Origin: Gammaproteobacteria bacterium
GTDB lineage: Bacteria; Pseudomonadota; Gammaproteobacteria; Nitrosococcales; Methylophagaceae
NCBI GenBank assembly: GCA_029248745.1
Contig: JAQWIT010000013.1
Coordinates: 124,001-188,000 of the forward strand
Length of the DNA: 64,000 nucleotides
Direction: 5' to 3'
The notes beneath the pieces were generated by a model, which saw only the letters and a program-made list of their open reading frames with translations, was not told the DNA's origin and made no database searches. The translations under genes were made by a program, and so were the position numbers. Of this stretch, positions 1 through 64,000 are shown piece after piece (position 1 is the stretch's first letter; each line of letters starts with the position of its first letter).

Positions 1-818
1 GGCCGATAGGTATTTTGTTACTACTTTGGCCGACGTTGTCAGCATTATGGATCGCAGCTGAAGGGTGGCCTGATCCTCTAGTGTTGGTTATCTTTGTTTT
101 GGGTGTGGTCGTAATGCGTAGTGCAGGTTGCGTGATTAATGATTATGCCGATCGCCATATCGATGGCAAGGTAGTTCGAACCATGAACCGCCCTTTAGCG
201 ACAGGTGCATTGAGCGAGAATGATGCATTAAAGCTGTTTGCGGGTTTGGGCGTATTGGCTTTTGTCCTTGTGATCTTCTTGAATGACTTGACTATTTTGA
301 TGTCCATAGTAGGCTTGTTTTTGGCGGCAACTTATCCCTTTATGAAACGTTACACGCATTTGCCTCAAATTTATTTGGGGGCAGCTTTTGGTTGGGCAAT
401 TCCGATGGCATTTGCTGCACAGACAGGGACAGTGCCGATGATTGCTTGGCTGTTATTCGTGGCGAATGTTATTTGGTCGACGATTTATGATACGTTTTAC
501 GCTATGGCTGACAGAGAAGATGATGTATTAGCAGGTGTTAAGTCGACAGCGATTTTGTTTGGCGATGACGATAAAGCCATTATTGCTATTTTGCAGGTGA
601 CTTTTTTAATTGCGATGTTGATGGTCGGCAGTCAACTTGAGCTTAGCTTTATTTATTATACTGGGGTATTGGTGACATTGGGCCTATTCCTCTATCAACA
701 ACATTTAGTAAGAGACAGGCAAGCAGCAGCTTGTTTACAAGCATTCCTCAATAATAATTGGGTCGGAGCGACCTTGTTTGCGGGCATTGTGATGCATTAT
801 GCCTTTATCAAACAGTGA
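1..818 (+). CDS. ubiA: 4-hydroxybenzoate polyprenyltransferase UbiA (5' end outside window)
   Basis: UbiA is the inner-membrane enzyme that attaches the polyprenyl tail to 4-hydroxybenzoate in ubiquinone synthesis. Both Asp-rich Mg-prenyl-diphosphate motifs are visible: NDYADRHID near the start and [12 protein letters not shown] in the middle, with hydrophobic helices between them. The reading frame is open to the window edge (first full codon at position 3, reading [10 protein letters not shown]), so the true start lies upstream; the TTG at 15 is not the real start. Roughly 20 N-terminal residues are missing compared with the family length of about 290. The remaining sequence looks intact. 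Confidence 0.93.
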
Positions 819-1310
819 GGTAGTTTAGCAGTTGAAATAGTCGGCTACGGCGCAGTTTTGGAAAATTGTGAGCGTTTGGCTTTTGGGTTGTTTGAGCAAT
901 TGCCGATAGGTAGAGATATGCACTTATTGTCTTCAAATGGCCGATGTGCCGCTGCTCGCGCAGGTCACGATGGTGCACCTTTTGGTGTTTTGACACAAGC
1001 CATTGCACATTTAGGCGAAGAAATAGCAAGGCGTGTAAGTGAGGCGAAAGTCATTGCAAATATTAGCGTTAAATTTGGTGGCTGTTTTACCTCGTCTAGG
1101 GTGTATCGATGAACATGCGCAAGTAAAGAGCAAACAGCGCTAATTCATCTAATTTATGAGCAGAATAGGCAGCTATCAGACTCATTGTGTCAATTGGATT
1201 TAGCCCTGTCGCCAAGAGAGATGTTAGTAAAAAAGGGTGATTACTTGGCTTTATTTGCCTATGTTGAGGCTGGCAAGGTGGGCTTGGGTGTGTTTCGTTG
1301 CTGTAGATAA
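819..1310 (+). pseudogene. Remnant of a chemotaxis-receptor-like signalling gene
   Basis: Directly after the ubiA stop, one reading frame encodes protein-like sequence interrupted by an in-frame stop at 1110-1112. It then runs on in the same frame to 1310. The first part contains DMHLLSSNGRCAAARAG followed by FGVLTQAIAHLGEEIARRV, which recalls the methyl-accepting signalling tip (pattern LxxLNAxIEAARAGxxGxGFxVxAxEIxxLxxxI). The second part, IHLIYEQNRQLSDSLCQLD onward, looks helical. There is no convincing start or ribosome site, so both ends seem lost. The family assignment is inference from a short pattern. A diverged non-chemotaxis coiled-coil protein is the alternative. Confidence 0.4.
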
Positions 1311-1360
1311 GTACTTAATTGAATGCTGAAATAACTAATGAGGAGAAATTGGTCATGATA

Positions 1361-1663
1361 TTACATATCGCCAATGAGTCCATCGATGGGTGAGGTGCAA
1401 CGAAATAAACTTTTTGTATAGTACTGTATGGGTGGGTTTATTAAACATTGCCCGCAATACTGGCCGTGTGCAATTGGCATGGCGCAGAGCTGGCAGTGAT
1501 GACCAAGAATAGGTGAATCATTAAAACATTGGGTATATAAACAAGATTGTTTGGTATCAATACCGCAGAGTGGGCAAGGCGTTAGGATGCGATTGCTGTA
1601 TAATTGACTGATTCGATGCGTTATGTGATGCCTAGCTGCGGTTAGCGAATTCATGATCATCAA
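1361..1663 (-). pseudogene. comF: ComF N-terminal fragment (truncated)
   Basis: ComF is a DNA-uptake protein with an N-terminal zinc-finger region and a C-terminal phosphoribosyltransferase-like domain, usually about 230 residues. Only about 100 residues remain here. The Cys pairs CPLC, CQLC and CGQC are present, followed by the typical stretch PPIQYYTKSLFRCTSPIDGLI, whose last part is where family members continue into the second domain. A stop follows at once and no phosphoribosyltransferase motif is found further along the minus strand. The position divergent from bioB is the usual gammaproteobacterial neighbourhood of comF, which supports orthology. It is almost certainly non-functional. 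Confidence 0.75.
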
Positions 1664-1695
1664 GATTAATCCATTTATCTGAATGAAGACTTAAT

Positions 1696-2700
1696 ATGCC
1701 TGAAAACACAGTAAAAGCCGAAACAACATTACGTCATGACTGGACTGTAGAAGAAGTAGAAAAGTTATATCAGTTACCTTTTTCCGACTTGATGTTTGAG
1801 GCTCAAACCGTTCACCGCCAACACTTTGATCCTAACGCAGTACAGGTCAGTACCTTACTGAGTATTAAGACAGGGGGATGTGCTGAAGATTGTGGTTATT
1901 GTCCGCAAAGTGCGCATCATGAATCAGCAGTTAAAGCAGAACCCTTGATGCCACTTGATCGGGTATTGGATAATGCGACTAAAGCAAAAGATTCAGGCGC
2001 GAGCCGTTTTTGTATGGGTGCGGCTTGGCGTAATTTGAAAGATCGTGATCTTGAACGTGTGGCAGCGATGGTGTCAGGTGTAAAAGATTTAGGCTTAGAA
2101 ACGTGTGTCACATTAGGAATGCTAGAAGGACATCAGGCGAAACGTTTAAAAGAAGCAGGTCTGGACTACTATAACCATAATTTAGACACATCACCGGAAT
2201 TTTATGGCGATATTATCAGTACGCGGACTTATCAAGATCGTTTGGATACGTTAGAGCATGTGCGCGATGCCAATATCAATGTTTGTAGTGGTGGTATTGT
2301 CGGCATGGGTGAGAGTTTAACTGACCGTGCGGGTTTACTTGTAGCTTTGGCAAATTTACCTGACCACCCTCAGAGTGTGCCGGTTAACTTACTTGTGCAA
2401 GTTGAAGGCACGCCAATGGAAGAAACCGATAATCTTGATCCTTTGATGTTTGTACGCACGATTGCAGTGGCACGTTTGATTATGCCTGAATCATTCGTGC
2501 GCTTGTCTGCGGGTAGGGAATATATGAGTGATGAATTGCAAGCCATGTGTTTCCTGGCGGGTGCGAATTCAATTTTCTATGGTGAAAAACTGTTAACGAC
2601 AGATAACCCTGATACGGCACATGATCAACAATTATTTGATCGTTTAGGTATTAATACGCTGTCTGAGGCTGATGCGGGTGAACGCGCTTCAGCGGCTTAA
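1696..2700 (+). CDS. bioB: Biotin synthase
   Basis: BioB is the radical-SAM enzyme that inserts sulfur into dethiobiotin, the last step of biotin synthesis, in the cytoplasm. The 334-residue product has the CxxxCxxC cluster motif (Cys62, Cys66, Cys69 in [10 protein letters not shown]) and the family signatures [12 protein letters not shown] and [10 protein letters not shown]. Length is normal. It is the first gene of a biotin operon; bioF begins on the base after its stop codon. The ATG lies only 32 bases from the divergent comF remnant, so its promoter probably lies inside the comF remnant. A TATAAT at 1599-1604 is a possible -10, but no good -35 is seen. Confidence 0.97.
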
Positions 2701-3882
2701 GTGTCCCAGCTACCTTGGTCAGAGTTATTAGCCAATGCATTAGCGGATAAACACGCCGCTGGACGCTATCGCCGCATCCGAACTCGCCTTGGTGGGCAAG
2801 GCGTCAATATTGTCATTGATGGCAAGCTACTGCGTTCATTTTGTAGTAATGACTATTTGGGTTTGGCGGCTCACCCTGAGCTTAAAAAAGCCTTTATTGA
2901 GGCGGCTACTGCGGAAGGCGTGGGGAGTGGGGCTGCGCACTTATTAAGTGGTCATAGTCAATATCATCAGCAATTAGAAGAAGCATTGGCAGCGTTTACT
3001 GGGCAACAGCGTGTTTTACTGTTTTCTTCTGGTTATCAAGCAAATCTCGGTGTGATTGATGGTTTATTAGCACGTGGTGATACTGTGATTCAGGATAAAT
3101 TGAATCATGCTTCATTACTCGATGGTGGTCGTTTGTCTGCAGCGACACAAACACGATATTTGCATAGTGATATGTCTGCTCTGGCCTACCGACTGCAGCA
3201 GGAGAGGGGTAATGGACATCGCTTAGTTGTTTCCGATGGGGTTTTTAGTATGGATGGTGATTTGGCACCATTACCCGACTTATTAGCATTAGCGAAAACA
3301 CATAAGGCGGCTGTTTTAATTGATGACGCCCATGGTTTTGGGGTGTTAGGAGACCATGGCAAAGGATGTCTTGAACACTGGGCTATTCCATTAGAAAATC
3401 AGCCGATTGTTATGGGGACGTTTGGTAAAGCGTTTGGTACAGCGGGAGCCTTTGTCGCTGCCGATGAAGTCGTTATTGACACTTTGATTCAGCAGTCTCG
3501 CACATTTGTGTATACCACCGCACAACCCGCAGCCATTGCAGCAGCAACCCTGGCTAGTTTGACGCTAATGGAAAAAGAATCTTGGCGGCGTGAACATTTG
3601 CAGGCGCTTATTCAACAATTTCGTCGTGGTGCTGAAGCGTTAGGTTTAACCTTGATGTCATCAATGACTGCGATACAGCCAATTGTGTTAGGTGAGATTG
3701 AAGAGGTTGTACGTGTAGGACAAGCTTTGGAAGAAAAAGGGTTTTTAGTGGGAGTGATTCGCCCACCTACGGTACCTGAAGGTTCTGCTAGACTGAGAAT
3801 TACATTGTCAGCGGCACATACAGAACAGGATGTGCAGCAATTATTAGAGGCATTAGAGGCGGTTTTATGCACTGCAGCATAA
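2701..3882 (+). CDS. bioF: 8-amino-7-oxononanoate synthase
   Basis: BioF is a PLP enzyme that condenses pimeloyl-ACP (or -CoA) with L-alanine. The 393-residue product shows the alpha-oxoamine synthase pattern: SNDYLGL at 49-55, SGSxSxxxH-like GSGAAHLLSGHSQYH, the cofactor-binding DDAHG at 208-212 and the Schiff-base lysine Lys243 in TFGKAFGTAGA. The start is GTG, placed directly after the bioB stop, which indicates translational coupling. Its end overlaps the bioH start by 16 bases. It looks intact and of standard length. Confidence 0.97.
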   Translation: MSQLPWSELLANALADKHAAGRYRRIRTRLGGQGVNIVIDGKLLRSFCSNDYLGLAAHPELKKAFIEAATAEGVGSGAAHLLSGHSQYHQQLEEALAAFTGQQRVLLFSSGYQANLGVIDGLLARGDTVIQDKLNHASLLDGGRLSAATQTRYLHSDMSALAYRLQQERGNGHRLVVSDGVFSMDGDLAPLPDLLALAKTHKAAVLIDDAHGFGVLGDHGKGCLEHWAIPLENQPIVMGTFGKAFGTAGAFVAADEVVIDTLIQQSRTFVYTTAQPAAIAAATLASLTLMEKESWRREHLQALIQQFRRGAEALGLTLMSSMTAIQPIVLGEIEEVVRVGQALEEKGFLVGVIRPPTVPEGSARLRITLSAAHTEQDVQQLLEALEAVLCTAA

Positions 3883-4643
3883 GCGGCCAAGGTCCTATCT
3901 TAGTGATGATACATGGCTGGAGCATGCACAGTGGTGTATGGCACGTTTTGGTGGACAGGTTATCTGCTCACTTTACACTGCATTTAATTGATTTGCCGGG
4001 ACATGGTTTAAGTGATTGGCGATCAGGTGATTTCGAGTTAGAAACCATGCTAGGTTGGATGGCTGCTGAATTGCCTGAACAGGCCTGTTTTTTGGGTTGG
4101 TCATTGGGAGGCTTAATTAGCTTGGCCTTTACTGAGCGTTATCCAGAACGTGTTGAAAAGTTGGTATTACTGGCGGCGACACCTTGTTTTACTCAGCGAG
4201 ATAATTGGTTAAATGCGATGTTACCGACGGTTTTTCAGAATTTTGAAAAGCAATTAAAGCAAGATCAGCCTGAGACGCTAAAACAGTTTTTATTATTACA
4301 AGCACGTGGTTCATCTCAGAGCAAACAAACAATTAAAGCGCTTGCAGGTATGATGGCAGAGGTGGGAGAAGTGAATTCAGAGGCATTAGTGACAGGTTTA
4401 TCGTTGCTAATGCATTTGGATATGCGTGCTGCTTTATCAGCTGTAACGTGCCCTAGTTTATTGTTACTGGGTGAGCGCGATACTCTGATACCTGCCGCGA
4501 TGGCTGAAGATGCACGGGCTTTAAATGTGACGTTGGCAACTCAGGTTATTACTGGTGCAGGCCATGCGCCTTTTATTTCACATGTTGATGAATGTGAACA
4601 GGCTATTATTAACTTTGTACTGCAGGGACAAGACTGTGTCTGA
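3867..4643 (+). CDS. bioH: Pimeloyl-ACP methyl ester carboxylesterase
   Basis: BioH removes the methyl group from pimeloyl-ACP methyl ester, ending the BioC-BioH route to the pimelate moiety. The 258-residue alpha/beta hydrolase has the nucleophile elbow GWSLGG (Ser79), Asp205 in GERDTLIP and His233 in GAGHAPF, plus the oxyanion-hole start HGWSMHSGVW. The gene lies between bioF and bioC with overlaps on both sides, the classic gammaproteobacterial layout. The ATG inside the bioF tail is the only start that keeps the full fold. Confidence 0.95.
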   Translation: MHCSISGQGPILVMIHGWSMHSGVWHVLVDRLSAHFTLHLIDLPGHGLSDWRSGDFELETMLGWMAAELPEQACFLGWSLGGLISLAFTERYPERVEKLVLLAATPCFTQRDNWLNAMLPTVFQNFEKQLKQDQPETLKQFLLLQARGSSQSKQTIKALAGMMAEVGEVNSEALVTGLSLLMHLDMRAALSAVTCPSLLLLGERDTLIPAAMAEDARALNVTLATQVITGAGHAPFISHVDECEQAIINFVLQGQDCV

Positions 4644-5538
4644 TGCCTTTAAGCCTGAAAAATTGTCGGTAGCGCGTTCATTTGGTCAATCAGCGTTGCA
4701 TTATGATGACGTCGCTGTATTACAACGTGAAACGGGTGATGAGTTGCTTGATAGATTGTCACTGGTAAAACTGTCACCAAAACGTATTTTGGATTTAGGG
4801 GCAGGAACAGGGCGTAACTTAGTTCAGTTGGCAAAACGATACCCGGATGCAGAGGTGATCGGGTTAGATATTGCGCCGACGATGTTACATCAAGCTCAGG
4901 CAGCATATCATGACTCTCAAGGTTTAAAGCGTTGGTTACCACGACAGAAAAAACCCAGCTTAGTGGCGGGTGATGCTGAGCAGTTACCCCTGGCTGATAA
5001 CAGTATCGATTTGGTGTTTGCGAATTTAGCTTTGCAATGGTGTGAATTAGCGGCGAGTTTTACTGAAATTGAGCGTGTTTTACGGCCTGACGGTTTATTG
5101 ATGTTCACCACATTGGGGCCCGACACGTTATGTGAATTGCGTGAAGCATGGGCTAGCGTTGATGATTATCCTCATGTGAATGTATTTTACGATATGCATG
5201 ATGTGGCAGAAGCAATGATGCATGCCCGTTTGGCAGAACCCGTTTTGGACATGGATCGATATGTGCTGACTTATCAGGATGCGATGGCGATGATGCGTGA
5301 TCTCAAAATATTAGGTGCCAGTAATGTCGCACAGGGCCGTCGTCGTGGAATGACAGGCAAAAAGGCAATAGAGCGGGTTATTGCGGGATATGAACATTTC
5401 CGTGAGCAAGGTGTTTTGCCGGCCAGTTACGAGGTGATTTTTGGCCATGCCTGGGCGGGTGTGCCTGCTGCTCAAATGAAACAAGATGATGGCAGTATCC
5501 ATGTGCCACTGACGGAATTGACGGGTTTAAAACAATGA
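4636..5538 (+). CDS. bioC: Malonyl-ACP O-methyltransferase
   Basis: BioC methylates malonyl-ACP so that it can enter fatty-acid elongation as a disguised primer for pimelate. Motif I for SAM binding is LDLGAGTGRN, followed by VIGLDIAPTML. LFANLALQWC-type motif and RVLRPDGLLMFTTLGPDTL match the family. I place the start at GTG 4636, giving 300 residues (SDAFKPEKLSVARSFGQSA), because an AGGGA ribosome site lies a few bases upstream and BioC proteins begin this way. A longer frame from 4555 only translates bioH in another frame. It overlaps bioH by 8 bases and bioD by 4. Confidence 0.93.
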   Translation: MSDAFKPEKLSVARSFGQSALHYDDVAVLQRETGDELLDRLSLVKLSPKRILDLGAGTGRNLVQLAKRYPDAEVIGLDIAPTMLHQAQAAYHDSQGLKRWLPRQKKPSLVAGDAEQLPLADNSIDLVFANLALQWCELAASFTEIERVLRPDGLLMFTTLGPDTLCELREAWASVDDYPHVNVFYDMHDVAEAMMHARLAEPVLDMDRYVLTYQDAMAMMRDLKILGASNVAQGRRRGMTGKKAIERVIAGYEHFREQGVLPASYEVIFGHAWAGVPAAQMKQDDGSIHVPLTELTGLKQ

Positions 5539-6191
5539 CGCGTTTATTTGTTGCTGGTACCGATACCGATGTGGGTAAAACACGTGTTAGTGTGGCATTG
5601 ATACAATTATTAAAGTCATCAGGCGTTGAAGTTGCGGCAATGAAACCCGTTGCAAGTGGCTGCGATATTACAGCAGAGGGTCTACGCAATGATGATGCGC
5701 TTCAATTGATTGAGCAAGCGACTGTGGCGCTACCTTATGAAGTGGTCAATCCTTATGCGTTTAAACCAGCGGTAGCCCCTCATATTGCCGCTGAGCAAGT
5801 TGGTGTTGAAATTGAAATGGCGGTTATTAAGCAACAGTTTGATGTCATTGCTCAGCAAGCGGAAGGTGTCATTGTTGAGGGTGCCGGGGGTTGGTTGGTG
5901 CCTATTGGTGGCGGTATGACCTTAGCCGATGTGGCTGTAACATTGGATTTACCCGTGGTGTTAGTTATAGGTATCCGTCTAGGCTGTATTAATCATGCTC
6001 TATTAACCATTGAATCTATCAAACGGAGTGGTTTGCCTTTATATGGCTGGGTAGCTAATCACACTGAGCATTGTGCAGAATCAGATGCGATTATTGCCAC
6101 ATTAAAACCCATGATTGATAGCCCTTGTCTGGGTGTGGTCCCTGTCTTATCTAAGACAGAGCCAGTGACGGATTTAAGCCTGTTGGATTAG
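5535..6191 (+). CDS. bioD: Dethiobiotin synthetase
   Basis: BioD closes the ureido ring of dethiobiotin using ATP and CO2. The 218-residue product has the P-loop GTDTDVGKT (residues 8-16), the catalytic lysine region MKPVASG and the GAGGWLVPI motif. Its ATG overlaps the bioC stop in an ATGA junction, indicating coupling. It is the last gene of the operon and ends tail-to-tail with a minus-strand GST, overlapping by 4 bases. The aminotransferase gene bioA, needed between BioF and BioD, is not in this window. Confidence 0.95.
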   Translation: MTRLFVAGTDTDVGKTRVSVALIQLLKSSGVEVAAMKPVASGCDITAEGLRNDDALQLIEQATVALPYEVVNPYAFKPAVAPHIAAEQVGVEIEMAVIKQQFDVIAQQAEGVIVEGAGGWLVPIGGGMTLADVAVTLDLPVVLVIGIRLGCINHALLTIESIKRSGLPLYGWVANHTEHCAESDAIIATLKPMIDSPCLGVVPVLSKTEPVTDLSLLD

Positions 6192-6844
6192 GCGCTTAGG
6201 ATAGGGAAATAACATGGTGGATCATTTTCTTGCCAGGGTGGCAGTTTGGCCATGATGTTGTTGAAGGTATCAGACTGAAGAAAGTGATTAAGCCAAGCTT
6301 GCACATGAGGATAAGGCGCGGTATCAAACCAGACTTTATCGACCGAAGCGAATTGTCTGATGAAAGGTAAGACTGCGATATCAGCTAAGCTGAGGGTATT
6401 GCCAAGGAGATAGTCGTTTTCAGTGAGTTTTTGTTCAAGTGTTTTTAAGGTGAGCTCACCTTGCTGGCGGTAATACGCTTCTGTTTGTTCTGGGTGTCGA
6501 TCGGCATATTTATATTTATCCAGCCAGTGTTTGAATGGGCCGTCATTATGTTGGATCAGTTGTATTGTGCTTTGTCGCTGCTCTTCTGTTAATGCGGACC
6601 AGTCATTTGGATCGTTTTGTTGCAGTGCCCAATGCATGATATCTAGGCTTTCATCAATGATATGGTCATAGGTTGTTATCAACACAGGGACGGTGCCCTT
6701 AGGAGAGACGGAGATCATATGTGTTGGTTTGTGTTTTAAGATGATTTCTCGGATTTCGACTTGGATGCCGCTTGCGGCAATAGCTAAGCGTGCACGCATA
6801 GCATAAGGGCAGCGTCTGAAGCTGTATAAGATTGGATGTTGCAT
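6188..6844 (-). CDS. Glutathione S-transferase family protein
   Basis: This 218-residue protein has a thioredoxin-fold N-terminal domain with the motif RRCPYAMRARLAI (Cys12) and the cis-proline glutathione site SPKGTVPVL. An all-helical C-terminal domain follows, with NDYLLGNTLSLADIAVLP. The CPYA active site resembles glutaredoxin-2 or omega-type GSTs, suggesting thiol transfer or deglutathionylation rather than classical conjugation. Substrate is unknown. It lies 7 bases after the PilZ-like gene and probably shares its transcript. Confidence 0.85.
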   Translation of the reverse strand: MQHPILYSFRRCPYAMRARLAIAASGIQVEIREIILKHKPTHMISVSPKGTVPVLITTYDHIIDESLDIMHWALQQNDPNDWSALTEEQRQSTIQLIQHNDGPFKHWLDKYKYADRHPEQTEAYYRQQGELTLKTLEQKLTENDYLLGNTLSLADIAVLPFIRQFASVDKVWFDTAPYPHVQAWLNHFLQSDTFNNIMAKLPPWQENDPPCYFPILSA

Positions 6845-6851
6845 ATGCTTA

Positions 6852-7469
6852 TTAAGTTAGATTATGTTTGTTGTTGGCTCTGAGTTCTTCGGCTTGTCTG
6901 AATAAGATATTCTTGATGAGCAAATCACGACCTTGTTCGTTCATTTGGGTGAATGCTAACCGTAAATAATAGGGGGTTTGGCTGTTTTCAGGTTCGACTC
7001 TGGTACAAGAAATAACGCGTGCGACGGCTTGTATTCTGACACCTGAAGAACGTAACTCAATTTGAATAATTAAGGGACTTCTTTCTTCGTATTGTTGTTC
7101 ACAGAGTAGTCCTAAACCGCCACCACTTAGATTGACTTCTTTCTTCTGGCTAGCTGTTGACTGTCCTGAATTAGGCTCATTGATAATTTGGTCTGGGAGA
7201 TTAATTTTTTCATTTAGAATTCGAAGTGCTCTGGCCACATCTCGGTCATAATAATTAATTTGATCAGTGGCGATGGTAAAAGCTGTTTGAAGAGAGCGAA
7301 GCTGTACTTTCTGCTGATTAGCTTCACCATGGTCGACATTAGTCAGCTGTTGCCCTAATTGTTCCGTAGTTACTTGATCCAGCCCATCGTATTGGATGTA
7401 TAAAGTGTCATTAATGCAAAAATTTTCGCGTCTTTCATTCGGTTGATCTTGTCCTAACACCATAGCCAT
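6852..7469 (-). CDS. PilZ-like domain protein
   Basis: The 205-residue product has a C-terminal stretch with VNLSGGGLGLLCEQQ, matching the (D/N)xSxxG half of a PilZ c-di-GMP site, and late strands typical of PilZ (RLAFTQMNEQGRDLLIKNILFRQ). The usual RxxxR half-motif is only represented by an N-terminal ERRENF, separated by about 100 residues of helical insertion, so the domain is atypical. It may bind c-di-GMP weakly or not at all. It is intact although cyclase and HDOD signalling genes elsewhere in the window are broken. It sits between the phoH-like gene and the GST in one direction. Confidence 0.7.
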   Translation of the reverse strand: MAMVLGQDQPNERRENFCINDTLYIQYDGLDQVTTEQLGQQLTNVDHGEANQQKVQLRSLQTAFTIATDQINYYDRDVARALRILNEKINLPDQIINEPNSGQSTASQKKEVNLSGGGLGLLCEQQYEERSPLIIQIELRSSGVRIQAVARVISCTRVEPENSQTPYYLRLAFTQMNEQGRDLLIKNILFRQAEELRANNKHNLT

Positions 7470-7535
7470 ACCCTCTAGCTTTTTTGACCGTTATCATACT
7501 GCTAAAGCGGTTATTATTGTAATATTATGCCAGAT

Positions 7536-8948
7536 TTAAAGTGTTTCGGAGGCGTAGTCAGCTAGACGGGATCTTTCTCCTCTCAATAGGGTGATATGAC
7601 CGCTGTGTGGCCATTTTTTAAAGCGATCAACAACATAGGTGAGACCGGAAGTGGTTTCACTGAGATAAGGTGTGTCTATTTGGGCAGTATTGCCTAGGCA
7701 GACAATTTTTGTACCGGGCCCAGCTCGAGTAATGAGTGTTTTCATTTGTTTGGAGGTAAGGTTTTGCGCTTCATCTATGATGATAAAACGATTGAGGAAC
7801 GTTCGACCTCGCATGAAATTAAGAGATCGTATCTTTATCCAGCGGTTTAGAAGGTCATTGGTTGCCTGGCGTCCCCAATCATCAACATCAGTTTGGTTGA
7901 GTACTTCTAGATTATCCATTAAGGCGCCCATCCAGGGTGTCATTTTTTCTTCTTCTGTACCCGGTAGGAAACCGATATCTTCACCAACGGGGACGGTGAC
8001 ACGTGTCATGATGATTTCAGAATATTGTTTTTGTTCTGTTGTTTGAGCCAGTGCGGCAGCTAGAGTAAGTAGTGTTTTACCTGTGCCAGCTTGGCCGAGT
8101 AAGGTGACGAAATCAACATTGGGATCCATCAGTAAATTAAGCGCGAAGTTTTGTTCACGGTTTCTGGCGTTAATACCCCAAACGGCTTGGTTATCTTTGC
8201 GATAATCGGTGAGGATTTCAATATCTGCTGTCGATTCATCATGATTACGAACGACGGCTTCAATGGTGCTTTCTTCGCCAGGTGAGTGGATGAGCTGATT
8301 AGGGTGCCAGTTTTTGACGATGTCACCAGTGACTTTGTAAAAAGTTTGGCCTTCATGAGTCCATGATTCGAGATGTTTGAGGTTTTCCCAGAAATCAGCC
8401 GGTAGTTCACCAGAGCCTATATAGAGCAAGTCGACATCGTCGAGTACTTTGTCGTTGTAATAGTCCTCAGCATGAATGCCTAGAATAGAGGCTTTGATGC
8501 GTAAATTAATATCTTTGGACACAAGGGTGACAGTGGTGTTAGGCTGCATTTCCTGTAAGCCAATGGCAATCGCTAAGATGGCATTATCAGCTTGTAAGCC
8601 GGGTAAGTCTTTGGGAAGGGTATGTTCAACTTCGGTGGTTTGAAAAAAGAGCTTTCCTGTCGCTTTGTGTTGTTCATCTTGGTTTTCAACACTTGGTAAT
8701 GAGAGTCCAGCTGACATCATTTCTTCATGGGTGGCTTGTAACATGAGGTCGTCTAAAAAACGACTGACTTGCCTGACATTACGAGAGACTTCAGATAGCC
8801 CTTTTTTGCCGCGATCGAGTTCTTCTAAAACAACCATAGGTAGGAAAATATCATGTTCATCAAAACGAAAAAGTGCGGTCGGGTCATGCATTAAAACGTT
8901 AGTATCAAGGACGAAGAGTCTTTTCCCCGAGATGGCTTTCTTGATCAT
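7536..8948 (-). CDS. PIN domain plus PhoH-type ATPase
   Basis: The 470-residue protein joins an N-terminal PIN ribonuclease domain (VLDTNVLMHD, Asp15; LEELDRGKKG) to a C-terminal PhoH-family ATPase with Walker A GQAGTGKT (residues 285-292) and Walker B FIIIDEAQN. This PhoH2/YlaK-type architecture is linked to RNA unwinding and cleavage. The name PhoH reflects homology only; phosphate control is not shown. An AAGGA element lies about 12 bases before the ATG. The gene heads the minus-strand group phoH-pilZ-gst. Confidence 0.9.
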   Translation of the reverse strand: MIKKAISGKRLFVLDTNVLMHDPTALFRFDEHDIFLPMVVLEELDRGKKGLSEVSRNVRQVSRFLDDLMLQATHEEMMSAGLSLPSVENQDEQHKATGKLFFQTTEVEHTLPKDLPGLQADNAILAIAIGLQEMQPNTTVTLVSKDINLRIKASILGIHAEDYYNDKVLDDVDLLYIGSGELPADFWENLKHLESWTHEGQTFYKVTGDIVKNWHPNQLIHSPGEESTIEAVVRNHDESTADIEILTDYRKDNQAVWGINARNREQNFALNLLMDPNVDFVTLLGQAGTGKTLLTLAAALAQTTEQKQYSEIIMTRVTVPVGEDIGFLPGTEEEKMTPWMGALMDNLEVLNQTDVDDWGRQATNDLLNRWIKIRSLNFMRGRTFLNRFIIIDEAQNLTSKQMKTLITRAGPGTKIVCLGNTAQIDTPYLSETTSGLTYVVDRFKKWPHSGHITLLRGERSRLADYASETL

Positions 8949-9067
8949 AAGCGGTTATATCCTTAGGTTGATTTATCAAGTCGTGATTTGATTATGGTCT
9001 ATGTTTTAAGGTGAGGGAAGGGGAAAATAAGGCTTTTTTCATGGATGGATTTAGGGATTATTCTGTC

Positions 9068-9076
9068 TGTTATAAT
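9068..9076 (+). promoter_or_regulatory. Extended -10 promoter candidate
   Basis: The bases read TGtTATAAT, a perfect consensus -10 with the TGn extension. No good -35 lies 16-18 bases upstream, which extended -10 promoters do not require. It would start a transcript near 9083, about 285 bases before slyX: either a long leader or a separate small RNA. Confidence 0.4.
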
Positions 9077-9200
9077 TAGAGATTAACCTATCAACAAACT
9101 GCGTAAGTGATGGCTATTGTGAGTCTGTCATTGCGCTTTTGTTGGTCAAACCCTAAGCAGTTCATGCGGCAGTATATTTTTCTTCTCAGTGCTTAATTGT

Positions 9201-9229
9201 TTGACAATAATACGGTGTGATTTTATCAG
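9201..9229 (+). promoter_or_regulatory. Sigma-70 promoter candidate for slyX-tmcA
   Basis: A consensus -35 TTGACA (9201-9206) is followed after 17 bases by TATCAG (9224-9229), a moderate -10. Spacing is ideal. It would give a leader of about 130 bases before slyX. Confidence 0.45.
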
Positions 9230-9366
9230 TAAGCGTTTTTAAAGTGTGCGCTGTTTCAATTGGTGTTTGGGTCAAAAAAAGAAAGAGAACGTGATGGTTG
9301 CTGGCGAGATTATGTCTGTCTGGCGATAGCAAAGATCTATGTTGTAGTGTTGAATGAGGAAAGTGA

Positions 9367-9579
9367 ATGAGCGGTGTGGATAGTGCAATTATAGATTTGC
9401 AAACAAAATTATCATTTCAAGATGGTTTATTAGAAGAGCTAAACCAGGTCGTGACTGAACAACAACACCAGATAATGCGAATGGAATCGGCATTGGAGGC
9501 GTTACGTGTACAGGTGAAGACATTACAAACTGATAATCGGTCTGGTGAGGCTAAAGAGCCGCTACCGCCTCATTATTAA
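9367..9579 (+). CDS. slyX: SlyX family coiled-coil protein
   Basis: This 70-residue acidic protein is almost wholly one predicted coiled coil (LQTKLSFQDGLLEELNQVV), ending in the typical PLPPHY tail of SlyX. The biochemical role of SlyX is unknown. A GAGGAAAG ribosome site stands just before the ATG. It lies 11 bases upstream of tmcA and is probably co-transcribed with it. Confidence 0.85.
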   Translation: MSGVDSAIIDLQTKLSFQDGLLEELNQVVTEQQHQIMRMESALEALRVQVKTLQTDNRSGEAKEPLPPHY

Positions 9580-9590
9580 TAGAACTATTC

Positions 9591-11636
9591 ATGCAACAAC
9601 GACAGTGTGTTGTTTTAACTGGTGATCGTGCTTGGTGTGAACAGGCAACAGAGACGTTATTGCCTGCTTTTAATTCTGAACGACTATTGTGTTTATCAGA
9701 TCGGCCGGTTGGTCATTTCCCAACGCTAAGGTTAAAGCAGGCTAAGCATCAGTTAGGCAAAGAGTTTGAAGCGATTGTTTTTGATGGCTTAGATACGTTG
9801 CTGCCCGATAATATGGGGCAGAGTGTGGGTACGTTGTGTGCTGGCGGTGTCTTTATTCTCTGGTTTGTTGTTGATAGGAACAGTTTATATTCACAGCGTT
9901 TTGAACAGGTCATCAGGCAATTTGAATCACCATTGCATTATGTTAAACAAGGCGATGCATTACCCCATTTGAATTTGTTGGATCAAGCATCAGAGGTCAC
10001 CATTTCTCGTACTACAGAACAGACTGAAGCGATTAAGTTAATTGGTAAAGTTGTCACGGGTCATCGTCGTCGGCCTCTGGTTTTATCAGCGGATCGTGGA
10101 CGTGGCAAGTCAGCTGCTTTGGGTATGGCTGCTGCAGAACTATTGATGGTAGGTCTAAAGAAAATTATTGTGACAGCGCCTAATATGATGGCTGTCGATT
10201 CTGTATTTAGTCATGCTGCTTCAGTTTTAGGATGTGCTAAACCAGCTAATGGCAAAATTGACTATGAAGGGGCAACATTAAAATTTATTGCCCCAGATGC
10301 TTTATTGGCGAGTGATGATACTGCTGATTTATTATTGGTTGATGAGGCAGCGGCGATTCCAAGTACGATGTTGGCACGTTTATTACAACGTTTCAGTCGA
10401 CTTGTGTTTGCGACGACATTGCATGGCTATGAAGGGACAGGGAGAGGGTTTGCTATTCGCTTTCAGGCTTTGTTAGAGCAACAAGTGCCAGGCTGGCGAC
10501 ATTACGAGTTGTCTGAGCCTGTTCGTTGGCGCCAAGATGATGTGCTCGAGGCATTCAGCTTCGAGGCTTTGTTATTAAATGCTGAGCCTGTCGAAGAGCG
10601 TTTGATTTTAAATGCAGATGTTAGGCAATGTACGGTTGAACGGATAGATAAAGGCGTGCTTACCAATGATGAATTGTTATTACGTCAGTTGTTTGGTCTG
10701 ATGGTGTTAGCACATTACCGAACGAAGCCCTCAGATTTACAATTATTATTGGATAATGATGATATTTATTGCTATGTCACACGCTACAAGGGACATGTTC
10801 TAGCTTGTGCTTGGGTGGTGGAAGAAGGCTTGTTACCGCCTGAGTTGGCTAGCGCAGTTTATCTTGGTCAACGCCGCTTGAAAGGACATTTATTACCTCA
10901 ATCTTTATTGGCGCATATGGGGATAGAATCTGCTGGCGGTTTGGGCTATAGAAGGATACTCAGAATTGCGACTCATCCGATAGTGCAAAGGCAAGGGGCG
11001 GCAAAAGCCTTATTGGAGGCTGTTTATGCCGATGCTAAATCTGAGCAGATTGATGTAATTGGCACTAGCTTTGCTGCCGATCTTGAGGTGATGTCATTTT
11101 GGGAATCCTGTGGCTTTGATGTTGTTAGACTGGGCACTCAGCACGATGAGATCAGTGGTCAACGTGCAGTGACATTATTGCGTGCTTGTTCTACAGTCGG
11201 TGGTGGACTCCATGTAGATGCAACAATACGATTTGAACAACAATGGCCCGACTTGTTGATGATGCAGTTTAATCAAGTTGATGTTGATCTTATTTTAGCA
11301 CTTTCTAAGCGCTTGAGATCGAAAGGTAGTGTGTTAGCTAATTGGGAGCGCCAAGATGTTTTTCGTTTTGTTGATGGTGCCGCGACATTTGAATCATGTC
11401 AGCTAGCAATACGAAAACTAGTTTCGATGGCTTTGGGCCAGCCTCATTTTCTAGAGTTGCCAACATCAGAACAGCGATTATTAATCATGTTTATTATGCA
11501 GTTAAGATCCGTTTCTGTTGTGACCCGTGCTTTGGGTTTCACAGGAAAATCAGATTTAATGTCTGTTTTGCGCCGGGTGGTGCGAGGTTTAGTTGCGTTC
11601 CCGTCGGAAGATAATCTTATTGTCACCACGAAATAA
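9591..11636 (+). CDS. tmcA: tRNA(Met) cytidine acetyltransferase TmcA
   Basis: TmcA acetylates the wobble cytidine of elongator tRNA-Met using acetyl-CoA and ATP. The 681-residue product has the family order: an N-terminal alpha/beta region, a RecD-like ATPase with P-loop ADRGRGKSAAL (about 168-177) and Walker B LLLVDEAAAIPS, then a GNAT domain with RILRIATHPIVQRQGAAKAL, and a tRNA-binding tail. Length is close to the E. coli enzyme. The last few codons lie over the edge of a minus-strand LamG remnant, so the extreme C-terminus (VTTK) may have been altered by a past deletion. Confidence 0.95.
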   Translation: MQQRQCVVLTGDRAWCEQATETLLPAFNSERLLCLSDRPVGHFPTLRLKQAKHQLGKEFEAIVFDGLDTLLPDNMGQSVGTLCAGGVFILWFVVDRNSLYSQRFEQVIRQFESPLHYVKQGDALPHLNLLDQASEVTISRTTEQTEAIKLIGKVVTGHRRRPLVLSADRGRGKSAALGMAAAELLMVGLKKIIVTAPNMMAVDSVFSHAASVLGCAKPANGKIDYEGATLKFIAPDALLASDDTADLLLVDEAAAIPSTMLARLLQRFSRLVFATTLHGYEGTGRGFAIRFQALLEQQVPGWRHYELSEPVRWRQDDVLEAFSFEALLLNAEPVEERLILNADVRQCTVERIDKGVLTNDELLLRQLFGLMVLAHYRTKPSDLQLLLDNDDIYCYVTRYKGHVLACAWVVEEGLLPPELASAVYLGQRRLKGHLLPQSLLAHMGIESAGGLGYRRILRIATHPIVQRQGAAKALLEAVYADAKSEQIDVIGTSFAADLEVMSFWESCGFDVVRLGTQHDEISGQRAVTLLRACSTVGGGLHVDATIRFEQQWPDLLMMQFNQVDVDLILALSKRLRSKGSVLANWERQDVFRFVDGAATFESCQLAIRKLVSMALGQPHFLELPTSEQRLLIMFIMQLRSVSVVTRALGFTGKSDLMSVLRRVVRGLVAFPSEDNLIVTTK

Positions 11637-12027
11637 GCCAAAGCTGGCGCGGCTTTGTGCTTCACCATTAATGATATCGACCAGCCAATTGCTGCGATGC
11701 CGGAATCAGAGCCCCATGTACCCGTGTATGTGCCACTGGCTTCTAGATCGCAGTTCACATAGATAAAGCGTTGTTTAGTGTTACTGTTGTGGACAGTGGT
11801 TACGAAGTACCAATTATCATCTTGTGGAACGACTTTATTTTTAGTGTCGAGACTAACAGGGCGGACTCCTCTCGAGTAAAAACGTAATCTGCCAGAACCA
11901 GAGTCGTTTGGACTTAAGGCATAGCATTTGCTGTTATTGTCATCATCAACAAAAATCCTAGCCCACGTCTAGCAGTTGTTGACTTCACCCATACAGACAC
12001 CGTAAAACTGTCAGTTAAATTTTGCAT
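11628..12027 (-). pseudogene. LamG-domain remnant, possibly mshQ
   Basis: On the minus strand, three successive frames give pieces of one LamG/concanavalin-like lectin domain. The first reads LTDSFTVSVWVKSTT; the second reads YALSPNDSGSGRLRFYSRG, then DNWYFVTTVHN and YVNCDLEASGTYTG; the third reads WLVDIINGEAQSRASFGLF near 11640. The order and spacing match LamG, for example the RIYVDGxLxASG and INGEAQSRASFG elements. At least two frameshifts separate the pieces. It directly abuts the mshE remnant, and MSHA loci usually contain mshQ, whose product carries such a domain, so mshQ is a reasonable inference. No start or complete protein remains. Confidence 0.65.
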
Positions 12028-12598
12028 CTTCGAAAATAGCTTGGAGTAATTTTACAACCGGCGCGTCAGTGGTATTTGTCGTTTGGGTGAGGGCTTGTAA
12101 GTCGAAATCTGTTTAGGAGAGTTCATCATCTAGCACTTCAGCAAGATTATCGATTTGCTCTGTTTTTCGGTAATCGGTATCTAATTGATGAAATAGAACA
12201 CTTTCGCTGATTGCTGCGACTTCGATAGGGTGATTGAGTACTTTGTGGATTTCATCATAAGCGGAAATATCACTAGGATCGGCCATGCCTACTAGGATCT
12301 TACTATTTTCCTCAGCTAAAGCGATAGCGCGGAATCGGCGAGCGCGAATTTCAGGCAGTTTTCGGAGAATGTCATGTTTTATGGGCTATTGCTTGAAGCT
12401 GATATAAGAAATACCCAGTTGTTCTGAGATGAGTTGTAACAGTGCTGATTCTTCAACATAACCAAGATCAACAAGTGCTTTACCTAACTTCCGTCGTGTT
12501 TTTTTCTGTTCAGCGAGGGCAACTTCTAGTTCTTGTTCTGAAATTAGCTTATTCTCGATGAGAAGGTCACCAATTCGAATTCGCTTTTTTATGTCCAT
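12011..12598 (-). pseudogene. mshE: MSHA pilus assembly ATPase MshE, N-terminal remnant
   Basis: MshE is the extension ATPase of the mannose-sensitive haemagglutinin type IV pilus. The first 70 residues are a clean GspE/MshE N-domain (IRIGDLLIENKLISEQELE, LGKALVDLGYVEESALLQL). After a stop at 12386, the same frame continues with MshE-like sequence: RRFRAIALAEENSKILVGMA, DPSDISAYDEI, LDTDYRKTEQIDNLAEVL. A second stop is at 12113-12115. The frame then reads DFDLQAL and DAPVVKLLQAIFEDA before ending at 12011. The whole ATPase core with its Walker motifs is missing and the sequence passes directly into the LamG remnant, so a deletion has joined two genes. The N-domain alone might still be translated. 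Confidence 0.85.
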
Positions 12599-12673
12599 CC
12601 TGCCGTCTCGTTATAAGTCTTGTGCGTGGGTTGTGTCATAACAAGATGGGATATGCGAGAAAAGTGATTGTTT

Positions 12674-13021
12674 TTAAATTACTTTTAACCAAATTTTGTC
12701 GTCTTCATCACACTCTATTGTCAAAGGTGTGAGCTGGTCGCCATTACAGGGACCCATAATGCATTGGCCGTCTGCGAAATTAAATAGCGCACCATGGGTT
12801 GAACATTGAATATGGGTATTTTCGATGGATAAAAAGTCATCAGGTTGCCAGTTGAGCGGAATGCCGAGATGTGGGCATCGATTTTGATAGCAATAAAGCT
12901 GATTGTCATGACGAATAAGGACAACTGAACTGATGTCATGCAGTGTATTTATGTCAATATCGAAACCACGGGGTTGATTTTCGATAATGTCATGTTGATG
13001 GCAAAGGAAATAGGATTGCAT
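12674..13021 (-). CDS. Rieske [2Fe-2S] ferredoxin-like protein
   Basis: A 115-residue soluble protein with both Rieske cluster motifs: Cys49-Pro-His51 in CPHLGI and Cys73-Ser-Thr-His76 in CSTHGALF. There is no signal peptide, so it is cytoplasmic, as in NirD-like or dioxygenase-type ferredoxins. The electron partner is unknown. It starts 4 bases after the PfkB kinase gene and likely shares its transcript. In related bacteria a similar gene often sits close to sppA and the HAD phosphatase, as it nearly does here. Confidence 0.87.
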   Translation of the reverse strand: MQSYFLCHQHDIIENQPRGFDIDINTLHDISSVVLIRHDNQLYCYQNRCPHLGIPLNWQPDDFLSIENTHIQCSTHGALFNFADGQCIMGPCNGDQLTPLTIECDEDDKIWLKVI

Positions 13022-13025
13022 GTGT

Positions 13026-13910
13026 TTAACTCTGAAAGGTGAAGTCGGTAAGGATCGATTCTAGGCCTGAGCGTGTACATTTATGGCAAGCGAGCTGTGT
13101 CGCGAAGCTCAAACTATCACGTGCTGTCATACCTTGTAACTGGCTATGTATGAAACCAGCATTGAAGGTATCGCCTGCAGCCAATGTATCGATAATAGGA
13201 ATTTCATTGGTAACTTTTTGGTGTGAGATGTCATGCCCCTGATGGCTTAACCAAGCGCCTTTCTCACCCCATGTGCAAGTTGCACTAAGCGTTTTGTCTT
13301 GGTTGATATTATTGAGAAAACGGGTCGCATCATGATGTTGTTGGCTGATAGCGTAATCTTTGGAAAAGAACAGCCAGTCAGGTAAGGAAAATAATGTTTC
13401 GATGTTAGGGCGTATTTTTTCGACTTCTAGCGAGCAAGGTAGGTTTGGGTGGGTTTGCTTTAAATAGGTGAGCATTCGCTCGGTTTCGTTGATGTTCCTG
13501 CCTTCGAAATGTATCCAATCGAAGCTGCTCAAATTTATTTGTCTGAAACTGTCGAAGCCGTATTCTGGACAGTCACGGTGATGCACAATGGTTCTACTGG
13601 CGGTTTGTAGATTATGTGTGATGTAGGAGGTTGGCATTTTGCCTTCGGCAAGTCGTTTACATGCTGCGGTATTGATATTGTACTGGGCCAGATTTTGGCT
13701 AATGACCTGGCTATCGGGCTCATCAATGAGGGTGCCTGCCCAATGACAATGGTGGTCGAGTTGGCTTAAAACGGAGAGTGTATTTGTGGCGTTGCCACCT
13801 CTTGTTGTACGGTGATGACTTGCACGGGTTTCGCTATCCTCATAAGGATAGCGTTCAACCGTATTGATAATATCAACTGTGGCAATGCCAACGGCAAGAA
13901 TAGTTGCCAT
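13026..13910 (-). CDS. PfkB-family carbohydrate kinase (ketohexokinase-like)
   Basis: A 294-residue ribokinase-fold sugar kinase. The N-terminal signature RGGNATNTLSVLSQL and the C-terminal catalytic motif DTLAAGDTFNAG (anion hole and catalytic Asp) are both present. The overall pattern (VGIATVDIINTV, HFEGRN) resembles ketohexokinase or 2-keto-sugar kinases, but the substrate cannot be fixed from sequence. It lies between adk and the Rieske gene with very short gaps. Confidence 0.82.
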   Translation of the reverse strand: MATILAVGIATVDIINTVERYPYEDSETRASHHRTTRGGNATNTLSVLSQLDHHCHWAGTLIDEPDSQVISQNLAQYNINTAACKRLAEGKMPTSYITHNLQTASRTIVHHRDCPEYGFDSFRQINLSSFDWIHFEGRNINETERMLTYLKQTHPNLPCSLEVEKIRPNIETLFSLPDWLFFSKDYAISQQHHDATRFLNNINQDKTLSATCTWGEKGAWLSHQGHDISHQKVTNEIPIIDTLAAGDTFNAGFIHSQLQGMTARDSLSFATQLACHKCTRSGLESILTDFTFQS

Positions 13911-13916
13911 TAGAGA

Positions 13917-14564
13917 CTAAATAGTATCGAAGATAGCACCTACGGCTTCGGTGATCTGTTCGACATCACCTGTTCCTGCTATCGAATGTAGCTTTTGCTG
14001 TTGTTGATAGTATTCGACAAGAGGCGCAGTTTGGTCTTGGTAGACGTTTAAGCGATTACCGATGGTGTCTTCATTGTCATCCGCACGTTGGAAAAGTTCA
14101 CCGTTACAGCGGTCGCAATGTCCTTCGACCTCGGTTGGTGAAAAATGAATATTGTAAATAGCACCACAATCTTTACAGGTGCGACGCCCTGTTAGACGTT
14201 GCATCAATTCTTCAAATGGTACATCGAGTAATACGACGCATTGCAGAGGTTGATTCAGCTCATTTAGCATACCGTCAAGTGCATGTGCTTGTGGAATGTT
14301 GCGAGGAAAACCATCTAAGATATAACCTGATTTTGCATCGGGCTGCGAAATACGTTCTTTAATTAACCCGATGACGATATCATCAGAGACCAGCGCGCCT
14401 GCATCCATAGCGGATTTGGCTTTTTTACCTAATTCACTACCGGCAGCGACTGCGGCACGTAATAAATCGCCCGTCGATATTTGAGGGATGTTGTATTTTT
14501 TTGAAAGTACAACGCCTTGTGTTCCTTTGCCAGAACCAGGTGCGCCGAGTAAAACTGTTCTCAT
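13917..14564 (-). CDS. adk: Adenylate kinase (zinc-type LID)
   Basis: Adk interconverts 2 ADP with ATP and AMP. The 215-residue product has the P-loop GAPGSGKGT (residues 7-15), the AMP-binding STGDLLR and DGFPRN motifs, and a long LID domain. The LID carries Cys130, Cys133, Cys150 and Cys153 (CKDC and CDRC), the four-cysteine zinc site seen in many Gram-positive enzymes. The better known enteric adenylate kinases lack these cysteines. A PfkB kinase follows after 6 bases. Confidence 0.96.
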   Translation of the reverse strand: MRTVLLGAPGSGKGTQGVVLSKKYNIPQISTGDLLRAAVAAGSELGKKAKSAMDAGALVSDDIVIGLIKERISQPDAKSGYILDGFPRNIPQAHALDGMLNELNQPLQCVVLLDVPFEELMQRLTGRRTCKDCGAIYNIHFSPTEVEGHCDRCNGELFQRADDNEDTIGNRLNVYQDQTAPLVEYYQQQQKLHSIAGTGDVEQITEAVGAIFDTI

Positions 14565-14616
14565 GAAGTGCCTCGTTATAGATAAATTAACTTATTTATT
14601 AGGGTCTTAGATAAAA

Positions 14617-15467
14617 TTAGGCTGTCGTAAGCACGGATGTAAGGTCATCAACTTTATCGTTTACTTGTTGCATGATATCAGGCAATTGCTGTTCGTCTAA
14701 TTTGAGTTCGTTCGAAGCTGGTGGATCGAGTCTTGGTCGATGGCGATCGCCAGGGTGTCCGAATACGCCTGCAGCGGTCACCATCACATCAGATAAGTGA
14801 ACAATCGCAGTTTCTATTGGGAACAATTCTGCTTGTGATGGTGTGTGGTTGTGACGAATGGTTTCTGTCAATGCAGCCGGTAAGCGCGAGCTTTTAGCTA
14901 AAGCTTCTCCAACCTGGGTGTGGTCGAAACCTAAAAGTCTTTGTTCTGACTCTTCTAACGTTTCACTACCAAAGAGTGAACTGGTTATCGTTTCTTTGGC
15001 TAATTCTGGAACGATTTGGTACATCACCAGGCTGCCGATGTTTTGGAGTAGGCCTGCAATAAAAAATTGTTCTGCGGCGGGCATTTTACATTTCTTGGCG
15101 ATGATACTGGCTTGATGGCACAAGCAATACTGTGGAGCCAAAAGTCTTCCATTTTGATTAGGTCTTCAGGGATGCCTTTGAATGCTTTAATGACTGAGGT
15201 GGCTAATACCAGTTGATTGAGTTCACTGGTGCCGACAATAGTGATAACACGTGAAATAGTACTGATTTGTGATGGGAAGCCATAATAAGGGCTGTTCACA
15301 ATTTTAAGTAAGTGGGTGGTTAGCGCGGGATCGGTATTAGTGACTTGAGTGATATCTACCGCCGATGCGTTATCATCATGAATTGGCTCATTAAGCTGAC
15401 TGTAAGTAGCGGGTGGGGAAACCAGCGCTAGTGGTTTATTGAACAGTGCGTCTGCAGTAAAAGCCAT
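14617..15467 (-). pseudogene. HDOD-domain signalling protein, frameshifted
   Basis: HDOD proteins are regulatory relatives of HD phosphohydrolases, often tied to c-di-GMP and chemotaxis signalling. The first frame (start 15467) reads LLKIVNSPYYGFPSQISTIS and MEDFWLHSIACAI, classic HDOD motifs. The same protein continues in another frame as ASIIAKKCKMPAAEQFFIAG, LLQNIGSLVMYQ and ends at 14617. A single-base indel around 15115-15130 separates them; the total length of 851 bases is not a multiple of three. It could be real decay or a sequence error, but the small gene just upstream is also shifted. Confidence 0.8.
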
Positions 15468-15472
15468 GGTAA

Positions 15473-15600
15473 TTATTCGTCTTCTTTTGTTTGAGTTTTA
15501 AGTTTAGGAGAACTTGAATAACAGGGTGCGTTAAATCATTGTGTCGAAATAATGCTTCTCGACTGCGTTGCTCTGGTGTGGGTTCCATCTTTTGTGTCAT
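15473..15600 (-). pseudogene. Small conserved-looking ORF, apparently frameshifted
   Basis: A start at 15600 (3 bases after the sppA end) gives MTQKMEPTPEQRSREALFRH and NDLTHPVIQVLL. Near 15490 the frame slips: another frame reads LKTQTKEDE and stops at 15473, right before the HDOD start. Without the slip the ORF would fit neatly as a roughly 40-residue protein between sppA and the HDOD gene. If read without correction it ends at 15436 with unlikely sequence. I do not recognise the family. Confidence 0.35.
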
Positions 15601-15603
15601 GAC

Positions 15604-16593
15604 TTATTGAACCTTTGCTGCTGATAAATTGAATAAAGCTTGGCTCATGCTTGCGCCGAAACGGCCTGCAAAGCGATCAAAATAATCAGGTCGCGGTGTG
15701 TAGTCGATAATCTTTTCAGCGCCGACTTTATCTCTTGCAACGGTGCCGCTATTGGCAAGCCCATCGATTAATCCTAGAGGTAAGGCTTGTTCACCAGACC
15801 AAAATAAGCCAGAGAAAAGGGCAGGGTTGTTAGCTAAGCGATCACCTCGGCCGGCTTTAACTACATCGATAAACTGTTGGTGGATATTGTTTAACATACC
15901 TTTAGCATGGGTGATATCTTGTTCTTTCATGGGCATAAAGGGATCTAAAAAGGCCTTATTCTCACCTGCGGTTAAAGAACGTCTTTCTATTCCTAACTTA
16001 GAAAGGGTATCAGTGAAACCGAAACTGTCCATTCTGACGCCGATGGAACCCACGATGCTGGCTTTGTCAGCGTAAATTTCTTGTGCGCTGACGGCAATAT
16101 AATAGCCACCAGAAGCACAGACATCTTGTATTACTGCGTAGACAGGAAAGTCGGGCCGTGTGGCCTGAAGTCGTTGTATTTCATCATTGATAATGCCTGA
16201 TTGGACTGGGCTACCCCCAGGGGTGTTCAATCTGAGGATAAGGCCCTGAGCTCGTGGGCTCTCAAAAGCATCGCGAATTCCGGTTACGATGGTGTCGGCA
16301 TTGGCTTCGGCATCAGCCGCGATAACGCCGTTTATTTCGACAAGCGCGGTGTGGGCTTCTGCATGAGCCTGAATCTCTTTATTTGACATCCCCATCACTA
16401 AGATGGCGACAAGATAAAGTAAAATAAAACCTTTAAAGACATAGCCCCATCGGCGGCTAGCACGCTGCTCTTTTATCGCAGCAAAGGCAAGGTCTTGGAG
16501 GACTTTACGCTCCCAGGGATCCGCTTCAGCTGTTGGTCTTGAGCTATTGATATCTGAAGGCGGAAAGTCACCAAATGTAGCCATTGTTTTCAT
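15604..16593 (-). CDS. sppA: Signal peptide peptidase SppA, S49 family
   Basis: SppA degrades cleaved signal peptides in the inner membrane, facing the periplasm. The 329-residue product has one membrane segment at about 52-69 (FILLYLVAILVMGM), then the S49 fold: LRLNTPGGSP, nucleophile Ser161 in CASGGYYIA and the general-base lysine near 214 in AGENKAFLDP. It is the short single-domain form. The order rluC, HAD phosphatase, sppA is common in gammaproteobacteria and supports the call. Confidence 0.92.
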   Translation of the reverse strand: MKTMATFGDFPPSDINSSRPTAEADPWERKVLQDLAFAAIKEQRASRRWGYVFKGFILLYLVAILVMGMSNKEIQAHAEAHTALVEINGVIAADAEANADTIVTGIRDAFESPRAQGLILRLNTPGGSPVQSGIINDEIQRLQATRPDFPVYAVIQDVCASGGYYIAVSAQEIYADKASIVGSIGVRMDSFGFTDTLSKLGIERRSLTAGENKAFLDPFMPMKEQDITHAKGMLNNIHQQFIDVVKAGRGDRLANNPALFSGLFWSGEQALPLGLIDGLANSGTVARDKVGAEKIIDYTPRPDYFDRFAGRFGASMSQALFNLSAAKVQ

Positions 16594-16648
16594 CCATTAA
16601 ATAGTGGGAAATTATATGAATCATATCAAAAGATATTGTGCTTGTTGT

Positions 16649-17296
16649 TTATTGCGTTAACCATTGTTGAACTTGGTGCAAGTTTTTGGCAATAAATTTA
16701 GGTTCGCAACTTTGTAAGGTTTCAATGTCATGAGCGCCATGTGTGACCGCGACGCAATCCGCTTTGGCATTATTTGCCATATTGAGGTCGTGGCTTGTAT
16801 CGCCAATCATTAATGTTTTATCAGGTGTTACACCAAGGTAGTCCATCAATTGCTCTAGCATATCGGGATGCGGTTTTGAATGGCATTCATCCACACAACG
16901 TGTGGCGTGGAAAAAGTCATTTAAGGCTGTGCGATGTAATACTTTATCGAGACCAGATCGACTTTTTCCTGTTGCAACGCCGAGAAAGTAATCTTGTTGG
17001 TGTAAGTATTTGATGAGTTGAGTAGCATTTTCAAACAAAGGGGCTTCACGAGGATTACTGAGCCAATTTTGTTGGTAATGGCGGCCTAGCGTTTGGCGAG
17101 TACTACTATCTAAATCTGGATAGAGTGTAAAGACCGCTTCATTAAGACCGAGACCAATAATGTGGCTAACAGCGCTATCAGATACCGGGGGTAAGTCGAG
17201 CTGTTTTATACCCAACTGCATTGCGTCGATAATCTGTTGGGTTGAATCCATTAAGGTGCCATCCCAGTCGAAGGCGATAAGATCGTATTGCTTCAT
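16649..17296 (-). CDS. HAD-superfamily phosphatase (phosphoglycolate phosphatase-like)
   Basis: A 215-residue HAD-IA hydrolase. Motif I is DWDGTLMDS with the nucleophilic Asp, motif II is GVATGKS, and motifs III/IV are KPHPDMLEQL and MIGDTSHDLNMA. The helical cap lies between motifs I and II. Members at this locus (beside rluC) are often annotated as phosphoglycolate-phosphatase-like, but the substrate is not shown. Its start overlaps the rluC stop by 4 bases, so the two are coupled. Confidence 0.88.
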   Translation of the reverse strand: MKQYDLIAFDWDGTLMDSTQQIIDAMQLGIKQLDLPPVSDSAVSHIIGLGLNEAVFTLYPDLDSSTRQTLGRHYQQNWLSNPREAPLFENATQLIKYLHQQDYFLGVATGKSRSGLDKVLHRTALNDFFHATRCVDECHSKPHPDMLEQLMDYLGVTPDKTLMIGDTSHDLNMANNAKADCVAVTHGAHDIETLQSCEPKFIAKNLHQVQQWLTQ

Positions 17297-18249
17297 GTGT
17301 TACTCATGTTACAGATAAAGGTTTGTAATGGCATTGGAATCGGGGCTTCTATTTGTAATGCTTCGTTTGTATTTGGGTGTGTAATGCCTAATTTCCATGC
17401 ATGGAGAAATAGGCGCTTTAACCCTGCTTTTTTCATTTGCTTATTAAAGGCACGTTGTCCGTACTTGTCGTCTCCGGCAAGTGGATGGCCAATGTGTTTT
17501 GCATGGACACGAATTTGATGAGTTCTACCCGTAAAGAGTACGACTTCAGTCAATTGTGCACTAGGGAATTGTTGTAACGGAATGAACAAGGTCTCAGCAT
17601 ACTTTCCTTCGTCATTAACTTGAACCATGCGTTCGCCAGCTGACACGGTGTTTTTTAGTAATGGGGCAATCACTGTTTTTTCTTCCTGGCCCCAACTATC
17701 TTTCAATAAAGTTAAATACCGTTTGTTAATGTCATGTTCTACCATTTGTTGCTGCAAATGGAGTAGGGAAGTACGACTTTTCGCGAGTAGTAAGCAACCA
17801 GAGGTATCACGATCTAAGCGGTGAACTAATTCTAAAAACGGCAGTTCTGCTCGTATGATTCTTAGTGCTTCGATGATGCCTTGATCTATGCCACTGCCAG
17901 CGTGAACAGCGATACCTGAGGGTTTGTTTAGAATCAGAAGATCATCATCTTCGTGCAAAATGGATTCGGTGAGCTGTTGGCGAAGAAAGTCGCTGACGGT
18001 ATTGCTGATGGTTTTTTCGGTGACACGTAGCGGTGGGATACGAACGGTGTCACCGAGTTGTAGTTTGTAGGTTTGTTTTTTTCGACCTTTGTTGACTCTG
18101 ACTTCCCCTTTTCTGAGTGCGCGGTAAATACGACTTTTCGGTACGCCTTTTTCTAATGAAAGTAAAAAATTATCGAGTCTTTGGCCGGCATTCGAATCTG
18201 TTATTTCGATGAATTGAACGGAATGGTTTTTTTGAGTGCTCGATGGCAT
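17293..18249 (-). CDS. rluC: 23S rRNA pseudouridine synthase RluC
   Basis: RluC forms pseudouridines 955, 2504 and 2580 of 23S rRNA in E. coli. The 318-residue product has an N-terminal S4 RNA-binding domain (RLDNFLLSLEKGVPKSRIYR) and the RluA-type catalytic motif HRLDRDTSG with Asp146, then VELLTGRTHQIRVH-like FTGRTHQIRVHAKH. Position divergent from rne is the conserved gammaproteobacterial arrangement and favours RluC over RluD or RluA. Confidence 0.93.
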   Translation of the reverse strand: MPSSTQKNHSVQFIEITDSNAGQRLDNFLLSLEKGVPKSRIYRALRKGEVRVNKGRKKQTYKLQLGDTVRIPPLRVTEKTISNTVSDFLRQQLTESILHEDDDLLILNKPSGIAVHAGSGIDQGIIEALRIIRAELPFLELVHRLDRDTSGCLLLAKSRTSLLHLQQQMVEHDINKRYLTLLKDSWGQEEKTVIAPLLKNTVSAGERMVQVNDEGKYAETLFIPLQQFPSAQLTEVVLFTGRTHQIRVHAKHIGHPLAGDDKYGQRAFNKQMKKAGLKRLFLHAWKLGITHPNTNEALQIEAPIPMPLQTFICNMSNT

Positions 18250-18270
18250 AAGAAATCTTTAAATTTACTA

Positions 18271-18299
18271 TTGCTGATAGTGGGGTGGGCTGTTATAGT
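18271..18299 (+). promoter_or_regulatory. Sigma-70 promoter candidate for rne
   Basis: TTGCTG (18271-18276), a 17-base spacer and TATAGT (18294-18299). Start would fall near 18306, giving a leader of about 500 bases before rne, in line with the long rne leaders known in gammaproteobacteria. Confidence 0.5.
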
Positions 18300-18423
18300 C
18301 ATCAGTTGGTCGGGTTTGGAGAACGGTAGTATACCGGATCTTCATTCAATAAAGACCGTAAGATGGCAGCGTCGCTCCCGAATATTTGGTTGATGCGGTA
18401 GCAGCCTTACAAGTTTCGTAGTA

Positions 18424-18447
18424 CGCGACTGACATTGGTCAGACGCG
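18424..18447 (+). promoter_or_regulatory. Hairpin in rne leader
   Basis: Arms CGCG-A-CTGAC and GTCAG-A-CGCG enclose the loop ATTG. The stem is nine base pairs with one central A/A mismatch. There is no U tract, so it is not a typical terminator. Confidence 0.5.
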
Positions 18448-18756
18448 ATGGGTGCTCAAATTTAAGAGCAAAAAATGTAAGTGGTTCCCACAAGTTTAAT
18501 AGATAATAAGAATTTATTAAAAAGACTAAAGTCAGTAATTAAATAGTGTGCATATCCGGCCTGCTTTACCAAGGGGTGAAGCGCCGATATTGAGAGTAGG
18601 CCGTAAAATAGAAACGGCTAAATCAGTTTTTTGTTTGATAGAACAAACAGAAACTACAAGACAGGAAAGCAATGCGCAAATGTAAGACGCGTTGTAACTA
18701 GATATAATTACAAATGAAATAATTTGCCGAGTATACGTCAGGTATAGCAGAGCAAG

Positions 18757-18773
18757 CCCTTCCAGCTGAAGGG
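18757..18773 (+). promoter_or_regulatory. Hairpin close to the rne start
   Basis: CCCTTC pairs with GAAGGG around the loop CAGCT, ending about 35 bases before the rne ATG and before the GAGGT ribosome site. It may be one of the leader elements sensed by RNase E. Confidence 0.4.
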
Positions 18774-18808
18774 TAGTCAATGTGTGGACCTCAATATGAG
18801 GTTAAAGC

Positions 18809-21154
18809 ATGAAGCGAATTTTAATTAACGCAACGCATGAAGAAGAGTTACGTGTAGCGATGATCGATGGTCAACGCTTGTTTGATTTAGATATTGCCGT
18901 TCCATCTAGAGAACAGAAAAAAGGCAATATTTACAAAGGTAAAATCACCCGAGTTGAACCGAGTTTAGAAGCTGTTTTTGTTGATTATGGCTCAGAAAGG
19001 CAAGGTTTTCTTCCACTAAAAGATATTTCAAAAAGTTACTTTAAACCCCGCAAAGACGATGAAGAGTCTAACGGGCGTATCAATGTTCAGGATGTTTTAT
19101 CAGTTGGCCAAGAACTTGTTGTTCAAGTTGAAAAAGAAGAACGTGGCAATAAGGGTGCGGCTTTAACGACGATGATTAGTTTGGCCGGGCGTTATCTAGT
19201 GCTGATGCCCAATAGCCCCCGCGCAGGTGGTATTTCACGTCGCATTGAAGGCGATGAGCGAGCAGAACTGCAAGAAGCATTGCGGACGTTAGAAGTACCT
19301 GAAGGTATGGGCATGATTGTCCGTACAGCCGGTGTAGGGAAGCAGGCTGAAGAATTACAGTGGGATCTAGAATATCTCGTGCAGTTATGGACTGCGATTG
19401 ATAAAGCGACAGCCGAACGTGCGGCAGCATTTTTGGTGTATCAAGAAAGTAATATAATTATCCGTGCTTTACGTGATTATTTGCGTAAAGATATTGGTGA
19501 GATTTTAGTGGATTCACCTGAAGTTTATCAGACGGGTTATGACTTTATGCGCATGGTGATGCCGCATGAATTAAGCAAATTTAAGCTGTACCAAGATAAA
19601 GTTCCGTTATTCACACGCTATCAAATAGAGAGTCAGATTGAAACAGCTTTTCGTCATGAAGTACGCTTGCCATCGGGCGGTGCGTTGGTCATTGACCCGA
19701 CGGAAGCATTGATCTCGATTGATGTTAACTCAGCGAGAGCTAATAAGGGTGGTGACATCGAAGAAACTGCCTTTAATACTAACTTAGAGGCGGCAGAAGA
19801 AATAGCCAGACAATTACGGTTGCGTGATTTAGGTGGCTTAGTTGTTATTGATTTTATTGACATGGGTCCGAGCCGTCACCAACGTGATGTCGAAAACCGT
19901 TTACGTGATCATTTGAAAGTGGATCGTGCACGTGTCCAAGTGGGCCGAATTTCTCGGTTTGGTTTACTTGAAATGTCACGTCAACGTATTCGCCCTTCAT
20001 TGGGTGATGCGCATGAAGAAGTATGCCCACGCTGTTCTGGTTTAGGGCATGTTCGTGGTGTTGAGTCACTAGGCTTAGCTGTCTTACGCTTGGTCGAAGA
20101 AGAGGCTAGCAGAGATCGCATCAGCCAACTTATTGTGCAATTGCCTGTATCTGTTGCAACGTTTATGTTGAATGAGAAGCGGGTTCAATTAGAAGCAATT
20201 GAACGTCGTCATGGTGTTAAATTGTTGTTAATACCAAACCCCCATATGGAGACGCCACATTACGATATTGAGCGGATTAAAGATGGCAGTGAAAAACATG
20301 AGGTGAGTCATCATTTGATGGACACACCTGAACCTGAAATTCCAGAGGTGTTAAAGGAAAGACCAACGATTGAGCAACCTGCTGTTACCGGTGTGTCACC
20401 AGCAGCACCAGCACCGGTCATGGCAGCAGCGGGTACCTCTACTACTGAGACCGTAACTGAGGAGAAGAAGCCTAGCTTATTGTGCCGGCTTTTGAATGTC
20501 TTGACAGGTAAGTCACCAGACCCTGAGCCAGAAGTGGTTGAAGAGGAGAAGGCAGAATCTGTTGCAGAAGTTAAACCGCAAGGTGAGCAGAATAAGCGTC
20601 CACGTAATCGAAATAACCGCAGAAACACTCGGCGCAGAGATGAAGACAAGACTGATGATTCCCAGGGGCAAAGTAAATTAGATTCTTCGTCTTCAAGCTC
20701 AAAAGATGATGAGCAACCTCAAAACAGGAATAATAACAGCCGTCGTTCACGCCGTGGCGGTCGCCGTCGCCGTCCTCGTCAGGATAACGAGGTTGATAAG
20801 CACATTCCTGATGACAAGGGTAATAAGCTTCTTCCAGTTAAGAAGGAAGTCGATGGTAATGCATTGTCTGTTGATGATAAGCCGATGCCAAATGGTAATG
20901 TGATTGAACAAGCACCCGTAAAAGAAATTGATGGGAATAAACCACCTGCTGCAGAAAAACCTGCAAGAAAGCAGACGCGTCGTCGTCGCAGTCCGGCGAA
21001 AACCCGTGTTGCTAAAGCGATAGAAGCGAGTGGTAAAGGTAATGTAGCAAAAGCAAACCCATCGGGTGATAATGGCGAGAGTAAACCGAAATCTGCTCCA
21101 AGAAAACGAGCGCCTAGGAAGGTCAAGCCGAAAGAAGATGCCAGCCAAGAATAG
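18809..21154 (+). CDS. rne: Ribonuclease E
   Basis: RNase E is the main endonuclease of mRNA decay and rRNA/tRNA processing. The 781-residue product has an S1 domain (about 38-125), the 5'-sensor/RNase H region and the DNase I-like catalytic core with Asp305 (SIDVNS) and Asp348 (VIDFIDM). The zinc-link CPRCSG (Cys406, Cys409) follows. The C-terminal third is low-complexity, rich in Arg/Lys/Pro/Asp ([25 protein letters not shown]), as expected for the degradosome scaffold, but shorter than in E. coli (1061 residues). GAGGT precedes the ATG. Confidence 0.96.
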
Positions 21155-21428
21155 CACTATCACAATAGAACATCTGCTGGCCTTAATTGGCCGGCAGATT
21201 GTGTATCAGCAACATGTTTGCGAGATTGTTGAGTTGTTGGATGGTCGTGTATTTGTTTTACAGGTGCTGGAAGACAATAAAAATATCCAGCCTACGCAGT
21301 ATGGTCAGGGCCACCGCACTGTTCCCGTCACATACGTGTTACCTATTTTTGATGGTGAAGGTGAATTGCATGCTGATTTGTTAGCGGCTGGTTTACAGGC
21401 CTTACTACCCGAGCAAGCTTCTCGCTAA
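21138..21428 (+). CDS. Conserved-looking hypothetical protein, 96 residues
   Basis: I do not recognise this family. The start at ATG 21138 overlaps the rne tail by 17 bases and avoids a longer frame that only rereads rne. The protein starts with [20 protein letters not shown] and contains a beta-rich centre ([19 protein letters not shown]) and a hydrophilic end. There is no signal peptide or membrane segment. Coupling to rne suggests an RNA-related or housekeeping role, but this is speculation. It ends tail-to-tail with kdsB, overlapping by 24 bases. Confidence 0.65.
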
Positions 21429-22157
21429 CGTTAAATCTTCTGCCGTGTCTACACCATGTCCCGGGTTGATTTTCGCTTCGGTTAAGTGAATTTTCTTACC
21501 GTAGTACAAAGCACGTAGTTGTTCTAAAGACTCAGCTTGTTCAAGCTCACAAGGCGTTAATTGGGCATATTGTTTTAAGAAGTTAGCTCGGTAACCATAT
21601 AATCCAATGTGTCGTTTATGAGGCAGGTTCTTGGGTAAATCACCGTCTTGTAAAAAAATACCTCTTAACCATGGAATGGGCGCTCGGCTGAAAGTGAGCG
21701 CATAGCCTTGGTGATCAGTGATGACTTTGACTACATTTGGGTCAAAGATGTGCTTTTCTTGATCGATGATACTGAATAAAGTCGCCATGTCAGCTTCAGC
21801 ATGGTGAGATAAGTCATCGGCTACTTGGTTGATTAATACTGCAGGTAGACATGGCTCATCACCTTGGACGTTGATGATAATGTCATCATCATCAAATTGA
21901 TAATGCTGTGCGACTTCGGCTAGGCGATCGGTACCAGAGGAATGATTGGTCTTTGTCATACATACATCTGCACCGAATGCTTTTACAGCTGTTGCTATAC
22001 GCTGGTCATCAGTTGCGATAATGACTTGTGTCGCTTCGCTTTCAGTGGCTCGTTCGAAAACGTGTTGAATCATTGGTTTACCAGCGATATCCAGCAAAGT
22101 CTTACCAGGTAGCCGTGTTGAGGCATAGCGGGCAGGTATGATGACCTTAAAAGGCAT
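21405..22157 (-). CDS. kdsB: CMP-KDO synthetase
   Basis: KdsB activates 3-deoxy-D-manno-octulosonate with CTP for lipopolysaccharide core synthesis. The 250-residue cytidylyltransferase starts with IPARYASTRLPGKTL and has VQGDEPCLP and the late motif HIGLYGYRANFL, all typical. It follows the Trm112-like gene with a TAATG stop/start overlap. It belongs to the lpxK-kdsB lipid A/core block. Confidence 0.96.
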   Translation of the reverse strand: MPFKVIIPARYASTRLPGKTLLDIAGKPMIQHVFERATESEATQVIIATDDQRIATAVKAFGADVCMTKTNHSSGTDRLAEVAQHYQFDDDDIIINVQGDEPCLPAVLINQVADDLSHHAEADMATLFSIIDQEKHIFDPNVVKVITDHQGYALTFSRAPIPWLRGIFLQDGDLPKNLPHKRHIGLYGYRANFLKQYAQLTPCELEQAESLEQLRALYYGKKIHLTEAKINPGHGVDTAEDLTLARSLLG

Positions 22158-22336
22158 TAGACAGATTCATCTGCAGCAAGTGTACGGGCTTCTTTAATCA
22201 GCATCACTGGGATGCCATCGCGAATGGGGTAAGCCAAGCGGCAAACGGGGCAGACGAGTTCTCGTTGTTCTTTATTATAGTGCAAACTGCCTTTACAGTT
22301 TGGACAGGCCAGAATGGTCAGAAGAGTTTTATCCAT
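22157..22336 (-). CDS. Trm112/YcaR-like zinc-ribbon protein
   Basis: A 59-residue protein read directly from the minus strand between lpxK and kdsB. It starts [18 protein letters not shown] and contains Cys11/Cys14 and Cys29/Cys32 (CPNC, CPVC), then [13 protein letters not shown], the typical YcaR (Trm112 family) pattern. In bacteria its role is unclear; Trm112 proteins in other domains activate methyltransferases. It overlaps the lpxK end by 8 bases and shares its stop with the kdsB start. The lpxK-ycaR-kdsB order is conserved in E. coli. Confidence 0.93.
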
Positions 22337-23315
22337 GGTTTTCTATTCCCGCTAATTTGGTCAGAATATGTTGTTCTAAGTCATTATTGACAGAGGCTTT
22401 GACAGGAATGTACCACATATTGTCGGTGGCAAACGCACGACATTTTATCGCATCTTTTTCTGTCATTAAAATGGGCTGATCGTCACCGAAGTGTAAATCC
22501 ACTGCTTTGAAACGATGATGGTCAACAAAATAGTGTGGTTCGATGGTCAAGCCTTCATCAGTTAAATAGTTGAAGAAGCGTTCAGGGTGTCCGATGCCTG
22601 CAATGGTATGAACAGTTTCATTTTTAAAATCATCAAGTGTTTTTTGAACAGCGCCATCAGCCACATTAATGATTTTACCTGGTGTTAATGTCATCACATA
22701 TTGGGAGCGACTCTGGCCACCATTTAAAATGACGAAGTCGACCTCACGCAAACGAAGTATTGGTTCCCTTAATGGCCCTGCTGGTAAACAATATCGGTTA
22801 CCAAAAAGACGATAGCCATCGACAACGACAATTTCAATGTCTCTTGCTAGCGCATAGTGCTGGAGGCCATCGTCACTGATAATAATATTGCAGCGGTGGT
22901 TTTTGACTAAAAACTCGGCGGCTTCGTGGCGTTTTGGTGAGACAGCCATCGGGCAACCTGTTTGTTGACTGATGATAACGGGTTCATCACCAACGATTCT
23001 CGGCTCGCTATTGGGCTTGACCTCCTGAGGGTAATGCTCAGCCTTGCCACCATAACCACGACTGACGATGCCTGGGTTATAACCGGCTTGCTTTAACTGT
23101 GTGGCTAACCAAATCACGGCGGGTGTTTTACCGGTTCCACCCACGGAGATATTACCAACGATAATGACGGGCACATTTAATTGATGTTGTTTAAAAATGT
23201 TAAGCCGATAGGCAAGGCGTCGTAATCCAATGATGAGTTGATAGAGCATGCTGAAGGGTAGCAGTAGGAATCGGGTTGCTCGGTATTCATACCAAGAGTC
23301 GGTCAGCCATTTCAT
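22329..23315 (-). CDS. lpxK: Tetraacyldisaccharide 4'-kinase
   Basis: LpxK adds the 4'-phosphate to the lipid A precursor at the inner membrane. The 328-residue product has an N-terminal amphipathic/hydrophobic helix ([15 protein letters not shown]) and the P-loop [13 protein letters not shown] (about 53-65), then DDGLQHYAL and [12 protein letters not shown], typical of the family. It lies 9 bases after msbA, the standard order for lipid A export and maturation. Confidence 0.95.
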
Positions 23316-23324
23316 AGAATAAAG

Positions 23325-25079
23325 TTACTTCTCTTGGAATTGTAAGCGATGGAGTTGGGCATAGTGTTCGCCTTTAGCTATCAATTCTGCATGAGTACCC
23401 GTTTCAATAATTTCACCTTGGTGCATGACGATAATTTTATCTGCTTTTTCGATGGTAGATAAGCGATGGGCAATGACTAAAGTTGTCCGTTGTTGCATTA
23501 ACGTCTCTAAGGCGGCTTGAATGTGGCGCTCTGCCTCAGTATCTAAAGAAGCGGTGGCTTCATCTAGTACGAGTATCGGAGCATCGCGTAATAAGGCTCG
23601 CGCGATGGCGATACGTTGCCGTTGTCCGCCGGAGAGTAACACACCATTTTGGCCGACTTGGGTGGCGAGTCCTTGTGGAAGTCTTTCGATAAAACCCCAT
23701 GCATGTGCGGCTTTGGCGGCCTCGATAATACGTTCGTTACTAATATGCTCTTGTTGGCCGTAGGCAATATTATTGGCAACTGTATCGTTAAATAGCACGA
23801 CTTGTTGGTTAACGAGCGACAATTGATGGCGCAGGTTTTTGAGATTGAATTTGTTGATATCGAGGTCATCGATACTGATGTTACCATCATTGATTTGATA
23901 AAAACGTGCTAATAAACTGACCAGTGTGGTTTTACCACTACCAGAGTGCCCTACAAAAGCGACGGTTTCACCGGGTTTGACTTGGAAGGAAATATGACGG
24001 AGGACAGGGCCTTTGTCGTCATCATAACTAAAGTTAACATTACGATATTCTATTTCGCCTTGGGCCCGACTAATTGACTGATTACCGTCGTCTATTTCAG
24101 GTTGTTGATCTAACAGTACGAAAACGCTTTGTGATGCTGCTATTCCAGCCTGTAGTTTCGAATTTACTTTGGTTAGTCGTTTTAGCGGTGTCAAAATCAT
24201 GAACATGGCTGCAAAAAAAGAAGTGAAACCACCGACAGTAATTTCAGCTAACATTTCTGGCAAAGTAGCGAGGTAGATGACCCCTGCAAAGCCTAATACA
24301 GCGATCAATTGAATCGCCGGTTGACTGATGGCTTCGGTCGCTATTCTTTTCATCCGTTGGCGACGGTTTTTTTGATTGACTTTATCAAAGCGCAGGCTTT
24401 CATATGCTTGGCTACCGAAAGTTTTGACTTCGCGATGGCCTTCAATGATCTCGCTACTGATGTGGCCGACGTCACCCATAGAGTCTTGGATTTTTTTACT
24501 TATTGCGCGAAAGCGGTTGCTGATTTTATAGACCACGAAGCCAATTGCTGGCACGGTCATTAAAATAATCAGTGATAAGAACCCACTTAGATAGACCATC
24601 CAAATTAATAAACCGATGATGGTCAAGGTGTCACGAATCAGCGTTAAAATGGCATCTGTAGCGGCATTAGCGACTTGTTCGACGTCATAGAGTAGTTTGG
24701 ACATTAGTTCGCCAGAGGTGCTGCCATCATAAAAACTAGCAGGCAGGTTGATAAGTTTATTGAACATTTCTTCGCGTAAGTTCTTTATCACATTACGGGC
24801 AATCCAGCCGAGGCCGTAACCAGTGATAAAGCTGGCAACGCCACGGACTAAAAATATACCAATCAACCCTAGTGGTAACCATTTGATGATATTGGGATCC
24901 TGTTCAACAAAGCCACCATCTAATAATTCTTTTAGTAGGGCAGCTAAGGCAGTTTCGGTGGCAGCAAAAACTGCCATTGCAAGGATAGCTACCGTAAAAA
25001 CGAGCCAGTAAGGTTTGACATAGGTCAGGAGGCGACGATAAAGTTCACTCGCCGTCATTTCTTGTTCGACTTCATTCAT
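23325..25079 (-). CDS. msbA: Lipid A export ABC transporter MsbA
   Basis: MsbA flips core-lipid A across the inner membrane. The 584-residue product fuses six membrane helices (residues about 20-300) to one ATPase domain with Walker A GHSGSGKTT, signature LSGGQRQRIAIAR, Walker B ILVLDEATASLD and the H-loop IAHRLST. Linkage to lpxK and kdsB separates it from drug exporters of the same fold. Its start overlaps the exbD stop by 4 bases. Confidence 0.95.
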   Translation of the reverse strand: MNEVEQEMTASELYRRLLTYVKPYWLVFTVAILAMAVFAATETALAALLKELLDGGFVEQDPNIIKWLPLGLIGIFLVRGVASFITGYGLGWIARNVIKNLREEMFNKLINLPASFYDGSTSGELMSKLLYDVEQVANAATDAILTLIRDTLTIIGLLIWMVYLSGFLSLIILMTVPAIGFVVYKISNRFRAISKKIQDSMGDVGHISSEIIEGHREVKTFGSQAYESLRFDKVNQKNRRQRMKRIATEAISQPAIQLIAVLGFAGVIYLATLPEMLAEITVGGFTSFFAAMFMILTPLKRLTKVNSKLQAGIAASQSVFVLLDQQPEIDDGNQSISRAQGEIEYRNVNFSYDDDKGPVLRHISFQVKPGETVAFVGHSGSGKTTLVSLLARFYQINDGNISIDDLDINKFNLKNLRHQLSLVNQQVVLFNDTVANNIAYGQQEHISNERIIEAAKAAHAWGFIERLPQGLATQVGQNGVLLSGGQRQRIAIARALLRDAPILVLDEATASLDTEAERHIQAALETLMQQRTTLVIAHRLSTIEKADKIIVMHQGEIIETGTHAELIAKGEHYAQLHRLQFQEK

Positions 25080-25501
25080 TGTGGTTTGCTAGTCTTTTGG
25101 CGAGTCGCCAATGTTAATCGTGTATAGCCAAGTTGTTGTGCAGCATCCATCGCACTGACGACGTGCTGGTAGTTTGTGTCGGCATCAGCACTGATAATGA
25201 TGTGAGGATCTTGGGTATCTCCCACTGTTTTTTTCAGTAGTGCCTCGAGTTCTGCATTATTGGGATTCAATAACGTAATTTCATTGATAATGAATTGCCC
25301 GTTGGCATTGATGATAATATCGATCGGTGTTTGTTTTACAGCCAACATTTGTCCCGTTGCTTCAGGTAAGTCTACCTTGAGTGAACTTTCACGGATAAAG
25401 CTAGTAGAGACCATAAAGAAGAGTAGTAACAGGAAGACGACATCAATCATGGGTGTCAGATTAACGTCTGGCTCCTCAGGTTTGCTAGGCGATAACTTCA
25501 C
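25076..25501 (-). CDS. exbD: ExbD/TolR-type biopolymer transport protein
   Basis: A 141-residue protein with one N-terminal membrane segment containing the essential aspartate (Asp20 in NLTPMIDVVFLLLLFF), followed by a periplasmic domain. ExbD works with ExbB to turn proton motive force into movement of a TonB-like partner. No tonB is next to it. The ExbB/D pair fixed inside the msbA-lpxK-kdsB block is found in many gammaproteobacteria, and its link to lipid A export is unproven. Confidence 0.92.
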   Translation of the reverse strand: MKLSPSKPEEPDVNLTPMIDVVFLLLLFFMVSTSFIRESSLKVDLPEATGQMLAVKQTPIDIIINANGQFIINEITLLNPNNAELEALLKKTVGDTQDPHIIISADADTNYQHVVSAMDAAQQLGYTRLTLATRQKTSKPQ

Positions 25502-26172
25502 TCTGCCTGTTCCTTTTCAGGGTCGAAATCACGTAATTCTTTATCAGGATCAAACTCGCGCTCATCATGTAGGATCTCTATGAGTTTCATCGCTTGTTGT
25601 TCCATATCAACCACAAGTAAATTGATTTTACCGCGAAAGTAGCGGTAGAAGATGAGACTGGGTATAGCAACGACAAGGCCTGTCGCAGTGGTAATAAGTG
25701 CTTCAGAAATACCACCCGCGAGTGTTTCGGGGTTACCTACACCTTCAGTCGTGATAACAGCGAAGACTTTGATCATACCGATAACTGTCCCTAAAAGGCC
25801 TAGTAAAGGCGCAATGGCAGCAATGGTACCAAGTGTATTAAGGTTTTTTTCTAGTGATAGGGTGACGTGGCGGCCAACATCTTCAATACTTTCTTTGGTG
25901 ATTTGTCGTGGTGCGTCCCTGTTGATAAGACCTGAGGCTAAAATTTGTCCTAAAGGTGAATTTTCTTGTAATGCGCGAATACGACTTTCATCAACTTGTT
26001 GATAGCGCAGCCATTGCCAAATTTGGGTGACTAACTCTGGTGGTGAGATGTGTTTTGTTTGTAGGCTCCAAAAACGTTCGGTAATGATACCGATGGCAAT
26101 AATGGAGCAAAGGAGTATGGGTAGCATCAACCAACCACCAGCAGTAAAGATCTCTAACATCGTGTTGCGCAC
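25498..26172 (-). CDS. exbB: ExbB/TolQ/MotA-type proton channel protein
   Basis: A 224-residue protein with three membrane segments: an N-terminal helix (GWLMLPILLCSIIAIGIITE), then a pair of helices around IAAIAPLLGLLGTVIGMIKVF and TGLVVAIPSLIFYRYF. These match the MotA/TolQ/ExbB domain. It partners ExbD, whose start overlaps its stop by 4 bases. It follows the collapsed comEC gene on the same strand and heads the surviving operon. Confidence 0.92.
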   Translation of the reverse strand: MRNTMLEIFTAGGWLMLPILLCSIIAIGIITERFWSLQTKHISPPELVTQIWQWLRYQQVDESRIRALQENSPLGQILASGLINRDAPRQITKESIEDVGRHVTLSLEKNLNTLGTIAAIAPLLGLLGTVIGMIKVFAVITTEGVGNPETLAGGISEALITTATGLVVAIPSLIFYRYFRGKINLLVVDMEQQAMKLIEILHDEREFDPDKELRDFDPEKEQAE

Positions 26173-26216
26173 TCATCTAAGGATCAAATCAAGAGACATA
26201 ATACGTGAAAATGGCA

Positions 26217-26977
26217 TTAGTCTGTAGGGACAGATGTCCAAATTTTCTTACTTTGTTGTCGCCAAGACTTTATTTTTAGTTTTTCACCAGATTGAAAGTG
26301 AATGGAGAGCGCACCAGTCTAGCCTGTTGAATAGCTAACAATATTTTTGTTTTTATAGCGTTTTTGTACTTTTTTACTTGGGAAACGATATCGATTTAAG
26401 TAGGCGGCTGGGAACAATACCACTGTCGGATTAATAGCATTAATAAAGTCGGTTGCTGATGAGGTGTTACTGCCATGATGCGGCTTGACGTAGCCAGTTG
26501 CGCCAATGCCTTGCAGGAATAACCATGATTCGTATTCGAAAACACCGGGGTTTATCATGCCGTGAAGCGGCTTGAGTTTGACAGTAAGTTGCCAGCGTTG
26601 TCCAGCACGAAGGTGGTCAGGGTAGGGACGATAACAAGCTAAACTGATTTTTTTTGGTGAGACAGTTTCGTTGTCATCAATTGTTTCGATATTGAAACGT
26701 ATTGTACGATGTTGTTTTTAGGGATAGAGTCAATGACACCAGTGAGTGTGAGGTTTTGTTGTATTAAGTTTGGTTGTAGTTGTTGAGCAAGTTTTGTTTG
26801 GCAATGCCAATATGTCCAAAGCGCTGCTGTTAATATGAGTGCTAAGTAACGCGTCGGTTTGTAAAGAAAGAGTAAAATGTTAAGTATTACCGACCAAAAA
26901 CAGTCAATTGCTGGTAATGTAGGCAACACTAATATTAGAATGCAGCCTGTTGCAAACGCGAGAGTCGCTTTAATCAT
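26217..26977 (-). pseudogene. comEC: ComEC DNA-uptake channel, collapsed by internal deletion
   Basis: ComEC is the inner-membrane channel for transforming DNA, normally about 750-800 residues. Here only about 250 codons remain. The N-terminal membrane segments and LTLTGVIDSIP are followed, after a frameshift, by NPGVFEYESWLFLQGIGATG, part of the N-terminal ComEC domain. The next codons read KPHHGSNTSS, the metallo-beta-lactamase-like motif of the C-terminus. The whole competence membrane core is therefore gone. After a stop at 26319 the same frame reads TGALSIHFQSGEKLKI and SWRQQSKKIW to 26217, the usual C-terminal end. Position upstream of exbB fits comEC. Confidence 0.9.
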
Positions 26978-27022
26978 ATATCCCTATAATGATGTCAACT
27001 GAAAAAATGAGAGTGAGGCTCC

Positions 27023-27541
27023 ATGCCTCGTAGGTTTTTAAAACGTATCATGCCTGATCATCGCACTATGCGCGAACATCCGCATTTGCAGCGCTTTGGT
27101 CAGCGTTTGGCTGAGCCTAAATTATGGCACTTAAACCGTCGCTCGATTGCTTTTGGTTTGGCTATTGGGTTATTTGTCGGCTTCATGCCTATTTTGGGTC
27201 AGATGTTTGTTGCAGCGGCTTTGGCCATTATTGTGCGCGTAAATTTGCCAATTGCGGTGATGGCGGTATGGATTACCAACCCTGTCACAATGGGACCGCT
27301 TTATTTTATTTGTTATCAAGTCGGTGCGGGGTTGCTAGATTTACCGGTTGACGATCATACTTTTACGATGTCTTGGGAATGGTTTAGCACGGTCTTTTTA
27401 TCGATTTGGGAACCGCTGATTTTAGGGTGTTTTGTGCTTGGTACAGCTGCTGCTATCTTAGCGATCTTATTTGTTCGATTATGCTGGCGGATTGTCGTTT
27501 TGCGCAGTTGGGCAAAGCGACAACAAAGTAAAGACTCTTAA
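27023..27541 (+). CDS. DUF2062 membrane protein
   Basis: A 172-residue protein of the DUF2062 family, function unknown. The conserved motif NRRSIAFGLAIGLFVGFMPI is followed by two more hydrophobic stretches, including VWITNPVTMGPLYF, and a C-terminal helix, so it is an inner-membrane protein of three or four segments. A GAGTGAGG sequence precedes the ATG. It is divergent from the comEC remnant and convergent with lolD, a usual neighbourhood near lolCD in gammaproteobacteria. Confidence 0.88.
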   Translation: MPRRFLKRIMPDHRTMREHPHLQRFGQRLAEPKLWHLNRRSIAFGLAIGLFVGFMPILGQMFVAAALAIIVRVNLPIAVMAVWITNPVTMGPLYFICYQVGAGLLDLPVDDHTFTMSWEWFSTVFLSIWEPLILGCFVLGTAAAILAILFVRLCWRIVVLRSWAKRQQSKDS

Positions 27542-27582
27542 TATTTGACCCAACAGGCTTGTCGATGAAAGACCAACAGGCC

Positions 27583-28266
27583 CTAGTTTTGGCTTTCCAA
27601 ATGACCGTCTATTAGGGTGAGAACTTGTCCCATTTGTGCGGCTAAATCATTGTCGTGCGTCACAATGACCAATGCTGTTGAAAGTGATTCATTGAGTTCT
27701 AAAATGAGATCAAAAATACTTTGAGCGGTACGGTGATCTAAATTTCCTGTGGGTTCATCAGCAAGTAAACAGTCTGGTTCTGTAATTAAAGCGCGGGCGA
27801 GAGCTGCGCGTTGGCGTTCACCACCAGAGAGTTCGCTGGGTTTATGAATCAGCCGGTGGTTGAGACCGACATTATTTAATAATTGTTCAGCATGATGCTT
27901 AGCTTGTTTTGGATCCATACCACCAACGATCAGTGGAATTGCCACGTTTTCTAAGACACTGAATTCTGGTAATAAATGATGAAATTGGTAAACGAAACTC
28001 AGGCTTTGGTTTCTTAATTTACTGAGCGCTTTGACCGAGAGCTTATTGATGTCTTGGCCGTGGAGTGTGATATTACCAGTACTGGGTGAATCTAGTCCGC
28101 CCAATAAATGCAAAAGTGTACTTTTACCTGAACCTGAACTACCGACGATGGCTAATTTGTCACCTTTGTTTATGGTGAGATTGATATTGCTTAATACGTC
28201 TGTTTTAAGTTGGCCATCAATAAATTGTTTGCCGATATTTTGGCATTGTATGACAGAGTTAGTCAT
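27583..28266 (-). CDS. lolD: Lipoprotein-releasing ABC transporter ATPase LolD
   Basis: LolD powers release of outer-membrane lipoproteins from the inner membrane to LolA. The start is ATG 28266 (MTNSVIQCQNIGKQF), giving 227 residues and an 8-base overlap with lolC; a longer frame to 28356 only rereads lolC. Walker A is GSSGSGKST (about 42-50), signature LSGGERQRAALARAL and Walker B CLLADEPTGNLD. Its partner membrane protein is encoded just upstream. Confidence 0.94.
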   Translation of the reverse strand: MTNSVIQCQNIGKQFIDGQLKTDVLSNINLTINKGDKLAIVGSSGSGKSTLLHLLGGLDSPSTGNITLHGQDINKLSVKALSKLRNQSLSFVYQFHHLLPEFSVLENVAIPLIVGGMDPKQAKHHAEQLLNNVGLNHRLIHKPSELSGGERQRAALARALITEPDCLLADEPTGNLDHRTAQSIFDLILELNESLSTALVIVTHDNDLAAQMGQVLTLIDGHLESQN

Positions 28267-29506
28267 AGCGTAATGCCTCCGCGGGACGTGTTTGAGCAGC
28301 ACGCCAAGATGGGTACAGAGTCGACAATAAAGATAATAAAAAGGCTGTAATACCAACGACAGTTACATCGTCCCATCGCAAATCGGAAGGGATATTACTT
28401 ATATAATAGACATCAGGTGACAAGATGTTATAGCCGAGTAAGCTTTCGATAAAGGAGATAATACTCTCGATATTGAGGGCCAAACTGACGCCGCTTATGA
28501 TGCCAAGTAAGGTCCCGAATAAGCCAATTAAAACGCCTTGAACCATGAAGATAGTCATGATATTGCCAGGCGTCATACCTAATGTCCTCAGGATAGCAAT
28601 ATCAGCTTGTTTATCCGTTACCATCATGATTAATGTGGAAACAATATTGAATGCGGCAACAGCAACGATAAGCAGCAAAATAATAAACATGACCATTTTT
28701 TCAGTTTCTAGGGCACGGAAAAAATTAGCATGTTGGAATGTCCAGTCGACAGCGCGGTAGTTCACAGTCAGTGTATTCATGATCTCACGCGTAATTTGAG
28801 GGGCTTTAAACACATCGTCTAATTTGAGTCTTAGGCCTGTGACTTGGTTCGGTATTCTAAATAGCTTTGCGGCATCTTCAATATTCATTAAGGCGAGCGC
28901 ACTATCGTATTCATACATGCCAATTTCAAAGATACCGACGACTTTAAGTCGTTTTAGCCTCGGAATAACGCCGGCTGGTGTTGGACTAACATGGGGGGTA
29001 ATTAAGGTGATTTTATCACCTATTCTAACGCCCATAGCCCTCGCAAGGTCACTGCCCAATATAACGCCAAAGCTGCCGGGTTGAAGGTTGTCAAAACGGC
29101 CTTGGGTGATTTTATCGCCAATAGTTGAGACTTTTGGTTCTAATGCTGGATTGATACCTCTGACCATGGTGCCACGAACGCGGTTACCCTGACTAAGCAT
29201 TGCTTGGCCTTCAACGAATGGGGCTGAGTCAATGACATGAGGTTGATTCTGAATTTGGCTTTGTAATGTAGGCCAATCAGACAAGGCACCGGACCGTTCG
29301 GTAATAAAGGCATGGGATGTCATTCCGAGGATACGTTCTCGTAGTTCTTTCTCGAACCCGTTCATTACCGATAAGACGGTGATTAAGGCTGCGACACCCA
29401 GCGCCACCCCCAACATTGATGTAAGGGATATGAAGGAGATAAAGTGGTTGCGGCGTTTTGCGCGGGTATAGCGCAAGCCAATATAAACACTGAGTGGTTT
29501 AAACAT
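28259..29506 (-). CDS. lolC: Lipoprotein-releasing ABC transporter membrane subunit LolC/E
   Basis: The 415-residue product has an N-terminal membrane helix (FISLTSMLGVALGVAALITV), a large periplasmic MacB-like domain (about 45-240) and three C-terminal helices of the FtsX type (MVMFIILLLIVAVAAFNIVS). The motif LRTLGMTPGNIMTIFMVQG matches LolC/LolE. Only one such subunit is present here beside lolD. It may therefore act as a LolF-type homodimer unless a second copy exists elsewhere; this is inference. Confidence 0.92.
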   Translation of the reverse strand: MFKPLSVYIGLRYTRAKRRNHFISFISLTSMLGVALGVAALITVLSVMNGFEKELRERILGMTSHAFITERSGALSDWPTLQSQIQNQPHVIDSAPFVEGQAMLSQGNRVRGTMVRGINPALEPKVSTIGDKITQGRFDNLQPGSFGVILGSDLARAMGVRIGDKITLITPHVSPTPAGVIPRLKRLKVVGIFEIGMYEYDSALALMNIEDAAKLFRIPNQVTGLRLKLDDVFKAPQITREIMNTLTVNYRAVDWTFQHANFFRALETEKMVMFIILLLIVAVAAFNIVSTLIMMVTDKQADIAILRTLGMTPGNIMTIFMVQGVLIGLFGTLLGIISGVSLALNIESIISFIESLLGYNILSPDVYYISNIPSDLRWDDVTVVGITAFLLSLLSTLYPSWRAAQTRPAEALRYD

Positions 29507-29519
29507 GTTGAAATAGCTT

Positions 29520-29559
29520 AAATTTCCCCTTCCCCATATCCTGGTGTAGGGGGAAATTT
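29520..29559. terminator. Hairpin between rpiA and lolC
   Basis: AAATTTCCCCT pairs with AGGGGGAAATTT around an 18-base loop, with T-rich sequence after it on the plus strand. It lies just past the rpiA stop on the minus strand and before lolC, so it may end the rpiA transcript, although the minus-strand tail is only weakly U-rich. Confidence 0.5.
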
Positions 29560-29563
29560 TTAA

Positions 29564-30226
29564 TTAGTTAGCGTGAACAATTTGTGTTCCATCTTCACTG
29601 CCCAGTAGTAACACGTCAGCTGGGCGCATTGCAAATAAGCCATTAGTGACGACACCTACAATGTTATTTAGTGTTTTTTCGAGTGCGATGGGTTCCATAA
29701 TAGTAAGACCATGTACATCTAGAATGACGTTACTGTTATCGGTAATGAAACCTTCACGGTAAACGGGTTGACCGCCTAGTTTGACGATTTCACGAGCAAC
29801 ATAACTACGTGACATTGGGACAACTTCGACAGGTAAAGGGAAGGTGCCTAATACGTCAACCAGTTTGCTGCTGTCGGCAATACAAACAAATTTTTCACTG
29901 GCTGCGGCAATGATTTTTTCACGTGTCAGTGCACCACCCCCACCTTTAACAAGCTGTAGTAGGTGATTCGACTCGTCGGCGCCATCGACATAGCTGGCGA
30001 TAGTGCCTGTTTCATTAAGATCAAATACAGTTATGCCATGTTCTTCTAGACGTTTTGTTGACACAATCGAGCTGGAAACAGCGCCATCAATTTTATGTTT
30101 TATCGTGGCGAGTGCATCGATAAAATGGTTGACGGTTGAGCCAGTACCCACACCAATAATTCCCCCGGTCGTAATGTGATCGAGTGCAGCGTAGGCGGCT
30201 TGTTTCTTCAGTTCGTCAGCGGTCAT
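29564..30226 (-). CDS. rpiA: Ribose-5-phosphate isomerase A
   Basis: RpiA interconverts ribose-5-phosphate and ribulose-5-phosphate in the pentose-phosphate pathway. I place the start at ATG 30226 ([18 protein letters not shown]), after an AAAGG ribosome site, giving 220 residues; the 34 residues read upstream are unlike the family. Motifs [20 protein letters not shown] and [12 protein letters not shown] are all present. The gene is divergent from ilvA, a common arrangement. Confidence 0.95.
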
Positions 30227-30361
30227 TGTGTTTTTCCTTTTCTTTAATTCACAGATGTTGATTTTGTGACTACAATTATAGAGATAAATGTCGGGTAATG
30301 GTAACGTAAGCGTAAACGAATCAAACATAGTATCGGGTGGGGGTTAGAAAATAACGTTGTC

Positions 30362-31876
30362 ATGTTGACTGAATATGTAGAAAAAATTTCACGATCTCGG
30401 GTTTATGACGTGGCGATTACGTCGCCTCTAGAGGAAATGCCGAAGCTGTCACGACGGCTCAGTAACACCATTTGGTTAAAACGGGAAGATTTACAGCCTG
30501 TGTTTTCCTTCAAATTGCGTGGTGCTTATAATCGAATGAGCATTTTGAGTGATGTCGAAAGGCAGCAGGGTGTGGTTGCTGCTTCGGCAGGTAATCATGC
30601 GCAGGGCGTTGCCTTGGCTGCGAGAAAGTTAGGCCTTTCGGCGTTGATTGTAATGCCAACGACAACACCGCCAATTAAGGTTGAAGCAGTGCGTCATTTT
30701 GGCGCTGCCATTGAATTATTCGGTGATAGTTATGATGAAGCCTGTAGTCATGCTTTAGCGATTGCGGATAAGCAAGGGCGCGTTTTTATTCACCCCTATG
30801 ATGACCCTGAAATTATTGCCGGTCAGGGTACGATTGCGATGGAAATGGTTAATCAGCATCCTGAGCCATTTGATGCTGTTTTCATACCTGTTGGTGGTGG
30901 TGGCTTGATCGCTGGCATGGCGATTTATATCAAAGCATTTTGGCCAGATGTCAAAGTGATAGGGGTTGAGCCGGCAGATGCAGCGAGTTTACATGATGCC
31001 TTATTGGCTGATGAACGTATTACTTTGGATCAAGTTGGCTTGTTTGCGGATGGAACTGCGGTACGACAAGTCGGAAAAGAAAATTTCCGGATCGCACGTG
31101 AAACGGTTGATGAAGTGATTTTGGTGGATAGTGATGAAATTTGTGCTGCCATTATGGATATCTTTGATGACACGCGCGCTATTGCTGAGCCATCCGGTGC
31201 TTTGGCTACAGCAGGGGTCAAGAAGTATATTGAGCGTGAAGGGACACAAGGTAAACAATTTGCAGTTATCAATAGTGGTGCCAATGTTAATTTTGATCGT
31301 TTACGACATATTGCCGAGCGAGCAGATATAGGTGAAAAACGTGAAGTTCTTTTTGCAGCAACTATTGCAGAGACATCAGGTAGTTTCCGAGCTTTTTGCC
31401 AGATTTTAGCTGGTCGTAGTGTGACAGAATTTAATTACCGGTATGCCGATGATAACGAGGCACAGGTGTTTGTTGGTTTGCAAACAGACGGTGGTGAAGC
31501 TGAGCGAGATGTATTATTTTCAAGCCTTAAACATGCAGGTTATACCATTGTTGATTTCACAGATAATGAAATGGCTAAGCTTCATGTTCGTTATATGGTT
31601 GGGGGGCACGCATCAAAAGTAGAGGATGAACGCTTATATCGGTTTGAGTTTCCAGAACGGCCGGGCGCATTATTACGGTTTTTAACGCGGATGGGCCAGG
31701 GCTGGAATATTAGTCTTTTTCATTATCGAAATCATGGTGCTGCCTATGGTCGCGTGCTCGCAGGTGTACAAGTGCCCGAATTAGAGCGTGATGCGTTTCA
31801 AAGTTTTATTAAAGAACTGGGCTATCAATGTTGGGAAGAGACCGATAACCCCGCTTATCAGCTGTTTTTAGCCTAA
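30362..31876 (+). CDS. ilvA: Biosynthetic threonine deaminase
   Basis: IlvA converts threonine to 2-oxobutanoate, the first step of isoleucine synthesis. The 504-residue product has the PLP lysine Lys51 in FSFKLRGAYNRM, the cofactor loop SAGNHAQGVALAA and the glycine loop PVGGGGLIAGMA. Two C-terminal ACT-like regulatory domains follow (from about 330), including EFPERPGALLRFL and FHYRNHGAAYGRVL, so it is the isoleucine-inhibited form. Confidence 0.95.
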   Translation: MLTEYVEKISRSRVYDVAITSPLEEMPKLSRRLSNTIWLKREDLQPVFSFKLRGAYNRMSILSDVERQQGVVAASAGNHAQGVALAARKLGLSALIVMPTTTPPIKVEAVRHFGAAIELFGDSYDEACSHALAIADKQGRVFIHPYDDPEIIAGQGTIAMEMVNQHPEPFDAVFIPVGGGGLIAGMAIYIKAFWPDVKVIGVEPADAASLHDALLADERITLDQVGLFADGTAVRQVGKENFRIARETVDEVILVDSDEICAAIMDIFDDTRAIAEPSGALATAGVKKYIEREGTQGKQFAVINSGANVNFDRLRHIAERADIGEKREVLFAATIAETSGSFRAFCQILAGRSVTEFNYRYADDNEAQVFVGLQTDGGEAERDVLFSSLKHAGYTIVDFTDNEMAKLHVRYMVGGHASKVEDERLYRFEFPERPGALLRFLTRMGQGWNISLFHYRNHGAAYGRVLAGVQVPELERDAFQSFIKELGYQCWEETDNPAYQLFLA

Positions 31877-31884
31877 AACAAGAT

Positions 31885-31911
31885 AGCTGTCATACAAATG
31901 ACTGGGCTTTT
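31885..31911 (+). terminator. Weak terminator-like hairpin after ilvA
   Basis: AGC and GTCAT pair with ATGAC and GCT around the loop ACAA, with an internal bulge, followed by TTTT. It starts 8 bases after the ilvA stop. Another hairpin without a U tract (AACAAGT/ACTTGTT) lies at 31995-32013. Confidence 0.35.
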
Positions 31912-32114
31912 AGCAGACAATAACGCCATCAGTCATAAGTTACAGCCTCTTTAATACTGAGTCAGTAAAGGAATGAGAATCTGTCTTTTGTTTTAACAAG
32001 TTGATGACTTGTTTGTCATCATAATGACTGCAAACGTCTTATTTCAAGATGCTATGAAACCATAAGAATAAGAAACGGGCAGAAATGGGTGGTTTGACGA
32101 TGTAAATAGGCGAC

Positions 32115-32856
32115 TTTATTGCTGCGGCGATGAAGGTATTCGGCGGGGTGTTTTTACTCCTATGATGGTGCTTGTGTTGTGGGTGATAGTAAGCTGCATT
32201 ATTGATGTTACACAGACAGAACAGACAATTCGACGAAATCACCTCGTTATTGGACGTTTTCGTTACCTATTTGGGCATATTGGTGAGTTTTTCCGACAAT
32301 ACTTTTTTGCGATGGATCGTGAAGAATTACCGTTTAATCAAGCACAACGTTCATGGTCGTACCGTGCTGCTAAGAATGTGGATAGCACCGTTGCATTTTG
32401 TTCGACAGATAATACATCCGGCTCCGGTCGTGTTTTATTTGTTAACTGTACTTTCCCAATGTTAGGCGAGGATGCAGTGCCGCCTGCTGCGGTTACTGCC
32501 GGAACTGGTTGTGAGAAGCCATATACAACGAAATCTTTTTTTAATATTCCCGGTATGAGTTTTGGTGTTTGTCTAAACCGGCGGTGTTAGCCTTGTCGGC
32601 TGGTTCTAAAGAAGCAGGTTGTTGGATGAATACCGGGGAAGGTAGTTTGTCGCCTTATCACCTTGAAGGTGGTGCTGATATTGTATTCCAGATTGGGACA
32701 GCTAGAAATGGTGTGCGTGACTTGGAAGGTAATTTGAGTGATGACAAGCTACGCGACGTGGCGTCACATGATCAGGTTAATGTGTTTGAAATTAAAATGA
32801 GCCAGATTGAGCCTGAACCGTTTTTGATTGGCTTGGGTGTTATGATAACGGCTTAA
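32115..32856 (+). pseudogene. FMN-binding glutamate synthase family protein, truncated and frameshifted
   Basis: The region encodes the first part of a GltB-like FMN-binding protein (normally about 530 residues with N-terminal membrane helices). One frame carries PMMVLVLWVIVSCIIDVTQT, IRRNHLVIGRFRYLFGHIGE, FNQAQRSWSYRAAKNVDSTV and CEKPYTTKSFFNIPGMSFG. The protein then switches frame near 32570 and continues as SKPAVLALSAGSKEAGCWMN, TGEGSLSPYHLEGGADIVFQ and SDDKLRDVASHDQV. It ends unnaturally after FEIKMSQ, losing the FMN and iron-sulfur part of the domain. The 5' end is also unclear. The gene is dead by one indel and a 3' deletion. Confidence 0.88.
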
Positions 32857-32918
32857 ATAAAATTGAAGATGCGTTGGTGTATTCAATAATTGTCATGAAT
32901 GAGATGTTGAGGAAAGTA

Positions 32919-33626
32919 ATGAAAGCGGAACAAAGAGTGATGGCGGATGCGGCGAGTTTAATTAATGCGGCTGCGGAACAGTTTATTAGTGTTGCACGGG
33001 CGGCAATTGCTAAACGTGGCGTGTTTTATGTGGCTTTGGCTGGCGGATCAACACCAAAAGGTTTGTATCAGATGTTGGCGACCTCTCCTTATACTACTCA
33101 AGTTGATTGGGCACGCGTACATTTATTTTTTGGTGATGAGCGTTGTGTATTACCGAGTCATGATGACAGTAATTTCAAGATGGCATCAAAAGCAATGATT
33201 GATGCTATTTCTATTCCTGAAGCTAATGTACACCGCATGCCGACAGAATTACCGCCTGAACAAGTGGCGAAGGTTTATGCTGCAACGATGGATGAAGTGT
33301 TGGGAGAACAGCCATTAGATTTAGTGTTGTTGGGTCTAGGTCCAGATGGGCATATTGCGTCACTGTTTCCTGAAACTGCAGCTTTGGACGTGAAAAATAC
33401 GAAGACAACGCCGCTTTATGTTGAGAAGCATGATTCTTGGCGTGTGACGATGACTTATCCGGTGATTAATGCTGCTAGGCAGGTGATTGTTTTTATTGCT
33501 GGTGAAGCGAAGGCTGAGATTGTTAAAGATATTACGACTGATGCTGTGGCAGGGTTGCCTGTACAGCTTTTAGCACCGACAGGAGATTATTACTGGTATA
33601 TGGATACTGCTGCTGCAGGTCAGTAA
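32919..33626 (+). CDS. pgl: 6-phosphogluconolactonase
   Basis: Pgl hydrolyses 6-phosphogluconolactone, the product of Zwf, in the oxidative pentose-phosphate or Entner-Doudoroff route. I choose ATG 32919 because GAGGA lies about 6 bases upstream; this gives 235 residues. Motifs FYVALAGGSTPKGLYQML, VHLFFGDERCV and LLGLGPDGHIASLFP are family signatures. It stands 10 bases before glk, whereas its partner zwf is about 10 kb away on the other strand. Confidence 0.95.
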   Translation: MKAEQRVMADAASLINAAAEQFISVARAAIAKRGVFYVALAGGSTPKGLYQMLATSPYTTQVDWARVHLFFGDERCVLPSHDDSNFKMASKAMIDAISIPEANVHRMPTELPPEQVAKVYAATMDEVLGEQPLDLVLLGLGPDGHIASLFPETAALDVKNTKTTPLYVEKHDSWRVTMTYPVINAARQVIVFIAGEAKAEIVKDITTDAVAGLPVQLLAPTGDYYWYMDTAAAGQ

Positions 33627-33636
33627 GATTTAGTTG

Positions 33637-34629
33637 ATGATGAAAGCTGGCATACTGGCTGTTGATTTAGGCGGTACTAAGATACTAATACAGTTATCCG
33701 GTTTGGATGGACAGATAGTGCTTGAACAGCGTTATCTCAGCGAACAGTTTGTCAATTTTGAAACTGTATTGTCAGCCTTTTTTGCTTTACCTAGCCTGTC
33801 AGGATATGAAATACAAGGATCTTGTCTGGCTGTTGCTGGTCCGGTAGTGGGGCGTACAGCATCGATCACTAATTTACCGTGGCAGATTGATGCAGATGCA
33901 TTATCAAAGCAGTTTTCATTGGGTAAGGTTATATTATGTAATGATTTTGAAGCCGTCGCTTTTGGTATTGATGGCATTGAACCATCAGCTTTAGTGACAT
34001 TACAAGAAGGTGAAAAAGACAGTCAAGCACCTAGAGCTGTTATTGGTGCAGGGACGGGGTTAGGGCAAGCTTTTATGTTTGCGACAACAACGGGCTGGGA
34101 TGTAATTGGTACAGAGGGTGGTAATGTTGACTTTGGCCCAACTGATGATGAGCAAATGGGGTTATGGCGTTATTTAAATCAACAATTTGGCCATGTTTCA
34201 TATGAGCGTATTTTATCTGGGGCGGGTTTAAGATCTATTTACGCTTTTTTAGCTTCTCAGCGGTCAGAGCCGATATCTTCGACTGTTCAATCTATTGTCG
34301 ATAGTCTCGAAGCACCCGTTTTGATTAGTCAAGCTGCTTTGTCTGGGGAAGATGAATTGGCTGATGCGGCAATGCGTCTCTTTATGCGGATCTTCGGAGC
34401 ACAGGCTGGTAACTTAACTTTGAGCGTGTTGGCGCGTGGTGGTTTATATATCGCTGGCGGCATCGCTGCTAACAATCGTGCTTATCTTGAACAGTCTGAT
34501 TTTATGACCGCTTTTCTGAATAAAGGAAAAATGTCAGCGTTAATGCCATTGATGCCGGTGACTTTAGTGACTGATGAAGCGGTTGGTTTATCAGGTGCAC
34601 GTTATCTGGCCAGGCAATCCACGCTATAA
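33637..34629 (+). CDS. glk: Glucokinase
   Basis: Glk phosphorylates glucose with ATP. The product of about 330 residues is of the bacterial Glk/ROK-like fold: phosphate-binding AVDLGGTKILIQL near the start, ILCNDFEAVAFGI with the catalytic Asp, and GAGTGLGQAFMF and TEGGNVDFGP. Three consecutive start codons (TTG 33634, ATG 33637, ATG 33640) are possible; no strong ribosome site decides. It is probably coupled to pgl, feeding glucose-6-phosphate into Zwf and Pgl. Confidence 0.92.
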   Translation: MMKAGILAVDLGGTKILIQLSGLDGQIVLEQRYLSEQFVNFETVLSAFFALPSLSGYEIQGSCLAVAGPVVGRTASITNLPWQIDADALSKQFSLGKVILCNDFEAVAFGIDGIEPSALVTLQEGEKDSQAPRAVIGAGTGLGQAFMFATTTGWDVIGTEGGNVDFGPTDDEQMGLWRYLNQQFGHVSYERILSGAGLRSIYAFLASQRSEPISSTVQSIVDSLEAPVLISQAALSGEDELADAAMRLFMRIFGAQAGNLTLSVLARGGLYIAGGIAANNRAYLEQSDFMTAFLNKGKMSALMPLMPVTLVTDEAVGLSGARYLARQSTL

Positions 34630-34657
34630 TGATTCAACATTAACAGGCCTAAAAAAC

Positions 34658-35026
34658 ATGATGAATATTTCCGTTGGCGTAGAAGCCTCTTATTTAGAAC
34701 ATGAATCGGATCCCGAGAAGGCACGTTATTTATTTGCTTATACGATTACGATAAAAAATGGTGGTGAAGCTGCTGCACGTTTATTGTCTCGTTATTGGAA
34801 AATAACGGGTGGTGATGGCCATGAACAGGAAGTAGAGGGAGACGGTGTAGTAGGACAACACCCTTATTTACCGCCTGAAGAAGAGTTCACTTATACTAGT
34901 GCTGCAATGCTCGATACCCCTGTTGGTATGATGCAAGGCCACTATAAAATGGTGGATGATCATGGCCACCAGTTTGAAGTTGTTATTCCTGCATTTACAT
35001 TAGCAATGCCAAAAACCTTGCATTAA
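34658..35026 (+). CDS. apaG: ApaG (Co2+/Mg2+ efflux-associated domain protein)
   Basis: A 122-residue immunoglobulin-like protein of the ApaG family. The motifs YLFAYTITIKNGGEAAARLL, RYWKITGGDGHEQEVEGDGV and GQHPYLPPEEEFTYTS are highly typical. Its cellular role is uncertain. The start is ATG 34658 (or the ATG directly after it); the longer frame from 34574 rereads glk. A TATAAT at 34625-34630 overlaps the glk stop and could serve as its own -10. Confidence 0.93.
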   Translation: MMNISVGVEASYLEHESDPEKARYLFAYTITIKNGGEAAARLLSRYWKITGGDGHEQEVEGDGVVGQHPYLPPEEEFTYTSAAMLDTPVGMMQGHYKMVDDHGHQFEVVIPAFTLAMPKTLH

Positions 35027-35113
35027 GCTTGAGTTTACCTGTCAGAGATTAACAGAGGCTAGCGTTTGATGCGCATGTATTGACCAACAGATTGAACGCT
35101 ACAAATATCACCA

Positions 35114-37150
35114 TTGGGCCAAATAGCATCATCAAAGATTGGTGAGACGATCTTGCAAGTGACAACGCCTACCCCATTGAAACAAGGCCAAATAGTACAG
35201 TTGGAATTGGTTCAGACAGCGGATAAACCTCTGTTGAAACTGATACCATCCAGCGAGATACCGTTACCAACGACAAAGACAGCCGATGCCAGCCTAATAA
35301 AATTAGTTCCTGGTCAACAAGTCGCGGTTGAAGTGGTTAAATTGTTGTCTGAAAATAGAGTGTTGGCGCAAACGACGCCCCCAGTTCAGCTTCATCTAGT
35401 TCTACGCCGGCTAAGCTAATACAATTTGATATTGAACTTTCACAACTGACAAAGTCAGTTAAAGTCGGTGAAAAAGCAGTTGTCGAGGTATTAACAACAA
35501 AACCTTTGGCGATAGCGTTGAAGGCTGAACCCGTGTTTCGTGAACAGATTGTAATCGATCGTATTGAGTAACTACTGCCACAACTTGAGGCTAAGCCACA
35601 GTTAGCAAATTTGACGACAGCATTGAAAGCGCTTTCTTTACCGAGTCAAGTTCAAGGACAAATACAACATTTAGTTGGCCATATCCTTGAAAAGCAGGCG
35701 ATTACTCAGCCTCAAGCTTTAAAACAAGCGATTGCTTCGTCAGGCGTATTTACGGAGCATCATGCATTGAGGCCTAATCAGATTTTGAGCACTGATTTCA
35801 AAGCTAATTTATTAAAAGTAGCAGCGGAAATTGAAGGAAAATTGAAAGGTAAGCCAGTACAATTTACATCGTCGCCTTTGTTAAATAAGACATCGACATT
35901 ATCCGACCTAACGGCATCAACGAAGCCCGTTGCTACTCCCTTATCAACGCGAAGCTTGGGGAAATAGCAGGTAATAACAGCAGGTACGGTAGCACTCTTT
36001 CCTGGGACAGCTAATTTATTGTCAAGAGAGGGAAGCGTTACCATTTCTCAACAGCTATCTACTTCACCGCTTGCTACTGATAAGCAATTGTCTTCTTCAC
36101 CTTTATCAACCGGTAGTTCAGGGAAATCAAAGGTAGCAGTGCCATCAGCATCGATAACGGGCTCTAATGGCAATACAACTATACAGAACCCCACTGTCTC
36201 GATGATTAAACTTAATGTAGAGGGACAAGTGAAAACGGCTGCTGAACCCTCGCCATTTACATTTCAAAATGCGACTAAACCCACTGAAGGTGGCGTGAAT
36301 AATGAGAATACGGTGATAGCAAAGACAAATGTGGATACAACATTAAGGACTACTCAAACACAGACTACAACACAGACTACAACACAGACAACTGCGTCAG
36401 ATACTTCACCTAGGTTGACGTTATTGTCGGCTATTTTGCAGGCACTTGGTGCTTATAATCCGACACCAAGCAGTTTGTCTGTATTGAGTACATAACAGTC
36501 AGCAGTGAGTTTGCCAACGGCATTGCCGGCTTTTTTAGAATCTGTCCTTACTTCCCAGCAGGCAGCGGCTTTGGCTCAGGCTTTGAATAAATCGATTTCT
36601 GCCGAACAATTACGTGCAAGCGGCCAATTTGATACCTTGGCTCTACAAGGCTTACTAAAAGAAGTAGAAAGCCTACATGCACGCGTAATTAAATCAGTTT
36701 TCTATGTTTAAAGAGCCAGATACACCTGGTGCAGCAATAGTAAGTTGGTTGATAGGTTTTCCAATCAAAGATAAGCAGGGTATTGATTCTACCCAGTTGT
36801 AGATCGACAAATTCGCAGGTCAGAAAGGCCAAGAAGAGGATGAAATTTGGAATGTACAATTACGCTTAGATACGCAGAATTTAGCGCCATTACCGGCCAC
36901 TGTTACGATGCATGCTGATGATGTCAAAATTGTATCGCGGGCTGAACGTTCTGAAAGTGCAGCATTATTGGTGGCCTATATTGCCTGTTTGCATGAGGCA
37001 TCAAGCAAGTTAGGTATTACAGTGAGTCATGTGAGTTGCAGTTGTGGAAAAGTCGCAAAACCAACGCTGGTAGAACAATATTTAGCAGAGACGACAAATT
37101 TAGTGGATTTGTCGGTATGGTTTTTGAGAATGAACCTTTACGTGCTATAG
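35114..37150 (+). pseudogene. fliK: Flagellar hook-length control protein FliK, multiply interrupted
   Basis: FliK measures hook length during flagellar export. The gene is spread over at least three frame segments. The first (to 35419) holds LKQGQIVQLELV. The second carries stops at 35569, 35965 and 36493 and includes the Ser/Thr-rich linker. The third starts near 36704 and has a stop at 36800. The last holds the recognisable FliK C-domain: IWNVQLRLDTQNLAPLPATV, AERSESAALLVAYIACL and GITVSHVSCSCGKV, ending NLVDLSV. The former stop there seems to have changed from TGA to TGG (37118-37120), so the frame now runs on to 37150. No functional protein is possible. Confidence 0.85.
36359..36390 (+). 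repeat. 12-base tandem repeat in the fliK remnant
   Basis: The unit CACAGACTACAA occurs twice in full (36359-36370, 36371-36382) and then in part. It encodes the Thr/Gln-rich stretch TQTTTQTTTQ of the FliK linker. Confidence 0.8.
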
Positions 37151-37401
37151 CACTAAAATATGATGGTGAAAATGCACCTACAGTAACGGCCAGTGGTGAA
37201 GGCGAGATTGCCGATGAGATTATTCGTATTGCACGAGAACATGGGGTGCCTTTGCGGCAAGAGGATGTGTTGGCTGCGTTATCAGGGGAATTAGAGTTAG
37301 GAGAAGAGATACTCCCGATGCTATATAGGGAGACTGCGGAAGTGATTGCTTATGCTTACCTTGTGTCAGGCAAAGTGCCTGTAATCAAAGATAAAAAATG
37401 A
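37117..37401 (+). CDS. FlhB C-terminal-domain-like protein (export switch type)
   Basis: A 94-residue protein matching the cytoplasmic domain of FlhB/YscU: IALKYDGENAPTVTASGEGE, ADEIIRIAREHGVPL and ILPMLYRETAEVIAYAYLV. The self-cleaving NPTH motif of true FlhB is absent, as in other small stand-alone homologues found downstream of fliK. The ATG at 37117 overlaps the ancestral end of fliK in an ATGA-like junction, now ATGG. The frame is open and looks functional although fliK is ruined, so it may be the next gene to decay or have another role. Confidence 0.75.
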   Translation: MVFENEPLRAIALKYDGENAPTVTASGEGEIADEIIRIAREHGVPLRQEDVLAALSGELELGEEILPMLYRETAEVIAYAYLVSGKVPVIKDKK

Positions 37402-37572
37402 GGATTAATTTGTTTGAAAGAGGACCTGATTTAACGTTTTTTGGGCTAAAAAGGTCAATCACTCCATAAGTTGCTTTATGTAGATCTCAATAAGTGTGGA
37501 TTTTCATAAATAAAACAGATATTGTCTTAGCCATATCAAAAGTGTTGTATTGATGTGGTAATTCATAATTAA

Positions 37573-37887
37573 ATGACTGTTGTGAGTAATTTTGGTTTGG
37601 AGCTTGAGACTGAGCTGCCAAAAAATCTGCAAGCTGCCCCGTTTACGGGATCAGACATTGCTACATTACTCGACGCTAAAATTGTTGTTGCCGGTGCTAG
37701 GGTTCATGATATCGCTTTTATGCGGATGATGTTAGAAATCAGTGGCTTTACACACATCACAGTTGCTCATTCGGGCAAAGCAGTTCTCAAATCATTACGT
37801 GAAGGCATTCAAGGTGATGTTTGTGACATCGACTTGGTCGTCCTTGACAGCAGCCTTGTTGACATTACTGCACGCGAAGGGTTGTAG
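37573..37887 (+). pseudogene. Response-regulator receiver domain fragment
   Basis: The 104-residue ORF begins with a non-domain lead and then a receiver-like stretch: AKIVVAGARVHDIAFMRMML, SGFTHITVAHSGKAVLKSL and DLVVLDSSLVD, with the phospho-acceptor Asp of the LVVLD strand. The domain stops after about 75 residues, before the conserved Lys strand, and nothing continues before psd 49 bases later. It is best read as a 3'-truncated response regulator, perhaps once linked to a cyclase or motility output. Whether any part is translated is unknown. Confidence 0.6.
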
Positions 37888-37936
37888 GCGTGAACTATGA
37901 CAATCTTCATTAAGAGACGAAAGGGGCGATAGTCAA

Positions 37937-38821
37937 TTGGCATTGAATGAAGAAGACGGTAATCAAAGCGAAGATGTTTCCTTGTGGGATAAAATGATGA
38001 CGTTGCCACAATATTTGATTCCTCAACACACCCTATCACTCTTCATGTATCGCTTAACACGTTGCGAAGTAGTGTGGTTTAAGAATGTATTTATTCGTTT
38101 TATTACGCGTCAATATAAAGTCAACATGGCTGAGGCGGCAGAAACTGATTTAGCAACATATCCTAGCTTTAATGCTTTTTTCACTCGTTTATTGAAAGAG
38201 GGTGTGCGGCCTATTGCTGACAACGACATCGTTTCACCCGTGGATGGTGTAGTTAGTCAGGCGGGCCCTATCGTGTCTGGTCAAATAGTACAGGCGAAAG
38301 GACAAGATTATAGTGTGTTGAGTCTATTAGGTGGTGATGATGCCTTGACTGCTGAATTTGTGGGGGGACAGTTTGCGACGATTTATTTATCACCTAAAGA
38401 TTATCACCGTATTCATATGCCTGTGACGGGTAAACTCAGAAAAATGCGCTATGTGCCAGGTGATTTATTTTCAGTTAGTCCGAGAACGGCACGCACCGTC
38501 CCCGATTTGTTTGCACGAAATGAACGTGTGGTGGTCACTTTTGATACTGAACTGGGCCCGATGGTCATGGTATTAGTGGGCGCCATTTTTGTCGGTAGTA
38601 TGGCAACTGTTTGGTCTGGTCAAATAACACCAGGTTACGGTAAAGCTGTTCGTCAATGGACTTATGATGATGCTGAGGCAATGATGATCGAAAAAGGACA
38701 AGAAATGGGCCGGTTTAATATGGGGTCGACAGTGGTATTGCTATTTGGTGAGCAGGCCGTGACATTCAATGATCAGATCGTTGCTGAAATGCCAATTCAG
38801 TTGGGTCATGGAATGGTTTGA
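37937..38821 (+). CDS. psd: Phosphatidylserine decarboxylase proenzyme
   Basis: Psd makes phosphatidylethanolamine from phosphatidylserine at the inner membrane. The 294-residue product contains SPVDGVVSQAG, IYLSPKDYHRIHMP and the pyruvoyl self-cleavage site GST (Gly263-Ser264) near the C-terminus. The start is unsure: TTG 37937 has AAGGGG upstream, but TTG 37981 or ATG 37993 would match the common SLWDKMMTLPQYLIP N-terminus. The upstream sequence belongs to the truncated response regulator, so the native start may have been disturbed. Confidence 0.93.
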   Translation: MALNEEDGNQSEDVSLWDKMMTLPQYLIPQHTLSLFMYRLTRCEVVWFKNVFIRFITRQYKVNMAEAAETDLATYPSFNAFFTRLLKEGVRPIADNDIVSPVDGVVSQAGPIVSGQIVQAKGQDYSVLSLLGGDDALTAEFVGGQFATIYLSPKDYHRIHMPVTGKLRKMRYVPGDLFSVSPRTARTVPDLFARNERVVVTFDTELGPMVMVLVGAIFVGSMATVWSGQITPGYGKAVRQWTYDDAEAMMIEKGQEMGRFNMGSTVVLLFGEQAVTFNDQIVAEMPIQLGHGMV

Positions 38822-38893
38822 ATCCGTAGCTACGAATTTTAAAAACCCTTGTTTAGTGTTGGAATTTTGCTGATTTGAAAGTTATCTAAGGTC

Positions 38894-38945
38894 ATGAATA
38901 ATTTATAAATATAAGTAGATAGTGAATATTTAAGTGATTATTCAT
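38894..38945. promoter_or_regulatory. Inverted repeat upstream of the tetR remnant
   Basis: ATGAATAAT (38894-38902) is exactly complementary to ATTATTCAT (38937-38945). A second TGAATA at 38923 forms a 6-10-6 palindrome with TATTCA (38939-38944). In very AT-rich DNA just before a TetR-type gene, this may be its operator. AT-rich chance pairing is the alternative. Confidence 0.35.
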
Positions 38946-38970
38946 TATTTAGGCGTATGCTATTTTCCCT

Positions 38971-39556
38971 ATGAAAAGTAGTGAAATACAACAGCAAATT
39001 GTTGGGGCCGCTGAAGCACGGTTTAAGTTTTATGGCTATCAAAAGACAACAATGGCAGAAATTGCGAGCGACTGTCAGATGTCAGCGGTAAACCTTTATC
39101 GCTATCTTGAGAATAAATTAGCTATTGCTGCGGTATTGGCCAAGGCATGTTTGCCTGAAATAGAGCACTCCTTATCGACTATTGTTACGAATAAGAAATT
39201 GTCCGCAATTGAGAAATTACAAGCGTTTGTATTGAGTCAATTGCATCGAACTTATCATTATTTTGACGCGGTGCCAAAATTGGGTGAGTTAGTCGAGGAG
39301 ATGACGACACAATGGCCGGCAGACATAGAGGCTCATCGGCAGCAGAATTAGTGTTGCTCAAACAATTGTTACAGCAGGGGCAGGCAATAAAGGAATTTGC
39401 CTTTGTGATACAGCAGAAACGGCCGATGCAGTCTATTCTGCAACATTATTATTTTATTTTCCATTAACACTGGGACTTTATCCGTTGGCTATCTTGGAAG
39501 AGAAAACAGCTCATGTTAATCAATTATTACACCAGTGGTTTGAAAAGCCACAATGA
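38971..39556 (+). pseudogene. TetR-family transcriptional regulator, frameshifted
   Basis: The first frame encodes a clean TetR DNA-binding domain: QQQIVGAAEARFKFYGYQKT, TMAEIASDCQMSAVNLYRYL and then the start of the ligand domain. It ends early at 39351. The protein clearly goes on in other frames: AAELVLLKQLLQQGQAIKEF, then DTAETADAVYSATLLFYFPL and HVNQLLHQWFEKPQ, ending at 39554-39556. At least two indels are needed to restore it. It sits immediately upstream of an RND/LolA-like/barrel cassette that it probably once controlled. The intact DNA-binding domain without most of the ligand domain might still be made. Confidence 0.82.
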
Positions 39557-39579
39557 GGCTCATATTTAAGGGAAAGATC

Positions 39580-41877
39580 ATGACTGAGTCATTAACCGTT
39601 CGTCACGCCAAATTTGTTGTTTATCACCCTTGGCGAGTATTGCTGCTGCTATTGCTTATCGTTATGGCTGCAGCAAGTGGTGGACGATTCATCGAATTTA
39701 CTAATGATTATCGTGTATTTTTTAGTGAGGATAATCCTGAGCTCAATGCCTTTGAGGCGATGCAGGATATTTATACCAAGACGGATAATGTGTTATTCGT
39801 GATAGCGCCTAAGCGTGGCGATGTGTTTAATGCCGAAACGTTAGCGCTAGTGTCAGAAATGACGGAACAATCCTGGCAGACACCGTATTCTACACGCGTT
39901 GATTCCATTACTAACTTTCAGCATACCGTAGCAGCTGCGGATGATTTATTAGTGGGTGATTTAGTCCCAGCATCGGCTGATTTATCACTAGAATTTATTG
40001 ATTTTGTACGTGATGTCGCCTTGAACGAACCCATACTAATCAATCGTTTAGTCTCGCCTAAGGCGCATGTTACAGGTATTAATGTAACGGTTCAATTGCC
40101 TGGAAAATCTTTGGATGAAGTCCCTGAAACAGCTAATTTTGCCCGAGCCTTAGCTCAGGAGATGATGCTGAAATACCCTAATCATGAGATCCACTCCACA
40201 GGCTTGGCCATGATGAATAATGCGTTTGGCGAAATGTCCCAAAAAGATATGGCTACATTAGTACCATTGATGTTTTTAACGATTATTGTTGTTCTAGGTG
40301 TACTTTTACGGTCATTTTCGGCGACGTTTGTATCTATTTTTATGATTTTTTCGACCATTATGTTTGCGATGGGGTTGATGGGGTGGTTAGGATGGAAACT
40401 TACACCGGCTTCAGCAGGTGCACCTACTATTTTAATGACGATGGCAGTAGCGGATACGGTCCATTTGCTGGTGACGTTTTTACATAATATGCGTCGAGGT
40501 CATAACAAGGCCGTAGCGATGTTGAATAGTCTGAGGGTTAATTTTCAGCCTATTTTCATCACAAGTATTACAACAGCGATTGGTTTTTTGAGTATGAATT
40601 TTAGTGATGTGCCGCCATTCCAAGACTTAGGTAATGTCGTTGCAATGGGGGTTATGTTTGCTTTCGTACTTTCGGTCACGGTATTACCGGCGATGATGAT
40701 GTTGATGCCGATTAGAATTAAAGTACAAGAAGAGACAGATAGTCACTTGATGGTGCGCTTTGCTCTTGGTGTCATTAATCGACGAGGTCCACTGCTATTG
40801 GGTATGGGACTACTGGCTGTGTCGATTATAGCTTTTTTACCTCAGAACACATTGGATGATCAGTTCGTCGAGTATTTTGATGAAACTGTAGAATTTAGGC
40901 AGGCGACTGATTTTTCTAGTGAAAACCTTTCTGGTATTTACACGCTGCAATATTCTATGGATCAAGGAAGCAGTGGCGGTGTCAGTGATCCGGCCTTCCT
41001 ACAATCGGTTGAACGATTTTCAAATTGGTTAAGAACACAACCTGAGGTGATGCATGTTCAAACCATTTCCGATACGTTTAAACGGCTTAATAAAAATATG
41101 CACGGTGATAACCCAGCTTATTATCGTTTGCCAGAGTCACGTGAGTTAGCTGCACAATATTTATTACTCTATGAGTTATCTCTACCTTACGGTTTGGATT
41201 TGAACGATCAAATTGATGTCGATAAAGCGCAAACACGTATTAATGTCACGCTCGAAAACTTACATACCAACGAGATGTTAGCGATAGAAACACGCGTTGC
41301 TGAGTGGCTTGGACAGAATTTACCTGAATTGTCTTATACGGCAGCCAGTCCGAGCCTCATGTTTGCCCATATCGGTGAGCGTAATGTCAGTAGTATGTTG
41401 CTAGGGACGACATTGGCCTTGATTGTGATTTCATTTATTTTGGTATTGGCTCTGCGTTCTGCACGCATCGGCTTGTTAAGTTTGGCGCCAAATCTAATAC
41501 CTGCAGGCATGGCCTTTGGTTTGTGGGGTATGTTGGTTGGTCAGGTGGGTATGTCCTTGTCGGTCGTGGCTGGGATGACGCTAGGCATTGTTGTTGATGA
41601 TACGGTCCATTTCTTGAGTAAGTATCTGCGAGCACGGAGAGAGAATAATCTTAATGCGGAACAAGCTGTGCATTATGCTTTTAAGACCGTGGGTATCGCA
41701 TTGTGGGTGACTTCCTTGGTGTTAATATTGGGCTTTTTGGTGTTAAGCCAATCCCATTTCTCATTGAATTCTGATATGGGCATGATGGCCGCAATGACGA
41801 TTGCCATTGCCTTGATTATGGACTTTTTATTCTTGCCACCATTATTGATGAAATTAGAGGGAAAGAAAGATGCGTAA
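39580..41877 (+). CDS. RND/MMPL-family efflux permease
   Basis: A 765-residue inner-membrane protein with the MMPL-type layout: an N-terminal helix (VLLLLLLIVMAAASGG), a periplasmic domain, five helices starting ATLVPLMFLTIIVVLGVLLR, then a repeat of the same plan in the second half. The intramembrane region MTMAVADTVHLLVTFLHNM and its second copy GIVVDDTVHFLSKYL carry the Asp residues typical of this sterol-sensing/RND group (HpnN-like), often implicated in lipid export. The start ATG 39580 follows AAGGGA. The LolA-like gene overlaps its end by 8 bases. Confidence 0.88.
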   Translation: MTESLTVRHAKFVVYHPWRVLLLLLLIVMAAASGGRFIEFTNDYRVFFSEDNPELNAFEAMQDIYTKTDNVLFVIAPKRGDVFNAETLALVSEMTEQSWQTPYSTRVDSITNFQHTVAAADDLLVGDLVPASADLSLEFIDFVRDVALNEPILINRLVSPKAHVTGINVTVQLPGKSLDEVPETANFARALAQEMMLKYPNHEIHSTGLAMMNNAFGEMSQKDMATLVPLMFLTIIVVLGVLLRSFSATFVSIFMIFSTIMFAMGLMGWLGWKLTPASAGAPTILMTMAVADTVHLLVTFLHNMRRGHNKAVAMLNSLRVNFQPIFITSITTAIGFLSMNFSDVPPFQDLGNVVAMGVMFAFVLSVTVLPAMMMLMPIRIKVQEETDSHLMVRFALGVINRRGPLLLGMGLLAVSIIAFLPQNTLDDQFVEYFDETVEFRQATDFSSENLSGIYTLQYSMDQGSSGGVSDPAFLQSVERFSNWLRTQPEVMHVQTISDTFKRLNKNMHGDNPAYYRLPESRELAAQYLLLYELSLPYGLDLNDQIDVDKAQTRINVTLENLHTNEMLAIETRVAEWLGQNLPELSYTAASPSLMFAHIGERNVSSMLLGTTLALIVISFILVLALRSARIGLLSLAPNLIPAGMAFGLWGMLVGQVGMSLSVVAGMTLGIVVDDTVHFLSKYLRARRENNLNAEQAVHYAFKTVGIALWVTSLVLILGFLVLSQSHFSLNSDMGMMAAMTIAIALIMDFLFLPPLLMKLEGKKDA

Positions 41878-42646
41878 GTTTTTATTATTAGCATTGCTAT
41901 TGTTGTCTCCTGTTGTGATGGCAGAAACACCCGAAGAGAAAGGGTTGGCAATTGCTTTGGAGACAGATAAGAGAGATAAAGGCTGGCAAGATAGCTATGC
42001 TGAGATGAAGATGGTATTACGTAATCGCCATGGCAAAGAAAGCGTCCGTCAGATTCGAGTGACAAATTTGGAAGTCGATGGCGATGGTGATAAAGGCCTG
42101 ACGGTATTTGATGAGCCGCGTGATATTAAAGGCACGTCTTTTTTAAGCTATTCACATTCTTTAGAACCAGATGAGCAATGGATTTTCTTGCCTGCTTTAA
42201 AACGGGTCAAGCGTATCTCATCGAGTAATAAATCGGGCCCCTTTATGGGAAGTGAATTTGCTTATGAAGATATCAGTTCATTCGAAATTCCAAAATACAG
42301 TTATTTATATTTACGCGATGAGCTATTTAATGGCATGGATTGTTATGTCTTGGAGTTAAGGCCGCAATACCAACACTCTGGTTACACTAAAAGTCATGTG
42401 TGGATAGATAAGGCAGAGTTTCGTAGTCAAAAGATTGATTATTATGACCGCAAGGATAGTTTATTAAAAACCCAAATTTTTAGTGATTATCAGCAGTATC
42501 TGGATCAATACTGGCGTGCTCATACTATGACGATGCAAAATCATCAAAATGGTAAATCTACGACACTACAGTGGGATGATTTTCAATTTAAAAATGGACT
42601 GAATGATGGCGATTTCAAGAAGAACGATCTTAAACGCCAGCGCTAA
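41870..42646 (+). CDS. LolA-like outer-membrane lipoprotein-sorting family protein
   Basis: A 258-residue periplasmic protein with a signal peptide (FLLLALLLLSPVVMA, cleavage near residue 18). The mature part has the half-barrel pattern of the LolA-like family commonly paired with RND/MMPL permeases: KGTSFLSYSHSLEPDEQWIF, LPALKRVKRISSSNKSGPFM, GSEFAYEDISSFEI. A role in carrying a lipid-like substrate from the permease to the outer membrane is inferred from fold and context. It overlaps the permease gene by 8 bases and the barrel gene by 44. Confidence 0.85.
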   Translation: MRKFLLLALLLLSPVVMAETPEEKGLAIALETDKRDKGWQDSYAEMKMVLRNRHGKESVRQIRVTNLEVDGDGDKGLTVFDEPRDIKGTSFLSYSHSLEPDEQWIFLPALKRVKRISSSNKSGPFMGSEFAYEDISSFEIPKYSYLYLRDELFNGMDCYVLELRPQYQHSGYTKSHVWIDKAEFRSQKIDYYDRKDSLLKTQIFSDYQQYLDQYWRAHTMTMQNHQNGKSTTLQWDDFQFKNGLNDGDFKKNDLKRQR

Positions 42647-43817
42647 AATAAGTGCCTTTTTAGTGATAACATGCTTTGGCCTGTGTAGGGCTGCTGCTGT
42701 CGAACTATCCGGTTATATGAGTGCAGAATATCGTTATTCTCACCATGATGCTTTATTTTCATCTTCCGGCCAACATAACCCTTCGATGGCACTCGCTCCT
42801 GAGTTTTATACTGAGTGGGATAATGGAGAACAGAGCTTACTATTTAGCCCCTTTATACGTGTAGATGGTGAGGATGCAGAGCGGTCACATGCGGATATAC
42901 GAGAACTACAATGGTTATTAGTACGAGATGACTGGGAGTTACGTGTTGGCATTGGGAAAGTTTTCTGGGGTGTTGCAGAATCTCAACATTTGGTTGATGT
43001 TATTAACCAGAGTGATTTTGTTGAAAATACCGATACGGAAGATAAATTAGGCCAGCCGATGATTAATCTCAGTTTATTTCAGGATTGGGGTACGGTCGAT
43101 TTGTTTGTTATGCCTTATTTTAGAGAGCGGACATTTGTTGGGCGTGATGGCCGTCTGAGAGGGCCGTTAGTGGTTGATACGGATGCTGCTACCTATGAAT
43201 CCGGTGCAGGACGCCACCATTTGGACGTGGCTGTACGCTGGTCCCACAGTGTCGGAGATTGGGAGTTAGGCCTATCGCATTTTTATGGGTCTAATCGTGA
43301 ACCTCAACTATTGCTTAATTCAACTGCGACAGCTTTGATTCCTTTTTATGAAACAATGCACCAGACGGGGATAGATGCACAATATACGCGTGAATCATGG
43401 CTATGGAAGTTGGAAATGATTCGTAGAGAAACGAGTGCGAGTACTTTTTTTGCATTGACTGGCGGTGTTGAGTACACGTTTTATAGTGTGTTTGATTCCG
43501 ATATTGATGTTGGTCTAATTTCAGAGTATCTGTTCGATGACTGTGACGATGTATGTAGAACTGCATTTGAGGATGATGTTTTAGTAGGTACGCGTTTAAC
43601 TTGGAATGATGTGCAATCGAGCGAACTTTTTGTGGGTGTAATTCACGATCTTTCTAGTGAGGATATGGCTTGGAATATTGAAGCCAGTCGACGTATAGGT
43701 GATCGCTGGAAAGTGTCTGTAGAGGGGAGGTTTTTCAATGTTGATACAGTACAAAGTGTGTTGTATCCCGTAAGGCGTGATGATTATATTCAGTTAGAGT
43801 TAGCACGTTATTTCTAG
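42603..43817 (+). CDS. Predicted outer-membrane beta-barrel protein
   Basis: A 404-residue protein with a signal peptide (ISAFLVITCFGLCRAAA) and many alternating beta strands, ending in the outer-membrane insertion signature LELARYF with terminal Phe. Motifs such as LSGYMSAEYRYS and LRVGIGKVFWGVAESQHLVD resemble DUF1302/alginate-export-like barrels found beside RND/LolA-like pairs. The start overlaps the preceding gene by 44 bases, consistent with coupling. It probably provides the outer-membrane part of the cassette; substrate is unknown. A strong terminator follows. Confidence 0.8.
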   Translation: MMAISRRTILNASAKISAFLVITCFGLCRAAAVELSGYMSAEYRYSHHDALFSSSGQHNPSMALAPEFYTEWDNGEQSLLFSPFIRVDGEDAERSHADIRELQWLLVRDDWELRVGIGKVFWGVAESQHLVDVINQSDFVENTDTEDKLGQPMINLSLFQDWGTVDLFVMPYFRERTFVGRDGRLRGPLVVDTDAATYESGAGRHHLDVAVRWSHSVGDWELGLSHFYGSNREPQLLLNSTATALIPFYETMHQTGIDAQYTRESWLWKLEMIRRETSASTFFALTGGVEYTFYSVFDSDIDVGLISEYLFDDCDDVCRTAFEDDVLVGTRLTWNDVQSSELFVGVIHDLSSEDMAWNIEASRRIGDRWKVSVEGRFFNVDTVQSVLYPVRRDDYIQLELARYF

Positions 43818-43843
43818 GTGAGATGGTAAACGCAGTATTAAAT

Positions 43844-43871
43844 AAAAAAGCCGGCTAACGCCGGCTTTTTT
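43844..43871. terminator. Bidirectional rho-independent terminator
   Basis: Six A residues, GCCGGC, TAAC, GCCGGC and six T residues form a perfect GC-rich hairpin with U tracts on both strands. It separates the plus-strand barrel gene from the minus-strand zwf. Confidence 0.95.
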
Positions 43872-43892
43872 ATTGTTATGTGATGATAGGGT

Positions 43893-45362
43893 TTAGTCGT
43901 GATCACGCCATTGATGACATGAATCATCAAAGATGCGAGAGACTTCTTCTGGCCCCCATGTACCTGCTTCGTATTTATGGACAAAGTCTTGTTCTTTTGA
44001 CCATTTTTCAATGATCGGATCGACGACTTTCCAAGCTAAATCGACTTCGTCTGCACGTAAGAATAATGAGCGATCACCTAAGATAGCATTTAGAATCATC
44101 GCTTCATAAGCATCGAGCTTATGTTTGGTATCTTCAGTTTCCACTGTGTCCATACCTACAGTATGTGCTTTGAGCTCTAGTCCTGGCTCTTTAGCTTGTA
44201 ACTCTATTCTGAGGGTGTTTTCTGGCTGCAAACCCATTACTATCCAGTTAGCGTGGCTATCGCCAATTTCAGTGTCTTTAAAGATTTCTTGTGGCGGTTT
44301 TTTGAAACGGATGGCAATGGTGGCACGCGATTCAGGCATGCACTTACCTGTACGTAGGTAGAACGGTACGTCTTTCCAACGCCAGTTATCGATATACACT
44401 TTAATTGCAGCGTAAGTTTCTGTAACACTGTTTTCTGGCGCGTCATCTTCTTCTAGATAGCCTTTGACTTTTTCGCCGTTAACCGTACCTGCAGCATACT
44501 GACCACGGAAGGCATGATCATCAACCATGTCTTCTGTAATAGGACGAATAGCTTTAAGTACTTTCACTTTTTCATCACGTAATGACTCATCCGCTAAATC
44601 TGCTGGTGGTTCCATAGCAATTAAGGTCATCACTTGTAATAAGTGGCTTTGAATCATGTCACGCATAGCGCCAGAGCCGTCATAGTAGCCTGCACGGCCA
44701 GCCACACCTTGCTGTTCAGCATGGGTGATTTGGATATGGTCAATGTATCTACGGTTCCAAAGTGGTTCTAGTAATAAATTGGCAAAACGGAAAACGAAAA
44801 TGTTTTGAACTGTGCCTTTGCCTAAGTAATGATCAATACGGTATGTTTGTTTTTCGCTAAAGTTACGCCCTAGTACTTCTTCAAGATCATGAGCACTCTT
44901 TTGATCATAACCGAATGGTTTTTCGACCACTAGGCGTCGCCAGCCTTCATCTTCTTTATTTAAGCCAATGGCAGCAAGTTCGGTACCCACTACATCAAAT
45001 AGAGCAGGCGCGATTGATAAGTAAAAGACGATATTTTTTGGAAAACTGTATTCAGGATTATCCAGCATTTTTTTCAGTTCTGAATAGGTTTCAGCTTCAT
45101 TGATATCACAATGAAAGTAACTTATTTTGGTCAGGAAGCTAGTTAGAACATCATTATCAATACCGCCACGGGCTTTGGGGGTGACGTAGTCAACGACTTT
45201 GCCTTTCCAGTCTTTTTGAGCCATGGGTCTACGGCCCATACAGATCACCTTAGTGTTTTCTGTTAAGCGGTTTTCTGCATTGAGGTGATAAAGTGCTGGT
45301 AGCAATTTTTTTTGAGACAAGTCTCCAGTAGCACCAAAGATAATAATTGTACAATCTTCCAT
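43893..45362 (-). CDS. zwf: Glucose-6-phosphate 1-dehydrogenase
   Basis: Zwf oxidises glucose-6-phosphate to the lactone with NAD(P)+. The 489-residue product has the dinucleotide-binding [17 protein letters not shown], the active-site [14 protein letters not shown] and PEGKxxRF-like [13 protein letters not shown]. Length is normal. It is divergent from glgA across an AT-rich 80-base gap. With glk and pgl at 33 kb it shows an active glucose-6-phosphate oxidation route; gnd, edd and eda are not in this window. Confidence 0.96.
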
Positions 45363-45443
45363 ATTTTCTCCATTTTTAAGCTATTACTAGGGCTAAATAG
45401 CGTAATATAACTAGTTTAATTGTACATTTATTGGGAGCAAAAG

Positions 45444-46892
45444 GTGCGAAAAATTCTGTTTGCAAGTAGCGAAGTTCACCCGTTGGTTAAGACAGGTGGT
45501 TTGGCTGATGTGTCTGCAAGTTTGCCATTGGCACTTCATGAACAAGGACAGGATGTACGCATTGTGATGCCGGCTTATCGGGCGTGTTTAGCGGCATTGG
45601 AAGGAACAGCAGTCGTTGCATCGATTAATCTAGAAGGGTTTTTATTGCCCGTTGAAGTTTTAGAATCACGGTTGCCTAACAGTGATGTTGTGCTTTGGTT
45701 AGTGAACTCACCTTATCATTTTGACCGCGAGGGCGGCCCATATGGTCAGCCAGAAAGCGGTGATTGGCCTGATAATGCGGCACGTTTTGCGTTATTTTCA
45801 CGTGCTATTGCCGTACTAGCGATGAATGAGGCCGGTTTAAGCTGGCAGCCTGATGTCTTACATTGTAATGACTGGCAAACAGGCTTGGCTCCTGCTTTAA
45901 TTGCTGCTCAAGAACAGCGCCCTGCGACATTATTCACCATACATAATTTGGCCTATCAAGGTTTATTTAGTCGTGATGAATTTGATGCTTTAGATTTGCC
46001 CGATCTATTTTGGCATATGGAAGGGTTAGAGTTTTATGAGCAATTGTCGTTTATGAAAGGCGGTTTGGTATTTGCGGATAAGATTTCGACCGTGAGTCCG
46101 AGCTATGCAGAAGAAATTTGTAATGAAGAGTATGGTTACGGACTGGAAGGTTTATTGTCTTACCGTGCAGATGAAGGGCGTTTAAGTGGCATTTTGAATG
46201 GCATTGATCATGATGAATGGAACCCAAAGCGAGACCCTTATATCACTTCGCCTTATTCGGCTAAGAAGCTAGATAAGAAAGCCGATAATAAGGCAGCGCT
46301 TCAACGGTACTTTTCTTTGCCACAAGAACCTGATGTTCTGTTACTGGGTTTTATCAGCCGTTTAGTGTCGCAAAAAGGGATTGATTTAACGATATCTGCG
46401 GTACGTCAGTTATTGGATGCCGGTGCGGCTGTTCAGTTGGTATGTTTAGGTAGTGGCGATCCTGATTACGAGCGAGACTTACAGGTGTTACGTGCTCGTT
46501 TCCCAGACAAGGTAGGTGTTACGATTGGTTACGATGAAGCTTTATCTCATCAGATAGAAGCTGGCGTAGATGCATTTGTGATGCCGTCACGTTTTGAGCC
46601 TTGCGGCTTAAATCAGCTTTATAGCTTACGTTATGGTACCTTGCCGATTGTTCGGACGACGGGGGGATTGGCAGATTCTGTAGAAGATGCTGATGAGTTA
46701 GGGGGTGGTACAGGCTTTCAATTTGAGTTGGCGACACCTGAAGCTTTGCTGGTCGCACTTAATCGAGCTTTAGCTTTGTATCAACAACCAGTGTTATGGC
46801 GGCAGATGCAAGTGACAGCAATGAAACGAGATTTTAGTTGGCAAAATAGTGCTGCAGCGTATTTGGCGCTTTATGATGACCTAAGTCTGTGA
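45444..46892 (+). CDS. glgA: Glycogen synthase (ADP-glucose type)
   Basis: GlgA elongates glycogen from ADP-glucose. I place the start at GTG 45444 (VRKILFASSEVHPLVKTGGL), after a GGGAGC ribosome site, giving 482 residues. The ADP-glucose motif KTGGLADV and the GT5 motif SRFEPCGLNQLYSLRYGT are present, along with LHCNDWQTGLAPAL. No other glg gene is nearby. It ends tail-to-tail with a PqiA-like gene, overlapping by 12 bases. Confidence 0.94.
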   Translation: MRKILFASSEVHPLVKTGGLADVSASLPLALHEQGQDVRIVMPAYRACLAALEGTAVVASINLEGFLLPVEVLESRLPNSDVVLWLVNSPYHFDREGGPYGQPESGDWPDNAARFALFSRAIAVLAMNEAGLSWQPDVLHCNDWQTGLAPALIAAQEQRPATLFTIHNLAYQGLFSRDEFDALDLPDLFWHMEGLEFYEQLSFMKGGLVFADKISTVSPSYAEEICNEEYGYGLEGLLSYRADEGRLSGILNGIDHDEWNPKRDPYITSPYSAKKLDKKADNKAALQRYFSLPQEPDVLLLGFISRLVSQKGIDLTISAVRQLLDAGAAVQLVCLGSGDPDYERDLQVLRARFPDKVGVTIGYDEALSHQIEAGVDAFVMPSRFEPCGLNQLYSLRYGTLPIVRTTGGLADSVEDADELGGGTGFQFELATPEALLVALNRALALYQQPVLWRQMQVTAMKRDFSWQNSAAAYLALYDDLSL

Positions 46893-47306
46893 TGGGGATG
46901 TTGCCAATAGCGCAACAACTTGGTGAGTGATAAACATGATTAACAACACCGCAGTGCCAAAGATGTAGAGCCCTGAGTGGATTTGGATACTGGCTAAGGC
47001 GCCAAGTTTCACGCTCACAATCAGTAGTGCTACAACCATCACATCAAGCATCGCCCAACGGCCATAGTCGTGCATTAGATGTAATAATTTCTTACGGCGT
47101 TCAGGCGAATGGGTGTTTGGGTGTAACAGATTAAATAATAATATTATTTTGATGATGGGCAAAATAATACTGAAGCCTGTTACCAGTATAAAAAGAAAAA
47201 GATGTCCTTCTTGCAGTAACTGCGAAACTCCGGTCAAGATAGAAAAGGAATGCGTGACGACAATGAGTTTTGTTAAAGTAAGCATGGGAATAAAAAAGCC
47301 GACCAA
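46881..47306 (-). CDS. PqiA-family (paraquat-inducible protein A) membrane protein
   Basis: A protein of at least 141 residues with PqiA-like motifs: MLTLTKLIVVTHSFSILTGV, QLLQEGHLFLFILVTGFSII and LHLMHDYGRWAMLDVMVVAL, with three or four membrane helices. TTG 47306 lies in the middle of the first helix. Upstream in frame, ALLSAQVLRWLLFITSILLL completes that helix, up to a stop that falls inside the end of the helicase gene. No ATG, GTG or other TTG is present in that stretch. Either a CTG/ATA start is used or the start was lost. PqiA proteins are linked to phospholipid transport across the envelope. Confidence 0.72.
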   Translation of the reverse strand: MVGFFIPMLTLTKLIVVTHSFSILTGVSQLLQEGHLFLFILVTGFSIILPIIKIILLFNLLHPNTHSPERRKKLLHLMHDYGRWAMLDVMVVALLIVSVKLGALASIQIHSGLYIFGTAVLLIMFITHQVVALLATSPSQT

Positions 47307-47364
47307 TAATAAGATACTGGTAATGAATAGTAACCAGCGTAGTACTTGTGCTGATAGCAGCGCT

Positions 47365-48594
47365 TTAGTTATTGGTATCCTGTTCTACCTTTAAGCGATC
47401 TTTTTTGGCAATATAGCGTGGTTTATCACTTTTGTTCTTTTTGCCTTTTTTCTTCGATGATATTGGCTCTAGTCCCTTTACCTTGCTTAATGGCAAGGCC
47501 TTTTTTAAGTGATATTCGATTCTTTCTAGATGTTTTTTATCGTGATGCTCGACAAGATTAATCGCGGTGCCTGTTTGTTCTGCACGACCTGTTCTACCGA
47601 TACGATGGATGTATATGTCACCGCGGAAAGGCAGATCATAATTAATGACATGACTGATATTGTTGAGATCTAAACCGCGCGCTGCGACGTCTGTGGCCAC
47701 CATTACTTTTATAATGCCTTGTCTAAATTTGCGTGTTTTGTCGCGGCGGGTTGCTTGTTTGAAATCACCATACATGACTTGGGCAGAAATATTGCGGGAT
47801 TGTAGCCAGTTAGTCACGTCATTAGCTTGTTCTTTTTTATTACAAAACACGAGTGCTGTTGTGCAATCTGTTTGAGTAATAATGGATTTTAATAAGGCTT
47901 GTTTGTGGGCTTTGTTATCTGCCAAATAAGTGATTTGAGATACTTGCTCTGAGTGCTGATTAGCAGCATCAATCTGAATAACTTCAACTTCGGAGATTAA
48001 TTCTTCAGCAAAAATATCGACGCCACTTCCTGCTAATGTGGCAGAAAATAAGCAAGCTTGAAAGCGGTTAGCAATGGTCGCTAGCAGTGATAACACATCG
48101 GGACCTTGTCCCATATCCAGCATACGATCAGCTTCATCAATGACTACGGTTTCTAAATCAGACAGATCGAGCACTTCGTCAGAGACTAGGTTTAATAGTC
48201 TACCGGGTGTACCGATGATTATGTCACATTGTTCGTTGATGAATTCTGTTTGTTTCGCTGGCGAAAAACCGCCTGTGATAATGGCAGTGCTGATGTCGAG
48301 TCCAGCTGATAAGTGTTTGACAACGTGTTGGATTTGGAAAGCCAATTCGCGTGTCGGGGCAAGGATCAGTGCTTTGGCTTGGCCTGATTGATTGGGTTCA
48401 TCAATGAGCTGTTGCAAAAGTGGTAGAACGAAAGCGGCTGTTTTACCTGTGCCTGTTGCTGCGCCGGCCAAAACATCTTTTCTTTCTAGTATCACGGGAA
48501 TGGTGGCTTGTTGTATAGCAGTGGGGGTTTTAAAACCCAATTTAGCTAATGAAGCGAGTAATTGGTCATCAAGGAAAAGATCGTCGAATGTCAT
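47365..48594 (-). CDS. DEAD-box RNA helicase (SrmB-like)
   Basis: A 409-residue DEAD-box helicase. The Q motif is GFKTPTAIQQATIPV, motif I AAATGTGKT, motif II VIDEADRMLDMG, motif III LFSATLAG and motif VI HRIGRTGRA. A short basic tail (SKKKGKKNKSDKPR) follows. MLDMG and overall length resemble SrmB, which helps assemble the 50S subunit, but RhlE-type paralogues are close enough that I leave the symbol open. The PqiA-like frame begins inside its final codons. Confidence 0.87.
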   Translation of the reverse strand: MTFDDLFLDDQLLASLAKLGFKTPTAIQQATIPVILERKDVLAGAATGTGKTAAFVLPLLQQLIDEPNQSGQAKALILAPTRELAFQIQHVVKHLSAGLDISTAIITGGFSPAKQTEFINEQCDIIIGTPGRLLNLVSDEVLDLSDLETVVIDEADRMLDMGQGPDVLSLLATIANRFQACLFSATLAGSGVDIFAEELISEVEVIQIDAANQHSEQVSQITYLADNKAHKQALLKSIITQTDCTTALVFCNKKEQANDVTNWLQSRNISAQVMYGDFKQATRRDKTRKFRQGIIKVMVATDVAARGLDLNNISHVINYDLPFRGDIYIHRIGRTGRAEQTGTAINLVEHHDKKHLERIEYHLKKALPLSKVKGLEPISSKKKGKKNKSDKPRYIAKKDRLKVEQDTNN

Positions 48595-48621
48595 GATGGT
48601 GGGCTGTTTGGCTAGGGGATT

Positions 48622-48646
48622 GGCTTGGTATGATAACAGCCAAGCC
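48622..48646. other. Hairpin between EamA and helicase genes
   Basis: GGCTTGG pairs exactly with CCAAGCC around an 11-base loop. There is no clear U tract on the minus strand, so it may be a weak terminator of the EamA transcript or an RNA-stability element. Confidence 0.35.
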
Positions 48647-48664
48647 GTTAAAAAACTTATTTGC

Positions 48665-49534
48665 TTATGTTTGTAGCACCATCATGCTGCCAAAGATCAT
48701 GATGAGGCAGGAGAATAAACGGCGCTTGATATTCTGCTCCTTGAAGATGCGATAGCCGAGGACGACTTGTAGCACCATACTCAGTTGGAAAAGGGCCAAT
48801 GAGTAAGCGATCAGTGTCTGTGATAAAACAATCATAGTGGTGTATTGCATGAGAAACATAAATAGGCTGAGCATGATTATTTGTGGTTTGGCTGATTGAT
48901 ATTGCTTAACAATAGACACTTTATCCTTTGTGAATAAGCGGTAACTTAAACAAGCTAGCGGTAGACCGAAAAGGCACCAAAAGACCGTGGTTGCGAGTGG
49001 CTGCCCTGATATGACAGCATTTTTTAATGGTAGGGTACCGATTGAAAAAAGGAGGATTGAAAGGAAACGGTATTGAACACCCTTGTTGGTGAAGAGCTGG
49101 ACTAAACGGTGTTGTCTATTTTGCGGTTGTTTTGGTGGGGCAAGGAAGAAACTACCTAAAATGATAATGGTTATGCCACCCAAACCTTGTAGGTTAGGAA
49201 TTTCATTCAGTAAAAAGAAGGCCAGTATCATCGAAATGATGACTTTGTATGCGTTCAGAGGTCCGAAGAGTGAGAGATCGGTTCTTGATAGGGATTTAAC
49301 TAAATAGAGGGTGCCTGCCATATCGAGCAAGGCAGCTAGTAGGCAATTTAACCAAAATGTGTTGCTCAGTGTTGATATGGGGATGACAAATAATAAGGGA
49401 ATACAGATGATAGCGAGCATGGCATATGACGCCATAACTATGAATAAGGGGTGATGCTGTTGACTTAATTGTTTTTGGTAGACATTAGCAAATGAGGCAA
49501 AGGCTACCCGACCAAGAATGACAAGTATTTCCAC
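48665..49534 (-). CDS. EamA/DMT-superfamily transporter
   Basis: A 289-residue inner-membrane protein with about ten hydrophobic segments arranged as two EamA-type repeats (for example ALLDMAGTLYLVKSLSRTDL and LFQLSMVLQVVLGYRIFKEQ). EamA carriers export or import small metabolites; the substrate cannot be told. It lies between the helicase and a dead cyclase gene. Confidence 0.85.
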   Translation of the reverse strand: MEILVILGRVAFASFANVYQKQLSQQHHPLFIVMASYAMLAIICIPLLFVIPISTLSNTFWLNCLLAALLDMAGTLYLVKSLSRTDLSLFGPLNAYKVIISMILAFFLLNEIPNLQGLGGITIIILGSFFLAPPKQPQNRQHRLVQLFTNKGVQYRFLSILLFSIGTLPLKNAVISGQPLATTVFWCLFGLPLACLSYRLFTKDKVSIVKQYQSAKPQIIMLSLFMFLMQYTTMIVLSQTLIAYSLALFQLSMVLQVVLGYRIFKEQNIKRRLFSCLIMIFGSMMVLQT

Positions 49535-49552
49535 AATACGATTAGAGAAAAA

Positions 49553-51100
49553 CTAACTAGAAGCGCTTTGGTTTCGACCAGAAGATTTTGCTTTATAGAG
49601 TGCTTGGTCTGCCATTTTAAATAATTCATCCGGATTTGATACATTAGAAGGAATCAGTGTAGCAAAACCAGCGCTAACGGTGATGGTGTTACTGATTTGT
49701 GAATAGCGGTGTGTGATGGAGAGCGACTCTATATTTTCTCGGCAAAGTTCAGAAAAAAGCTATCTTAGGCAGTTGGAGCGATAATGGTAAACTCTTCACC
49801 CCCATTGCGTGCAAGTATATCATTAGAGCGGCGTAGTGTGCTTTCTAGTCTTTTCGCAACCTTTTGAATGCACTCATCTCCAGCAAGATGACCACAAATG
49901 TCATTAAACTGTTTGAGAAAATCGATATCGATAACGATCGGTGTCACAGGTGTTTGTTCACGAAGGCCACGCTTCCATTCTTTCATAATATAATTGTCAA
50001 AGTGACGACGGTTGGCGACACCGGTCATTTCATCTAATAACGCAATAAGCTCTAATGCATTATTAGCTTAAAATAGTTATAAAGTTCTGGTTATAATGTC
50101 CTTTTGAGTAATTTCAGATTGTTTATATAGTCGATAGATATAAATGATTGATGAAGTAAAAAAAGTTAAAGTTAAGATGAAGATGAAGATGATAAAGGGG
50201 TTACGACTTCGTTTTTCAAAAATATAGCTTATAGCAGGAGAGGCTTTTTATAGCCCATTTGCTGCCACCTATAAGTCCGATCTCATGGTTTGCTGACATG
50301 CTTGGGTCAATGGCGAATTCTAGCTGTGTGTTGTGTAATGTTTCGTGTTGGCTCTGTAAGGTCGAATAAGGTTAGGTCGATATTGTGCTCTGCTGTTTTT
50401 TTTCAGGGCATTGTTGATGAGTTCACCAATTTGAAATACACCAGTGATATAGCCTTCTATACTCCGTTTTTGTTGCCCAGTCTTAGTGTAGATAGAAATG
50501 ACTGCAAGAAAACTTTTGTGGACACCTTTGTCCTGAACTAGCTGGATACTTGCCGTGATGGCTAACTTTCCTGTTTCTTTTGCTAAATTTAATGCGGCTA
50601 GACGTTTTTGATTAGAGGCTAAATTAAAGCCTAGGGCATTTTTATTTCCAGTGATAGGTTTGATATAAGAAACGGGAAAATAGTTCTCGCGTCTGGGGCA
50701 GGCACTAGCTGCTACTTTTATTTCGTTCAGTAATATGTGATTTTTGCCTGAAGTAAGAGAGTGTCGAATCATAATTGGTATTTGCCGCTGCGTTGATGTT
50801 TGGTACCCAGAAAAAGGCAACAATACTAGGATGTGAATTTAACAGTGTGTTTGCAAATTGTTTGAATTCATCTGGGTCAACATATTGTGAATGGTCATAG
50901 TAGTTTTTGAGCGACTTGATAGCATGGAGGTTTAAACTGACTTCCTGTTCAATCGCTAATCGTTCAGAAATAACGTCTTTTTCAAATTCAGTTTGAATGA
51001 CTTGTGTTTCAACTGAGTAGATGAAGCGGCCAAGTAGAAGCGACATGATTAATCAAATCAATAACGCTATCAGTAGTCTCGGGATGGAACTAATTTTCAC
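49553..51100 (-). pseudogene. CHASE-GGDEF diguanylate cyclase, multiply interrupted
   Basis: The gene order on the minus strand is complete: GTG 51100 with ISSIPRLLIALLI, an early stop, then a CHASE sensor (YVDPDEFKQFANTLLNSHPS, IVAFFWVPNI). It continues in another frame with YFPVSYIKPITGNKNALGFN and SIEGYITGVFQIGELINNAL. A membrane helix near 50170 (PFIIFIFILTLTFF) follows, then a GGDEF domain (MTGVANRRHFD, DIDFLKQFND, RNGGEEF) that breaks at 49765. The GGDEF end ISNTITVSAGFATLIPSN and DELFKMADQALYKAKSSG is in yet another frame. The active-site GGEEF survives, but at least three frameshifts and stops prevent a full protein. Confidence 0.85.
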
Positions 51101-51235
51101 GGTCTTCCTTCATCGTCTAACCAAGTCAGCTTAAAGTAAGCTGGAATGTTGGTGATAAATGAGAAAGAAATTAGCAGATTGAAACTGTTGACTAGTAGAA
51201 ATTTAATATTATTAAACGTTGTGAGAAGCACTAAT

Positions 51236-51498
51236 TCATGGGTATTCAACTAAAATGTTGATTTCTTTGTCACCTTGCTCAATGTGATTGATAACTTCTA
51301 GCACAGCTTTTTCATTGCCTGGTTGAATTTCCTGCTAGAGGATACAGGGAGGATAATATCAACTTGTTTGAGCAACTTCAGATGCTCATCAGTCAAAATA
51401 CCGGGATTTATTCAGAGTGCAGCCTTGTGTTCAAAGATGTCATTGACTGCTTCATTAAAGCCGTTTTCTATCACAATTAAATACAGTGCTTTTTCCAT
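51236..51498 (-). pseudogene. Small gene after the TRAP binding protein, broken
   Basis: Starting 2 bases after the dctP stop, the frame reads MEKALYLIVIENGFNEAVND and IFEHKAAL, meets a stop, and then continues INPGILTDEHLKLLKQVDII. It slips frame and ends QPGNEKAVLEVINHIEQGDK and EINILVEYP at 51236. The restored product would be about 85 residues. I do not recognise the family. One stop and one indel make it a pseudogene. Confidence 0.55.
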
Positions 51499-51500
51499 CT

Positions 51501-52598
51501 TTATTGCAAAGCGATGTAGGCATTTTCTGAGATGTCAGACCAAGCGTCATTTTGTTGCCTGAAGGCTTGGTAAGCTTCGTAAACACGTTTAAACTTGGGA
51601 TCTTTTTCAGCTTCTTCCAGCAATGTTTCATTGGTCAATGTTTTGAGTTTGTGTAACACATCGTCAGGGAAGCGATGAATTTGAACGCCTTTACGTTGCC
51701 GCAATTCAGCCAATGCTGATAAGTTCTTTTGTTCCATTTCTGACAACATGCGGACATTTTCTGCTTGGGCGGCATTGCTGACAATGGCTTGTAGATCTGC
51801 AGGTAATGAATCCCAAGCATGTTGGTTAACAGTTAACTCAAGTACTGTGCCTGGTTCATGCCAGCCGGGGTAGTAATAATGTTCCGCTGCACGGTAAAGG
51901 CCAAGACGTTGGTCATGATAGGGACCAATCCATTCTGTTGCATCAATGGTTTTACGCTCTAGTGAGGTATATACTTCGCTGCCAGCTAATAAAATAGGGT
52001 TGCCTCCGGCTTTGGCGAAGACTTTACCGCCGAGGCCAGGTATGCGCATTTTGAGGCCTTTGATGTCGGCTAGTGAATTGATTTCCTTGTTAAACCATCC
52101 ACCCATTTGAACACCGGTATTACCAAGCGGGAAAGGAATAACATGGAAAGGTTTATAGACTTCACGCCAAAGTTCTAGGCCACCACCATCATACAACCAG
52201 GCATTCATACCGCGTGCTGTCAACCCAAAAGGAACAGTCGAGAAAAACTGGGCTTCGGGGACTTTTCCAGCCCAGTAGTAAGCGCTGCCGTGTCCCATTT
52301 CAACTGTACCTTGAGATACCGCATCGAAGGTTTGTAATGGTGGGATCAATTCACCGCCAGCGTAAACTTTGATGTTTAATCTACCATTACTCATCGCTTT
52401 GATATTATCCGCAAAGCGTTCAGCACCTTTTTGTAAAACAGGAAAACCTGGCGGCCAAGTCGTGACCATTTTCCAACGATAGGTTTTGCTAGAATCTGTT
52501 GCTGCAGTTGCCTCGTTATTATCCTGTTCGTTGCAGGCTGCAAGCATACTTAAACTAAGGGTAATGAAAAGGGCTTTGAGCCAATTGAAATCAGTCAT
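51501..52598 (-). CDS. TRAP transporter substrate-binding protein (DctP family)
   Basis: A 365-residue periplasmic binding protein of a tripartite ATP-independent transporter. The N-terminus is a lipoprotein signal with lipobox LAAC (Cys22), so it is membrane-anchored. Family motifs include YRWKMVTTWPPGFPVLQKGA, ERFADNIKAMSNGRLNIKVY and ERKTIDATEWIGPYHD; the latter group often binds 2-oxo acids. No TRAP membrane subunits (dctQ, dctM) are adjacent, and the only downstream gene is broken. It follows uvrD by 9 bases. Confidence 0.9.
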   Translation of the reverse strand: MTDFNWLKALFITLSLSMLAACNEQDNNEATAATDSSKTYRWKMVTTWPPGFPVLQKGAERFADNIKAMSNGRLNIKVYAGGELIPPLQTFDAVSQGTVEMGHGSAYYWAGKVPEAQFFSTVPFGLTARGMNAWLYDGGGLELWREVYKPFHVIPFPLGNTGVQMGGWFNKEINSLADIKGLKMRIPGLGGKVFAKAGGNPILLAGSEVYTSLERKTIDATEWIGPYHDQRLGLYRAAEHYYYPGWHEPGTVLELTVNQHAWDSLPADLQAIVSNAAQAENVRMLSEMEQKNLSALAELRQRKGVQIHRFPDDVLHKLKTLTNETLLEEAEKDPKFKRVYEAYQAFRQQNDAWSDISENAYIALQ

Positions 52599-52607
52599 TG
52601 ACGATCC

Positions 52608-54782
52608 TTATGATGATATTTTTTCTAATTTAGCATAGGCGAGTACCAGCCATTTGCTACCGGCATGTTTGAAGTTAACTTGGATTCTACTATTTTTGCC
52701 TGATCCTTCAGTATCGATGACTGTGCCTTGACCAAACTTTTGGTGATGCACTTGTTCACCGGGTAAGAATCCTGTTTCGTTTAAGGTCATGGTGTGTTTA
52801 GGCGCCGCATGACTATAGTTGTTGCCACTTGAGATGGTGTTGGCTCTGGCACGGATTTCTTCAACGCGATCAGCAGGAATTTCACTCAGGAAACGTGATG
52901 GCATGGGTGACATGTCCTGACCGTAAAGGAAACGCGATTCGGTATGCATCAAATAGAGCGTTTGTCTGGCACGGGTCATACCGACATAACAAAGGCGACG
53001 TTCTTCTGCTAGGCGGCTTGGGTCATCACTACTTTTTTGGCCGGGAAACAAGCCCTCTTCCATACCGACCATAAAAACAACGGGAAATTCTAGACCTTTA
53101 GCCGAATGCAGTGTCATCAGTTGGACACAATCTTCCCAAGCACCGCCTTGGCTTTCACCGGCTTCCAGGGCTGCGTGTGAGAGGAAGGCATCTAGTAGGG
53201 TCATGTCCTCAGCTTCTTCAGGTAGATTGAATTGTTTGGCGGCGCTAATCAATTCATCTAAGTTTTCGATTCGTCCTTGGCCTTTTTCTGTTTTATCTTT
53301 GGCATGATGAGCACGTAAACCTGTTTCTTCGATAACTAAACTGGTGAGTTCATAGAGGGGCAATTCGGATTCTGGTGTGAGTGAGTCAATCAGCGTTATG
53401 AAGCCATTTAATGCGTTACCAGCACGGGCTGCAAAAAAATGTGATTTAAGCAGGTCAGAGGTGGCTTGCCATAAAGTTTGGTTTTGTTCTCTAGCATATT
53501 GGCGAAGTTGTGTGAGGGTTGCAGCGCCGATACCGCGTGTTGGCGTATTGACGATACGTTCGAAAGCAGCATCGTCATTACGGTTTGCAATGATGCGTAG
53601 ATAGGACAGAACGTCTTTGATTTCTGCCCGTTCGAAGAAGCGCAAACCGCCATAAACGCGATAGGGCATATTCGCTTGCAATAGTGCTTCTTCAATAGCG
53701 CGTGATTGGGCATTAGAGCGATAGAGCACGGCGTTGTCAGCACGGCTTTTACCTTTATCAACCCCGCTTTTTATCTGTTCAACAAGATAACTTGCTTCAT
53801 CGCGTTCGTTATAAGCATGGTAAACCTGAATGGGATCGCCATCGTCACCTTCTGTCCAGAGCTCTTTGCCAAGCCGTTCACTATTATTAGCGATAACAGC
53901 ATTGGCGGCAGCTAGGATATGGCCTGTCGAACGGTAGTTTTGTTCAAGACTAATTGTGGCAGCGTCAGCATAGTCATGATGAAATTTTTGAATGTTTTCA
54001 ATTTTTGCTCCGCGCCAACCGTAAATAGATTGGTCATCATCCCCGACAATAAATAAATGTCCTGTGTCGCCAGCCAGTAACCTTAACCAAGCATATTGGA
54101 TGGTATTGGTATCTTGAAACTCATCAACCAGAATTTGACTAAAGCGCTGTTGGTAGTTGGCTAAAATGTCTGGCCGTTGTCGCCAAAGCTCATGACAACG
54201 CAATAGAATTTCGCCGAAATCAATGACACCTGCACGTTGGCAGGCGTCTTCATAGGCCTGATAAATGGCCAGCATCTTTTGTGAATAGGGATCGTTACCT
54301 GCCTGGATATGGCTAGCTCTTAAGCCTTCGTCTTTCTGGGCATTGATATACCACTGGGCTTGTTTAGCTGGCCATTGGGCTTCATCAAGTTCCATTGCAC
54401 GGATTAAGCGTTTTAGCATCCGTTGTTGATCATCACTATCGAGGATTTGGAAGTTTTGGGGTAGGTTAGCCTCTTTCCAGTGGGCACGGAGTAAGCGATG
54501 GGCTAAGCCATGAAAGGTGCCGACCCACATACCGCCTATGGGGTAGCCCAGCATATCTTCAATACGACCACGCATTTCTGCTGCAGCTTTATTGGTAAAG
54601 GTAACGGCAAGAATATTAGCGGGTGAGAGGGCTTCGGCTTGGATAAGCCAAGCAATACGATGGACGAGAACTCGAGTTTTGCCACTACCAGCACCAGCAA
54701 GGATACGGGCATGGCCTAAGGGCGCTGCGACAGCTTCACGTTGCGGTTTATTAAGATCGTCGAGTAGTTCAGAAACGTCCAT
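52608..54782 (-). CDS. uvrD: DNA helicase II UvrD
   Basis: UvrD unwinds DNA in nucleotide-excision and mismatch repair. The 724-residue superfamily 1 helicase starts LLDDLNKPQREAVAAP and has the P-loop AGAGSGKT (29-36), VDEFQDTN, GDDDQSIYGWRGA, and the VQLMTLHSAKGLEFPVVF motif. A C-terminal Tudor-like part (FGQGTVIDTEGSGKNSRIQV) is present. The family length is matched. A strong terminator separates it from trxA upstream. Confidence 0.96.
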   Translation of the reverse strand: MDVSELLDDLNKPQREAVAAPLGHARILAGAGSGKTRVLVHRIAWLIQAEALSPANILAVTFTNKAAAEMRGRIEDMLGYPIGGMWVGTFHGLAHRLLRAHWKEANLPQNFQILDSDDQQRMLKRLIRAMELDEAQWPAKQAQWYINAQKDEGLRASHIQAGNDPYSQKMLAIYQAYEDACQRAGVIDFGEILLRCHELWRQRPDILANYQQRFSQILVDEFQDTNTIQYAWLRLLAGDTGHLFIVGDDDQSIYGWRGAKIENIQKFHHDYADAATISLEQNYRSTGHILAAANAVIANNSERLGKELWTEGDDGDPIQVYHAYNERDEASYLVEQIKSGVDKGKSRADNAVLYRSNAQSRAIEEALLQANMPYRVYGGLRFFERAEIKDVLSYLRIIANRNDDAAFERIVNTPTRGIGAATLTQLRQYAREQNQTLWQATSDLLKSHFFAARAGNALNGFITLIDSLTPESELPLYELTSLVIEETGLRAHHAKDKTEKGQGRIENLDELISAAKQFNLPEEAEDMTLLDAFLSHAALEAGESQGGAWEDCVQLMTLHSAKGLEFPVVFMVGMEEGLFPGQKSSDDPSRLAEERRLCYVGMTRARQTLYLMHTESRFLYGQDMSPMPSRFLSEIPADRVEEIRARANTISSGNNYSHAAPKHTMTLNETGFLPGEQVHHQKFGQGTVIDTEGSGKNSRIQVNFKHAGSKWLVLAYAKLEKISS

Positions 54783-54810
54783 TACTGGTCTATATTGATG
54801 AGTTTGTATA

Positions 54811-54848
54811 AAAGCACAGGGTTAATCGTATGATTAACCCTGTGCTTT
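54811..54848 (-). terminator. Rho-independent terminator downstream of trxA
   Basis: A 17-base perfect stem (AAAGCACAGGGTTAATC with its complement) closes a GTAT loop. On the minus strand it is followed by TTTTATAC. It lies between the trxA stop and the uvrD start. U-rich sequence on the other side makes it potentially bidirectional. Confidence 0.92.
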
Positions 54849-54922
54849 GTTTTATGCGGTGTCGCAAATGGGCGCGTTCAAATCGTCATTTGCTGGTGGG
54901 CACTAAACCCAGCGTATTTGTT

Positions 54923-55249
54923 TTAGATATTGCTATCTAAAAAGGCCGCAAGTTGTGATTTGGTTAAAGCACCTACTTTCGTCGCCTCTACTTCACCGCC
55001 TCTAAACAACATTAAAGTCGGAATGCCACGAATACCGTAACGAGGCGGTGTTTCTGAGTTTTCATCAATGTTGAGTTTGCAGACAGTTAATTTGCCAGCG
55101 TATTCAGCACCGATTTCTTCAAGGATGGGGGCAATCATTTTACAAGGACCGCACCATTCAGCCCAGTAATCAACTAAGACAGGTAAGTCCGACTGTAATA
55201 CTAGGCTTTCAAAATCGCCATCAGTCACATTGGTGACATTTTCGCTCAT
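54923..55249 (-). CDS. trxA: Thioredoxin 1
   Basis: TrxA is the general cytoplasmic disulfide reductant. The 108-residue product has the active site WCGPC (Cys33, Cys36 in [15 protein letters not shown]) and the cis-proline loop [15 protein letters not shown]. Length is standard. It is divergent from rhlB, as in E. coli, but rho does not follow; a terminator and uvrD do. Confidence 0.97.
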
Positions 55250-55350
55250 GTTTTATCTCCAGTGGTATATAAGCTATCGGAGGGCTATACTCGTGCACTC
55301 CAATACAGATGACATTTTTTCCTATCACTAAAGGTAATGCAAGTATTTCT

Positions 55351-56628
55351 ATGAGTGCACATTTAACAGAGCTGACTTTTAAGTCGTTGGCGTTGCATGA
55401 ATCTCTCCAAAACGGTCTTGAAAGTGCGGGTTTTGAGTTTTGTACGCCGATTCAAGCACAGTCGTTACCCATATTGTTGGCAGGCCGTGATGTGGCTGGG
55501 CAAGCGCAGACTGGGACAGGCAAAACCATTGCTTTCTTATTAGCTGCTTTCCAGCGTTTATTAGAGGATGAACCGTTTGATAACTGGGATGGAAAGCAAC
55601 CACGTGCCTTCATTTTAGCGCCAACCCGAGAGCTAGCAATTCAGATAGCGAATGATGCTCACCTGTTGAATAAAGATGCTGGTTTGCGCATTGTTGTTGC
55701 GCATGGTGGTAAGGATTATGAAAAACAAAAATCATCGATTGCTGCTGGTGTGGATATCTTAATTGGCACACCGGGTCGGTTATTGGATTATCAAAAACAG
55801 GGTGTATTCAACCTAAAACAAGTTCAAGTTGTAGTACTAGATGAAGCTGATCGGATGTTTGACTTAGGTTTTATCAAGGATGTGCGTTATTTCTTACGCA
55901 GGGTGCCTAAGCCAAGCCAACGCTTGGGTATGTTATTTTCGGCGACGATGAGCTACAAAGTCACTGAGTTGGCTTATGAGCATATGAATAATCCTCAAAA
56001 AGTGCAGATTGAGCCAGAAAAAGTATCTGGAGATAGGATTGAGGAGTCTGTTTATTATCCAGCCAATGATGAAAAAATCCCGTTATTATTAGCCTTGATT
56101 AAAAAGCTAGAGCCTCAGCGTAGTATTGTTTTTGTGAATACTAAGCATGCTGCGGATCGAGTGTGGGGTTATTTAGAAGGTAACGGCTATCAATCAGCCC
56201 TTCTGTCTGGTGATGTACCACAAAAGAAACGTGAACGTTTGTTAAAGCATTTCCAAGATGGCGAATTTCATTTTATGGTGGCAACTGATGTGGCTGCCCG
56301 TGGTTTACATATTGATGAAGTGAGCCATGTTTTTAATTATGATCTACCGCAGGATAATGAAGATTATGTTCACCGTATTGGCCGTACAGCGCGGGCTGGG
56401 GCGAGTGGTGTTGCAATTAGTTTCGCTTGCGAAGATTATGCGTTTTCATTACCTGATATTGAAGACTATATTAAGCATAAATTGCCCGTTGTGGCGACAT
56501 CTACAGAGATATTGGAAACCCCAAAACCTGCTAAAAAACCAGAAAGACGTCCCCCAAATTCTCGTCATAAGAGAACTGATGGCGGAAAGAAGGGTCATAC
56601 AAGAAGTACATACCGTTCTAACAAATAA
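55351..56628 (+). CDS. rhlB: ATP-dependent RNA helicase RhlB
   Basis: RhlB is the DEAD-box helicase of the RNA degradosome. The start at ATG 55351 (MSAHLTELTFKSLALHESL) gives 425 residues; the 14 codons upstream are not family-like. Motifs: GFEFCTPIQAQSLPI, AQTGTGKT (52-59), VVLDEADRMFDLGF, LFSATMSYKVTELAYEHM and HRIGRTARAG. A basic tail follows. The SYKVTELAYEHMN pattern and the position next to trxA mark RhlB rather than other paralogues. Its partner RNase E is encoded in this window at 18.8 kb. Confidence 0.94.
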   Translation: MSAHLTELTFKSLALHESLQNGLESAGFEFCTPIQAQSLPILLAGRDVAGQAQTGTGKTIAFLLAAFQRLLEDEPFDNWDGKQPRAFILAPTRELAIQIANDAHLLNKDAGLRIVVAHGGKDYEKQKSSIAAGVDILIGTPGRLLDYQKQGVFNLKQVQVVVLDEADRMFDLGFIKDVRYFLRRVPKPSQRLGMLFSATMSYKVTELAYEHMNNPQKVQIEPEKVSGDRIEESVYYPANDEKIPLLLALIKKLEPQRSIVFVNTKHAADRVWGYLEGNGYQSALLSGDVPQKKRERLLKHFQDGEFHFMVATDVAARGLHIDEVSHVFNYDLPQDNEDYVHRIGRTARAGASGVAISFACEDYAFSLPDIEDYIKHKLPVVATSTEILETPKPAKKPERRPPNSRHKRTDGGKKGHTRSTYRSNK

Positions 56629-56645
56629 TGGTGTAGGGTACTATT

Positions 56646-56990
56646 ATGCAAATTAATGTTTCATCGTTATCGACAGCGTTTATTTCTGGCTCGAATGAGG
56701 CGAGGAAATCCGTGCGGGCGCCTGTTATTATTGATGCAGAGCCTAAGGCGCGGACAGCGGTTAGGCCTTTATCGCCAGCTGCGACTGAAGCGACATCCTT
56801 CCAAACAGCCCTGACTGTTGAAGGAAATACCCGGCAAGAGCGTTTTGTACGGTTATTTGCGCGTAGTGATGAGTCCGAAACAATAGCGTTTGCTGATGCA
56901 GAAACGTTACCAAGTAGCGTTCAGCAGTATTTGCAAATAGCGCGTCAAGAGGCTGAACCCCAACAAAGGTTATTTGATGAGATTGTATAG
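56646..56990 (+). CDS. Hypothetical protein, 114 residues, largely disordered
   Basis: I do not recognise this family. The sequence is rich in Ala, Ser, Glu and Arg, lacks a signal peptide and ends in a helical stretch, SSVQQYLQIARQEAEPQQRL, followed by FDEIV. A short C-terminal helix after a disordered region is seen in many small gammaproteobacterial proteins of unknown role. The ATG lies 17 bases after rhlB, and its end overlaps the next gene by 14 bases, suggesting co-expression. Confidence 0.65.
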   Translation: MQINVSSLSTAFISGSNEARKSVRAPVIIDAEPKARTAVRPLSPAATEATSFQTALTVEGNTRQERFVRLFARSDESETIAFADAETLPSSVQQYLQIARQEAEPQQRLFDEIV

Positions 56991-57693
56991 GTTTGTTGTC
57001 GTCACCTTTTTTCTCATTTTCACTGCCTGCTCCCAAACACCTTATAAAGATAAAATGGCTGCGGCCGACCTGCGTGATGCAGGGGTGTCTCGTCTAGCTA
57101 AAAGTGACATTGATGAAGTGATCGAATTGCATCAACATGCGGTGATGCAAGATCTAAAGCGGTTGATGATAAAACTTTATCACCGTAATCCAAGTCAGCG
57201 ATTCGATAAGGAAAAGCGCTCAATAGAAGCCAGTGTCGATCTGGTGTTTAAGCGACCTTATTACTATGGCTATAAGCATTGGGAAGCGTTGTCAGGCTCA
57301 GAGATTATTCATCTATCTTTAGACCCTGTTTATCACGTCAATGATCGGGTTTTGCCCTTTATCGTTGGCTTGAGAAAGATGATAATGGCGGCTTATGAAA
57401 ATCAAACTGAGTTTTATTACATAACCGATTTGAACGAACAAAAATTGTATAACAGTGCGCGTAATATTGAGATAGCAGCTTGGTTATTGGCCAATAAAAA
57501 AGCTAAAAATGGACACTTGCTAATGATGAGTGACAGTCTCGAACAAGAATCACGTAATCTGAGTTTTCAGCGTTTAATAGGAAAAATGATTGCAACCCAA
57601 GATAATTTGGCGAGTATTATTTCCCATAAAGAAGGACGGATGGTCAAAACGGTAGTGGTGAAAGCGGCATCTATGGTATTTCTGCCGATATAG
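56977..57693 (+). CDS. Predicted lipoprotein, function unknown
   Basis: A 238-residue protein from ATG 56977 with a lipoprotein signal peptide and lipobox FTAC (Cys18 in FFLIFTACSQTPY). The mature part is mostly helical and contains KRLMIKLYHRNPSQRFDKEK, SLDPVYHVNDRVLPFIVGL and FYYITDLNEQKLYNSARNIE. It is unlike any family I can name with certainty, though similar envelope lipoproteins occur in proteobacteria. The Ser after Cys18 is compatible with outer-membrane sorting. It overlaps the preceding hypothetical gene by 14 bases. Confidence 0.75.
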   Translation: MRLYRFVVVTFFLIFTACSQTPYKDKMAAADLRDAGVSRLAKSDIDEVIELHQHAVMQDLKRLMIKLYHRNPSQRFDKEKRSIEASVDLVFKRPYYYGYKHWEALSGSEIIHLSLDPVYHVNDRVLPFIVGLRKMIMAAYENQTEFYYITDLNEQKLYNSARNIEIAAWLLANKKAKNGHLLMMSDSLEQESRNLSFQRLIGKMIATQDNLASIISHKEGRMVKTVVVKAASMVFLPI

Positions 57694-57916
57694 TATGCCC
57701 TTCGGGTTTGGAGGTGGTTAATATATCAAACCATACTCATAAGTTGTTGCATGGCGTTATTGCTAGTCTGTTCATGTGGGCAGCAGCCGATTTAATCAGA
57801 AGCTGTATGCCTCCTGCCTTTAAAAAAAACTAAAGCAACCTGGCAGTTCGAAGGCATTAGAGATCGGGTTGTGGTTGAACAATGTGAGAAGCTGCAAGAT
57901 CCAGATGCGTTCTAGC

Positions 57917-59113
57917 CTAACGTGTTTGGTTTGGATTAGCGAAGCGCTGTCCAGAAGCTTGATGCATAAAGCAACGTCGTAATAGATTACTGCCATTGAC
58001 GTATTGGAAACCTGATTGTCGTGCGATGCGGAGTATGGGGTTCTCACTACCAAAAACACGTTTAAAAGCATCCATGGTCATTTGAATAGCAAAATTATCG
58101 CCCTTACGTTGACGTTGATATTTTTTCAGTGTGTGTAGGCTGCCAATTTGACGGCCTTTCTGATGGGCGTCAATGACGATTTCAGCTAAAGTGGCGGCAT
58201 CAAGAAAACCGATATTAACGCCTTGTCCGGCGAGCGGGTGAATGGTGTGGGCCGCATCCCCAACTAAGGCTAGGCCGGGCTCTACGTAGTCTTTAGCATG
58301 ACGGCATTTAAGCGGAAAACTTGCACGGGGACTGACGTCAATGATATCTCCTAACTCATGTTCGAATGCGTTAGCTAATGTGTCTTTAAAACCTTCATCA
58401 CTTAATTGTTTGAGCTGCTCGGCTTCTTCAGTGCTGTTAGACCAGACGATAGAACATTGTCTTGGATCCGCTAGAGGTAGGAAGGCCAACGGACCCCCAG
58501 GCAAAAAACGTTGTCGTGCTGTTTGCTTATGGGGTTGCTCTGTAGTGACGGTACAGACTAAGCCATGTTGGTCATAGTCCCAACCTGTAGTTTCAATGCC
58601 TGCCCATTCTCTTAGAGGAGATTGTGCGCCATCAGCAGCGACAATCAGGTCAGCCGTTAATATCTTGCCACTTTCAAGCGTCAGAGTATTTTCTTCTTTA
58701 GAGACTGGTTTATCGGGACAAAAGAAAGTGATGTTGTTAAGTTGTTGGCACTCGGTATGGCAAGCCTGTTGGATATGACCATTTTCGATGAGATGACCCA
58801 AATGAGATGCGCCAATTTCGGCACTGTCAAAGTGAATTTTACTTGATCGGGTTTCCCAGACAGACATATCGGTAAACGGACTTAACCGCTTTGAGATAAA
58901 GTGCGGCCAGATATTGAGGTTCTTGAGTAGTTGTTCGCTGGCTTGGCTAATAGCGCTAACACGTATATCAGTAGGATCATTTTCTGAAATGGGTTTTAAC
59001 TCAAATGGCTCGATGACAGCGATATTGAGGTTTTGCTCTGTGCTCAAGGCGACAGCTAAAGTACTACCGACCATGCCTGCGCCGACGATGATGACATCAT
59101 AATGCTCGCTCAT
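57917..59113 (-). CDS. ubiI: Ubiquinone biosynthesis flavin hydroxylase UbiI-like
   Basis: A 398-residue FAD monooxygenase of the UbiH/UbiI/UbiF family, which hydroxylates the quinone ring. The Rossmann motif DVIIVGAGMVGSTLA opens the protein, LIVAADGAQSPLREW is the DG motif and LVGDAAHTIHPLAGQGVNIG is the GD motif. Adjacency to ubiH points to the visC/ubiI position of the E. coli pepP-ubiH-ubiI cluster, but UbiF-type specificity is possible. It overlaps ubiH by 4 bases. Confidence 0.88.
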   Translation of the reverse strand: MSEHYDVIIVGAGMVGSTLAVALSTEQNLNIAVIEPFELKPISENDPTDIRVSAISQASEQLLKNLNIWPHFISKRLSPFTDMSVWETRSSKIHFDSAEIGASHLGHLIENGHIQQACHTECQQLNNITFFCPDKPVSKEENTLTLESGKILTADLIVAADGAQSPLREWAGIETTGWDYDQHGLVCTVTTEQPHKQTARQRFLPGGPLAFLPLADPRQCSIVWSNSTEEAEQLKQLSDEGFKDTLANAFEHELGDIIDVSPRASFPLKCRHAKDYVEPGLALVGDAAHTIHPLAGQGVNIGFLDAATLAEIVIDAHQKGRQIGSLHTLKKYQRQRKGDNFAIQMTMDAFKRVFGSENPILRIARQSGFQYVNGSNLLRRCFMHQASGQRFANPNQTR

Positions 59114-60312
59114 AGCGTCATCCCTCTGGCTAAACGTGGTTGCTTTTTACCTAGGCCCATACTTTTACTGGCAAGCCAGTGTTTTGCTGGTGGAAGTAGG
59201 TCAAGGGCAATTAAGCCTGCACTCCGACCATGTCCTAAGACAACGTTATTATTGCTAAAGAGACGCACTAAGGTATCTGTAGCTTTGATTACATTGTCTT
59301 GGTCCTGTTGTTGCCATTGTTGATAGTCGTGTAGGTGTCTCGGGTCGCCGCAGTCTTTAGCATCAATTAGCACATCAGCGAGTGCGATGACATCTCTTAA
59401 GCCTAGGTTAAAACCTTGGCCGGCAATAGGGTGAAGATTATGCGCGGCATTACCAATAAAGACGATGCGATCTTGGATTGTTTGCTCGGTTTGTGTGAGT
59501 TTGAGTGGAAAATGGCTACGTTTGCCAACCTGCGTAAACTGCCCGAGTCGGTAACCGAATTCAGTTTGTAGTCGTGCTAAAAATGCAGCATCATCGAGTG
59601 CGTTAATCGGGCCTTCATCGCCTGTTTTAACTGTCCAGATAAGGCTGCAACGATTATCTGGCATCGGCAAGAGTGCTATGGGGCCATGTTCAGTGAAACG
59701 TTCGTATGCACGATGCTCGTGCGGCCGTTCGGTGCTGATATTAGCGGTGATAGCTGTTTGTTGGTAATGTTGTTCAGTGACCGATAAGTCGAGTAAACGA
59801 CGTATTGTCGAATTGGCACCATCGGCAGCGACAATTAGTTTGCTGCTTATTTGTTGCTTATCATCTAGGGTGAGTGTGGCTTGATTGGATTCTTGGCTTA
59901 TGGCAACTACTTTTTTCGGACAAATGATATCTAAGGTGTCGCTTTCTGCCATGGCTTGATTGAGGACTTGTCCCATGGCTCTGGCGAGAATGACTTGACC
60001 TAATGCTGGTACCTTTTCTTGTTGTGCTGATAACCGCGTTGCACCGAAGTGTCCTCGGTCAGAAATATGGATATGTTCGATGGCTGTACTGTGTGGGGAC
60101 AGTTGTTGCCATAAGCCCATGGTGTCGAAAATACGTTGTGAACCATAGGACAGTGCGATACCACGATCGTCATAACTGGGTTGTTGTGTGGTTTTAAAAT
60201 TAAATGCTTCGACCAATGCGATACGGTGGCTACTGTTTTTTAAGGCATAGGCTAGGCTAGCACCGACCATGCCGCCGCCTACAATCACAATGTCATACGT
60301 TGTTTGTGTCAT
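59110..60312 (-). CDS. ubiH: 2-octaprenyl-6-methoxyphenol hydroxylase UbiH
   Basis: UbiH hydroxylates the ubiquinone precursor ring at C1. The 400-residue product has DIVIVGGGMVGASLAYAL at the N-terminus, DDRGIALSYGSQRIF, the DG motif VAADGANSTIRRLL and GNAAHNLHPIAGQGFNLGLR, which is the typical UbiH form of the GD motif (GNA instead of GDA). It starts immediately after the pepP stop. Confidence 0.92.
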   Translation of the reverse strand: MTQTTYDIVIVGGGMVGASLAYALKNSSHRIALVEAFNFKTTQQPSYDDRGIALSYGSQRIFDTMGLWQQLSPHSTAIEHIHISDRGHFGATRLSAQQEKVPALGQVILARAMGQVLNQAMAESDTLDIICPKKVVAISQESNQATLTLDDKQQISSKLIVAADGANSTIRRLLDLSVTEQHYQQTAITANISTERPHEHRAYERFTEHGPIALLPMPDNRCSLIWTVKTGDEGPINALDDAAFLARLQTEFGYRLGQFTQVGKRSHFPLKLTQTEQTIQDRIVFIGNAAHNLHPIAGQGFNLGLRDVIALADVLIDAKDCGDPRHLHDYQQWQQQDQDNVIKATDTLVRLFSNNNVVLGHGRSAGLIALDLLPPAKHWLASKSMGLGKKQPRLARGMTL

Positions 60313-61638
60313 TTAATGTGCTGATGCCATTAAGGCTTCAATGTCATCAATTTCTTTAGGTGCAGCTGCAGACAAAACTTCGTGGCCTGTTTTAGTGACA
60401 AGGACATCGTCTTCGATACGGATGCCAGTGAAATGCCATTTTTTAGGCACATGCTTGAGGTCACGAATATAGATCCCAGGCTCTACCGTGAGCACCATAC
60501 CGGGCTCAAGGACACGCCATTCGCCGCCCACTTTATAGTCACCGACATCATGAACGTCCATGCCCAGCCAATGACCAGTTCGGTGCATATAAAATTCCCT
60601 GTAGGCTTGTTCTTCTGTGAGTTTTTCCAATTTACCTTTAAGTAAACCGATCTCGAGTAAACCTTCTGTCAGTACACGGACCGCTTCTTCATGTGGTTGA
60701 TTCCAGTGATTACCCGGTTTAACTGCTGCTATGGCTGCTTTTTGAGCATCTAGAACAATGTTGTAGAGGGTTTTTTGAGCAGGTGTAAATTTCCCATTGA
60801 CTGGGAAAGTACGTGTGATGTCACCGGCGTAATAATCATATTCTGCACCAGCATCGATTAGTAACAGATCATTATTTTTTAATTTATGGTTGTTTTCGAT
60901 GTAATGCAGGATACAACCATTCTCTCCGCCACCGACAATGGAGGGGTAGGCTGGTGAGCGACAATCGTTTTTCATGAATTCATGAATAATTTCAGATTCG
61001 ACTTGGTATTCCCACTGCCCAGGCTGAGTAAACTGCATGGCACGGATATGCGCTTGAGCGGATATTTCCGCTGCTTGGCGCATGGCCTTTATTTCGGCAG
61101 TGCTTTTAAACAGACGTAGTTCATTGAGGCAATGTTCGAGCTCTATAATTTCGGTGGGTGAATTTTTACCTTGTCGTGATGCATTACGAAGGTGGTTTAA
61201 AAAACCAACCATGCGTTGATCGAAACTCGGTAGATTGCCCATGGTGTAATAGACTTGCTCACGACCTTCTAAAAGGCCAGGTAAAATATCGTCGAGATCG
61301 GTAATGGGGTATGAATCATCGGCTCGGTATTTTTCGATAGCGCCTTCTTGTCCCGCACGATAACCATCCCAAATTTCTTTTTCGAGATCGCGCTCTCGGC
61401 AAAATAAGAGATATTCACCATGCTCTCTGCCAGGCACAATGACGATAACCGATTCGGGTTCATCGAAACCGCTTAAGTAGTGAAAATTACTATCGCTGCG
61501 ATAATGGTAATCAACATCTCGATTGCGATTGGCCACTTCAGCATTGGGTAAAATGGCAATGCTATTTGGACCCATAATATCCATGAGTTGTTGTCTGCGT
61601 TTGGCGAATTCTTTTTTATTCATTATTCTTTGACACAT
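60313..61638 (-). CDS. pepP: Xaa-Pro aminopeptidase P
   Basis: PepP removes N-terminal residues preceding proline. The 441-residue product has an N-terminal creatinase-like domain and a pita-bread metallopeptidase core with metal ligands in LLIDAGAEYDYYAGDITRTF, MHRTGHWLGMDVHD, LTVEPGIYI and GIRIEDDVLV. The start may be ATG 61638 (overlapping the ygfB stop) or ATG 61623 (MNKKEFAKRRQQLMD), which fits the family N-terminus better. It is part of the conserved ygfB-pepP-ubiH-ubiI cluster. Confidence 0.95.
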   Translation of the reverse strand: MCQRIMNKKEFAKRRQQLMDIMGPNSIAILPNAEVANRNRDVDYHYRSDSNFHYLSGFDEPESVIVIVPGREHGEYLLFCRERDLEKEIWDGYRAGQEGAIEKYRADDSYPITDLDDILPGLLEGREQVYYTMGNLPSFDQRMVGFLNHLRNASRQGKNSPTEIIELEHCLNELRLFKSTAEIKAMRQAAEISAQAHIRAMQFTQPGQWEYQVESEIIHEFMKNDCRSPAYPSIVGGGENGCILHYIENNHKLKNNDLLLIDAGAEYDYYAGDITRTFPVNGKFTPAQKTLYNIVLDAQKAAIAAVKPGNHWNQPHEEAVRVLTEGLLEIGLLKGKLEKLTEEQAYREFYMHRTGHWLGMDVHDVGDYKVGGEWRVLEPGMVLTVEPGIYIRDLKHVPKKWHFTGIRIEDDVLVTKTGHEVLSAAAPKEIDDIEALMASAH

Positions 61639-62186
61639 TAATGCTCAGTTTGGTTTTCACTGTTATCGACGGGTTGTAACTCACTGTAAAGAAGGAAAAG
61701 CCCCATTCTTAAGTATTCAACCAGTTCTTCAAAATTGGTTTCTTCTTCGTTAGTATCTTCAGGGATATCATCGCTGATCTGGCTAATTTTGATAGTGTCT
61801 GCGATATATTCTTGGCAATCAGCTGACAGTTCTGTGTCATCGGTGAGTCCAGAAGTACCTAAACCATAGATTAAACCATGGCACCAATCAGACATGGCAA
61901 CAATGCGCGAAGTGAGTGGCGCATTGTCATCAGGTAGCGCAAGCTGTAGGTCAAAATCTAAGCTATTAAGTGATTGAACTGTTTGATCAAATAGCGCAGT
62001 CAGATCCAAAATTTCTTTATCATCAGGTGCGATATTTTCATATAAACTTTTATACCAATCTTGTCGGTTTGCTTGGGAGTCCAGACATAATAAACCACAG
62101 AGTGCGCCTTGTAGTTCTGCTGCATTGGTGGGACCATCACCCTCGTTATTTTCGGGTGAAAGTGAGGGGAAGTATAGTTCTGACAT
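61638..62186 (-). CDS. ygfB: YgfB/UPF0149 family protein
   Basis: A 182-residue helical cytoplasmic protein. The start at ATG 62186 (MSELYFPSLSPENNEG) fits the family; 21 further codons upstream give unlikely sequence. Motifs AAELQGALCGLLCLDSQ, DWCHGLIYGLG and ELVEYLRMGLFLLYSEL are typical of UPF0149. A Pseudomonas homologue affects regulation of a beta-lactamase, but a general role is not settled. It heads the pepP-ubiH-ubiI operon and is divergent from the zapA group. Confidence 0.92.
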   Translation of the reverse strand: MSELYFPSLSPENNEGDGPTNAAELQGALCGLLCLDSQANRQDWYKSLYENIAPDDKEILDLTALFDQTVQSLNSLDFDLQLALPDDNAPLTSRIVAMSDWCHGLIYGLGTSGLTDDTELSADCQEYIADTIKISQISDDIPEDTNEEETNFEELVEYLRMGLFLLYSELQPVDNSENQTEH

Positions 62187-62293
62187 TGTGATAGAGCTCA
62201 AAGTTAAAAAAATGATCATGGACAATTGTTGACCCAATCGCCAGAGCACGTCTATGATTGGGACTTATTTTTGTCGTTTAAGAATGCATAGTA

Positions 62294-62503
62294 ATGGAAA
62301 AAGACGATTTACAACAATTAGAAAAGCAAATAGATGATTTACTTAAAGTCAGCCGTCGCACGCGCGAAGAAAATATGTTGTTGAAGTCGCAACAGTCTGC
62401 TTGGGTGACTGAGCGCGCTAAATTGGTGGAGCGTACGGAACTCGCTCGTAGTCGTATCGATAAGATGGTTGAACGTTTAAAAGAATTGGATAACGAGTTA
62501 TGA
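62294..62503 (+). CDS. TIGR02449-type small coiled-coil protein (ZapB-like)
   Basis: A 69-residue, highly charged coiled coil (LEKQIDDLLKVSRRTREENM, LARSRIDKMVERLKELDNEL). Proteins of this type occur directly upstream of zapA in many gammaproteobacteria and resemble ZapB in structure, suggesting a role in division-ring organisation; that role is inference. Its stop overlaps the zapA start by 4 bases. Confidence 0.85.
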   Translation: MEKDDLQQLEKQIDDLLKVSRRTREENMLLKSQQSAWVTERAKLVERTELARSRIDKMVERLKELDNEL

Positions 62504-62805
62504 GTTCACCTGTTGTGGTTAATATTCTAGGTAAGGAATATCAAGTCGCTTGCCCGGAGGAAGAAAAGTCTGCGCTGATTGCATCTGCGGAGATGTTGCA
62601 TGACAGCATGGAACAAATTCGAGGTACCGGAAAAGTGGTCGGTTTAGACCGCATTGCTGTGATGGCTGCGCTCAATATTGCACATGAATTGATTGGACTC
62701 AAGGATCAAGAAGGCGAAGCTAATCCTGAGACAACAGAAAAACTTTTGTCTATGAAAGAAAAAGTTAACGCATTTTTACGAGAAGAGCGGCAGCTGGATC
62801 TTTAA
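62500..62805 (+). CDS. zapA: Cell division protein ZapA
   Basis: ZapA bundles FtsZ filaments at the division site. The 101-residue product has the N-terminal VVVNILGKEYQVACPEEEKS and the conserved helix RIAVMAALNIAHELIGLK, followed by a coiled-coil tail. It is coupled to the upstream coiled-coil gene and followed by the 6S RNA gene, the standard zapA-ssrS order. Confidence 0.95.
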   Translation: MSSPVVVNILGKEYQVACPEEEKSALIASAEMLHDSMEQIRGTGKVVGLDRIAVMAALNIAHELIGLKDQEGEANPETTEKLLSMKEKVNAFLREERQLDL

Positions 62806-62836
62806 AAAAACGCTGACAGTGTTGCTAAAAAAACCT

Positions 62837-62863
62837 TTGCATGTTGTCAAATAGGCGTATGAT
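62837..62863 (+). promoter_or_regulatory. Promoter candidate for 6S RNA
   Basis: TTGCAT (62837-62842) and TATGAT (62858-62863) stand 15 bases apart; shifting the -35 by one base gives a 16-base spacer. The predicted start is near 62870-62873, where the 6S RNA closing stem begins. Confidence 0.5.
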
Positions 62864-62872
62864 CTTGATTTA

Positions 62873-63045
62873 AGTTCTGCGGTGTTCGGCAGCGTCTAGC
62901 GTGTCTTGAGCCGATAAGCAAATGCTTCGGAAACTAATATTGAGATGGTGTGCAGGCTCGCAAGACGAGAAGCCCAATTGTTAATAGAGGTCTCCACTTG
63001 AACCTCCTGGTTCAAGAACCCCGATCGCACCGGCACTGTGGAACT
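62873..63045 (+). ncRNA. ssrS: 6S RNA
   Basis: 6S RNA mimics an open promoter and sequesters sigma-70 RNA polymerase in stationary phase. The hallmarks are visible: the closing stem AGTTC (62873) with GAACT (63041-63045), the conserved CTTGAGCCGATA after the first arm, and the 3'-side hairpin CTTGAACC...GGTTCAAG. The length of about 173 bases and the position after zapA fit. Ends are estimated from the stem. The gene fau (ygfA), which usually follows, is absent; a LolA-like gene comes next. Confidence 0.9.
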
Positions 63046-63149
63046 ATTTATTTCTTAATTTTCTCCCCATGCTGCTACATATTCAGTATTCCCCTTGAAC
63101 GTGTTGTCTGTTTTAATAACAGTGCATTTTGCGTTATTCAGGGAATATG

Positions 63150-63914
63150 ATGTTCAAGCCGCTCTTCTTTTGTTTTAGTTTATTTTCGTTACTTGTTTTC
63201 CCATCTGTTCAGGCAGTGGAGCTTGAAGTGGATCGTGTTAAAACGTTATTGAATGCTGTCGATGACTTGTGGCGAGGAGAGTCTTCTTATGCCGTGACAA
63301 CAATGTACGTCAAAACAGCAAATTACGCCCGCACGATGAAAATGGAAGGTTGGTCTAAGGGCAAAGAAAAGACGTTATTTCGCGTCGTGAAGCCATTACG
63401 CGAAAAAGGCACATCGACCTTAAAGTCAGATAACCATGTCTATACTTATTTACCTAAAACTGATCGCACGATTAAGCTTACCAGTGGCATGATGATGGGA
63501 TCCTGGATGGGTAGTCATTTGACCAATGATGATTTGGTGAAAGAAGCCCGTTTAGAAGAAGATTACACTGCCGAAATTAGCTTTGAAGGTGAACGCGATG
63601 GTCAGCGGATTATCGAGTTTACCTTGGTTCCAAAACTAGATGCTGCCGTGGTGTGGGGAAAATTAGAACTGACTATTCTAGCGGACGGTCATATTCCTGT
63701 TGTCGAGTCCTACTATGATGAGGATATGGTATTGGCTCGAACGATTCGTTTTACGGATATTCAGCAATTAGGCGGCAGATTACGACCAGCTGTATTGCGA
63801 GTTGTCCCTGCAGACAAGCCAGACGAATATACCGAGTTTGTTTATGAAAAATTGTCTTTGAATGTAAAGTTAAAAGACGGCCTATTTTCCCTATCTAGTT
63901 TGAAAAAGCGTTAA
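63150..63914 (+). CDS. LolA-like outer-membrane lipoprotein-sorting family protein (second copy)
   Basis: A 254-residue secreted protein with a signal peptide (MFKPLFFCFSLFSLLVFPSV, cleavage after about residue 22). I choose ATG 63150 with AGGGA six bases upstream; ATG 63147 is equally close. The mature part has LolA-like strands: SSYAVTTMYVKTANYARTMK, KSDNHVYTYLPKTDRTIKLT and SGMMMGSWMGSHLTNDDLVK. It is a distant relative of the protein at 41.9 kb, and here it precedes an FtsX-type permease by 9 bases, suggesting an ABC-driven rather than RND-driven system. Confidence 0.85.
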   Translation: MFKPLFFCFSLFSLLVFPSVQAVELEVDRVKTLLNAVDDLWRGESSYAVTTMYVKTANYARTMKMEGWSKGKEKTLFRVVKPLREKGTSTLKSDNHVYTYLPKTDRTIKLTSGMMMGSWMGSHLTNDDLVKEARLEEDYTAEISFEGERDGQRIIEFTLVPKLDAAVVWGKLELTILADGHIPVVESYYDEDMVLARTIRFTDIQQLGGRLRPAVLRVVPADKPDEYTEFVYEKLSLNVKLKDGLFSLSSLKKR

Positions 63915-63923
63915 GCGCACATT

Positions 63924-64000
63924 ATGAATCTATTCACGCTGGCTTCAAGGAATGTTTATCGCCATCGTCACCGAAGTATTGTGACGACATTAGCGATGGC
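63924..64000 (+). CDS. ABC transporter permease, FtsX/MacB type (3' end outside window)
   Basis: Only the first 25 codons are present: MNLFTLASRNVYRHRHRSIV and TTLAM. The pattern LASRNVYRHRHRSIVTTLAM is the typical amphipathic N-terminus leading into the first helix of FtsX/LolE-like permeases. It lies 9 bases after the LolA-like gene and is probably in the same operon. Confidence 0.7.
   Translation, partial: MNLFTLASRNVYRHRHRSIVTTLAM

Follow-up and report, generated by a model that had tools for sequence, protein, structure and literature searches.

Remnants of an MSHA pilus operon between tmcA and a Rieske gene in a Methylophagaceae genome, and related losses in its genus

What does it mean when the beginning of one pilus gene abuts a piece of another, with the genes expected between them gone? 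The question is raised by a gammaproteobacterium of the family Methylophagaceae (GenBank assembly GCA_029248745.1), in a window of 64,000 nucleotides (the whole stretch of DNA that was analysed; contig JAQWIT010000013.1, positions 124,001 to 188,000). Here, a truncated mshE lies next to a LamG-domain fragment. We argue that this arrangement is almost certainly the scar of an MSHA operon that was lost by at least two deletions, as part of a total loss of type IV pili that is recent relative to the split from the nearest relative. The argument is built on the remnants themselves, on intact syntenic operons in relatives, on the machinery missing elsewhere in the genome and on parallel scars in the genus.

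Remnant genes and their junctions

Both flanking genes are intact. Downstream lies tmcA (9591..11636, plus strand), recognized by its Pfam TmcA domains and its conserved position, and upstream a gene for a Rieske [2Fe-2S] protein (12674..13021, minus strand; Pfam PF00355, 82% identity to the protein of the congener G012). Between them, the minus strand carries mshE codons 1-192 (12023..12598), which are 88.5% identical to the intact G012 MshE by tblastn (E 2e-102). The reading begins at a start codon at 12598 and ends with codon 192 in ...LLQAIFEDA (VVKLLQAIFEDA), and it is interrupted by two nonsense codons, TAG at codon 71 (TAT in G012) and TAA at codon 162 (GAC in G012). With its end at codon 192 of 578 and its two stops, the window gene is not a complete MshE extension ATPase; the Walker-containing ATPase core is missing, and what is left is the predicted MshEN c-di-GMP-binding region, matched by an NCBIfam c-di-GMP motif model at 66.8 bits (stops entered as X).

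The next piece is a LamG-domain remnant of mshQ (11678..12021, minus strand), which begins in another frame at about 12020 (NLTDSFTVSVWVKSTTARRG, 12021-11962) and, past a frame change near 11965, reverts to the frame in which mshE started, up to about 11678. It scores 32.1 bits with Pfam LamG (PF13385), over the cut-off (E 1.2e-7), with one stop inside. Its identity to the LamG domains embedded in the MshQ open reading frames of three congeners (G016, G031 and G033) is 66-70%, which bears out the assignment to mshQ made in the first-pass annotation; the break of the mshE frame at IFEDA and the change of frame at about 12020 were read there in the same way. That annotation had overlooked both the genome-wide pilus loss and a third remnant, the C-terminal tail of mshQ (11589..11688, minus strand), which consists of the last ~30 codons (NGEAQSRASFGLFRGDNKIIFRRE), ends in a stop at 11589 and is 80% identical to residues 550-579 of G012 MshQ (E 1.35e-9). 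The tail and the 3' end of tmcA share 48 nt, and the overlap has the same length in G012 and G003. The match of the window to MshE, LamG and the mshQ tail is far beyond chance.

The two junctions were examined by DNA comparison with relatives. Junction 1 (12018..12024, minus strand) connects mshE codon 192 to the LamG region out of frame, and when compared with G012 mshE (GAAGATGCTGTC) and G031 mshQ (CCCAATTTAACGGAC) it has 0-3 bp of common sequence at most. Short direct repeats at 12010-12030 had been suggested as mediators of the deletion, but none is detectable there beyond this possible overlap of 0-3 bp. At junction 2 (11685..11688, minus strand), where the LamG piece meets the mshQ tail and DUF6701 is deleted, comparison with the LamG end and the MshQ tail of relatives suggests TTGG on both sides.

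The joining of mshE to a LamG gene described in the first pass is real, but a functional MshE-LamG fusion gene is ruled out because the halves sit in different frames and carry stops. The locus is a pseudogene remnant, predicted to be untranslatable and to yield no working product, and annotators should be warned that its short MshE and LamG open reading frames are not genes.

Elsewhere in the window, an HDOD-domain gene (14617-15467, minus strand) is read in two overlapping frames, apparently through a 1-nt deletion near 15105-15111; the corresponding gene is unbroken in G012 and others.

The operon in relatives and the course of its loss

Among the congeners compared, which are Methylophaga-like or Piscirickettsiaceae MAGs, genomes of the same genus carry at exactly the window site a plus-strand tmcA followed, on the minus strand, by mshQ, mshP, mshO, mshD, mshC, mshA, mshG, mshE and the Rieske gene; the names mshA, C, D, O and P come from gene order and N-terminal methylation motifs rather than from per-gene orthology tests. 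Carriers of this intact cluster include G012, G008, G005, G016 and G031, and the window keeps MshE 1-192, the MshQ LamG and the MshQ tail in the ancestral order, all on the minus strand. The earlier proposal that a whole MSHA operon once lay between the mshE and LamG points, to be checked against the gene order of an intact relative, is thereby borne out. The MshQ of relatives contains DUF6701, and that of G016, G031 and G033 has LamG as well, in the order LamG, DUF6701, tail.

How, then, was the operon lost? An MSHA-type type IV pilus operon, mshE-G-A-C-D-O-P-Q, once filled the space between tmcA and the Rieske gene, and the missing segment runs from the 3' part of mshE through mshG, mshA, mshC, mshD, mshO and mshP to the 5' part of mshQ. 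One deletion would have brought codon 192 of mshE up against the LamG region of mshQ, and another would have removed the remainder of mshQ, sparing the last ~30 codons. The single large deletion first envisaged does not account for the order mshE, LamG, mshQ tail; at least two are needed, since the DUF6701 that relatives carry between LamG and the tail has also disappeared. The tail has probably been kept through its overlap with the end of tmcA, which is under selection. The decay itself may reflect relaxed selection, possibly with a shift in lifestyle toward less surface attachment.

As a limit on this account, the mshE remnant is still 89.5% identical to G012, a value as high as that of adenylate kinase, and dS is saturated, so timing rests on a relative-rate count in place of dN/dS dating, and no absolute date is given. 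The mshE remnant has 12 lineage-specific replacements in the window against 3 in G012 (small numbers), whereas unique changes in flanking genes are even (window/G012: Rieske 4/5, PfkB 18/23, TmcA 57/52). This pattern fits a recent release from constraint that affected only mshE.

Pilus and flagellar genes in the host genome

The host assembly comprises 1.73 Mb in 20 contigs and is 99.99% complete; statements about the whole genome are drawn from family searches and from selected stretches. No match was found anywhere in it for the platform protein family PF00482 (T2SSF), the secretin family PF00263 or the pilin family PF07963 (N_methyl), and the host is the only one of 20 genomes without a match in the N_methyl and T2SSF searches. 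The platform protein MshG, pilins and secretin of a functional MSHA system are thus lacking genome-wide. DUF6701 was likewise not found, and the sole MshEN match is the window remnant, so that the MshEN, T2SSF, secretin, N_methyl and DUF6701 searches reveal no intact MSHA copy elsewhere in the host. A flagellin gene, present in most congeners, was not found in the host genome either.

Other pilus loci have collapsed as well, and those for pilM-Q and pilB-C have the same first-gene/last-gene scar as the msh locus. At pilMNOPQ, pilM codons 26-149 (with 2 stops) are joined to pilQ 683-715, while at pilB-C, pilB codons 1-49 are joined in frame to codons 960-1019 (the last 60) of a GGDEF-EAL gene; pilC has been lost from this locus, and pilD is intact. 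The host mshI is broken by 2 stops and its neighbours mshJ/K are gone; both PilT/PilU-like copies are broken. The msh collapse is one part of a total type IV pilus loss in a flagellin-less genome.

Several details of these loci deserve separate mention. The pilB junction leaves an open frame at 9206-9532 of stretch L195 (G000:C1:76001-94000), a deletion product in which the 49 N-terminal codons of PilB run in frame into the last 60 of the GGDEF-EAL protein. In the same stretch, the prepilin peptidase gene pilD (8293-9153) is intact, with 289 codons, although neither a prepilin nor a secretin nor a platform protein can be recognised in the genome. Its product is thus an orphan enzyme; either its substrates were lost very recently or it has another role. 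In the pilM-Q neighbourhood, the gene after a 365-codon gene (stretch L185 of G000:C12, 12029-12691 and 13057-13356) is broken by stops and gaps; its relative in G004 (L188_15051) has 485 codons.

Parallel losses, rival readings and known systems

Three other genomes carry msh scars. In G003, mshE codon ~75 is joined to mshQ past LamG, and at its pilB-C locus pilC 136 is joined to EAL gene 847. In G009, mshE codon 11 is joined out of frame to the second half of DUF6701, and G015 retains fragments of mshE, a mshA pilin gene and the mshQ tail. In G004, G010, G011, G013, G014 and G018, tmcA adjoins the Rieske gene, and the intergenic gaps of these six and of L106 and L111 hold no convincing msh remnants. 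Sister pairs differ in operon state (L113/L128, L105/L112 and L145/L117), and parsimony on the tree needs 9 changes of state. The four scarred genomes (window, G003, G009 and G015) are certainly losses. Some of the clean absences could be ancestral, since in several species of Methylophaga proper tmcA adjoins the Rieske gene without MSHA between them. On balance, type IV pilus operons of the genus probably collapse repeatedly and in parallel, each collapse leaving a first-gene::last-gene scar with breakpoints of its own, and the genus would therefore display in nature the successive stages of a pilus loss linked to a shift in lifestyle.

The G003 junction is also an open frame in its own right: MshE(1-75)::MshQ, at the edge of a contig (L034, 8527-10089), reads in frame for 520 codons or more before a frameshift within MshQ.

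The state of Methylophaga proper might suggest that LamG comes from some unrelated gene that is at home at this site, with the mshE sequence no more than a stray fragment, the outcome that would have undone the first-pass reading. This is extremely improbable, because LamG is 66-70% identical to a domain embedded in the site-matched MshQ of three congeners, which rules out an unrelated native gene, and because the MshQ tail comes next in the right order and orientation. Could the junctions instead be an assembly or sequencing artefact that joined two contigs? The assembly is a draft of 20 contigs, but the mshE stops are substitutions rather than homopolymer indels, the collapse extends to four pilus loci on separate stretches, the entire machinery is absent from a nearly complete genome and congeners have similar independent scars; an artefact is thus very improbable. 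We give equally little credence to the idea that the remaining 70-codon MshEN product is still made and would bind c-di-GMP: its frame (12386-12598) is open and the motif model does match, yet it stops at codon 71, within MshEN, and mshE carries an excess of replacements in the window lineage.

A somewhat more serious proposal, though an unlikely one, is that the window and G003 scars descend from one ancestral mshE::mshQ deletion, later widened in each lineage. The window, G003 and G012 do form one clade (support 100), in which the (G003, G012) grouping has an SH-aLRT of only 70. Nevertheless, G012 is intact, the breakpoints differ both at mshE-Q (codon 192 in the window, about 75 in G003) and at pilB-C (pilB 49 and pilC 136, respectively), and each of the two genomes retains parts that are absent from the other. 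Separate losses remain the preferred reading.

The window locus is a case of ordinary gene decay but a clear one of repeated loss, and its modest significance comes from that parallel loss rather than from the fusion. Within a single genus the pilus operon can be compared in its intact, half-deleted and erased states, always with the same two neighbours on either side, and these genomes offer independent replicates for asking why marine methylotrophs lose surface attachment. Within the open literature searched, no paper was found that deals with this locus in Methylophagaceae.

The relatives' operon resembles the MSHA type IVa pilus operon of Vibrio cholerae and Shewanella in its order E-G-A-C-D-O-P-Q and in an MshQ that bears DUF6701, and the intact MshE of G012 has a match, at E 6e-25, to the N-domain of V. 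cholerae MshE, whose structure is solved (MshE structure 5HTL). It differs in that mshI-type genes of the genus lie at a locus separate from the mshE-Q cluster, and in the window only pieces of its two end genes, mshE and mshQ, survive. Planktonic (pelagic) Methylophilaceae, in which adaptive loss of flagella and type IV pili accompanies genome streamlining (PMC6794327), are likewise methylotrophs shedding both structures during genome reduction; that family, however, belongs to the Betaproteobacteria, while the decay in the window is caught midway, with its scars still readable. In Shewanella evolved in the zebrafish gut, mutations in the msh operon recur (PMC7439477), so that there too the operon is hit repeatedly in independent lineages, but those are laboratory-selected mutations in one strain rather than large operon deletions that distinguish species.
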